Below, piece after piece: positions 1 through 34,876 of a DNA stretch of 34,876 bases. A program made the translations under genes and the position numbers. The notes under the pieces were generated by a model. It was not told the DNA's origin. It searched no databases and was given only the letters and a program-made list of their open reading frames with translations. Position 1 is the stretch's first letter; the number at the start of each line of letters is the position of its first letter. The stretch comes from Chloroflexota bacterium (lineage in GTDB: Bacteria > Chloroflexota > Dehalococcoidia > SZUA-161). The stretch is from NCBI GenBank assembly GCA_021787935.1, contig JAJYLC010000017.1, positions 1-34,876 of the forward strand, in the 5' to 3' direction.

Positions 1-161
1 TTTAATGTGACATGGTCTGTTTCCACATCGACCGGCTGACGGAAGTCCTCTGCTATCTCACCGTTTACTTTGACCCTGCCCTGTTTTATGGTATCAGCTA
101 GCCACCTTCGCGAGCCGAGTCCTGCTTCGGCCAAGGCTTTGAGTAAAGGCCTAATCGACAT
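1..161 (-). CDS. RsuA/RluB-family rRNA pseudouridine synthase, N-terminal part (truncated by window edge)
   Basis: Only the first 53 codons are in the window; the gene continues past position 1. The translation begins MSIRPLLKALAEAGLGSRR and continues with IKQGRVKVNGE. This is the S4 RNA-binding domain that opens RsuA/RluB/RluE-type pseudouridine synthases (helix, SRR basic turn, then the VxVNG strand). In that family the S4 domain positions the enzyme on 16S or 23S rRNA, and a downstream catalytic domain, not visible here, converts a uridine to pseudouridine. The ATG at 161 is the only start upstream of the conserved helix. It is divergent from the beta-CASP gene to the right, with about 110 bases between them. 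A different S4 protein is possible, but the start pattern is most like RluB. Confidence 0.75.
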   Translation of the reverse strand, partial: MSIRPLLKALAEAGLGSRRWLADTIKQGRVKVNGEIAEDFRQPVDVETDHVTL

Positions 162-214
162 AGCCTTAGTATAAGCGTTGCGGCTTGTCAAAACCAGTAC
201 GTATGTCGTAGCAT

Positions 215-243
215 GTAGGGGGCAGGTTTCAAACCGCCCCTCC
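215..243. repeat. Palindromic intergenic repeat, GGTTTC-AAACC family, copy 1
   Basis: The stretch has GGGGC, then AGGTTT, a single C, AAACC and GCCCC, so it can form an imperfect hairpin. A related element with the same core (GTAGGGGC followed by GGGTTTCAAA) lies at 4884-4911. It sits in the leader of the beta-CASP gene, downstream of a weak promoter-like pair (TTGTCA 185-190, TAGCAT 209-214). It is probably a dispersed REP-like element. Confidence 0.55.
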
Positions 244-274
244 GAAATGGACTTAGAGAGGGCTTAAGCTATTA

Positions 275-1909
275 ATGGGAAGGCCAATGACCAGACTAAC
301 ATTCTATGGGGGAGTAAACGAGATAGGCGGGAACAAAGTGCTCCTGGAGGATGGGGGCCGGGTGTTTTTCCTGGATTTCGGCTTTCCCTACAAAAGGCAC
401 AAGCAATTCTATGAGGAGTACCTGAACCCCCGCAGCGGCGCGGGTCTGCTCGACCCTCTGACAATGGGCCTGCTGCCTCCTCTGGCGGGGCTATATCGAG
501 ATGACCTGGTGACGCCTGGACTCTGGGAGCAGTTCCGAGATAATCCACTTTACCGTGAGCTTAAAGAAGTAGACGGAGTGCTGCTCACACATGCCCACCT
601 CGACCATTCGGGCTATATCTCTTTTCTCAGGGCGGACATACCAATATATTCAACAGGGGTTACGGCCTTCATCGCCAAGGCAATGCAGGACTCGGGCAAG
701 TCGGGCTTCGAGCAGCAGGTCTGTTACTACAATCATGCTGTTCGAGATTGTCCTGTCGATTGGAAGCAGACAGCCTTCCTCTCCGAGAATACGGCAAAGC
801 ATCAGCGGCAATTCTGTATCTCCGATGTGGACCTTCTGAGTTTGAGTGCAGATGCAGCGCGGTTCTGGGAAAGCGGATTTTGGGAGAAAACCAGCAAACA
901 AAAGGGGCTTATTTCGTGTCATCTGACGGCTCACAGCGGCTGCAGCTTTAATCTGCGCTGCTTCCCAGTTGACCATTCCATACCCGGTGCCTGCGCCTGG
1001 GCCATGGAGACCAGCTCTGGCTGGGTTATCTACACAGGCGACCTGCGGCTCCACGGCAAACGCTCTGAGCTTACTAAAGGTTTTATCGAAGAGGCATCCA
1101 AATTACATCCCAGAGCGCTGATACTTGAGGGCACCAATGTGGGTCGAGAGTCCAATGTCACCGAGCACGAGGTATACGAGAACGCGTTGAAGGCTATTTC
1201 GAAGGCGAGCGGACTTGTTATCGCTGATTTCTCCGCCAGGGATGTAGACCGCCTGCTCACTTTCCTGCAAATAGCCAGGGATACCGGCAGGAAACTGGCG
1301 ATACTGCCCAAGGACGCCTACCTGCTAAAGACCATGCGCCTTCTAGAGAGGGAGATACCAGACATAGCCCAAGACGATAACCTCGTCATCTATCAGGAGA
1401 CTGTCGCCAGCAAATCTCCTGCTATATGGATACGGAATATTTTTAAGGAATACGATAGCAAGATTGTGCTGGCGCAGGATATCAACTCGGCACAGGACAA
1501 ATTCATCCTTTGTTTCAGCTTTTGGGACATAAACGAGCTGCCGAGCATCCGCCCCAGGCCGGGCAGCCTCTATCTATTCAGTTCCAGCGAGCCCCACGAT
1601 GAGGAACAGGAGATAGACTTCCGCCGCCTGCGCAACTGGCTGCAGCACTTCGGTATCAAAAGTTTCGGACTGCCTGTAGAGATAAAAAAGGAAAACGGCA
1701 AGAGCGACTGGGACATACCCGATGAGGAGAAAGGCCTACACGCCTCAGGGCATGCCTGCGGCCCCGACCTGCTCAAAGTAGCCCGTGAAATAAAGCCGGA
1801 GGTACTCATCCCTATACACAGCGAAAACGCCAGGTTTTACTATGAGAAATTCACTGGCAGTGGGATCGAGGTGAGGCTGCCGGAGGCGGGTGGGATGGTC
1901 GAGATATGA
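275..1909 (+). CDS. RNase J-like beta-CASP metallo-beta-lactamase nuclease
   Basis: A 544-residue protein with the full motif set of beta-CASP nucleases. The MBL part has GGVNEIGGNK near residue 13, the zinc signature THAHLDHSG near residue 104, a later VDHS histidine and TGDLRLHG aspartate. The beta-CASP part has ILEGTN (motif A acidic residue), ASGHA (motif B histidine) and PIHSEN (motif C histidine) close to the C terminus. RNase J enzymes (about 555 residues) degrade or mature RNA by 5'-exo- and endonucleolytic cleavage using two zinc ions. Family membership rests on motif order; whether this is the housekeeping RNase J or a paralogue cannot be told here. The start is uncertain: ATG 275 gives four extra residues compared with ATG 287, which has GGAAGG close upstream. 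The gene stands alone, followed by a palindromic repeat. Confidence 0.85.
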   Translation: MGRPMTRLTFYGGVNEIGGNKVLLEDGGRVFFLDFGFPYKRHKQFYEEYLNPRSGAGLLDPLTMGLLPPLAGLYRDDLVTPGLWEQFRDNPLYRELKEVDGVLLTHAHLDHSGYISFLRADIPIYSTGVTAFIAKAMQDSGKSGFEQQVCYYNHAVRDCPVDWKQTAFLSENTAKHQRQFCISDVDLLSLSADAARFWESGFWEKTSKQKGLISCHLTAHSGCSFNLRCFPVDHSIPGACAWAMETSSGWVIYTGDLRLHGKRSELTKGFIEEASKLHPRALILEGTNVGRESNVTEHEVYENALKAISKASGLVIADFSARDVDRLLTFLQIARDTGRKLAILPKDAYLLKTMRLLEREIPDIAQDDNLVIYQETVASKSPAIWIRNIFKEYDSKIVLAQDINSAQDKFILCFSFWDINELPSIRPRPGSLYLFSSSEPHDEEQEIDFRRLRNWLQHFGIKSFGLPVEIKKENGKSDWDIPDEEKGLHASGHACGPDLLKVAREIKPEVLIPIHSENARFYYEKFTGSGIEVRLPEAGGMVEI

Positions 1910-1927
1910 ATAAGTTGAGTACTAGCA

Positions 1928-1955
1928 GTAGGGGCACAGCACGCTGTGCCCCTAC
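1928..1955. repeat. Perfect 13-bp inverted repeat (REP-like GGCACAGC family)
   Basis: The arms GTAGGGGCACAGC and GCTGTGCCCCTAC are perfect reverse complements separated by AC. The element starts 18 bases after the beta-CASP stop codon and has no strong T run, so it could act as an mRNA-end hairpin but is not a classical terminator. A shorter copy with the same GGGCACAGC core lies at 31301-31320, which makes a dispersed repeat family more likely than a gene-specific terminator. Confidence 0.8.
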
Positions 1956-2008
1956 GATTTACTGACAGATAAGATCTATCTTCCAATAAGCTGCCTAATC
2001 TCCCTTGG

Positions 2009-2494
2009 CTAGACCGGGCATGGCACGGATTGCAGGCTCTGACACTGAGCAGCTAGATCAGCAGGTATTGGCTGCTGTGTCATGCTAACAGCCGGCTGAG
2101 GTTGCGTCTGTGGCTGGACAATAACCTGTTCTCTAGCCTCGACAGGAACTTCCTGAAGTTGTTCTCTAACTCCAACAGGTACCTCGTGTGGCCTGAGCGC
2201 CTGGCGTTCTGCCCTCGAAGCCAATTGGCTTGCTGCATAGGTTAAACCTGCGATCAAAGCTATGACACCGACCGCTAAACCCAAGCCTTCCAGCGTCCCT
2301 AACACTGGTATATTCACGCCTGAAAATGCACCCGCTAATGCTGCTATACCAATAGCAGGAAGCGCGAGTACAGCCAGTACAGCTATTGCCGGAGCTGCCA
2401 GCACCGCTAACGCGCCAACCAGTGGAACGGCAAACAACGCTATCAAACCCAAGATAGGCAATGCCAGTAACAATGCAAGTAAGAGTATCATCAT
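2009..2494 (-). CDS. Small hydrophobic protein with Gln/Pro-rich tail, function unknown
   Basis: A 161-residue protein I do not recognise. The first roughly 90 residues are almost entirely Ala, Leu, Ile, Val, Gly and Pro and could form three or four membrane spans; the start MMILLLALLLALP could also serve as a signal anchor. A more polar region follows from about residue 92 (SRAERQ), then a low-complexity Val/Gln/Pro stretch (QPQTQPQPA) and a final segment with two cysteines (AAQC, VPCPV). The ATG at 2494 has AGAGGAAG a few bases upstream, and a second ATG follows at 2491. It is divergent from the ABC exporter, with 213 bases between. An inner-membrane or envelope protein is the safest reading. 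Confidence 0.6.
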   Translation of the reverse strand: MMILLLALLLALPILGLIALFAVPLVGALAVLAAPAIAVLAVLALPAIGIAALAGAFSGVNIPVLGTLEGLGLAVGVIALIAGLTYAASQLASRAERQALRPHEVPVGVREQLQEVPVEAREQVIVQPQTQPQPAVSMTQQPIPADLAAQCQSLQSVPCPV

Positions 2495-2603
2495 CCACTT
2501 CCTCTTTTTTAATCATCGCATTATGAACCCCTTATTTGGGGATGTATGTGACTTTTGTTGCAAAACCTGTTCTGTTTGTCCCAGGCAAAATCCGCGCCCC
2601 GCT

Positions 2604-2631
2604 TTTGTGCTCGGATGGATGGGGTTATAAT
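2604..2631 (+). promoter_or_regulatory. Candidate sigma-70-type promoter for the ABC exporter genes
   Basis: A perfect TATAAT (2626-2631) lies 76 bases before the ABC ATPase start, with only a weak TTTGTG-like -35 (2604-2609) at 16-base spacing. It is the only good -10 in the divergent gap. Sequence match alone; transcription is not shown. Confidence 0.35.
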
Positions 2632-2707
2632 AGGTCTAGATTTTTGGGGAGACCGCTTGGAAAAGGGCTGAAAGTGTGCCCATTTTTGTTTATTATTGAG
2701 GAATATC

Positions 2708-3640
2708 ATGAACGAGATAGCGATTCGGACTGAGAGCCTGACCCGCGATTTCAGCGCAGTGAGGGCTGTTGATGGTCTCTCCATGGAAGTGCCCAGCGGA
2801 ATCATTTTCGGTTTCCTGGGACCTAACGGCTCCGGGAAAACTACGACTATCAACCTGCTGCTGGGATTGTTAGAGCCGACCGCGGGTAAGGCCGAGGTTC
2901 TGGGCTTCGATACCCGTACGCAGCCTGATGTAGTCCGCACTCGCACAGGGGCGCTGCTGGAATACCCCGGCCTCTACGAGCAGATGAGCGCCGAGGACAA
3001 CCTGGAATTCTACGGTCGTGTGTGGAAGATGGGTATTTCAGAAAGGCAGTCAAGGAGCAAGGAGCTGCTTGTCCACTTCGGGCTGTGGGAGCGGAGAAGG
3101 GAATCTGTGGAGAAGTGGAGCCGGGGCATGAAACAGAAGCTGGCTATGGCCCGGGCATTGCTGCATCGGCCATCCCTGGTTTTTCTGGATGAGCCAACAG
3201 CAGGGCTCGATGTGGTGGCTGCGGCTTCGCTGCGCGACGACCTGGCTGGCCTGGCCGCACGCGAGGGCGTGACGGTATTTCTGACCACGCATAACATGGC
3301 GGAAGCCGAGAAGCTGTGCCGCCTGGTGGCGGTGATCCGCAAGGGCAAGCTGCTGGCAGTAGGGCATCCCGATGAGTTGAGGGCGCATACAGGGACTCCT
3401 CATTTCGAGGTCGCGGGCAGAGGATTCAATGAAGATGTGCTCGGCCTGCTGCGAGCGCGACCAGAAGTTTCGGCTGTAGAAGTGCAGGACAATCGGCTAT
3501 CAATCCAACTGCGCAAGGAGATGGATGTTGCGCCGCTGGTCAGCCTGATGGTAGGCGCTGGCGTTCAGGTGGAGGAGGTGCGCAAGGGCAAGGCAAGTCT
3601 GGAAGAGGTGTTCCTGACCTTGATGGAGGAAGAGCGATGA
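2708..3640 (+). CDS. ABC-2 type exporter, ATP-binding subunit
   Basis: A 310-residue ABC ATPase that would power the membrane partner encoded immediately downstream. Walker A is GPNGSGKTTT (near residue 39), the signature segment is WSRGMKQKLAMARAL, and Walker B is VFLDEPTAGLD, followed by the switch histidine in TTHNMAEAE. After about residue 215 comes the C-terminal extension typical of DrrA/CcmA-like exporter ATPases, ending in LEEVFLTLMEE. ATG 2708 is chosen over an upstream TTG at 2696 because GAGGAA at 2699-2704 is correctly placed for it. The stop overlaps the permease start (ATGA, 3637-3640), so the two are translationally coupled. The substrate is unknown; drugs, lipids or peptides are all possible in this family. 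Confidence 0.92.
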   Translation: MNEIAIRTESLTRDFSAVRAVDGLSMEVPSGIIFGFLGPNGSGKTTTINLLLGLLEPTAGKAEVLGFDTRTQPDVVRTRTGALLEYPGLYEQMSAEDNLEFYGRVWKMGISERQSRSKELLVHFGLWERRRESVEKWSRGMKQKLAMARALLHRPSLVFLDEPTAGLDVVAAASLRDDLAGLAAREGVTVFLTTHNMAEAEKLCRLVAVIRKGKLLAVGHPDELRAHTGTPHFEVAGRGFNEDVLGLLRARPEVSAVEVQDNRLSIQLRKEMDVAPLVSLMVGAGVQVEEVRKGKASLEEVFLTLMEEER

Positions 3641-4359
3641 TGTCCGATGTCTGGACTGTGATGTGGAAAGAACGGAAGGGATTGTTTGTGAGCAGGGGCA
3701 GCAGGGCAAGAGCTTTGTGGAATTTGCTGGTTCCTCTGGGACTGGTGGGTATCTGGTTCCCGGTGGTCGAAGGACCTAACTGGGTGAGCAGCCCTCTAGC
3801 GCTGACTGCTCTACTAGTACCGATGCTGCTGGTGGCTACGACAGTCCCCGACTCCTTTGCCGGGGAGCGGGAGCGGCACACGCTGAGCACGCTGCTGGCA
3901 AGCCGCCTGCCGGACCGGGCCATGCTGTTCGGCAAGCTTGCTGTGGCTGTAGGCTATGGGTGGCTGGTGACAATCATAGCTATATTGCTGGCTCTGTTGA
4001 CAGTTAACGCGGCTCATTGGCAGGGCCACGTGCTTCTGTATTCGCCAGCCCTAGTTGTAGCTGACGTGGTGTTGAGCTTGCTGTTAGCCGTGTTTGTAGG
4101 GGGTGTGGGCATCCTGATATCGTTGCGGGCTGGCTCGGTGCAGGCGGCCCAGCAGCTTCTGGTGACTATTATGTTGATTCCCCCCATAGTTCTGGCAGTG
4201 ATATTGACAGCCCTTCATAAGCAGGTAGCAAGTGCCCTGGGCGGACTCGACTTCATGCAGATTGTTCTCATAGTAATAGGTGTTCTCATTGTGGCGGATG
4301 CACTTTTGCTTAGGGTAACTATAGCGCGTTTTCAGAGGGCGCGGCTGATTTTGGGTTAA
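3637..4359 (+). CDS. ABC-2 type exporter, membrane permease subunit
   Basis: A 240-residue membrane protein with about six hydrophobic segments, partner of the overlapping ABC ATPase. The N-terminal segment (DVWTVMWKERKGLF) resembles the amphipathic elbow of ABC-2 permeases. A loop after the second span carries PDSFAGERERHTLSTLLASRLPD, close to the conserved FAGEKERGTLE-type motif of the family. Spans follow near residues 105-125, 140-160, 175-195 and 210-230. It starts inside the stop of the ATPase. No other transporter component is adjacent. The substrate cannot be deduced. Confidence 0.88.
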   Translation: MMSDVWTVMWKERKGLFVSRGSRARALWNLLVPLGLVGIWFPVVEGPNWVSSPLALTALLVPMLLVATTVPDSFAGERERHTLSTLLASRLPDRAMLFGKLAVAVGYGWLVTIIAILLALLTVNAAHWQGHVLLYSPALVVADVVLSLLLAVFVGGVGILISLRAGSVQAAQQLLVTIMLIPPIVLAVILTALHKQVASALGGLDFMQIVLIVIGVLIVADALLLRVTIARFQRARLILG

Positions 4360-4427
4360 TGGAGGATACAATCGGGCTTATTTTCATGAGGGTGCATAAT
4401 GCAGGCATTGACTAATGGAGGTCGGTA

Positions 4428-4853
4428 ATGCTGAGCTGGGAGAAGAAGCTGGCTGGTATCGATGTCAATCAAAGCGAGTTCCCCATGTGCTTCGCCTGTG
4501 GCAAGGATAACCCTGTTGGGCTCAAGCTCAGGATTGTGAAGAACGGCGACGAGTCCAGAGGCGAATTCACAATCAGTGAGCTCTATCAGGGATGGCGCGG
4601 GTATGTACACGGCGGCATTATCTTCACGATCCTCGACGAAGCCATGGCTTATGCATTCTTCCCCGAGGTAAGGGGAGTTACAGCCAAAACCGAGGTCAGG
4701 ATCAGGCAGCCTGTGCCCATCGGAGTGCCGCTTGTGGTTACTGGACGGGTGGTCAAGAAGACGAGGAAGCTTTTCACTACAGCCGCTGAGATAACACTTC
4801 CGGATGGCACTGTCCTGGCTGAGAGCACGGCGCAGGTGTACGTTGTGAACTGA
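4428..4853 (+). CDS. PaaI-family hotdog-fold thioesterase
   Basis: A 141-residue single hotdog domain. Near residue 20 is MCFACGKDNPVGL, common in this group of acyl-CoA thioesterases. The central helix motif is VHGGIIFTILDEAMAYAF, where HGG and the acidic residue of LDEA correspond to the PaaI/YbgC-type catalytic region. The second half is beta-strand rich (TAKTEVRIRQPVPIG, VTGRVVKK), as expected. Enzymes of this family hydrolyse acyl- or aryl-CoA thioesters in the cytoplasm; the substrate is not predictable. GGAGG ends seven bases before ATG 4428. It follows the ABC genes on the same strand by 68 bases and may be cotranscribed. The 1.8 kb beyond it has no intact gene. Confidence 0.85.
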   Translation: MLSWEKKLAGIDVNQSEFPMCFACGKDNPVGLKLRIVKNGDESRGEFTISELYQGWRGYVHGGIIFTILDEAMAYAFFPEVRGVTAKTEVRIRQPVPIGVPLVVTGRVVKKTRKLFTTAAEITLPDGTVLAESTAQVYVVN

Positions 4854-4883
4854 AAATGGTTTGTGCTTGCAAGTTAAACTATG

Positions 4884-4911
4884 TAGGGGCGGGTTTCAAA
4901 TCTGTCCGTAG
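4884..4911. repeat. GGTTTC-AAACC family repeat, copy 2 (degenerate)
   Basis: GTAGGGGCGGGTTTCAAA followed by TCTGTCCGTAG matches the element at 215-243 over its left arm and core, while the right arm has decayed (TCTGTCC instead of CCGCCCC). It lies 30 bases after the thioesterase stop. Confidence 0.5.
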
Positions 4912-5269
4912 TTGTCCCAAAGCGTGTCGCCAGATACAAACTAGTGCTTTTGTTTCAAGTGAGAAAAGTCTCTTTTGAAGCTAAGATATCTTTTGGTGCC
5001 GTCCCGTAACATCGCGTTCATTAGCTATCCGTTAGCTATTTTGCCTTCTAGTATTTAAGCCAAGGTGATGTGGATCAGCAGCTTCCCTAGCTTAGACTGT
5101 GCTTTTTCGTCTATACGGCGGTGAGACCATAATAGCACTCCAGCAACAGGGCAAGCAAGAGTTGAGTGTTATTCAAAGAAGAACAACTTTTCCTCACTCT
5201 ATGGCACAGCGCATAATCTACTAGGGCTTCCCCAAATGCCCAGCACAAAGGTCATTAATATGCTTCATC

Positions 5270-5316
5270 CGAACACTTCGGAACATTTGTTCCCGGACAA
5301 CCGAACAAAGTGTTCG
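5270..5316. promoter_or_regulatory. Nested GAAC/GTTC palindrome with a LexA-box-like core
   Basis: Outer arms CGAACACTT (5270-5278) and AAGTGTTCG (5308-5316) are perfect complements. Inside them GGAACATTTGTTCC (5280-5293) is a near-perfect dyad that matches the Gram-positive SOS-box pattern CGAACRNRYGTTYC at 12 of 14 positions. Further GAAC and GTTC words flank it on both sides. This could be an operator for a LexA-like or other dyad-binding repressor, or simply part of the repeated-word region. No intact gene begins next to it. Confidence 0.4.
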
Positions 5317-5726
5317 CACGCTGTTCTTTTTGTTCTAATATTGTTATGACGCGAAGTGGAGAGCAGCTCTCTTCCACCTCCTTTTTTGAAGCTAAATTAG
5401 CTTGAGCGGAAAGCTATTCAACAAAGAAGCAAACAACCGAAGAACACCGAACAAACTGTTACTTCAGAATCAGAACAAATAGCTTCGAAGAACAAAACGA
5501 ACGGATGAACAAGAACAAGAAAAAGGAGATGTAGAACGAGTGTTTTGGAATAGCAAAAACAAATTTTGTCCTTGGCAATCACCATGCCCGGGCCGTTTAA
5601 GGCCGAAGAGGTTTCAGGCAAATGCAGTTGCCTCGGGACACTGTTGCTCAAAAGCTCGGAAGGCTCGCTGAGAAAAAGATTGTCGTTAGAAAATGACAAC
5701 GTCAAGGACAGTCAAGACAAGTGTCT

Positions 5727-5802
5727 ATAACATAGCTTCGAAATACAAGACAGACATGTCTATGACAGCACATAACATTTAGCTTCGAAAAGGCAGACAG
5801 AC
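5727..5802. repeat. Near-tandem duplication carrying TAGCTTCGAA and GACAGAC
   Basis: Unit 1 (5727-5755) and unit 2 (5772-5802) both read ATAACAT, then TAGCTTCGAA, a short A/G-rich run, then GACAGAC, with an offset of about 45 bases. Between them is the perfect palindrome AGACATGTCT (5752-5761). A third TAGCTTCGAA lies at 5480-5489. The units differ by small insertions, suggesting an old local duplication. Confidence 0.6.
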
Positions 5803-5820
5803 AAACAGACAGACAGACAA
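5793..5820. repeat. GACA tetranucleotide tract
   Basis: GCAGACAGACAAACAGACAG continues into AGACAGACAA: seven imperfect GACA/AACA units, directly after the duplicated TAGCTTCGAA unit. It is a simple sequence repeat that could slip; no reading frame uses it. Confidence 0.75.
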
Positions 5821-6017
5821 AAAATGAACTGAAAAAAGAGGGTAACGACCTGTTTGTCTTGGTCAGCAGAACATTATTCTACAAGCTGCCACGACGGCGC
5901 CGGCCCTTTAAGGCCTAAGTTATAGAGGATAGCTGCCATATCATAATATCGGCAAACAGCCCGATGGCTGCCTCAAAAATATGCATGTCAAAGACAAGTA
6001 CACTAGGACGCTTGCGG

Positions 6018-6164
6018 TTACTGAAGAAGCGGACAGGAAGAGGGCCAAGCCTCCAAAGCTTCTGAAAACTGGAAATTCCAAAGCTGGTCGTCCAACGCCA
6101 CCCTAAGAAACATGCTTGTGTTACCTTTCTTTCGTGTGCTGCCGTTAAATGCCATGACTCTCAT
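6018..6164 (-). pseudogene. N-terminal remnant of an NAD(P)H-dependent flavin reductase / iron-sulfur flavoprotein
   Basis: Read on the minus strand, a strong AGGAGG stands eight bases before ATG 6164. The frame then gives MRVMAFNGSTRKKGNTSMFL, which is the flavodoxin-like N terminus of NADPH-dependent FMN reductases: strand, then the (F/L)NGSPRKxGNT phosphate-binding loop for FMN. After about residue 26 similarity is lost and a stop occurs after 48 codons; intact members have about 180-200 residues. No downstream frame obviously resumes the protein. I read it as a gene whose body has been deleted or scrambled. The first-loop match is clear by eye, but the exact subfamily is not. Confidence 0.6.
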
Positions 6165-6634
6165 AATTTCTTCCTCCTATGAAGCCACGAGGCAGGCCAT
6201 ACACGATTATAGACATGCCAATTCGCGACACAAGCGTGGTCTGGGCATGTGACAATAGCGGTATCTGCCTCCGTACTTTAGTGTCAGAGCAGTGAGAGCG
6301 ATGGCCTAGAAGTGGGGCTTATTGTAAAAATCACAAAGTGCTCTAAAAAAGGGACAGGCTTCTGGCTTCGATTATGATCGAAAATCAGGGCGCTCCAGAA
6401 GGACGACTTTTTAACTCGATACGCCACTCAGCCTCATGGCCTTGCTCTGGTTGAACGAAACAAGCTATTGTATGATCGTGTCCTCTGATGCGAGAAATCC
6501 CGACCGGCAGCTTACCAAGGAGAAATTCAATCGCTATTACCACAGCTGGTCTAAGGCACAATATATGATGAAATTGGGGAGAATCAATGGGTATATGGAA
6601 CAAGAAGCGAAACTCCACGAACCTGAGTCGCCAG

Positions 6635-7483
6635 TTATTTCGCGTTTCGACGCTTTCTATATTCCTTTATATACCGTCCTGCGTATGGGTCACGGCCTAG
6701 AATGAGGTCCACAGCTAGAACAATCGAACGCACTTTTGCAACATCGACTACCAAACATGTTGCGCCTGCCGCGATAGCCGTTGCTATAAAAGCGCTATTG
6801 AGCAACTCGCGATCAGGCATGCCGAAGGATACATTACTCGCCCCCATTGTGGTGTTCACACCTAATTCATCCCTTATTCTATGAACCGTGTCCAATACGG
6901 TGAGCCCCGCCTTATTATCCGCCCCTATCGCTAAAGCGAGGCAGTCTATTATGATGTCTTCCCGATGAATGCCCAATACCTCCGCACGCTCAACTATCTT
7001 GTGGGCTATTGCAACACGCCCTCCTGAATCAGCAGCTATGCCTTTTCCGTCCTGGACAAGACCAATGACCACTGCTCCATACTGCTTCACTAGGGGGAGC
7101 ACATTTGCCAGAGATTTCTCTTCACCAGTAACCGAGTTTACCAGCGCTTTGCCCTTGTATACCTTCAGCGCAGCCTCTAGCGCCTTTATGTTGTCAGTAT
7201 CGATACACAAAGGGACATCCACGGTCTTCATAACCTGTTGAAGGACCTGAGGGAGTATTGATATCTGGTCAATGCCCATAGCGCCGACATTAACGTCGAG
7301 CATATCTGCATCTGCTGCTACCTGCCCCATAGCTTCACTCTTTATAGCTTCCATATCGCCAGTCTGAAGCGCTGCGGTTAACTTCTTTTTGCCCGTAGGA
7401 TTGATTCGCTCACCAATCAGTACAGTAGGACGCCCTACGCCAATTATTACCTCTTTTGTGCTACTCGATAGCCTGGTTTCCAT
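6635..7483 (-). CDS. Methyltetrahydrofolate:corrinoid methyltransferase (pterin-binding TIM barrel)
   Basis: A 282-residue protein resembling AcsE/MtgA and the pterin-binding module of MetH. Landmarks in order are IGERINPTGKKKL (about 23-35), DMLDVNVGAMG (about 60-70), CIDTDNIKALEAAL, ALVNSVTGEE, IDCLALAIG and ASNVSFGMPDRELLN. The Asp of DVN, the Asn of DTDN and the Asn of SNVSFG correspond to pterin-contacting residues in AcsE. It would move a methyl group between cobalamin on the corrinoid protein encoded in this operon and tetrahydrofolate, feeding the methyl branch of the Wood-Ljungdahl pathway. It is the last gene of the operon and overlaps the RACo gene by 23 bases. GGAGG lies 12 bases before ATG 7483, slightly far. 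Confidence 0.88.
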   Translation of the reverse strand: METRLSSSTKEVIIGVGRPTVLIGERINPTGKKKLTAALQTGDMEAIKSEAMGQVAADADMLDVNVGAMGIDQISILPQVLQQVMKTVDVPLCIDTDNIKALEAALKVYKGKALVNSVTGEEKSLANVLPLVKQYGAVVIGLVQDGKGIAADSGGRVAIAHKIVERAEVLGIHREDIIIDCLALAIGADNKAGLTVLDTVHRIRDELGVNTTMGASNVSFGMPDRELLNSAFIATAIAAGATCLVVDVAKVRSIVLAVDLILGRDPYAGRYIKEYRKRRNAK

Positions 7484-9332
7484 TACTAGATATTACCTCC
7501 CGTTCGCCATGAACAATTCTATATTTACCCAGATAATTAGCTTGAGCGAAGGTTCGAGTAAATTGTGGGGTCGCAGCTAACTCTATGTATTTAACACAGT
7601 CAGCTATTTCTTGTGCCTCTTTTCTTGCCGCCCTTGACGAAAGTGCCATCCTGGCACCGGTCCCGGCTGCATTCCCGATCTGTCTAAAACGATTTAATGG
7701 AATCGCCGGGAGCATGCCTAGAGTAACCGCACTTGCTACATCAATGTAAGTGCCAAAAGCTCCGGCTATCATCACCTCTTGTATTTCTTCCTCAGAACGA
7801 CCGTTTGCCTCCAATAAGATTTGAATACCCGTCCGTATTGCTCCTTTAGCAAGTTGAATCTGGCGAATATCAATCTGGGTGATTGTGATAGTCGCTCCGC
7901 CACTGCCTTCCTCGTCTACCAGAACAAACTCACTTGTTCCATCAGTGGAACGCACTCGGCGATGATTGAGATCCATCCTGCCTCTTTCATCCAACACACC
8001 GGCGAGGTATAACTGGGCAATAGCATCGATTATGGCGGACCCGCACAGACCCATTGGCCGCGCACCCCCTATGGTCTGATATTCAATCCTGTCGTCAACA
8101 ATTCGCAAATGTTCAATAGCGCCCTCGGAGGCTCTCATGCCATGTTTGATATGGGCTCCCTCGAAGGCCGGGCCTGAGGCACATGAGACACTGCTCATTA
8201 CACCATCGCAGGAAAGGCAAACCTCCGTATTGGTGCCGATATCCAGGGCTAGTACTACACCTTTTTTCTGCCGCATATTGGTTGCGAGTAACACTGCAAC
8301 GTGGTCTGCTCCCACAAAGCCTGCTATATTAGGGAGCACATGAACATATGCGCCTTGGGCAATATTAATCCCTATGCCTCGAGCCTTAATATCTTGCGCC
8401 CCTCTCACGGCCGGGACATAGGGGGAAAGGGCTAGCTGTTTTACGGGCAGGCCCAGAAAAAGGTGGTGCATAGCCGTATTGCCTACAATTACGACCTCAA
8501 CTATTTCTTCAGGCTTTGCGCCAATGGTGGTGCAAAGCTCAATTGCCAGTTGATTTAGTGCAGTCGAGGCCGACTTGTGCAATTGCTCTGTTCCTTGCTG
8601 TGATTCCATTGCATGAGCCACACGGGTAATCACATCCTCACCATAGGCTATCTGAGGATTCATGATACCTTTACTGGCCATAACCTGACCAGTGCTCAGG
8701 TTTAGCAGGTAACCTGCTATCTTCGTAGTACCAAGGTCGACTGCCAGGCCGATTTGTCGGCTCGGCCAACTGCGGAGAGCAACGATCTCGCCATCTCTCA
8801 CTGAGGCTTGCAATTGCCATTTAAAGGAACGTAGCGTTTCAGGCAGTTCTTGCAAAACTCTGAAATCGATACTAGGGTGCTCGATTCCGTGTTGCTCTCG
8901 AAGAACTCTTAGAAGGCGTTCAGTATCTGCTTCGTTATCCTGCAGGGATGGCGGGGTCATCTCAACACGATAAGGTATAACTACCGGGTCGGGGCGGATG
9001 TCTACCTGAAGCCCTTCCACCTGAGTTCTCTGAGGCGCGGTAAGGGATTCTGGCGGTACATATACCTTGCAATCTCCTGGTGGATAGGTCTGACACGCCA
9101 AACGGTACCCTGATTCTATCTGCGATGTCGAGAGAGCTTCGATTTCCGCCAGCGTCCGTTGTGACATTTCACCTTCCAGTACTCGCACCTTACAGCGGCC
9201 GCATGTGCCTTTCCCGCCACACAAACTGACCAGCTCTATACCCATTTGTTGGGCGCAGTCGCGAAGCGATTGGTCGGCCCGGCATTGCCCGCGCCGGCCT
9301 ATCGGCTCAAAGTCGACTCGATGCTCTGTCAT
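7461..9332 (-). CDS. RACo-type reductive activator of corrinoid proteins (2Fe-2S plus ASKHA ATPase, DUF4445)
   Basis: A 623-residue protein. The N-terminal ferredoxin-like domain has C38, C44, C47 and C80 in the C-x5-C-x2-C...C pattern of a plant-type 2Fe-2S cluster. After a linker comes the ASKHA ATPase part, starting with GLAVDLGTTKIAGYLL (about 196-211), then VIVGNTAMHHLFLG, ALDIGTNTEV and MIAGAFGTY, all typical of RACo/RamA-like activators. When the cobalt centre is accidentally oxidised to Co(II), these proteins use ATP to drive electron transfer and restore Co(I). Placement among methyltransferase genes fits exactly. GGAG is six bases from ATG 9332. The gene starts 13 bases after HyuA and overlaps the next gene by 23 bases. 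RamA itself is a 4Fe-4S type, so RACo is the closer model. Confidence 0.92.
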   Translation of the reverse strand: MTEHRVDFEPIGRRGQCRADQSLRDCAQQMGIELVSLCGGKGTCGRCKVRVLEGEMSQRTLAEIEALSTSQIESGYRLACQTYPPGDCKVYVPPESLTAPQRTQVEGLQVDIRPDPVVIPYRVEMTPPSLQDNEADTERLLRVLREQHGIEHPSIDFRVLQELPETLRSFKWQLQASVRDGEIVALRSWPSRQIGLAVDLGTTKIAGYLLNLSTGQVMASKGIMNPQIAYGEDVITRVAHAMESQQGTEQLHKSASTALNQLAIELCTTIGAKPEEIVEVVIVGNTAMHHLFLGLPVKQLALSPYVPAVRGAQDIKARGIGINIAQGAYVHVLPNIAGFVGADHVAVLLATNMRQKKGVVLALDIGTNTEVCLSCDGVMSSVSCASGPAFEGAHIKHGMRASEGAIEHLRIVDDRIEYQTIGGARPMGLCGSAIIDAIAQLYLAGVLDERGRMDLNHRRVRSTDGTSEFVLVDEEGSGGATITITQIDIRQIQLAKGAIRTGIQILLEANGRSEEEIQEVMIAGAFGTYIDVASAVTLGMLPAIPLNRFRQIGNAAGTGARMALSSRAARKEAQEIADCVKYIELAATPQFTRTFAQANYLGKYRIVHGEREVISSNGNQAIE

Positions 9333-9345
9333 AATTGCTCCGCTC

Positions 9346-11349
9346 TTAAACGGCTAATGGCATGCGTCCGAATGCCGTGGCGACCACTTCTGTCTCCAGA
9401 TAGATCTCCTCCAGCCATCCGCCGCCACCCTTAATAGTGCGATCATATCTCTCCATGTGCACATCTACCAAGCTGGCGCCTGCGCGACTCGCACGATCCA
9501 GGGCCAACTGACGAGATGCATCCTGTGCGCACTCCACGGCGTCTTCCAGGCGGGGGAAGTCGCGCGGTTCGGATGGCAAATGCACTCGATAGAATTTTGC
9601 CCCATTGAGTGGGCGTATTAGTATGCGCACGATTTGTACTATTTCGCCGGCCACTGCGCCAATCGCGCTGGCAACCTCTGCGTGCTCAGGGATACAGAGA
9701 TTCATGCCCAGTTTCGATGCCACTGCAGGAAGGTAGGTTGCTACCGGTGCGCCGATAGCGACCAGTGGACGCTTTATGGTGATTGCCGTGGCGAGAGTCC
9801 CTTTGTCATCAGCAGCTAACGCGCGGTCGATCAACAGTCGACCTACGTCATCCTGGCTGCTCAGGGTCAGCCCTCCTTCTTCAGCTAACGCACTGGCGAT
9901 TACCGCGCGCCCAAGCTCCTCAACAACCTGTCTGACCACGGACTCGCAAAACTGTTTTACATCAGTGTTCAATTGTGCTGCCCAGAGCGCTGCACCCAGC
10001 TCGGCAGCTTCAAGAGAGCCACATTTATATTGACCCAGGACCAAGACAGCATCTGTAGGCGTGAAAGCACTGGCTACGATTAGGCCATGCCCTATCATCT
10101 CATCTAGGAGGCGATGGTACAGGGGTGCGTACTTCACGCTGCCCAATATCTGAGCTAAAGGGACTGGTCCGTCACCGAGAGTCTCCCAAATCTCCCGCTG
10201 GATGGACGTAAGATTAGCCTGCTCAATCCCAAGAGGCCGCTGGCGCATGATGAAACGTGCTGAGTATTGGTCTACTGCACCACCGTCTGTACTAACTTTG
10301 ACCTGACGCTGTAGCACATCCATCACCGTGGGGTAATGCTGAGCCAGGCGGCTGAGAGGTATCACCTGTCTTGGGCCAACACACAATTCACCAGCTTCAT
10401 CTATTCTCACCTCGCTATCCCCACCAAGACCTGTTGTGCGGTCATCGATGGCCTCAACCATGGTCTGCCAGCCACCAACCCAGGCTCCGTTAAGGTTCAG
10501 TGCTGGTCGACCATCGCGCAAAGCTGCGATGTCTGTAGTGGTGCCTCCCATGTCAATAACGAAGGCGCTGTCCACATTGGCGAGATAGCGTGCGCCTATA
10601 ACGCTGGCAGCAGGGCCTGATAAGATAGTCTCCACCGGTCGCTCTAGTGCCATCTTAGCACTGATGAGGGAGCCATCCCCCTTGACTACCATAAGTGGCG
10701 CATGGATGCCTATGTCGGTGAGCGTGTTCTGAACTGCAACAATCAATTGCTGCAGTAGGGGGATGAGCCGGGCATTGAGGGCAGCAGTTAGAGCACGGCG
10801 TGGCGCATGAAGTTGGGTACTCAGTTCATGTCCACATGTTACTGGCAGCCCAGTGATTTCGCGGATCATTCGCTGTACCTGCAGTTCGTGTCTTGGGTTA
10901 CGCACTCCGAAATACCCTGAGATGGCGAATGCAGCTACGCGAGATTTATGAGCTAGGATGGCTTGCCTGGCCCGATCTATATCGAGAGGCGCCTCCTCCT
11001 CACCATTTGGTTTGTGTCCGCCCTGGATGAACACGATGTCTTCGTGGTTCAGTATCCTCTCTAAACCAGCATCGTTCAGCATGTACGGATCGTAGCCGAT
11101 GAGGATTAAGCAGATTGAACTGCCTTGTCCCTCAACAACAGCGTTGGTGGCTAACGTAGTGGATAGGGATACTGCACTGATTTCCAGAGGCGGGTCTGGC
11201 AGGAGAGCTTCTAGTGCTCCTCGGATTCCTAGAGATAGGTCAAATTTCGTGGTCAGAGCCTTGGCCTTGCCTAGAACGCGGTGTTTGTCATCCAACAAAA
11301 CAGCATCCGTGTAGGTGCCTCCAGTATCGATGCCTAAGAGGATAGAAAT
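9346..11349 (-). CDS. HyuA-like hydantoinase/oxoprolinase-family ASKHA protein, predicted ATT start
   Basis: A 667-residue protein if begun at ATT 11349-11347. Its first residues read (M)SILLGIDTGGTYTDAVL, containing the DTGGTYTD phosphate-binding loop essential for this ATPase fold. A second ASKHA loop is VIDMGGTTTDIAAL. The family includes the A subunits of hydantoinases, 5-oxoprolinases and acetone carboxylases, which use ATP to activate a carbonyl or carboxylate. No HyuB partner is present, so hydrolytic hydantoinase activity is doubtful. Similar stand-alone proteins near corrinoid methyltransferases may be activators, which is inference. No ATG, GTG or TTG exists between the upstream in-frame stop (11392-11394) and ATG 11298, which would delete the loop. 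It lies 35 bases after the MetH-activation-like gene. Confidence 0.8.
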   Translation of the reverse strand: MSILLGIDTGGTYTDAVLLDDKHRVLGKAKALTTKFDLSLGIRGALEALLPDPPLEISAVSLSTTLATNAVVEGQGSSICLILIGYDPYMLNDAGLERILNHEDIVFIQGGHKPNGEEEAPLDIDRARQAILAHKSRVAAFAISGYFGVRNPRHELQVQRMIREITGLPVTCGHELSTQLHAPRRALTAALNARLIPLLQQLIVAVQNTLTDIGIHAPLMVVKGDGSLISAKMALERPVETILSGPAASVIGARYLANVDSAFVIDMGGTTTDIAALRDGRPALNLNGAWVGGWQTMVEAIDDRTTGLGGDSEVRIDEAGELCVGPRQVIPLSRLAQHYPTVMDVLQRQVKVSTDGGAVDQYSARFIMRQRPLGIEQANLTSIQREIWETLGDGPVPLAQILGSVKYAPLYHRLLDEMIGHGLIVASAFTPTDAVLVLGQYKCGSLEAAELGAALWAAQLNTDVKQFCESVVRQVVEELGRAVIASALAEEGGLTLSSQDDVGRLLIDRALAADDKGTLATAITIKRPLVAIGAPVATYLPAVASKLGMNLCIPEHAEVASAIGAVAGEIVQIVRILIRPLNGAKFYRVHLPSEPRDFPRLEDAVECAQDASRQLALDRASRAGASLVDVHMERYDRTIKGGGGWLEEIYLETEVVATAFGRMPLAV

Positions 11350-11357
11350 AGTGCTTT

Positions 11358-11364
11358 CTCCTTT
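11358..11364 (-). promoter_or_regulatory. Ribosome-binding site that fixes the HyuA start at an ATT codon
   Basis: On the minus strand AAAGGAG is followed by the eight bases AAAGCACT and then ATT (11349-11347). Spacing and strength are ideal, and no conventional start codon is in reach. Either ATT initiates (as in infC) or an ATG has been misread or mutated at its third base. Confidence 0.6.
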
Positions 11365-11384
11365 TTCCCCTATATTAATCTTGC

Positions 11385-12053
11385 CTAATGTCTAAACTGG
11401 CAGGTGTTTCGAAGTCTGCATAAATGGCAGGTCGAGCCTATGTGTTTAGCCGCATAGTCTGGTCCAATGCCGACAAGTCCGGCTCCGGATTTCTGGGGTG
11501 ATAGGATTCCGGCGTCGGTTATGGCCACACCTATCGCACTCAGGTCCAAGAGCGCACACAACGTTCTTTGTTCGTTTATTGTCCATCCGGGTAGTGACCC
11601 CGGTGATAGGGCCGGGCTAATGCCCCAGCCCCGGCGGACTGCCTCTTCTTCGACTACGCAACGTAATGGCTCACCTGAGACACCTAAAGCGATGACTCCT
11701 GCCGTGTCGAGAAGGTAGCCCTCGAACAGCCTCCCTTCAGCCAGCAGTGTCTGTACTCGTTCTTCCAACGCCGAGCCAATGGTGCAGACGCTTACTAATG
11801 CCTCACGAGCGGGGGCGAGCAGATCAGCATGTGGCCCCAGATGGAGGAGCGCATCCCCAACTTTAAACCTCTCGCTATCTAGCGCCTGGACGGTGAACCA
11901 TTCGTAGACTATGGCCGAGAAAACCAGACGTTGGGCTTCATCTATGGCCCAACGAGCGAGTTCATTGACTTTAGGCCGTTCAGCCGCCTGTCCCAGGAAG
12001 TGCAATAAATCGTCTAAAGACAGGGCGGGATGAAGATTAGCGATCACTGGCAT
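11385..12053 (-). CDS. Stand-alone MetH activation-domain-like protein (Met_synt_B12 type)
   Basis: A 222-residue protein resembling the C-terminal S-adenosylmethionine-binding reactivation domain of cobalamin-dependent methionine synthase, found alone. Family-like segments are VSVCTIGSALEERV (about 87-100), GYLLDTAGVIALG (about 112-124) and RRGWGISPALSPGSLPGW (about 140-157), which resembles the SxRxSPGYP-type SAM-binding loop. The tail has a cysteine group, CHLCRLRNTC, absent from MetH, which could bind a metal or cluster. In MetH this domain re-methylates oxidised cobalamin using SAM. Here it may act on the operon's corrinoid protein, either with or instead of RACo. The fold assignment is moderately secure; the partner is inferred. 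Confidence 0.7.
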   Translation of the reverse strand: MPVIANLHPALSLDDLLHFLGQAAERPKVNELARWAIDEAQRLVFSAIVYEWFTVQALDSERFKVGDALLHLGPHADLLAPAREALVSVCTIGSALEERVQTLLAEGRLFEGYLLDTAGVIALGVSGEPLRCVVEEEAVRRGWGISPALSPGSLPGWTINEQRTLCALLDLSAIGVAITDAGILSPQKSGAGLVGIGPDYAAKHIGSTCHLCRLRNTCQFRH

Positions 12054-12121
12054 TCACATTTCTCTCTTGGCGCCTTGCATTATAACTGGAGCCGTACTTT
12101 GGGTTTAGGCCTGATAGCAAA

Positions 12122-12502
12122 CTATCCCGGCCCCTCCCTCATGACATGTCTTTCGAGCTCTTCACGGATTGCTCTCTCTACACTTGCTTGCTGAACCCCA
12201 TAGACGATGACATTAATCGTCAACTTCGCCTTTGAAATCTCTTGAGACAGCTCCCCTTTATATGAAGCCTTCTCTTCGAAAGCGGTAACGCTGAAAAAGA
12301 GGTGCTTGTTTCCTTCAACTTCCAAAAGCCCCTTGATGTGGCCAATCAGTTTGCAGCCATCACCTTGAAGGGAGGAGGTTAGCGCTGACATAAAAGCATC
12401 TATCCTGCCATGTAGTTCATCGGCCGACAGGGGAACTTTAAACGCCAGACCCACTTCCTGGGCACAGACCGTTGGATGCAACTCATGCCCTGCATGGCTC
12501 AT
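12122..12502 (-). CDS. Conserved-looking 126-residue protein of unknown function in the methyltransferase operon
   Basis: I do not recognise this protein. It starts MSHAGHELHPTVCAQEVGL, giving an N-terminal His/Cys patch (H3, H6, H9, C13) that could bind a metal. The rest alternates helices and strands: a helix around ADELHGRIDAFMSALTSSL, then a strand-rich middle (GCKLIGHIKGLLEV, HLFFSVTAF), then a strand INVIVYGV and a terminal amphipathic helix (ASVERAIREELERHV). There is no signal peptide. Its ATG overlaps the stop of the CobW-like GTPase (ATGA at 12502-12499), so the pair is translationally coupled. The His/Cys start next to a G3E GTPase suggests a metal- or cofactor-delivery role, which is only inference. 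Confidence 0.75.
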   Translation of the reverse strand: MSHAGHELHPTVCAQEVGLAFKVPLSADELHGRIDAFMSALTSSLQGDGCKLIGHIKGLLEVEGNKHLFFSVTAFEEKASYKGELSQEISKAKLTINVIVYGVQQASVERAIREELERHVMREGPG

Positions 12503-13098
12503 TGTAGCTCCCCTACCAGGTTCTTCACAAGAGGTTCCAGATTAATCTTCTTCTCCACCGAAATGGCCGCTACTTTGGCCCGGGGATTCAACTGATTAAC
12601 ATCTTTGCGAATGAGGTCGATATCTGTTACATCTACCTTATCGATCTTATTGATGACCACTATATCCGCTAACTGGATCTGGGTTGTAATCAACGGTGTT
12701 AACATCTCATACAACATTTTATAGCGGGTGGCATCGACAAGTACCACCAACTTAATGTCTGTGACTATAGGCTGACAACTCCGCACAGTAGTTAACACAT
12801 CGCCCGGCGAAGCCAAACCCGTGGGCTCGATAATGGTCACGGCTGGCTTAAAGAGATCTTCAACCTTTTGCAACATAGAAACGAGGTCGGCAGACAGTGT
12901 ACAGCAAATACAACCGCCGAAGAGCTCCTGGACTTGTAGTCCTTGCTCGCGGAGATACTTGCCGTCGATCCCTATCTCCCCAACCTCGTTTTCAATTATT
13001 GCTATCTTCTGCGGAACAGCTACCAGCCTCCGGGCAACTTCCAACAGAAGCGTTGTCTTGCCTGAACCCAGAAAGCCGGCGATGATTAGCAACTTCAT
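12499..13098 (-). CDS. CobW/HypB/UreG-like G3E GTPase, short form
   Basis: A 199-residue P-loop GTPase. Walker A is GFLGSGKTTLL (about 8-18), followed by IIENEVGEIGID, the zinc-binding GGCICCT motif (C63, C65, C66), EPTG near residue 91 and the guanine-specificity motif NKID near residue 150. These define the COG0523/CobW branch of metallochaperones, which load Zn, Co or other metals into client enzymes. It lacks the CobW C-terminal domain found in proteins of 300 or more residues. Its ATG overlaps the URO-D gene's stop (ATGA, 13098-13095), and its own stop overlaps the 126-residue orphan. Loading zinc into the methyltransferase or assisting cobalamin insertion are reasonable guesses. Confidence 0.88.
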   Translation of the reverse strand: MKLLIIAGFLGSGKTTLLLEVARRLVAVPQKIAIIENEVGEIGIDGKYLREQGLQVQELFGGCICCTLSADLVSMLQKVEDLFKPAVTIIEPTGLASPGDVLTTVRSCQPIVTDIKLVVLVDATRYKMLYEMLTPLITTQIQLADIVVINKIDKVDVTDIDLIRKDVNQLNPRAKVAAISVEKKINLEPLVKNLVGELQ

Positions 13099-14261
13099 CG
13101 TTTCTTAGATGGTGTGTAATTCTTAGCGGTTTGGCACAATGCTCTCCAGTTATCTAGTTTGACAGCAGTGGGCATCTCACAGCCGGTGCTAAGTATGAAA
13201 CCACCATCACCGCCGATTTCATCGATCAGCTTTTTGCAGTAGGCTTCCACATCCTTTGGTTTGCCCAGGCACGTCAAAGAGGAAGGTACGTCGCCGGCAA
13301 GGCACAAGTGATTTCGCAACACCTCTTTTGCGGCAAAGATATTGGTGGTGCCATCCAGAGCAAGTATCGCTGACCCGCGAGGCAGTTTCTTAAAGTAGGA
13401 AATATTCTTGTCCCAGCACTGGTCCAGGTGGAACCAGGTGACGATACCCTCGGACCACGCGGCGTCCACTATTTCCTGTGTGTAAGGCCACCAGAAGCGC
13501 TCGAAGATATGCAGAGGGAACATTGCTCCCTCGGCTCGCTCCTCGGAGGTGAAATACATCTTCGCGCCCCAGGCCTTGCAATTTGTAATTATTTGCTCGA
13601 TGTACTCACGGGTCGCTGTCTTCAGGGCCCTCTCCACCGGCGCTGGGTGGTAGTACAGGTCTTCTATGAATTTCAACATGGAGCGGGCCATGGCGAACCT
13701 GAAGAATGGATGCATGGAGTGTGCCAAGGCAGGACTCAAGAAATAAACTCCTCGTTCCTTCCATCTGTCAATTGTACTGATGAAGCCCGCTGCCGCCTTC
13801 ATCTTGGCTTCGTTTAGTTGTTCTAGTGTTGCGTCTACGAGGCGGAATTGGTAATCCTCATCAACAAACCGTTGCCAACCTATCTCGGCAACGGTATCGT
13901 AGTCTTCCCGTTTCATAACCTCTTGCTCAAGCACCTGGGCTGTATAGTTTTCCGGCAAGTCCATACCTGGGAATTTCATCTTTACGCCCATGGTAATAGA
14001 TGAGATCTGCGCTAGAGAACGATCTCCCCCTGTGGCGATAGACGCCAAATCCATGTCCCAGCCCCCGGTATAATCCCACACCTTATCGATGGAGGCCTGT
14101 TGTTGTTCTGAAGTCATATTGAAGTACCAGTCCGCCACCGTCCAACCGGTGGCCTGCGCATAAGCTGTTGTGGCCAGGATATCGACAGGAACATGGTCCG
14201 GCTTCTCCAGGGAGGCTGCGGCCCATACCCTTTCTTCGTGGGTCATGATTTCTTTAGACAT
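13095..14261 (-). CDS. URO-D-family substrate:corrinoid methyltransferase
   Basis: A 388-residue TIM-barrel protein of the uroporphyrinogen-decarboxylase superfamily, in the branch used as methyltransferase I in methanol, methylamine and O-demethylase systems (MtaA/MtbA and MtvB-like). Likely zinc ligands are in WFHLDQCWD (about 260-268) and STGCEMP near residue 356, i.e. an H-x3-C...C pattern rather than the H-x-C of MtaA. True HemE lacks these cysteines and would not sit in a corrinoid operon. It would transfer a methyl group from an unknown donor onto the corrinoid protein encoded directly upstream. Methoxylated aromatics are one option. ATG 14261 is preferred over 14291: AGGAGG precedes it by nine bases and it shares one base with the upstream stop (TAATG). 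Confidence 0.85.
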   Translation of the reverse strand: MSKEIMTHEERVWAAASLEKPDHVPVDILATTAYAQATGWTVADWYFNMTSEQQQASIDKVWDYTGGWDMDLASIATGGDRSLAQISSITMGVKMKFPGMDLPENYTAQVLEQEVMKREDYDTVAEIGWQRFVDEDYQFRLVDATLEQLNEAKMKAAAGFISTIDRWKERGVYFLSPALAHSMHPFFRFAMARSMLKFIEDLYYHPAPVERALKTATREYIEQIITNCKAWGAKMYFTSEERAEGAMFPLHIFERFWWPYTQEIVDAAWSEGIVTWFHLDQCWDKNISYFKKLPRGSAILALDGTTNIFAAKEVLRNHLCLAGDVPSSLTCLGKPKDVEAYCKKLIDEIGGDGGFILSTGCEMPTAVKLDNWRALCQTAKNYTPSKKR

Positions 14262-14896
14262 TATCGCTTCCCTCCTATCGATTTCATGCAATATGTGACA
14301 CCTTCCATTGCGTCAGTGGTAAAGAAATCGGCGCCAATGTATTTCTTGACCATCTCACTCGCTATGCCACCTCCAACCATAAGCTTGAATTGTTTCCTCA
14401 GTCCAGCCTCCTCAAGCATCTCTGAGGCTTCCTTCATGGCATCAAAGCCGCTACTGATCAGCACTGAGAAGCCAACAAAATCAGGCTTTACCTCCTTGAC
14501 CTTCTGTACTACAACGGCTGGGTCCACATCTACGCCCAGGTCGTGTACCTCGAAGCCCTGGGCCTTGACCAGGGCGGCAAACAGGTTCTTCCCCAGATCA
14601 TGGATATCGCCCCGTAAAGTACCGATTACCATCTTGCCCAACGGTTTAGGCGGGCGTACCTTAGCCAACTGAGGTTCGAGAATGGCGGTCACCTCCTTGA
14701 GAATCTCGGCGGACAGCATTAGTTCAGCCAGAAAGTATTCGCCTTTTTGAAACCGTTCGCCTACGATGACCATGCCCTGGCGGCACTCTTCCAGGATTTG
14801 AAGTGGGCTTTCGCCTTTCTTAGACCGGCTTTTGACCAGGTTCAGTGCCTTATCCCTGTCGAGCTCTACGATGGCGAGCGCCAGTTCTCCGGACAT
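14261..14896 (-). CDS. Methyltransferase corrinoid protein (B12-binding, MtbC/MttC-like)
   Basis: A 211-residue protein of standard length for the family. Residues 1-85 form the helical cap domain (LQILEECRQGMVIVGERFQKGEYFLAELM region). The Rossmann-like B12 domain follows, with GDIHDLGKN at 96-104, where H99 would be the lower axial ligand to cobalt (DxHxxG motif). Later GFSVLISS and VGGG contact the corrin tail. It shuttles methyl groups as methyl-Co(III) between the URO-D enzyme and the THF methyltransferase, and is the target of the RACo activator. It is the first gene of the operon, with AAGGAGG six bases before ATG 14896. The preceding 164 bases are AT-rich and presumably contain the promoter, though no clean -35/-10 pair stands out. 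Confidence 0.93.
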   Translation of the reverse strand: MSGELALAIVELDRDKALNLVKSRSKKGESPLQILEECRQGMVIVGERFQKGEYFLAELMLSAEILKEVTAILEPQLAKVRPPKPLGKMVIGTLRGDIHDLGKNLFAALVKAQGFEVHDLGVDVDPAVVVQKVKEVKPDFVGFSVLISSGFDAMKEASEMLEEAGLRKQFKLMVGGGIASEMVKKYIGADFFTTDAMEGVTYCMKSIGGKR

Positions 14897-15060
14897 CTTT
14901 GCCTCCTTAGTTAATCTTTTTGTAAAAGGGTTGTACGATAATGACTAGATTGAAAAAATACAGTCTCCTCCACCTAATTGAAGTATATAATAAGAATCAT
15001 ACTTTTGCTGTAGTTACAATACTATAATATTATGTACTTTATATGACTGAAAAGAGGGCG

Positions 15061-16188
15061 TTACTTGGTGGATAAGAGGTAGGTCCTGAGATTGGCTTTT
15101 TTATTCTTTATTCTGAACTTGTCTCTAACATTGCTGCGGTGACGATCGATTGTTTTTGTCGATAAATTCAACACTTCCGCTATTTCTTTAGTAGTTTTGC
15201 CCTGCTTAACAAGATTAGCCACCTGAAGCTCCGCAGGCGTAAGGTTTGAAAGTCTGGAGTATGATCTTTCTGCGAACGGGGAGATAATATCATCCAGGTT
15301 TGACTCCATGATACTTAAAAAGGTCTGAACTTTTTGATCGCTCGCAATCTTCTTCGCTTGTTCCAGGTAAGGCCTGACCAACTGTTTTATACTAAAGAGT
15401 ACCCCTTCCTCAAATTTTGCTTGGTCTTCCTCTCTCATTTTCAACAAGGTTCTTAGCGCGGTATTTACCTCTTCAAGCTTGATCTTGCTGGCCTCTAATT
15501 CCGCCTTCTGTTTTGCTAGCATTTCCTCTTTTTTCTTTTGGTCAGTTACGTCTATAGTAATAATGCCAAGTTCATCGCCTATTTTGAAAACCTTAGCCTT
15601 CCAGCGCTGTTCTCCGAACATAGAAGGAGCACTTTGGTCATCGGTACTAACAGAGACGCCAGTCTTTAACACATCTAAAAGATTTTTTATTTCTCTCCGC
15701 TTTAGTTCGGGTACTATTTCAACGATGTTCTTCCCTAGCATGTCCTCTTTTCGGGTCCCGGGCGGATAAAGCTTAATCGTTGCGTCATTAACGGCAATCA
15801 AATTGAGTTTTGCATCAAAAATGGAAAACGATTCAGTCGCCGACTTTGTGAAAGCAACCCACCTTCTTTCAAATAGTCTCTCGTCAATTATCTCTTGACC
15901 AATTCCCATATTAATGAGTTTCCCTGCTCCCTCATTTGTCGGTTCCTTTTTATTCGATTTCAGGTTACGAGGCATTATTATCCCTGCTATGCATTCGGCG
16001 CGAATCCTGGCAGCCTTCGCAGCGGTCATGCTATCCTGAAACTGGCGACCGGCCTTTTCCTCGATTTGCTTTCCATCTTTACGATAGACGATATAATATA
16101 TTTTCTCTCTTTTTAGGGATCCAGCCGTCTTTCTCTGAATATAGTAAACACCGGGATATTTCGTTCTATTTCGCGTCAAAGCAGGCAT
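15061..16188 (-). CDS. Transcriptional regulator: integrase Arm-type domain + PAS + LuxR-type HTH
   Basis: A protein of about 375 residues with an unusual domain order. Residues 1 to about 75 (TKYPGVYYIQRKTAG, IYYIVYRKDGKQIEEKAGRQ, then a helix MTAAKAARIRAECIAG) look like the AP2-like Arm DNA-binding domain at the N terminus of tyrosine integrases. A PAS domain follows (about 105-220; ESFSIFDAKLNLIAVNDA, GIITIDVTDQ), then a coiled coil (about 220-262) and a C-terminal LuxR/GerE HTH (LTPAELQVANLVKQGKTTKE, LSTKTIDRHRSNV). No integrase catalytic domain is present. It lies upstream of the corrinoid operon on the same strand, so it may regulate it in response to a PAS ligand. ATG 16188 is chosen over ATG 16194 because GGAGG is nine bases before it and only three before the other. 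Confidence 0.82.
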   Translation of the reverse strand: MPALTRNRTKYPGVYYIQRKTAGSLKREKIYYIVYRKDGKQIEEKAGRQFQDSMTAAKAARIRAECIAGIIMPRNLKSNKKEPTNEGAGKLINMGIGQEIIDERLFERRWVAFTKSATESFSIFDAKLNLIAVNDATIKLYPPGTRKEDMLGKNIVEIVPELKRREIKNLLDVLKTGVSVSTDDQSAPSMFGEQRWKAKVFKIGDELGIITIDVTDQKKKEEMLAKQKAELEASKIKLEEVNTALRTLLKMREEDQAKFEEGVLFSIKQLVRPYLEQAKKIASDQKVQTFLSIMESNLDDIISPFAERSYSRLSNLTPAELQVANLVKQGKTTKEIAEVLNLSTKTIDRHRSNVRDKFRIKNKKANLRTYLLSTK

Positions 16189-16654
16189 CGTCATTTTCCT
16201 CCGATTAATATTGCTGGGTAATTTGCTGGGTTTTGCAGTAAACTAAACACCAGAGGCTTAGAACCGTATTGATACTCCCAGTATTTTACCCAGTCTCTTC
16301 TAAAAATACAAGACACCCGGTGGAAGCTAACTGAAGAAGGACATCGCGTAGGCTAATGGGAATGATAGAAGTCCCTGTTTGGAAAACCGTGGGTCTCCAG
16401 TGTGCCCCGTTTTGAAGCTGTAACTACCAATAGGCTTCTTTGACACCCTGTTCATACCCAAGCATATCCGGTCAGGTAAAGCTTGGGTTATGATTGAACA
16501 ATCCGCTATAAAGTGCAGTTAGAACCTATTATCCAATTGTCAAACATTTCTCTAGGGTGAAGCCTAATCAGGCCCGGTTCATGAGTAGTCCGGCCTTGGC
16601 TTCAGGAGTCGCCGGTTAGATCGCAGCGTCATCGGTCCTAACAGGTCCACTACA
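16189..16654. other. 466-base intergenic region between lipoprotein and regulator genes
   Basis: No gene is recognisable. It holds the paired 17-base motif described separately (16214-16293). It also holds a nested inverted repeat with outer arms GAAGCC (16559-16564) and GGCTTC (16598-16603) and inner arms GGCCCGG (16571-16577) and CCGGCC (16590-16595). The latter is about 50 bases past the lipoprotein stop and may be an mRNA-end structure, but it lacks a T run. Confidence 0.5.
16214..16293. promoter_or_regulatory. Paired inverted 17-base motif upstream of the Arm-PAS-LuxR gene
   Basis: CTGGGTAATTTGCTGGG (16214-16230) and CCCAGTATTTTACCCAG (16277-16293) are inverted copies of CTGGGTAA-NNNN-CTGGG. 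Each copy is itself a direct repeat of CTGGG at 12-base spacing. The nearer copy is only 26 bases upstream of the predicted start codon. Direct repeats of short sites are what integrase Arm domains bind, so an autoregulatory operator for the adjacent protein is an attractive inference. Confidence 0.5.
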
Positions 16655-18835
16655 TCAAGATGGAGTGAACGCAAAATCATCGCTATATGCGGTTCCATTG
16701 CCAACTGCGACAGCACGGAAATGATAGGTCACGCCGCTTGTGAGTCCGGTCACCATACTGGAGAACTCGCCAAGATCGGTCAGAGTTTTGGTCTCTGTTG
16801 TTTGACCATAAGCAATAGTTGTACCCCATTGAAATGAAACCGTAACACTACTCGCAGTGCCCAAGCTTTCGAGTGCACCGTGCAACTCAACCTGCCCGCC
16901 GCCATGATCAGTGACCCCATAATAATTTGATACTATAGGAGTGCTGGGCAAAGTGGTAAAGGTGAGGTCGGAACCGTACATAGTGCCATAGTTTGTGTCC
17001 ACGTCTTGAATAGTGCCTACGGCTCTAAAGTGATAAACCGTACCTGGCAGTAAGTTGGTCACGGTCGCGGCGAAAGCGTACGGGCCGTTTTGGCTATTAA
17101 CTGGTGTTTCATTGCCGTAGTCGGTGGTAAGGCCGTATTCAAAGTAGTCTGTTGCTGATACAAATGCTCTGCCCTCGCCAGATAAGTAACCGTTCAGCGT
17201 CACTGATGTGACCCCGATGTTAGTGGCGGGTTCCGTGGTCACCAGCGATGCCATGAATCCTAATTCTTGGCCAAAAGTCACTACATTATTCCAGGTTGAT
17301 TTAGCCGCAAAATTGTAGTATTGACCAGCGCTCAAGCCAGTCAACTGGATGCTGAACGAACCCGGAGTGGTCAAGGTCACTGCGTTGGTCTCGTTTGTGA
17401 TACGCGTGATTACTCCCGGAGCAGTATCCCATTTGAACGAGACTTGAACCGAAGACGCTTGACCCATGCTGACCACCGTGCCATTTAGCATGGCTGAACT
17501 ATCTGTGATGGCAGAAGCTGAATCAGTCCTTACCACTGGGGTTGACCAAGTGCCGGGGGCCCAGGAAGTATGAGACTCCACCAGGTCATTGTTAGTCAAT
17601 CGGGTTATGCCTGTGCCATCTGCGTTAATGACAAAGATGTCTATAGGGAGCTCATGGATTGTGCAGTAAACGATTCGTCTGCCATCCGGAGACCATGATG
17701 GGTATCCCCCGTGCACGGGTAGTAGCTGTGCGCCGCTGCCATCGGTATTAATAATGGTAATGCCACGGGAGTCATAACTATTCGGGTCACCAGGCGGATA
17801 TATCCAGTCATAGGCAATTTTGGTACCGTCTGGTGACCAAGAAAGTCCATAAATGAAACCGGCATTTTCGTTGGTGATAACAGTAGGATTAGTGCCATCA
17901 CGATTCATTATGAAGATATTCGGTATCTGGACGACAGGATATACTTGGCCTGGCGGCGGAGTGGGTTGCGTGGGAGCATCATGGCGAGAAACCCCAGCGA
18001 TGCGCGAGCCGTCGGGTGACCAAGTGAGAGGCCCACCCAAGGCCGGGTCACTCGTTATGCGGGTCACATTACTTCCATCAGCATTCATGATGCAAATACC
18101 GCCAGACACAAAAGCAATTTGGGAGCCATCGGGAGACCATGCGGGGCTCCCCCCATTGGTGAGCTTGGTGACGCCACTGCCGTCGGCATCCATCACATAT
18201 ATCCCATTGTCGGCCCCGGTGAATGCAATTTTCGTTCCGTCATGAGAAAAGGCTGGTTCAGTACCGCTCGTAACAAGAAGGGCTGGATCGGCTCCGTCCC
18301 CATTCATTTCGAAAACCCCACCTTGAGGGCCATCCACAACAAACGCGATTTTGCCAGGGTTTGGCATGGGAGTTAGCGTGGGCACAGGAGTTGGCGTAGG
18401 TGTCGGCGACGGCGTTAGAGTCGGCGTGGGTGTTGGAGTTGGCGTAGGTGTCGGCGACGGCGTTAAAGTTGGCGTAGGTGCAGAATTGCCCGCGAGTGGG
18501 GGTGCACTGCCGCCCCCACCGCCCCCACCAATGAACGACATCGGTGTAGGTGTTGGTGTAGGTGTTGGCGTATGACTTGGCGTGGGCGTAGTTGTTGGCG
18601 TCGGCGTCGAACTAGGCGTAGGCGTGGGCGTTGGAGTAGGTGTAGGTGTTGGAGTAGGTGCAGGTGTCGGAGCAGGCGTTGGCGTAGGTGTTGAAATGAC
18701 CTTCGTGGCAGTTGTTATGGCGGGTGGTGTAGTCCCTTTCACTTCACTACAAGCTGCTAGAAGAACGCTCGCCGTCAGAACTAAGATCAAGACTGCTGGA
18801 ACTAGTTTCCGCCATGGGCTTCGGTTAATTCCCAT
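16655..18835 (-). CDS. Surface lipoprotein: Pro-Thr stalk, TolB/PD40 propeller, FN3-like repeats
   Basis: A 726-residue secreted protein. The start [15 protein letters not shown] leads into a hydrophobic signal ending in the lipobox LLAAC, with C29 as the lipidated residue. Residues about 49-160 are a PT-dipeptide stalk interrupted by a run of seven glycines (about 103-109). Residues about 160-425 contain repeated blades of the form SPDGSQIAF and [13 protein letters not shown], typical of PD40/TolB-like beta-propellers. Residues about 440-726 hold three FN3-like repeats sharing VTLNG and G-Y-F-AV-type strands ([15 protein letters not shown]). Such proteins are anchored outside the membrane and bind polymers or partners; no enzyme motif is seen. 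ATG 18835 is chosen over 18874 because AAGGGGG is seven bases upstream and the signal peptide then starts correctly. Confidence 0.85.
18356..18691. repeat. GT-rich minisatellite encoding the Pro-Thr stalk
   Basis: On the plus strand short units such as GGCGTAGGTGT and GGCGTTGG recur about 30 times with variants; on the minus strand they encode PT dipeptides of the lipoprotein. Most unit changes are multiples of six bases, so copy-number change would lengthen or shorten the stalk without breaking the frame. Confidence 0.85.
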
Positions 18836-19110
18836 TATCCGCCCCCTTGCCGACACTTCCTCTATCCCGAACACTGTCAGAAAACAACAAATGGATAACC
18901 TAGCTTACACCAGGCCCTTCAAGTGCCCTGTGATATTCGCTTCACCAACACCACGGCACATTCAAACACCCATACTCAAAATGCGTACAAGCTCACGAAT
19001 ATCATATTAGATTCTACTACATGTGTCAACTTATCGATACTTAACTTTTCCTAACTATATTCAACCTGACATATCGGTCAGCAAGGGCAGTTTCAGGTTC
19101 ATATTTTCTC

Positions 19111-19128
19111 TGGCGAGGAGCCTCGCCA
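19111..19128. repeat. GGCGAGG/CCTCGCC palindrome
   Basis: TGGCGAGG and CCTCGCCA are perfect arms separated by AG. A related hairpin (GCGAGG-CAA-CCTCGC) lies at 31334-31348 in the purF-purM gap, indicating a dispersed repeat family. Confidence 0.6.
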
Positions 19129-19441
19129 TAGGCGTCCTCTTAAGATAGTGGCCAATATCGTCATACGCTTATTCAGGTGAGCGCTGGACGTCTTCCCAGG
19201 CACCTCATTGACCACATGGCACTATATGGCATGGGCCCCGCCCCTGAAAAAGAGCCAGTCATTAGCCAGGATGTCGAACGATGGGGAAATCAGGCGGCGG
19301 TTCAGTTTCAAATCAAGGAAAATGAGGATGATAGATAGACGAGACCTGACAAATGTGAAGTATGTTGGGTCGTTCTCCAAAAGCGGTTGACACAAGGGCG
19401 TTCAGACACTAGTGTTATATGCGCTGGATGTCGAAGGACTC

Positions 19442-19525
19442 ATGAAGACGGGGAAACGAACCGCCGCTGGGATACTGAGCATAATCGGTGCGATACTTAT
19501 TCTTATTCATGGCTCGGGGGCGTAG
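19442..19525 (+). pseudogene. Possible truncated start of a small membrane protein gene
   Basis: AAGGA stands four bases before an ATG whose frame reads MKTGKRTAAGILSIIGAILI, a short basic start and a hydrophobic helix, then stops after 27 codons. The beginning resembles small DUF4064-like membrane proteins, which are about 100 residues or more. TTGACA at 19387-19392 could be its -35. It may be a true small protein or the head of a lost gene; there is no way to decide from one sequence. Confidence 0.25.
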
Positions 19526-19751
19526 ATTGGGAATTAGTGAAAATTTAGGTGAATACGATGAGGTTCTACCGGGGCTGTCATGATCCAACATTCCGAGTTT
19601 TTGTTCGTAAAACCGAAGCTATAGTAGAACTTTCAGACATTTCCGCGAATTACAGCCGCCGACACACGCTCTGCGTTCCTAGCCTTCGTCAGCGGGAAGA
19701 AACCGACAACTTAAACTTGTAAATACGCTTTGCGCAAAATTGGCCATTGAA

Positions 19752-19780
19752 TTGACGCGGATAATGCCGAATGCTAGCAT
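19752..19780 (+). promoter_or_regulatory. Candidate promoter for the 2-hydroxyacyl-CoA dehydratase operon
   Basis: TTGACG (19752-19757), a 17-base spacer, then TAGCAT (19775-19780). Predicted initiation around 19787 would leave a very short leader just containing the AGAGG ribosome site. The match is moderate at -10, so this is tentative. Confidence 0.3.
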
Positions 19781-19801
19781 ATTGAGCAGAGGTGTTTACT
19801 T

Positions 19802-20953
19802 ATGGAAGCGATGAAGCGACTTACTGACCATTTAGCCACCAGACTGACCGAGTTGACCCGTTTGCGCAAGAATGGGGCTAAACTCATCGGATATGCCCCT
19901 GGCGGCTATATGCCGGAGGAGCTGGTTTATGCTTCCGGCGCTGTGCCTGTCGGGCTTATCCGAGGGGGAGATCCGGAGCCGGTGGCTGAAAGCGCCGCAT
20001 ATGTCCCTCGATTCATAGACACATTCTGCAGGTCTCAGATTGGGTATAGAATGATGGGTGGCGACCCTCTCTATGAAATAATCGACCTTCTCGTCGTCCC
20101 TGTTACCGACCATAACATCAAGACTATTGCTGACTGCTTTAACTTTTTCACTAATACCAACGTTTTCAGGTTTGGAGTACCTCACCAGAAGGATGAACAC
20201 GCTTTCGGGTATTATCTTGCAGGGCTGCATGCGTTTAAGGATAAGCTGGAGGAGTTTACCGGCAATAAGATTGATGATGGGAGACTGAAGGAAGCGATCG
20301 CTCTGTGCAATAAAATGAGGGAGCTGCTGAAGGAAATAAGCCTCCTGCGCAAGTCTGAGCCGCCACCAATAACAGGCTACGATTTCGTGAAATTGAATCA
20401 TGCTTCGTTTATTGCCGATAAGCGAATCTTCATCGATATACTGGAGTCGATTCATAATGAGTTGAGAAGGAAACCTTCGCCAGGACAGAAAGGACCAAGG
20501 ATACTTTTGACAGGCTCGACCCTGGCTATGGGCGATTACAAGGTCCTGGAAACAACAGAGAACGTCGGAGCAAGAATAGTTGTTGAAGAATTCGCAGAGG
20601 GGATGAGGCACTACTGGCAAAACGTTCATGTCAACGGAGACCTAATGCAGGCTTTAGCCGATAGATACTTCAGGCGAAGGGAGCCCCCAGCCTGGTTCAG
20701 ACCATCTAGGGAAAGGCTGGATTATCTGATACAGCTGGCCAGGGATTTCAAAGTAGATGGCATTATCTGGTACCAACTCATGTACCGGAGTAGCTACGAT
20801 ATTCAGGCATTCTATTTCGAGAAGATGCTGAGAAAGGAACTCGATATACCGATGCTGAAGCTTGAATCAGACTACGATGTTTCTGAGAGGGGCCCTCTCA
20901 GGACAAGGATTGAGACCTTTGTCGAAATCATCAAGGCGAAGGGGGGCAGATAG
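19802..20953 (+). CDS. 2-hydroxyacyl-CoA dehydratase / benzoyl-CoA reductase-type subunit (HgdB-like), subunit 1
   Basis: A 383-residue member of the BcrB/BcrC-HgdA/HgdB superfamily. The start region GYAPGGYMPEELVYASGAVPVGL matches the conserved first motif, except that the position usually held by a cluster-binding Cys before the P-x-E-L stretch is not Cys here. C74 or so (DTFCRSQIG) and C117 or so (IADCFNFF) remain as possible ligands. The C-terminal LRTRIETFVE matches the conserved (Q/P)LRTRxExFxE end. With the next gene it would form a heterodimer carrying a 4Fe-4S cluster that removes water from a 2-hydroxyacyl-CoA by a ketyl radical, or a related double-cubane protein. AGAGG is nine bases before ATG 19802; ATG 19811 is an alternative. 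The substrate is unknown. Confidence 0.85.
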   Translation: MEAMKRLTDHLATRLTELTRLRKNGAKLIGYAPGGYMPEELVYASGAVPVGLIRGGDPEPVAESAAYVPRFIDTFCRSQIGYRMMGGDPLYEIIDLLVVPVTDHNIKTIADCFNFFTNTNVFRFGVPHQKDEHAFGYYLAGLHAFKDKLEEFTGNKIDDGRLKEAIALCNKMRELLKEISLLRKSEPPPITGYDFVKLNHASFIADKRIFIDILESIHNELRRKPSPGQKGPRILLTGSTLAMGDYKVLETTENVGARIVVEEFAEGMRHYWQNVHVNGDLMQALADRYFRRREPPAWFRPSRERLDYLIQLARDFKVDGIIWYQLMYRSSYDIQAFYFEKMLRKELDIPMLKLESDYDVSERGPLRTRIETFVEIIKAKGGR

Positions 20954-20954
20954 T

Positions 20955-22349
20955 ATGTACACTGAGCTTCTCAAACTGTGTAGCTTTGAAACAGATGAGA
21001 TTAATAGGGAAAGGCCCAGAATTGACAAAGCGTTCAAAATCCTCGGGTTAGAAGAGGAGGACATTAAGCGGGGCGAGCAGAGGTTGAAGCGGTATCTGGA
21101 CATTGAGTTGCTGGGAGTACGTAGATTCCTCGGGATATGGATGAGGGAGCTCGTCAATCTCGTGCTGGCAAGAGAAGAGCACGAAAAAATAATTTACAGC
21201 GATTTCCCCATGGAACTCCGTCCATTAATGTCCATGATGCTGTCAACCGACGCGAAGAAGGCGTATTTCGCTACTCCCGGGCAAATAATCAACATGACCA
21301 TGGGTCAGATCTTCGACAAACTCACCCCCTTTCTCGTGGCAGGTGAGGAGAACGGAATGCCGCCCGGAGCCGCCCACTGCGCTCTATATCAGACCCGGCT
21401 GGGGGCGATGGTGAAGGGTGTAATCCCCTTTCCTGATTTGTCAGTGATAGCATCGTATCATTGCGACCAGCCAGCAGAGGCGGAGCAATTGCTGCATGAG
21501 GTCTATGGCGTCCCAGTAGCATATCTTGATAGCTGTCCTGACGCGAATTGGGGCGATTGGCCCAAATTCAACGACTACCGTGTTCGCTACTGCGGGTCAC
21601 AGGCGCGCAAGCTCTTTCAGATGTTCGAGGATGTAGTCGGCTGTAAGATGACGGAAGAGGCCAAACGCACCGCCAATAAGGCTAATGCGATATTCCGTCT
21701 CAAGTTCCAGCAGTTGATCGAACTTATGGGACATGCGGACCCCCAGCCCATACATCAGACAAGCCTGGTGCACGCCTTTTTTCTGAATTCCATGCCGACA
21801 AGGGACATTGCAGGGAAGCAGGAGGCGCTGGAGATACTGTGTGGTGAGGTGGAGGAGAGAATTAACCAGGGCAAGGGGGTAGTGCCGAAGGGAGCCCCGG
21901 GCGTCTTCATTACCGCTACGATAAGTGTCGACCCCGGCATAACGCACATGATAGAGGAGACAGGCCTGGCCATCCGTATTCAAATACCGTTTTGGCTCAG
22001 CCCGTGGGTAATGGCCAGACATCCCTACAGGGATTGGGCGGACATGATAGGTGTAGGGCCGTGCCTGGACGTACCGCACTCCTGTCAAGCACATGTTGCT
22101 ATCAACTTAGAGAACTGCAAGGCTTTCAACGTGGATGGGGCAATCGATTTCTACCCCTACTCTTGTCGTGAATGGGTTCCTACTGTCATGATAACCAAAA
22201 AGACGCTGGAGAGAGAGTTGGGTATACCCGTGCTGGTTCTGGAAGGTGACTGCTATGACACCCGGAACTACAGCGCCGGACAGCTAAGGACGCGGGTCGA
22301 AACATTTGCGGAACTGCTGAGGGCTGCCAAAGCCGCCAAAGCGGCATAA
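20955..22349 (+). CDS. 2-hydroxyacyl-CoA dehydratase-type subunit (HgdB-like), subunit 2
   Basis: A 464-residue paralogue of the preceding gene, begun at ATG 20955, one base after that gene's stop codon. An upstream ATG in frame (20862) would overlap subunit 1 by 90 bases and is less likely. Family features include GMPPGAAHCALYQTRLG, IASYHCDQPAEAEQLL, VAYLDSCPD and the end segment LEGDCYDTRNYSAGQLRTR, close to the E-x-D...QLRTRxExF pattern. Several cysteines (HC, HCDQ, SCPD, GDCYD) could hold a 4Fe-4S cluster, compensating for the cysteine-poor partner. The tail AAKAAKAA is low complexity. Transcribed with the activase that follows after five bases. Confidence 0.85.
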   Translation: MYTELLKLCSFETDEINRERPRIDKAFKILGLEEEDIKRGEQRLKRYLDIELLGVRRFLGIWMRELVNLVLAREEHEKIIYSDFPMELRPLMSMMLSTDAKKAYFATPGQIINMTMGQIFDKLTPFLVAGEENGMPPGAAHCALYQTRLGAMVKGVIPFPDLSVIASYHCDQPAEAEQLLHEVYGVPVAYLDSCPDANWGDWPKFNDYRVRYCGSQARKLFQMFEDVVGCKMTEEAKRTANKANAIFRLKFQQLIELMGHADPQPIHQTSLVHAFFLNSMPTRDIAGKQEALEILCGEVEERINQGKGVVPKGAPGVFITATISVDPGITHMIEETGLAIRIQIPFWLSPWVMARHPYRDWADMIGVGPCLDVPHSCQAHVAINLENCKAFNVDGAIDFYPYSCREWVPTVMITKKTLERELGIPVLVLEGDCYDTRNYSAGQLRTRVETFAELLRAAKAAKAA

Positions 22350-22354
22350 GGGAA

Positions 22355-23143
22355 ATGACGAAGACCATTACTGCGGGAGTTGATATTGGAGCAGCCACTG
22401 CCAAGACAGTCATCATGGCAGATGGCAAGATTCTCTCCTATGCTGTGATACCAACAGGCGACAGTGTCGCTCGGGCAGCAGAAAAAGTAACAAGGTCGGC
22501 TTTGGAACAGGTTGCTCTCTCCATGTCTGACCTCGGCTTCGTCATCTCCACAGGTTATGGAAGGAATGGTGTCGCTTTTGCTAACAAAGCGGTAACTGAA
22601 ATTATCTGCCATGCCAAAGGAGTGAACTTTTTAATTCCGGCAGCCAGAACTGTCATTGATATAGGTGGTCAGGATAGCAAAGTTATCGGAGTCCGCGAAG
22701 ATGGCACAGTGCGCGATTTTGTCATGAATGATAAGTGCGCCGCTGGGACGGGTAGATTCCTGGAAGTCATGGCCGGAGTCCTGGGCCTCGCCATCGAGGA
22801 AATGGGACCAATATCCCTGACTAGCAAGGAGCCCTGTTCTGTAAGCAGCACCTGCACCATATTTGCTGAAACGGAGATGGTCTCACTGCGTGCCGATGGG
22901 AGAACTAGGGAGGATTTGGTCGCCGGGATTCATCGGGCTGTGGCTACAAGGGTGGCGGTTATGGGAAGAACTGTAGGCTACAGGGAACAGGTTGTATTTA
23001 CCGGAGGCGTCGCCAAGAACGTAGGGGTCAAGAATGCTCTAGAAGCTGGAATCGGGCTTCCCATCATGATTCCAGAAGAGCCTCAGATCATCGGGGCACT
23101 CGGAGCAGCACTCATCGCCAATGGCGCATTACGTGTAACATGA
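22355..23143 (+). CDS. ATP-dependent activase of 2-hydroxyacyl-CoA dehydratase (HgdC/BadF-BcrA family)
   Basis: A 262-residue ASKHA ATPase of normal length for HgdC. It begins TAGVDIGAATAKTVIM (phosphate loop), followed by IDIGGQDSKVI (about 101-111). Cysteines C128 (NDKCAAGTGRFLEV) and C167 (SVSSTCTIFAETEM) correspond to the pair that holds the 4Fe-4S cluster at the homodimer interface. The second phosphate loop is VFTGGVAKNVGVK. The activase injects one electron into the dehydratase with ATP hydrolysis; the electron then recycles for many turnovers. It starts five bases after subunit 2, so the three genes form an operon. Extreme oxygen sensitivity is a known trait of this family and supports an anaerobic host. 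Confidence 0.93.
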   Translation: MTKTITAGVDIGAATAKTVIMADGKILSYAVIPTGDSVARAAEKVTRSALEQVALSMSDLGFVISTGYGRNGVAFANKAVTEIICHAKGVNFLIPAARTVIDIGGQDSKVIGVREDGTVRDFVMNDKCAAGTGRFLEVMAGVLGLAIEEMGPISLTSKEPCSVSSTCTIFAETEMVSLRADGRTREDLVAGIHRAVATRVAVMGRTVGYREQVVFTGGVAKNVGVKNALEAGIGLPIMIPEEPQIIGALGAALIANGALRVT

Positions 23144-23453
23144 TTAAGTTAGCCGCTCTCACTATTGCGCAGGTATACCAGTGACAAAGAGTCCGTGAAG
23201 TTAGAAGAGAACAGTTGTTTTTTAGAAGCGTATACGCGACTGCTATATCGCCCCCCACACCGGTAAGGCTTACTCTCAAGGAGTCTTTCGCAGTCAAGCT
23301 CAAAGGCGGTGGATTGTTCCACTTCCCTCCCCACAACAGTTGTAAGAGAGGAAGATGCATCAACGTGGCGAGAGGACCAAAAATGAACTTGAATTGACAT
23401 GGCGCAGGCAGAAGATTACCATTTGAATCAATCGTAAGAAAGAGGGCAAAGTT
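23144..23453. other. 310-base intergenic region upstream of the radical SAM cluster
   Basis: No gene seen. The right end holds a promoter-like pair (23394-23422). The frames that cross it are low quality and share no family motif. No T-tailed hairpin closes the dehydratase operon. Confidence 0.5.
23394..23422 (+). promoter_or_regulatory. Candidate promoter for the radical SAM / CoA ligase cluster
   Basis: A perfect TTGACA (23394-23399), a 17-base spacer and TACCAT (23417-23422, four of six matches to TATAAT). It lies 31 bases before the TTG start of the 96-residue gene, a suitable position. Confidence 0.4.
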
Positions 23454-23744
23454 TTGTCTGACATATTGGATGATGAAAAACACCTCGCAGCGCTGGGCAT
23501 TCATATAAGCCATGATATATTCAAGGTCATTAGGTCCAGGTTGATCTGGCCATATGCACTAAAAGAGGTTATAGACCATGCAGAGGCAACAGGCGATAAG
23601 CTGTACTTACCCGGACAGAATAGGTATCTCGCGCGAATGAGGCGCGACAGCGCTACTATTTATGTGGACTACTCAGTTGAGCCAGCAGGCGGTTGCACAA
23701 TCCATACAGCTTACGGACACCAGGTGGAGATTAAAGAGGGCTAA
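23454..23744 (+). CDS. 96-residue protein of unknown function, first gene of the radical SAM cluster
   Basis: Starts at TTG 23454 (no ATG in frame nearby; GAGGG lies about nine bases upstream). The sequence begins MSDILDDEKHLAALGIHISH and continues with a likely helix around FKVIRSRLIWPYALKEVIDHAE. Two short strands follow (KLYLPGQNRYLARMRR, ATIYVDYSV), then EPAGGCTIHTAYGHQVEI. It contains a single cysteine and no signal peptide or membrane span. I do not recognise the family. Its stop shares one base with the start of the zinc-ribbon gene (TAATG), so they are translated together, which supports a common role with the radical SAM enzyme and ligase downstream. Confidence 0.7.
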   Translation: MSDILDDEKHLAALGIHISHDIFKVIRSRLIWPYALKEVIDHAEATGDKLYLPGQNRYLARMRRDSATIYVDYSVEPAGGCTIHTAYGHQVEIKEG

Positions 23745-23932
23745 TGACAGAAGAATGGTACTGTTTTAAATGTAAAGAAAAGATGGTAAAAGCCGAGATA
23801 CCATTCGTATATCTCGAGGTAGAGGACAAGGGCAAAGGAATAAAATGCCCCAAATGTGGCGTCGCATATTTTGATGAGCAGACCGTGCTTGATGTAATAA
23901 TACCTACGCAAGAGTTTATAGACGCGAAGTAA
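23744..23932 (+). CDS. Small zinc-ribbon / redox-type protein
   Basis: A 62-residue protein with two CxxC knuckles: YCFKCKEKM near the N terminus and IKCPKCGVAYFDE in the middle, spaced like a zinc ribbon. The C-terminal segment is a helix (QEFIDAK). It resembles the short proteins that NCBI names DVU_1557 or CLJU_RS11820 family redox proteins, found with radical SAM and CoA ligase genes; that naming is from memory and unverified. The four cysteines could bind Zn or rubredoxin-like Fe. It overlaps the upstream gene by one base and precedes the radical SAM gene by 36 bases. Confidence 0.75.
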   Translation: MTEEWYCFKCKEKMVKAEIPFVYLEVEDKGKGIKCPKCGVAYFDEQTVLDVIIPTQEFIDAK

Positions 23933-23968
23933 TCTACTAACCACATACAGTGGCTACAGGGAAGTAAA

Positions 23969-25366
23969 TTGGCGAAGGACGTAATAGGAGAAACAGAGAG
24001 CCTCTGTCCGGTCTGCTTGCGGAAGATTCCTGCAAAGCGGGTCTGCGAAGACGAGAAAGTCTATCTTGAAAAGACCTGTCCTGACCACGGCGATTACAGG
24101 GTTCTAATCTGGCGACGCGGTGGGAAGCACTTCCTAGATTGGGGTCGGTGTAGCCAACAGGCAGCGTCGCCACGCAAAAGGCTCACTGACACTGATAAGG
24201 GGTGTCCCTATGACTGTGGTCTCTGTCCAACGCACAAAGCAAACACCTGTAGCATGCTAATCGAAGTCACCTCAAGATGCAATCTAAATTGTCCCATCTG
24301 TTTCGCAAGTGCTAACGAGACTGAGGAACATGAGCCTGACCTTAATACGGTCGGGGAAATATATGAAACGGTGTTAGATACAGTCGGCTCTTGTACGGTT
24401 CAACTTAGCGGGGGAGAGCCAACTCTTCGGGACGACCTGCCTGAGATTGTTTCACTGGGAAAGAAAATAGGACTAAGTCACATCTTGGTAAACACCAACG
24501 GAATCAGATTGGCCAAAGACAAAGCTTACCTCTGGAAGTTGAAACAAAGTGGTACTAGTGCTATCTATCTGCAATTCGACGGCGTAACTGACGAGGTATA
24601 CCGTTCTATTCGCGGTGTTAACCTCTTCGACCTGAAGGTACAAGCTATAGAGAATTGCGCTGAAGTTAAGATGGGCGTTATCCTTGTTCCAACTATAGTC
24701 CCCAGGATTAATGACCGCGAACTGGGCGATATTTTTGAGTTTGCCAAGAAGTGGGTGCCAGTGGTAAAAGCAATTCATTTTCAACCTGTTAGCTATTTTG
24801 GACGCTATCCCAAAACGCCTAAAGATGAGGATAGAATTACAATTCCTGACGTGATCGATGCGCTTGTCAGCCAAAGTAACGGACAACTCAGAATAGAAAA
24901 CTTCCCGCCTCACACATGCCAGGATTCGCACTGTGGATTTTCTAGCCTGTTCATTTTGAGGGAAGATGGTGAGTTGTTTGCTGCTACTAAACTTGCCAAT
25001 GAACTGGTTAGTGGCTGGGGCTTTATGTCTGAGGCTGGTGATGTGAAGGCGCGGCGTTTCATGAGCCTGCACTGGCGATTTACGGAGGAAGAGGTAGGGC
25101 AGGCACACGATTCTAATGCCGACTTAGCATCGCAACCGGGTCTCTTGAGACGAGCACTATCCCATAGCTTAGCCGTAACGTGCATGCCTTTCCAAGATGT
25201 CTGGAACATCGATTTACAGAGGTTGCAAGGGTGCTGCGGTCATGTTGCTACCGCGGACAAACGTATAGTGCCGATATGTGCTTTCTACCTCACTAGTGTC
25301 TCCGGGCAACGACTTCATTCCACCCACTGGTTCTCATTACAGAAAGATAGCACAGGATGTCCCTAG
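23969..25366 (+). CDS. Radical SAM enzyme of the COG1964/Tes-TrsS-like type
   Basis: A 465-residue protein begun at TTG 23969 with AGGGAAG upstream. An N-terminal zinc-ribbon-like part (C13, C16, C26, C37) is followed by GCPYDCGLCPTHKANTC (C79, C83, C86, C94), a feature of MJ0619/Tes-like enzymes. Then comes the radical SAM cluster motif CNLNCPIC (C104, C108, C111), and LSGGEPTLRDD for SAM binding. A late segment DVWNIDLQRLQGCCGHVATA with VPICAF matches the C-terminal cysteine region of the same group. Archaeal Tes builds tetraether lipids by joining hydrocarbon chains; TrsS-like proteins have no known reaction. The stop overlaps the ligase start by 10 bases. The substrate is unknown, and lipid, peptide and small-molecule substrates remain possible. 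Confidence 0.88.
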   Translation: MAKDVIGETESLCPVCLRKIPAKRVCEDEKVYLEKTCPDHGDYRVLIWRRGGKHFLDWGRCSQQAASPRKRLTDTDKGCPYDCGLCPTHKANTCSMLIEVTSRCNLNCPICFASANETEEHEPDLNTVGEIYETVLDTVGSCTVQLSGGEPTLRDDLPEIVSLGKKIGLSHILVNTNGIRLAKDKAYLWKLKQSGTSAIYLQFDGVTDEVYRSIRGVNLFDLKVQAIENCAEVKMGVILVPTIVPRINDRELGDIFEFAKKWVPVVKAIHFQPVSYFGRYPKTPKDEDRITIPDVIDALVSQSNGQLRIENFPPHTCQDSHCGFSSLFILREDGELFAATKLANELVSGWGFMSEAGDVKARRFMSLHWRFTEEEVGQAHDSNADLASQPGLLRRALSHSLAVTCMPFQDVWNIDLQRLQGCCGHVATADKRIVPICAFYLTSVSGQRLHSTHWFSLQKDSTGCP

Positions 25367-26763
25367 CAATGGAAACCATTTTTTTGGAGCGATGGCTCCA
25401 CAACCTAATGAGAGAAACGCTCAAAGATGATGGTGAATATCGCCAATTCATAGGTAAGGATAGTTTGGCTGAAATCACAAGCTCCGACGTACAAGATTTT
25501 CAACTTTACAAGCTTAAAAAAATCTTGAACTACGCATATGACAAAAGCCCCTTTTATCATGACTTATTTACTCGAGACAGAGTCAACCCTAATGACATCT
25601 TGTCGCTAGGTGCTCTGGCAACAGTCCCCTTTACTGACCCTTCGTACATTTCCAAGAACCCATATGATTTCTCATGCGTTTCGCTGGGCGAGATTGCCAG
25701 GTCGACTGTCTTCAGCACGTCAGGCACCGCTGGCCCGTGGAAGAAGGTCTTCTGGACCAAAGGCGACCTAGAGACAATAACGGATTTTATGGGAGTGGGC
25801 ATGAAGTCATGCGTTGCGAGTGACGACGTGGTTCTAATAATGCTACGCAGTGGAAGACCAAATAGCTGTGCCGAGTTACTGGCCAAAGGTCTGGAGAAAG
25901 TGGATGCTTTCCCAATAATATCAGACATCTCTTTGGACACTGAGGAGCATATACGAGCCATTAAGGAGCATCGTCCCGATGTGCTGTTTGGCCGCACCGC
26001 CAGCCTCTATCGAATGAGCAAAGAAGCGCGAGAGAAGCACGATTTGACCAGATTGGGGTTGAAGGCAGTCTTCGTTACCTCAGGTTATCTGTCAGAAACG
26101 ATGAGAAAAGAGTTGGAAGACATTTGGGATTGTCCCGTCTTTGTTCACTACGGACTTAACGAGATGGGCATGGCGGTTGCCGTAGAGTGTGAGGCACACC
26201 AAGGCTACCATTATGACCAGGCAGACTTCTTGGTGGAGGTAGTGGACCCACGGACCGGTGCCACACTAGGCAACGATATGAGAGGCGAACTAGTTATTAC
26301 CACTCTCAGTAGAGAGGCGATGCCATTGATTAGATATAGAACGAAGGACATTTCCTGCCTGCTAGGGAGCCCATGCGAGTGCGGATCTTCTACCCTGCAG
26401 AGGATAGGGAAGATCATCAAGAACCTTGGTACGACCGTAAAAATAGGGGAAGATGTAGACATCTTTCCGTCGCTCTTTGATGAGCTACTCTATCCCTGCT
26501 CCAATGTTATCGATTATCGGGTACTTGTTAGCCGGATGGACGATAAGGACATCCTTACTATTAGGGTTGAGGTGAATAGGCTATCTGATGAGGATTGCAG
26601 GACGATAAACGAAGCCATATTAAGAGCTGAACCAATAAAAAGGAGCTTGGAATCGGGGAAAGTGGCTTTGTCGCGGATAGAGTTGGTAAACCAAGGAGAA
26701 TTCGCGAGCTTTATCAGGACTAGAAGACCCATTATAGACGAGCGAACACATTTCCACGGCTAG
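25357..26763 (+). CDS. PaaK-like AMP-forming CoA ligase (possibly DVU_1553-type)
   Basis: A 468-residue adenylate-forming enzyme. The phosphate loop reads VFSTSGTAGPWKKVFWT (about 122-138), a variant of TSGTTGxPK. Later come VTSGYLSE, the YGLNEMGMAVAVEC acyl-adenylate motif and GELVITTLSREAMPLIRYRT, the conserved hinge region of phenylacetate-CoA ligase relatives. The N-terminal LKKILNYAYDKSPFYHDLF segment is the usual PaaK start. It would activate a carboxylic acid as an acyl-AMP and then a thioester. Start: ATG 25357 overlaps the radical SAM stop by 10 bases; ATG 25369 with AGGA upstream is a fair alternative. Association with a radical SAM enzyme and a C_GCAxxG_C_C protein recalls the NCBI DVU_1553 family neighbourhoods, from memory. 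Confidence 0.85.
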   Translation: MSLAMETIFLERWLHNLMRETLKDDGEYRQFIGKDSLAEITSSDVQDFQLYKLKKILNYAYDKSPFYHDLFTRDRVNPNDILSLGALATVPFTDPSYISKNPYDFSCVSLGEIARSTVFSTSGTAGPWKKVFWTKGDLETITDFMGVGMKSCVASDDVVLIMLRSGRPNSCAELLAKGLEKVDAFPIISDISLDTEEHIRAIKEHRPDVLFGRTASLYRMSKEAREKHDLTRLGLKAVFVTSGYLSETMRKELEDIWDCPVFVHYGLNEMGMAVAVECEAHQGYHYDQADFLVEVVDPRTGATLGNDMRGELVITTLSREAMPLIRYRTKDISCLLGSPCECGSSTLQRIGKIIKNLGTTVKIGEDVDIFPSLFDELLYPCSNVIDYRVLVSRMDDKDILTIRVEVNRLSDEDCRTINEAILRAEPIKRSLESGKVALSRIELVNQGEFASFIRTRRPIIDERTHFHG

Positions 26764-26805
26764 GTTTGGTGTTATAAGTTAGAGGCTAGAACTTTCAGGG
26801 TGTTA

Positions 26806-27252
26806 TTAAGCTGGCTGAATCATCACTCCAAGGATCTTTACCGAATCGCTAACAAAATCCGGGCAAACGGTAGTAAATATCTTCTTGTTGCGTGCCTCAG
26901 CAAGACCTTCCGTCGTGCTTAAATCATAGCCAATAAGCTCTTTGCATATGACAGAGCCGTGCAGTGCTTTGAACCTTTGATTGAATTCACGCACGAGTTC
27001 ATACGTCCTGTCCAGACTTTGGCGTGGGTTATCGTCCCGCATTTTCTGAGCTAATCCCAGCACCATATAACCGCCCGTTACCGCTCCGCATATTCCACCC
27101 ATACGTCCCATACCACCGCCAAAGCCTTGAGCCAATTTCAGAGCTAGTCTCCGTTCGAGCCCGAACTCCTCACAATAGGCAATCAACACTGCCTGAGCAC
27201 AATTCATTCGTCCAGCAGACATGAGTGCATGGGCATCGCTTGCTCTATCCAT
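26806..27252 (-). CDS. C_GCAxxG_C_C family protein
   Basis: A 148-residue protein with the family's spaced cysteines: C18 in GRMNCAQAVL, C55 in GGICGAVTGGYMVLGL, C103 in VICKELIG and C130 in TTVCPDF, plus C27. GFGGGMGRMGG precedes the central motif, as is usual. The family is thought to bind a redox cofactor or metal and is frequently located near redox enzymes; no reaction is established. Here it is convergent with the CoA ligase, 42 bases away, so it is not in the same transcript, but the same proteins are neighbours in other anaerobes (from memory). No good ribosome site is visible before ATG 27252; ATG 27222 is another option. Confidence 0.85.
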   Translation of the reverse strand: MDRASDAHALMSAGRMNCAQAVLIAYCEEFGLERRLALKLAQGFGGGMGRMGGICGAVTGGYMVLGLAQKMRDDNPRQSLDRTYELVREFNQRFKALHGSVICKELIGYDLSTTEGLAEARNKKIFTTVCPDFVSDSVKILGVMIQPA

Positions 27253-27652
27253 ATATCATCAATGATATCGTCAAGATAACAAAATGTAAACTGATTAGAA
27301 ACAAAGTGGGGGCACAAGTTGAGAGCCAAATATCTTGGCGACCGCGAACGCATTCAGAAGCAGCTAAGATTGCTCGAATGTCCACTTGGATTTACATCGA
27401 CAGAGCGTATCCTTTTCCCTCAACATAGCTATACCTACAGCGGAACTGTGATGCCGATGTTCGTGCAAAGGTAACATCAAAGTAAATAGTTACCTTAATT
27501 GCACATTGTAGTTGTTGGAAGTAATCCACACCGATTGAGTTTTTTATTCTGATGTGCTTTAAACAACAGCGGTTTGCTGTCAATATTTGCGGGTATTACA
27601 ATAACAGCCAGAAAAACCCGCCGACAATTGTCAATAGGATTGCGTAGCTAGC
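27253..27652. other. 400-base intergenic region with no recognisable gene
   Basis: This AT-rich stretch separates the C_GCAxxG_C_C gene from the recombinase remnant. I see no family motif in either strand. It plausibly contains the decayed middle of the recombinase or its element, but no frame confirms that. Confidence 0.45.
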
Positions 27653-27997
27653 ATGAAGGTGTGTTTAGATAACTCGGTGATCGGGCGTCTCATGGATATC
27701 AAGATGGGTATCGATCTGAAGAGCCTTCTTCAAGAGGCTAATATCACTGAAAGTAGGGCTTTCCTTCGGTCATTTATCAAGCGAATCGAAATAAATAACA
27801 GGCAAGCTGTAATTCATTACAATCTGCCTGTACCTCTCTATCGGGGCGAGAATAAATTGTACTGGAACGAAAAGCAATCGGCAGGGGTTCTGCCTACCGT
27901 ACGTTATGGTGGAGATAGGGGGATTCGAACCCCCGACCTCTGCGATGCGAACGCAGCGCTCTCCCAGTTGAGCTATATCCCCCTATTTATCTCTTAA
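27653..27997 (+). pseudogene. C-terminal remnant of a large serine recombinase, running into tRNA-Ala
   Basis: The open frame has 114 codons, whereas large serine recombinases have about 450-550 residues. From about residue 25 the sequence LKSLLQEANITESRAFLRSF, then IKRIEINNRQAVIHYNLPVP, matches the conserved tail of these enzymes (the SFxRSFVKxIE...Y-x-LP-P pattern). The catalytic N-terminal domain and recombinase domain are missing. The first 25 codons do not fit the family, so the break is near 27720. From 27907 on the frame is simply the antisense of tRNA-Ala(CGC), which the recombinase frame reads through. This looks like the residue of an element that inserted at the tRNA 3' end and was mostly deleted. 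Confidence 0.7.
27907..27982 (-). tRNA. tRNA-Ala (anticodon CGC), CCA encoded
   Basis: On the minus strand the acceptor stem GGGGATA pairs with TATCTCC (one G-T pair), followed by discriminator A and encoded CCA (27909-27907). The D stem is GCTC/GAGC, the anticodon stem CTGCG/CGCAG encloses the loop TTCGCAT with anticodon CGC, and the T arm is GGGGG-TTCGAAT-CCCCC. Length is 73 plus CCA. CGC reads the alanine codon GCG. A promoter with perfect TTGACA lies upstream (28044-28072). The cloverleaf is complete, so the gene should work despite the recombinase scar at its 3' end. Confidence 0.95.
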
Positions 27998-28043
27998 GTA
28001 AAAATGAAGCTAGAATCGATGTGCCTGATTCTCAGCATAATTG

Positions 28044-28072
28044 AGGATAGCAAAAGCGGGTTGCACTGTCAA
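28044..28072 (-). promoter_or_regulatory. Candidate promoter of tRNA-Ala(CGC)
   Basis: On the minus strand TTGACA (28072-28067), exactly 17 bases, then TATCCT (28049-28044). Transcription would begin near 28037, about 55 bases before the mature tRNA. A perfect -35 with correct spacing makes this one of the better promoter matches in the window. Confidence 0.5.
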
Positions 28073-28138
28073 GGTAAAAGTGGAGGAGAAGGTTTTAGGG
28101 TGGTCACCATTGTAGAGTGAATTGTAAAAGGTAGAACT

Positions 28139-28193
28139 GTTCGTGGTGAGCCCTTCGTCAAGCTCGGGACAGGCCTGTCGAACTATGAACGGG
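28139..28193. repeat. GTTCGTGG-type intergenic repeat, copy A
   Basis: Begins GTTCGTGGTGAGCCCTTCGT, contains ACAGGCCTGT and ends CTATGAACGGG, so its ends are roughly inverted. The reverse complement of 31361-31420 begins GTTCGTGGAGAGCCCTTCAT, matching at 18 of the first 20 positions. It lies just after the stop of the zincin gene. Such elements are common, short, non-coding palindromic repeats in bacterial chromosomes. Confidence 0.65.
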
Positions 28194-28209
28194 TTGGTCT
28201 TGCGTACCT

Positions 28210-28653
28210 CTACTTTTCGTTCTCCAGAGTGCTCAGCCTGTGGTCGTCTATGCCAAAGTGATGGGCTATCTCATGACGCACCACTTTACCCACCTCTTCC
28301 TCAACCTCCCGCCATGAGTGGCAGCGGGCTTCGATGGGCTTGCGGAAGATGGTTATCTTGTCTGGCAGCACCATGCCGTAGCCGGGGCCCCGGTGTAAAT
28401 GGGGCACACCCTCGTAGAGGCCAAGCAGGGAGAACCGGCTCCGCACATTGTTTCGGCCAAGTTGGGCCGGACTGGGCCAGTCCTCCACAACTACATCTAC
28501 GTTCTCCAGCCTCTCCTTAAACTCCGCTGGCAGCTCATCCAACGCCTTCATGACCAGATTGTAGAACTTCTCTCTTTGCGCTGCCGTGCGCTCCTGATCA
28601 TAGTGGATTCTACGTCTGGCCGGCTTTTCTTCCGGGTTGGGCTCTTCGGACAT
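28210..28653 (-). CDS. Minimal zincin metallopeptidase-fold protein (zincin_1-like)
   Basis: A 147-residue protein. Near the C terminus is VVRHEIAHHFGIDDHRL, which contains the HExxH zincin motif and a third ligand candidate (His or Asp) after the glycine, as in the single-domain 'metallopeptidase family protein' group. The first 40 residues are charged (PEEKPARRRIHYDQER). The middle (KITIFRKPIEARC, EVEEEVGKVVRHE) fits the family order. Proteolytic activity has rarely been shown for this family, so the fold is safer than a function. Its ATG shares a base with the phosphodiesterase stop (TAATG at 28655-28651), so they are coupled. Confidence 0.85.
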   Translation of the reverse strand: MSEEPNPEEKPARRRIHYDQERTAAQREKFYNLVMKALDELPAEFKERLENVDVVVEDWPSPAQLGRNNVRSRFSLLGLYEGVPHLHRGPGYGMVLPDKITIFRKPIEARCHSWREVEEEVGKVVRHEIAHHFGIDDHRLSTLENEK

Positions 28654-29177
28654 TAGCGTTTCGCCTCTGACACCGGATTCACTTGAAGCGGCACAATGCG
28701 CGCTTCTGCCTTGCCCGATTCAAGAGTGAGAAGAGCTACTGTGCCCAGCCTGAGCTGATAGTGCGGAAAAGTAGCGCTCCCCGGATTAACCAGGAGTGAC
28801 CCTCCCACTTTTTGTACCACATCCCTGTGAGTGTGGCCGAATACAACTACATCGGGCGCTTTATCCAGGTTATGCTTTTCCGGGTGCTCAATCAGGTCCC
28901 GGGCGAAATACTGCGATGAGTGGATAACATAAACGTTGAGGCCTTCTAAGGTCAGATTTTGTACCTCGTTCATGCGCTTATCTCGTATCGGGTAGTCGTC
29001 GTCGCCCCGGGCTGCCAGAACAGGCGCTATGTCTGCCAACTCTTCCAAAACTGAATCTATGAAGATATCGCCAGCGTGTAGAATTAGGTCTACGCCTTTG
29101 AATACTTCTCTTACCTGTGGAGGAATGCCCTTTGCTATCTCAGGTATATGAGTGTCTGATATCAAGCCAATAAGCAT
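28653..29177 (-). CDS. YfcE/MJ0936-type metallophosphodiesterase
   Basis: A 174-residue calcineurin-like phosphoesterase. The metal-binding motifs appear in order: GLISDTHIPE (residues 4-13), ILHAGDIF (about 32-39), ARGDDD (in place of the usual GNCD/GNHD), VIHSS and FGHTHRDVV (about 113-121), followed by NPGSATFP. Such enzymes hydrolyse phosphodiesters using two metal ions, generally Mn. The natural substrate is unknown. The usual Asn of the GNxD motif is replaced by Asp (RGDDD), which is seen in some relatives. It lies 17 bases after the PPOX-fold gene and is coupled to the zincin gene. Confidence 0.88.
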   Translation of the reverse strand: MLIGLISDTHIPEIAKGIPPQVREVFKGVDLILHAGDIFIDSVLEELADIAPVLAARGDDDYPIRDKRMNEVQNLTLEGLNVYVIHSSQYFARDLIEHPEKHNLDKAPDVVVFGHTHRDVVQKVGGSLLVNPGSATFPHYQLRLGTVALLTLESGKAEARIVPLQVNPVSEAKR

Positions 29178-29194
29178 TATATTGACTCTGTGGG

Positions 29195-29590
29195 TTAACT
29201 TATCTTTGTGCCGAATCCGGGCACACCCAGGTCGTAAATCTCATCGACCTTGACCTTGATTAGAGCTTGAGGCGGGGGCGCGCCCATCTTTTTCATGTTC
29301 TCGACGCTTTTTTCGAACAGCGGCCCTGAGGTGAGTACCTCGGCCCTGCCCTGAAAGCGCAGGCTCTTCATCTGGGCTCTGTCGCAGACTACGATGCATA
29401 CTTTGGGATTCTTCTTAAGGTTCTCGTAGGTTTGCTTTCCTGCCGACTCGGCGAAGATGATATGTTCTTCATCCAGCACCCTGGTGCTGCCCTTGGGGGC
29501 TATATTCGGCATGCCATCCGGGCTGGCGGTACCTATGAATGCCTGCTGCTCTTTTACCAGTGCCTTCATCTCTTCGGTTATCTTTGCCAC
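29195..29590 (-). CDS. Pyridoxamine 5'-phosphate oxidase-fold flavoprotein
   Basis: A 131-residue split-barrel protein begun at GTG 29590 with AGGAGG four bases upstream. FIGTASPDGMPNIAPKGS (about 18-35) and KQTYENLKKNPKVCIVVCD (about 52-70) are typical of the PPOX-like FMN/F420-binding family, followed by FQGRAEVL. The true PdxH signature is absent, so it is not expected to make pyridoxal phosphate. Members reduce or bind flavins, F420 or haem. It is the first of three coupled minus-strand genes, divergent from purF. Confidence 0.85.
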   Translation of the reverse strand: MAKITEEMKALVKEQQAFIGTASPDGMPNIAPKGSTRVLDEEHIIFAESAGKQTYENLKKNPKVCIVVCDRAQMKSLRFQGRAEVLTSGPLFEKSVENMKKMGAPPPQALIKVKVDEIYDLGVPGFGTKIS

Positions 29591-29742
29591 TTTCCCTCCT
29601 TAAAGATTCAGGATTACTGAGCAGTGACACAATAGAAAAGTAGCTGTGAAACCTTGTTCTACGCAACCATCCGCTGCTTGAATTTTAGCGTTGCCGCCAA
29701 CCAGTGTCAACGCGTGTATGAGGCATCTCTCTTGTGGTAAGA

Positions 29743-29771
29743 TTGATTCTTGTATTTCTTGGTACTATAAT
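29743..29771 (+). promoter_or_regulatory. Promoter of purF (TTGATT-17-TATAAT)
   Basis: TTGATT (29743-29748), a 17-base spacer and a perfect TATAAT (29766-29771). Initiation near 29778 gives a leader of only about 12 bases before ATG 29790. It lies downstream of the earlier in-frame TTG at 29691, so it argues against that longer start. Confidence 0.6.
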
Positions 29772-29789
29772 CAATGTGTGAGAGCGGGT

Positions 29790-31259
29790 ATGGAACAGCT
29801 TCCTGTGCCAACAGGGGCTAGTTTACACGAGTCTTGCGGCATCTTCGGAGTATACGCTCCGGGAGAAGAAGTAGCGAGGCTCGCATTTTTTGGCCTCTTT
29901 GCCCTGCAGCATCGCGGGCAGGAGAGCTCCGGCATAGCCACATCCGATGGAGTCAAAATACGCCTGCACGCAGCTATGGGCCTGGTAGCCCAGGTATTCA
30001 CTGAGGCGATCTTGGACCAGCTGCGGGGCGCTATAGCTATCGGACACAACAGATATTCCACGACGGGGTCAAGCCGTAAGTTCAATGCGCAGCCGATATT
30101 GGTACCCAGCCCTTCCGGCGAGATAGCGCTGGCGCACAACGGGAACATCATAAACGCAGAGTATCTGCGTAAAGAGCTGGAGGGAAAGGGCTATGCTTTC
30201 TCCACTACTACTGACTCTGAGGTTATAGCACATCTCATAGCTTCAGCTCCCAGAGAGAACCTGGTGCAGAAGATAAAATATGCCATGAGCAGGCTGGAGG
30301 GCGCGTATAGCTTGGTGATCTTGGCCAAGGACAAGCTGATAGGTGTACGTGATCCTATGGGGGTTCGGCCTCTGTGCTTGGGTTCCCTCAATGGGAATGG
30401 GTGGACAATAGCATCGGAGACATGCGCTTTGGACCACTTGGGGGCTGAGTTCCTCCGCGAGGTTGAGCCGGGCGAGGTGGTTGTCGTCGATAGTAACGGG
30501 GTCTCCAGCTTCAAGGGAGAGACTGACGACAAGAAGGCTCTCTGCGTCTTCGAGTATATCTACTTTGCACGTCCCGACAGTGTTATCAAAGGGCGCCGCA
30601 TATATCAGGCACGCTGGGCTATGGGCAAGCAACTCGCTCGTGAATATCCCCTAGCTGCAGACCTGGTCATCGGTGTACCCGACTCGGCGACTGCCGCTGG
30701 CATCGGTTACTCGGTAGCCTCGGGGATTCCCTTCACCGAGGCTCTGCTTAAGAACCGCTACGTGGGCCGTACCTTTATTGAGCCGGAACAAAGGTTGCGG
30801 GAGCTCGGGGTTAAGCTCAAGTTCAATCCCATGCCTGATGTAATCTCGGGGAAGCGGCTGGTTGTGGTAGACGACAGCATAGTTCGCGGCACCACTACCC
30901 CACAGGTCGTCAACCTGCTGCGTCGGGCAGGGGCAGCCGAGGTACACATGTGCATATGTGCTCCACCGATTCGTTACCCTTGCTTCTTCGGCGTGGACAT
31001 GGCTACCAGGCGAGAGCTTATCGCAGCTCGAAATACTGTTCCTGAGATCGCCAGGGCCATCGGGGCCGATTCTGTGGGCTATCTCAGCATAGATGGACTC
31101 ATCAGGGCAGTAGATTTACCCAGGGAGGATTTCTGCCTTGCTTGCTTCACCGGCGACTATCCGGTGCCTGTGCAACTTGAGATGGATAAGCTGGCATTGG
31201 AGACCGCCCGTAATCCGTCCCCGAATAAGGATTTCTGCGAGAGGCTGGAGGGGAAATAA
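29790..31259 (+). CDS. purF: Amidophosphoribosyltransferase, first step of purine synthesis
   Basis: A 489-residue enzyme that makes 5-phosphoribosylamine from PRPP and glutamine in the cytoplasm. The glutaminase nucleophile is C16 in ESCGIFGVYAPG, so a 15-residue propeptide would be removed, as in Bacillus PurF. Later come LQHRGQESSGIATSDG, HNRYSTTGSS and the PRPP loop VVVDDSIVRGTTT. Cysteines in LCVFEYIYFARPDS and CLACFTGDYP match the ligands of the structural 4Fe-4S cluster in the Bacillus-type enzyme. ATG 29790 is preferred over TTG 29691 because the strong promoter lies between them and the propeptide then has normal length. It begins a purF-purM-purH run. Confidence 0.95.
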   Translation: MEQLPVPTGASLHESCGIFGVYAPGEEVARLAFFGLFALQHRGQESSGIATSDGVKIRLHAAMGLVAQVFTEAILDQLRGAIAIGHNRYSTTGSSRKFNAQPILVPSPSGEIALAHNGNIINAEYLRKELEGKGYAFSTTTDSEVIAHLIASAPRENLVQKIKYAMSRLEGAYSLVILAKDKLIGVRDPMGVRPLCLGSLNGNGWTIASETCALDHLGAEFLREVEPGEVVVVDSNGVSSFKGETDDKKALCVFEYIYFARPDSVIKGRRIYQARWAMGKQLAREYPLAADLVIGVPDSATAAGIGYSVASGIPFTEALLKNRYVGRTFIEPEQRLRELGVKLKFNPMPDVISGKRLVVVDDSIVRGTTTPQVVNLLRRAGAAEVHMCICAPPIRYPCFFGVDMATRRELIAARNTVPEIARAIGADSVGYLSIDGLIRAVDLPREDFCLACFTGDYPVPVQLEMDKLALETARNPSPNKDFCERLEGK

Positions 31260-31300
31260 AGGCGGGAAACTCGGTTTCGGCCACAAAATGGAGAGTGTAA

Positions 31301-31320
31301 GGGCACAGCATGCTGTGCCC
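31301..31320. repeat. GGGCACAGC/GCTGTGCCC palindrome, second copy
   Basis: A perfect 20-base palindrome (GGGCACAGCATGCTGTGCCC) with the same core as the element at 1928-1955. It sits 41 bases after the purF stop, first of three repeats in the purF-purM gap. Confidence 0.8.
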
Positions 31321-31333
31321 GATTGATGTAGGA

Positions 31334-31348
31334 GCGAGGCAACCTCGC
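31334..31348. repeat. GCGAGG-CAA-CCTCGC hairpin repeat
   Basis: Six-base perfect arms around CAA, related to the palindrome at 19111-19128. It lies between two other dispersed repeats in the purF-purM gap. Confidence 0.55.
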
Positions 31349-31360
31349 CTGATTCCTGTC

Positions 31361-31420
31361 GTTCGCCCCCAGCCCTTCGGCTTCGCTCAGGCCAGGCCTG
31401 ATGAAGGGCTCTCCACGAAC
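31361..31420. repeat. GTTCGTGG-type intergenic repeat, copy B (inverted)
   Basis: Reverse-complement copy of the element at 28139-28193: it ends GAAGGGCTCTCCACGAAC and contains CCAGGCCTG in its middle. It covers the ATG at 31401 that opens the longest purM frame, which argues that this ATG is not the real start. Confidence 0.65.
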
Positions 31421-31454
31421 GATATTAGAATCGATAGAAGAAAGAAACAAGCTG

Positions 31455-32486
31455 GTGAAACGCAAAACTAAGAAAGCCCCTCAAACCTACGCTGGTTCTG
31501 GCGTGGACATACAGGCTGCGGACAGGGCGAAGGAGCTTATCAAGAAGAAGGTACGCACTACCTTCGGCCCGGAGGTCTTGACGGACATAGGTCTCTTTGC
31601 GGGACTGTTTCAGCTTGCAGACTCTTACAAACAGCCGGTATTGGTCTCCAGCGTTGATGGCGTGGGCACCAAGCTCAAGCTAGCTAGTGCCCTTGATAAA
31701 CACGATACCGTGGGCATTGACCTGGTAAATCACTGTATCAACGATATTTTCACCTGTGGAGCTGAGCCCTTATTCTTCCTCGATTACATAGCTATGGGCA
31801 AGCTCGTCCCCGAACGGGTCGAAATCATAGTCAGCGGCCTGGCTCAGGCCTGTTACGATGCAGATTGCGCTCTTATTGGCGGCGAGACCGCTGAGATGCC
31901 TGGGATGTACGCCCTCGACGACTACGACTTGGCCGGTTTCATCGTGGGGGTTGTGGAGAGGAAGAAGGTCATCAACGGCAGGACAATAAAGGCCGGAGAT
32001 GCCATCCTGGGGCTTCCCTCCACGGGACTTCACACTAATGGCTATTCACTGGTGCGAAGGATTTTCGGCACGGTCCCGGCGAAGCTGGAAACATACTATC
32101 CCGAACTGGGGCGTACTCTGGGAGAGGCGCTCCTCGAGCCGCACCGCTGTTATTATCCGGCACTTAAATCATCGCTGCCTCTGATTAAGGGTATGGCGCA
32201 TATCACTGGCGGCGGTATCCCCGGCAACCTGCCCCGCATCTTCCCCAAAGGGCTGGCAGCAAAAATCGACAAGAGGTCATGGAAAATTCCACCGATCTTC
32301 CCCTTGATTCAAAAGAAAGGCAATGTGGATGATAAGGAAATGTATCGCGTTTTCAATATGGGTGTGGGTATGATGGTGGTCTGCTCTGCGGAAGACGTTA
32401 GCCAGATAATTGCTGCCGTGCCCAAAGCGTGGGTTATAGGCGAAATGGTGAGGATGTATGGGGAGGAGCGGGTCATCATAGCTTAG
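31455..32486 (+). CDS. purM: Phosphoribosylformylglycinamidine cyclo-ligase (AIR synthetase)
   Basis: A protein of 343 residues from GTG 31455 (361 from ATG 31401), converting FGAM to aminoimidazole ribonucleotide with ATP. Signature segments are [64 protein letters not shown] and [14 protein letters not shown], all in PurM order. The longest frame starts at ATG 31401 inside a dispersed repeat (31361-31420) and has no ribosome site. From GTG 31455 the N terminus before YAGSGVDI has the usual short length, with a weak purine-rich stretch (AGAAAGAAA) upstream. The start is therefore a judgement. It follows purF by a repeat-filled gap. Confidence 0.93.
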
Positions 32487-32538
32487 CGTCGCAACTTCTC
32501 AAGAGTAAGCCTTCAAAAAATAGAAAAGGAGTGGTTCT

Positions 32539-34071
32539 TTGCGTGCCATCATAAGTGTTTCCGATAAAAGTGGTGCAGTAGATTTCGCTAAAGGTCTTCA
32601 GAAACTCGGTTTCGAGCTGTTCAGTACCGGCGGCACCAAGAAGGCGCTGGTGGAGGCCGGGGTGAAGGTGCGCAGCGTTAGTGATTTGACCGGCTTCCCT
32701 GAAATTCTTGATGGCCGGGTGAAGACGTTGCATCCGGCGGTGCATGGTGGAATCCTGGCCAAGCGAAATCTTCCTGCTCACCTCGCCGAACTGGATAAAA
32801 ACAAGATAGGGCTTATCGACCTGGTGGCGGTCAATCTCTATCCCTTTAAAGAAACTGTAGCCAGACCGAACGTGAGTCTGGATGAAGCGCTGGAGAACAT
32901 TGACATCGGCGGACCCACCATGATACGGGCTGCGGCCAAGAATTTCCCCCATGTGCTGGTAGTGGTCGATCCCGCGGACTACAAGCCGGTTCTGGAGCAG
33001 CTGGGGCAGGGCGGAATGAAGCCAGAAGAGCGGAAAAAGCTGGCCCAGAAGGCATTTCAGCATGTAGCTGCCTATGATACCGCTATTGCTCAATACCTTC
33101 GCAGCGGTGAAGAAGGCTTTCCCAATGAGCTGACCATCGCCTTAAAGAAGAAATACGACCTGCGCTACGGGGAGAACCCCCATCAAAAGGCTGCATTCTA
33201 TGCTGAGGAAGTAGCTGGTAAAAAAGGGATGGGCATAAGCTCAGCTAAGCAGCTCTGGGGCAAGGAGCTTTCCTTCAACAACATCCTCGATTCGGATGCT
33301 GCCTGGAACGCAGCCAATGACTTTGAAGCCCCCACTGTATCTGTGATAAAGCATACCAACCCCTGCGGGTTAGCTTCTCATAAGGACCTCACCGAGGCTT
33401 ATCGCCGCGCCTATTCAGGGGACACTGCGGCTGCCTTCGGCGGCATAGTCGCTTTGAACAGGCCTGTAGACTTTGCTACTGCGCAGGAGATAAGCAAAAT
33501 ATTCTATGAGGTAATCATTGCGCCCGGTTACGAGGATAAGGCGCTGGAGCTGCTCAAGCAGAGAAAGGACCTGCGTATCCTCGATATGGGGCCCCAGAAT
33601 GCAGGAGCTTTGTCCGGATTCGACTTCCGCCATGTCAGCGGCGGCTTTCTGATGCAGACGCCGGATACTCTGGTTGAGACCACTTCGGGCTGGCGCACGG
33701 TGTCCACGAGAGAACCGACGAAAAAGGAACTGGAGGATCTGCTGTTTGCCTGGAAAGCGGTCAAGCATGTGAAGTCGAACGCCATCGTGCTGGCCAGGGA
33801 CTGTATGATACTGGGTATGGGGGCAGGGCAGCCCAGCAGGGTAGTGAGCGTGGAGATAGCCCTGAAGAAGGCTGGCGAGCGCAGCAAGGGCAGTGTTCTT
33901 GGCTCGGACGCTTTCTTCCCCTTCCCCGACGGCGTGGAGCTTGCTGCCAAGGGCGGCGTGACCGCCATAGTCGAGCCCGGTGGCTCAGTGCGGGACGAAG
34001 AGGCGATAAAGGTAGCAAATCAGTACAAGATGGCGATGATGTTCACCGGCGTACGTCATTTCAAGCATTAG
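32539..34071 (+). CDS. purH: Bifunctional AICAR formyltransferase / IMP cyclohydrolase
   Basis: A 510-residue enzyme carrying out the last two steps to IMP. The cyclohydrolase domain (about 1-190) has ISVSDKSGAVDFA, ELFSTGGTKKAL, GFPEILDGRVKTLHP and NIDIGGPTMIRAAAKN. The transformylase domain has LRYGENPHQKAAFY, VIKHTNPCGLA (with the catalytic Lys-His) and a C-terminal GVRHFKH. It starts at TTG 32539 with AAAGGAG nine bases upstream; there is no ATG in frame near the conserved N terminus. It follows purM by 52 bases. A formyl donor, 10-formyl-THF, links it to the C1 pathway suggested elsewhere in the window. Confidence 0.96.
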   Translation: MRAIISVSDKSGAVDFAKGLQKLGFELFSTGGTKKALVEAGVKVRSVSDLTGFPEILDGRVKTLHPAVHGGILAKRNLPAHLAELDKNKIGLIDLVAVNLYPFKETVARPNVSLDEALENIDIGGPTMIRAAAKNFPHVLVVVDPADYKPVLEQLGQGGMKPEERKKLAQKAFQHVAAYDTAIAQYLRSGEEGFPNELTIALKKKYDLRYGENPHQKAAFYAEEVAGKKGMGISSAKQLWGKELSFNNILDSDAAWNAANDFEAPTVSVIKHTNPCGLASHKDLTEAYRRAYSGDTAAAFGGIVALNRPVDFATAQEISKIFYEVIIAPGYEDKALELLKQRKDLRILDMGPQNAGALSGFDFRHVSGGFLMQTPDTLVETTSGWRTVSTREPTKKELEDLLFAWKAVKHVKSNAIVLARDCMILGMGAGQPSRVVSVEIALKKAGERSKGSVLGSDAFFPFPDGVELAAKGGVTAIVEPGGSVRDEEAIKVANQYKMAMMFTGVRHFKH

Positions 34072-34082
34072 GATTATGGTCT

Positions 34083-34787
34083 ATGAAGACCGTTGACGTG
34101 GTGATACCGGGTTATAACGAGGAGAAAGACCTATCTGCCTGTATAGCCACGTTGTGGGATTTCCTCACTGAGCATCTGCCTTACCAGTGGCAGATTGTAA
34201 TTGCAGATAATGGCTCCACCGACAAGACGCTGGCTGTAGCCCAGGCACTGTCCCTGCAATATCCTCATGTAACATATACCCACCTGGATTTGAAGGGGCG
34301 CGGTCGCGCTCTGAGAAAAGCCTGGCTGGAGAGCAAGGCTGATGCCGTAGCCTACATGGACGTTGATCTGTCCACCAAACTGACGGCTTTCCCTCTATTG
34401 ATTAGAGCACTCGACGAAGGGTATGGCGTTGCCATAGGTTCGCGGCTTATCGGAGGTTCTAAGGTGAACCGGGGCCTGAAACGCGAGATAACCTCACGTA
34501 CTTACAATCTGCTGATAAAGCTAATGTTTTGGCCCAGCTTCCGTGATGCCCAATGCGGCTTCAAGGCGGTGAGGCGCGATGCGGTGCAGGATATCGTCCC
34601 TTTCATCAAGGACCAGGCCTGGTTCTTCGATACCGAGTTATTGCTGCTGGCACAAAAAAAGGGTTACCGCATCAAAGAGGTCCCTGTAGAGTGGGTAGAT
34701 GATGCCGGCACCACTGTGAAAGTCGCTAAGACCGCCTGGGAGGACTTAAAAGGCCTGTTCCGTGTGCGCTTCAAACCGCCATTTTAG
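34083..34787 (+). CDS. Family 2 glycosyltransferase, DPM1-like
   Basis: A 234-residue GT-A-fold enzyme resembling polyprenyl-phosphate sugar transferases. It has VVIPGYNEEKDL (4-15), VIADNGSTDKTL (about 39-50), the metal-binding MDVDLSTKL (about 92-100), GSRLIGGSKV and the acceptor-side segment FRDAQCGFKAVRRDA (about 158-172). No membrane domain follows, as in the catalytic-only DPM1 type. It would move a sugar from a nucleotide donor to a lipid carrier at the inner face of the membrane. It begins 12 bases after purH and may share its transcript, with no obvious functional link to purines. Confidence 0.9.
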   Translation: MKTVDVVIPGYNEEKDLSACIATLWDFLTEHLPYQWQIVIADNGSTDKTLAVAQALSLQYPHVTYTHLDLKGRGRALRKAWLESKADAVAYMDVDLSTKLTAFPLLIRALDEGYGVAIGSRLIGGSKVNRGLKREITSRTYNLLIKLMFWPSFRDAQCGFKAVRRDAVQDIVPFIKDQAWFFDTELLLLAQKKGYRIKEVPVEWVDDAGTTVKVAKTAWEDLKGLFRVRFKPPF

Positions 34788-34876
34788 CTTCTGTTCCTCA
34801 ACTTTTCAGTGAATATAGCAACCATCCGCTTAGCCGATTGCAAAATATGTCTTGTGGGATTATCATTCAGGCAATG
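34784..34876 (-). CDS. Possible C-terminal end of a convergent gene, cut by the window edge
   Basis: On the minus strand one frame is open across the whole edge for 30 codons, ending NPTRHILQSAKRMVAIFTEK and a few more residues before TAA at 34786-34784. The other two frames carry early stops. The composition is helix-like and protein-like. It would overlap the glycosyltransferase stop by four bases, tail to tail. No family can be named from so short a piece. Confidence 0.35.
   Translation of the reverse strand, partial: HCLNDNPTRHILQSAKRMVAIFTEKLRNRS

Follow-up and report, generated by a model that had tools for sequence, protein, structure and literature searches.

P4/HPI-type tyrosine integrases carry an arm-type (AP2-like) DNA-binding domain at their N-terminus (PDB 3rmp, 3jtz and 3ju0). 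KplE1 IntS acts as a repressor of its own gene, in whose promoter an arm site overlies the -10 box (PMC2951348). PAS-LuxR one-component regulators of Desulfobacterota and related bacteria combine a PAS domain, a coiled coil, a conserved spacer and a GerE helix-turn-helix (HTH), and are often located beside a catabolic operon. The reuse of DNA-binding modules for regulation is known among host proteins that arose through mobile-element capture, including animal transposase capture, the TnpB-derived TldR and regulators derived from mobile genetic elements (MGEs). The bacterial MGE-derived regulators reviewed in the portion of PMC8987985 considered here are of the Xre, RHH and antitoxin types, unlike an integrase-arm/LuxR fusion.

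Within the window, that is, the whole 34.9-kb stretch of Chloroflexota DNA that was analysed, a gene at 15061..16188 (minus strand) encodes a protein that resembles the PAS-LuxR one-component regulators but bears an extra, putatively DNA-binding head at its N-terminus. This head is similar to the P4/HPI-type arms in predicted fold and in position, and its close relatives are true integrases with upstream tandem repeats; unlike those arms, it is joined to a sensor-regulator without core-binding or catalytic domain. As in KplE1 intS, though here only as candidates, arm-type sites lie in the putative promoter of the gene itself, one of them over a possible -10 box, but the product is a regulator and not a recombinase. 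No description of an integrase arm fused to a LuxR protein was found in the open-access literature searched. The fusion suggests a bacterial counterpart to animal transposase capture, in which mobile-element DNA-binding modules serve as heads of environmental sensors. We also describe an arm-domain subfamily that is missing from Pfam and propose a DNA target for it.

Domain organization and nature of the N-terminus

The gene was delimited by ORF scanning, domain matches and its ribosome-binding site. The ORF covers 15061-16194 of the minus strand and encodes 377 aa, and the ATG at 16188 is a likelier start than the alternative at 16194, because the GGAGG ribosome-binding site (16202-16198, minus strand) is spaced 9 nt from the former and 3 nt from the latter and because homologues start at the same Met. 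The predicted protein comprises, all on the minus strand, an arm-type (AP2-like) integrase DNA-binding domain (residues 3-74; 15973..16188), an unconserved linker (residues 75-108; 15871..15972), a PAS sensor domain (residues 109-226; 15517..15870), a long helix in the structure model that is probably a coiled coil (residues 217-283; 15346..15546), and a LuxR/GerE HTH (residues 317-366; 15097..15246). The HTH is recognized by Pfam (E 9.6e-14, 51.2 bits against a gathering cut-off of 23.5) and the PAS domain by the NCBIfam model TIGR00229, sensory_box (25.6 bits against a cut-off of 22.9, E 1e-5), the Pfam PAS models remaining below cut-off; the PAS fold was poorly modelled, and pTM was 0.29. 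The catalytic domain PF00589 (Phage_integrase) was absent from the regulator in a Pfam search and present in two arm-bearing relatives (L030 and L060), which agrees with the preliminary description of a PAS sensor and a LuxR/GerE HTH without a recombinase catalytic part. Among the fusions, identity amounts to 51-65% in the arm, 45-67% in the HTH, 22-46% in the PAS domain and 3-18% in the linker, so that the arm is conserved to the same degree as the HTH. Synonymous changes between near-identical pairs of fusions were too few for a selection test based on dN/dS.

Sequence comparison and modelling show that residues 3-74 form a true DNA-binding domain of the arm type found in tyrosine integrases. 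The window arm is about 50-70% identical to integrase arms; tblastn aligned it with a Lawsonia plasmid integrase (49% over 63 aa, E 6e-9), and two integrases on IMG/VR contigs share 62% and 61% identity with it. A scan of 84,980 genomes for the arm returned 28 loci, mostly in Desulfobacterota, the majority of which are full tyrosine recombinases. Profile libraries leave the matter undecided, as residues 1-92 had no significant match in Pfam, NCBIfam or PHROG and none of 29 arms of the same subfamily, integrase arms included, had a significant match in Pfam (0/29). The subfamily is without a Pfam model, and the negative profile result is therefore uninformative about arm identity, since true integrase arms fail likewise. 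A profile search of PDB sequences gave no convincing match, and searches of viral contigs with single sequences gave none.

The structure model of the arm, built on 29 alignment rows, contains three strands (16-22, 29-39 and 42-50) and a helix (58-70). Foldseek ranked 3rmp first (E 0.08), 3jtz second (E 0.33) and 3ju0 tenth, E-values that are weak when taken alone; all three are integrase arm domains. VIA Z-scores were 6.0 for 3rmp, 5.8 for 3ju0 and 5.6 for 3jtz, an AP2 domain also reaching 5.6. The preliminary description had likened the N-terminal ~75 residues to an integrase Arm domain, for which it expected a three-strand-plus-helix fold. Of this, the likeness is upheld by the tblastn homology to integrases, by the arm tree given below and by the closest structural matches, and the fold by the model, while the profile similarity of residues 1-80 that it named as a check did not appear, for a reason that has no bearing on the identity of the domain.

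Tandem repeats upstream of integrase and regulator genes

The upstream regions of arm-integrase genes contain a 12-bp tandem repeat, with the consensus TGTTGGGTATAG occurring twice, generally at a distance of 30-120 bp from the start. Of 74 such regions, 55 match at 10 of 12 positions with period 12; shuffled sequences give 0.25, and none of the other periods tested was matched in more than 10 regions. A second copy of the repeat is often located 220-247 bp further upstream in unchanged orientation. These repeats are probable arm-type sites, given the excess at period 12 and the second upstream copy, which is reminiscent of P and P' arms.

Two related sites precede the window regulator. The proximal tandem site, TGCTGGGTAATTTGCTGGGTTTTG, lies at 16212..16235 (plus strand; -47 to -24 of the gene) and the distal one, GACTGGGTAAAATACTGGGAGTAT, at 16272..16295 (minus strand; -107 to -84) in the opposite orientation. 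The distal site includes TAAAAT (16283-16288), a possible -10 box with a weak TTGTAT (16306-16311) 17 nt ahead of it; a promoter scan of the region called no sigma-70 promoter. With a matrix made from 14 integrase sites and no regulator data, the top score in the whole window fell at 16212-16235 (15.8 bits), which was equalled in 0 of 40 Markov windows. The best double site of the 34.9 kb is likewise the regulator promoter, its weaker member scoring 12.0 against 5.9 for the runner-up and a maximum of 9.6 over 60 Markov windows. A broader matrix of 59 sites is less specific for single sites, the two window sites ranking third and fifth rather than first. The sequence CTGGGTANNNNNCTGGG has two occurrences in the 2.68-Mb genome, both in the regulator promoter; it was drawn from the promoter sites, and this is therefore evidence of uniqueness, not of discovery. 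The claim that one protein holds two different DNA-binding domains thus gains, besides homology, a candidate target DNA for the arm.

In most arm regulators, related sites are present near -50 and -108 relative to the regulator gene, and arm-less PAS-LuxR paralogues are without them. Within 150 bp upstream, integrases had a median site score of 22.5 (leave-one-out) and arm regulators scored 3.9-16.6 (median 10.2), against a median of 0.3 for 56 arm-less PAS-LuxR genes, whose starts are approximate. The arm regulators exceed these 56 controls at a one-sided p of 8e-7, a value that overstates independence because some arm regulators are related. Among the individual genes, L040, L078 and L080 have one site near -50 and another around -110 to -116, with the same 19-bp core in both sites of L040 and TGAGGGGAA in both sites of L078. 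L081 has a weaker, poorly fitting version of this layout, L197 a clear distal site with an inverted GGGG/CCCC element in place of the proximal one, and L035 the distal site only; no clear site was found upstream of L034, where part of the region is masked.

Distribution of the fusion and exchange of N-terminal heads

The arm-PAS-LuxR order recurs beyond the window in seven genes from four genomes of Desulfobacterota, among dozens of true integrases, and by eye these regulators also adjoin catabolic-looking operons. Three of the genes are in TRIP AH-1 (L034/L077, L080 and L081), two in UBA5623 (L035/L073 and L078, near copies of two TRIP AH-1 genes), one in CSMAG_2842 (L040, with two PAS domains) and one in genome G978 (L197), which is the closest relative of the window regulator (arm 65%, HTH 67%). 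The sample is small, the window regulator and seven genes of which two are near copies, and their promoters may share descent. The remaining classified arm matches were integrases or fragments (85 genomes of the TRIP AH-1 class and 395 of the phylum). Among the kin of the window genome (147 relatives and 400 phylum genomes sampled), the window genome alone carries the arm. The simplest reading is that the regulator gene was gained horizontally from a Desulfobacterota-like donor, with which its low GC (0.41 against about 0.51) is consistent.

In the arm tree, seven distinct regulator arms group as a single branch nested among those of integrases (92/84; recovered in 94% of bootstraps), a support that is only moderate because the alignment is short. 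In the tree of LuxR halves, a single clade of arm regulators was rejected (AU p 0.009); here the arm-bearing L136 is sister to L140, with a ribbon-helix-helix-like head, and the arm-bearing L153 to L151, with a recombinase-core head. Since the arms form one branch and the LuxR halves do not form one clade, the arm head was apparently acquired in a single capture and later moved among paralogues. Sister paralogues in the PAS-LuxR family have other heads. An IS1634-transposase N-terminus is present in L191, L247 and L248 (44-57% identity over about 61 residues to plasmid relatives, most of them annotated as IS1634 transposases). A tyrosine-recombinase core is found in L207, L209, L210, L215 and L240; PF00589 matches with E 5.6e-13 in L147 (the L210 gene) and 8e-8 in L151 (the L209 gene), and the position of the first catalytic Arg varies (R/Q/M/K). 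A ribbon-helix-helix-like N-terminus was recognized by eye in L140 and L217, that of L140 having no match in Pfam. It can be speculated, somewhat short of an even chance in our view, that the integrase arm, the IS1634 N-terminus, the recombinase core and the ribbon-helix-helix are DNA-binding heads of mobile-element origin that act as interchangeable plug-ins in a large PAS-LuxR family and move between paralogues and lineages, each accompanied by its own operator DNA; if so, each new regulator would receive a private autoregulatory circuit.

Several further features were observed in these genomes. The single genome G978 encodes some 20 PAS-LuxR paralogues, whose N-termini vary (arm, IS1634, recombinase core and receiver). 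In L129 (G503:C4), an arm-PAS-LuxR regulator (7994-9220, minus strand) is the divergent neighbour of an integrase (9820-10989, plus strand) whose arm belongs to the same subfamily. Four copies of TGTAGGCAT lie within 180 bp upstream of L191 (L258, 7794-9047), and L207 and L240 have an upstream palindrome in common, TTAACTTT...AAAGTTAA. At L049 (5004-5372), an arm is fused to a fragment that resembles a receiver domain, with an in-frame stop, either a decayed gene or an assembly fault, and this locus (L049/L071) was left out of the fusion count.

Proposed autoregulation and competing explanations

We consider it probable that the protein is a sensor-regulator which controls its own promoter via the captured arm and whose LuxR HTH probably activates the neighbouring corrinoid-methyltransferase operon. 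Autoregulation is the first reading suggested by a pair of sites spaced about 60 bp at its own promoter. The arm would bind the 12-bp tandem repeats and, by occupying the distal site, over the possible -10 box, together with the proximal one, in the leader, would shut the regulator gene off, a negative autoregulation of the kind integrases exert at attL; given the KplE1 IntS precedent and the possible -10 box in the distal site, repression of its own promoter is the most likely role of the arm. A PAS ligand may alter dimerization or release through the coiled coil, whereupon the LuxR HTH would activate the operon. The arm head probably came from an integrase gene along with its operator, and bacteria thus appear to have turned an integrase's grip, as well as its landing site, into a self-control device. 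The target DNA of the arm can likely be read from integrase attachment regions, and a single domain of the protein with a single 24-bp oligonucleotide would therefore suffice to test the prediction.

The repeats might instead be bound by the LuxR HTH or another host factor, the arm being a passive or dimerizing relic. LuxR proteins often autoregulate, repeats at their own promoter are common for LuxR genes, and the C-terminal halves of these regulators are related; yet the same repeats precede integrases that have no LuxR domain, the 56 arm-less PAS-LuxR genes score at background, and the conservation of the arm equals that of the HTH, all of which makes this reading unlikely. We give still less credence to the idea that the repeats are a leftover of joint capture of an integrase promoter and arm and no longer matter. 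The regulator sites do lie at offsets like those of the proximal integrase sites, but they differ between regulators while the pair within one promoter stays alike (L040 and L078), and the second site near -108 has been retained.

It is about equally improbable that the 12-bp repeats are sites of a recombination directionality factor (RDF, excisionase) and not of the arm. Such sites can be direct repeats spaced one helical turn (PMC7498355), but the sole part common to integrases and arm regulators is the arm, and no RDF was identified adjoining the window gene. An assembly artefact, whether a chimeric gene or a contaminant contig, could be suspected from the GC of the gene and from the lack of the arm in the remaining sampled genomes of relatives and of the phylum, but it has hardly any probability: PurF encoded on that contig shares 94% identity with that of a same-genus genome, a kinship by which contamination of the contig was ruled out, the architecture recurs in independent assemblies, and the low GC fits horizontal transfer.

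The adjacent operon (minus strand) begins with a corrinoid (B12-binding) protein (14264..14896) and a UroD-type methyltransferase (13098..14291), followed by the remaining corrinoid methyltransferase cluster (6638..13098) with a CobW GTPase, two genes without clear domains, a hydantoinase-type protein, a RACo-type activator and a pterin-binding methyltransferase. Control of this operon by the regulator, as suggested in the preliminary description, is plausible from position only; no arm sites or repeats were found in the ~165-bp gap between the two. The DNA looping also suggested there, with the arm at the regulator's own promoter and the HTH at that of the operon, would be compatible with autoregulation and would suit a protein with two DNA-binding heads, a predicted long helix between them and an operon start about 1.3 kb from the arm sites. 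No HTH site was identified, and we regard such a loop as rather doubtful, if somewhat less so than binding of the repeats by the HTH.

Elsewhere in the window, a short ORF at 27653-27997 that by eye resembles the end of a serine recombinase, with no match in Pfam, overlaps an opposite-strand tRNA-Ala (27907-27982). A 2-hydroxyacyl-CoA dehydratase-type cluster with two HGD-D proteins and a BadF/BcrA-type ATPase is located at 19802-23140.
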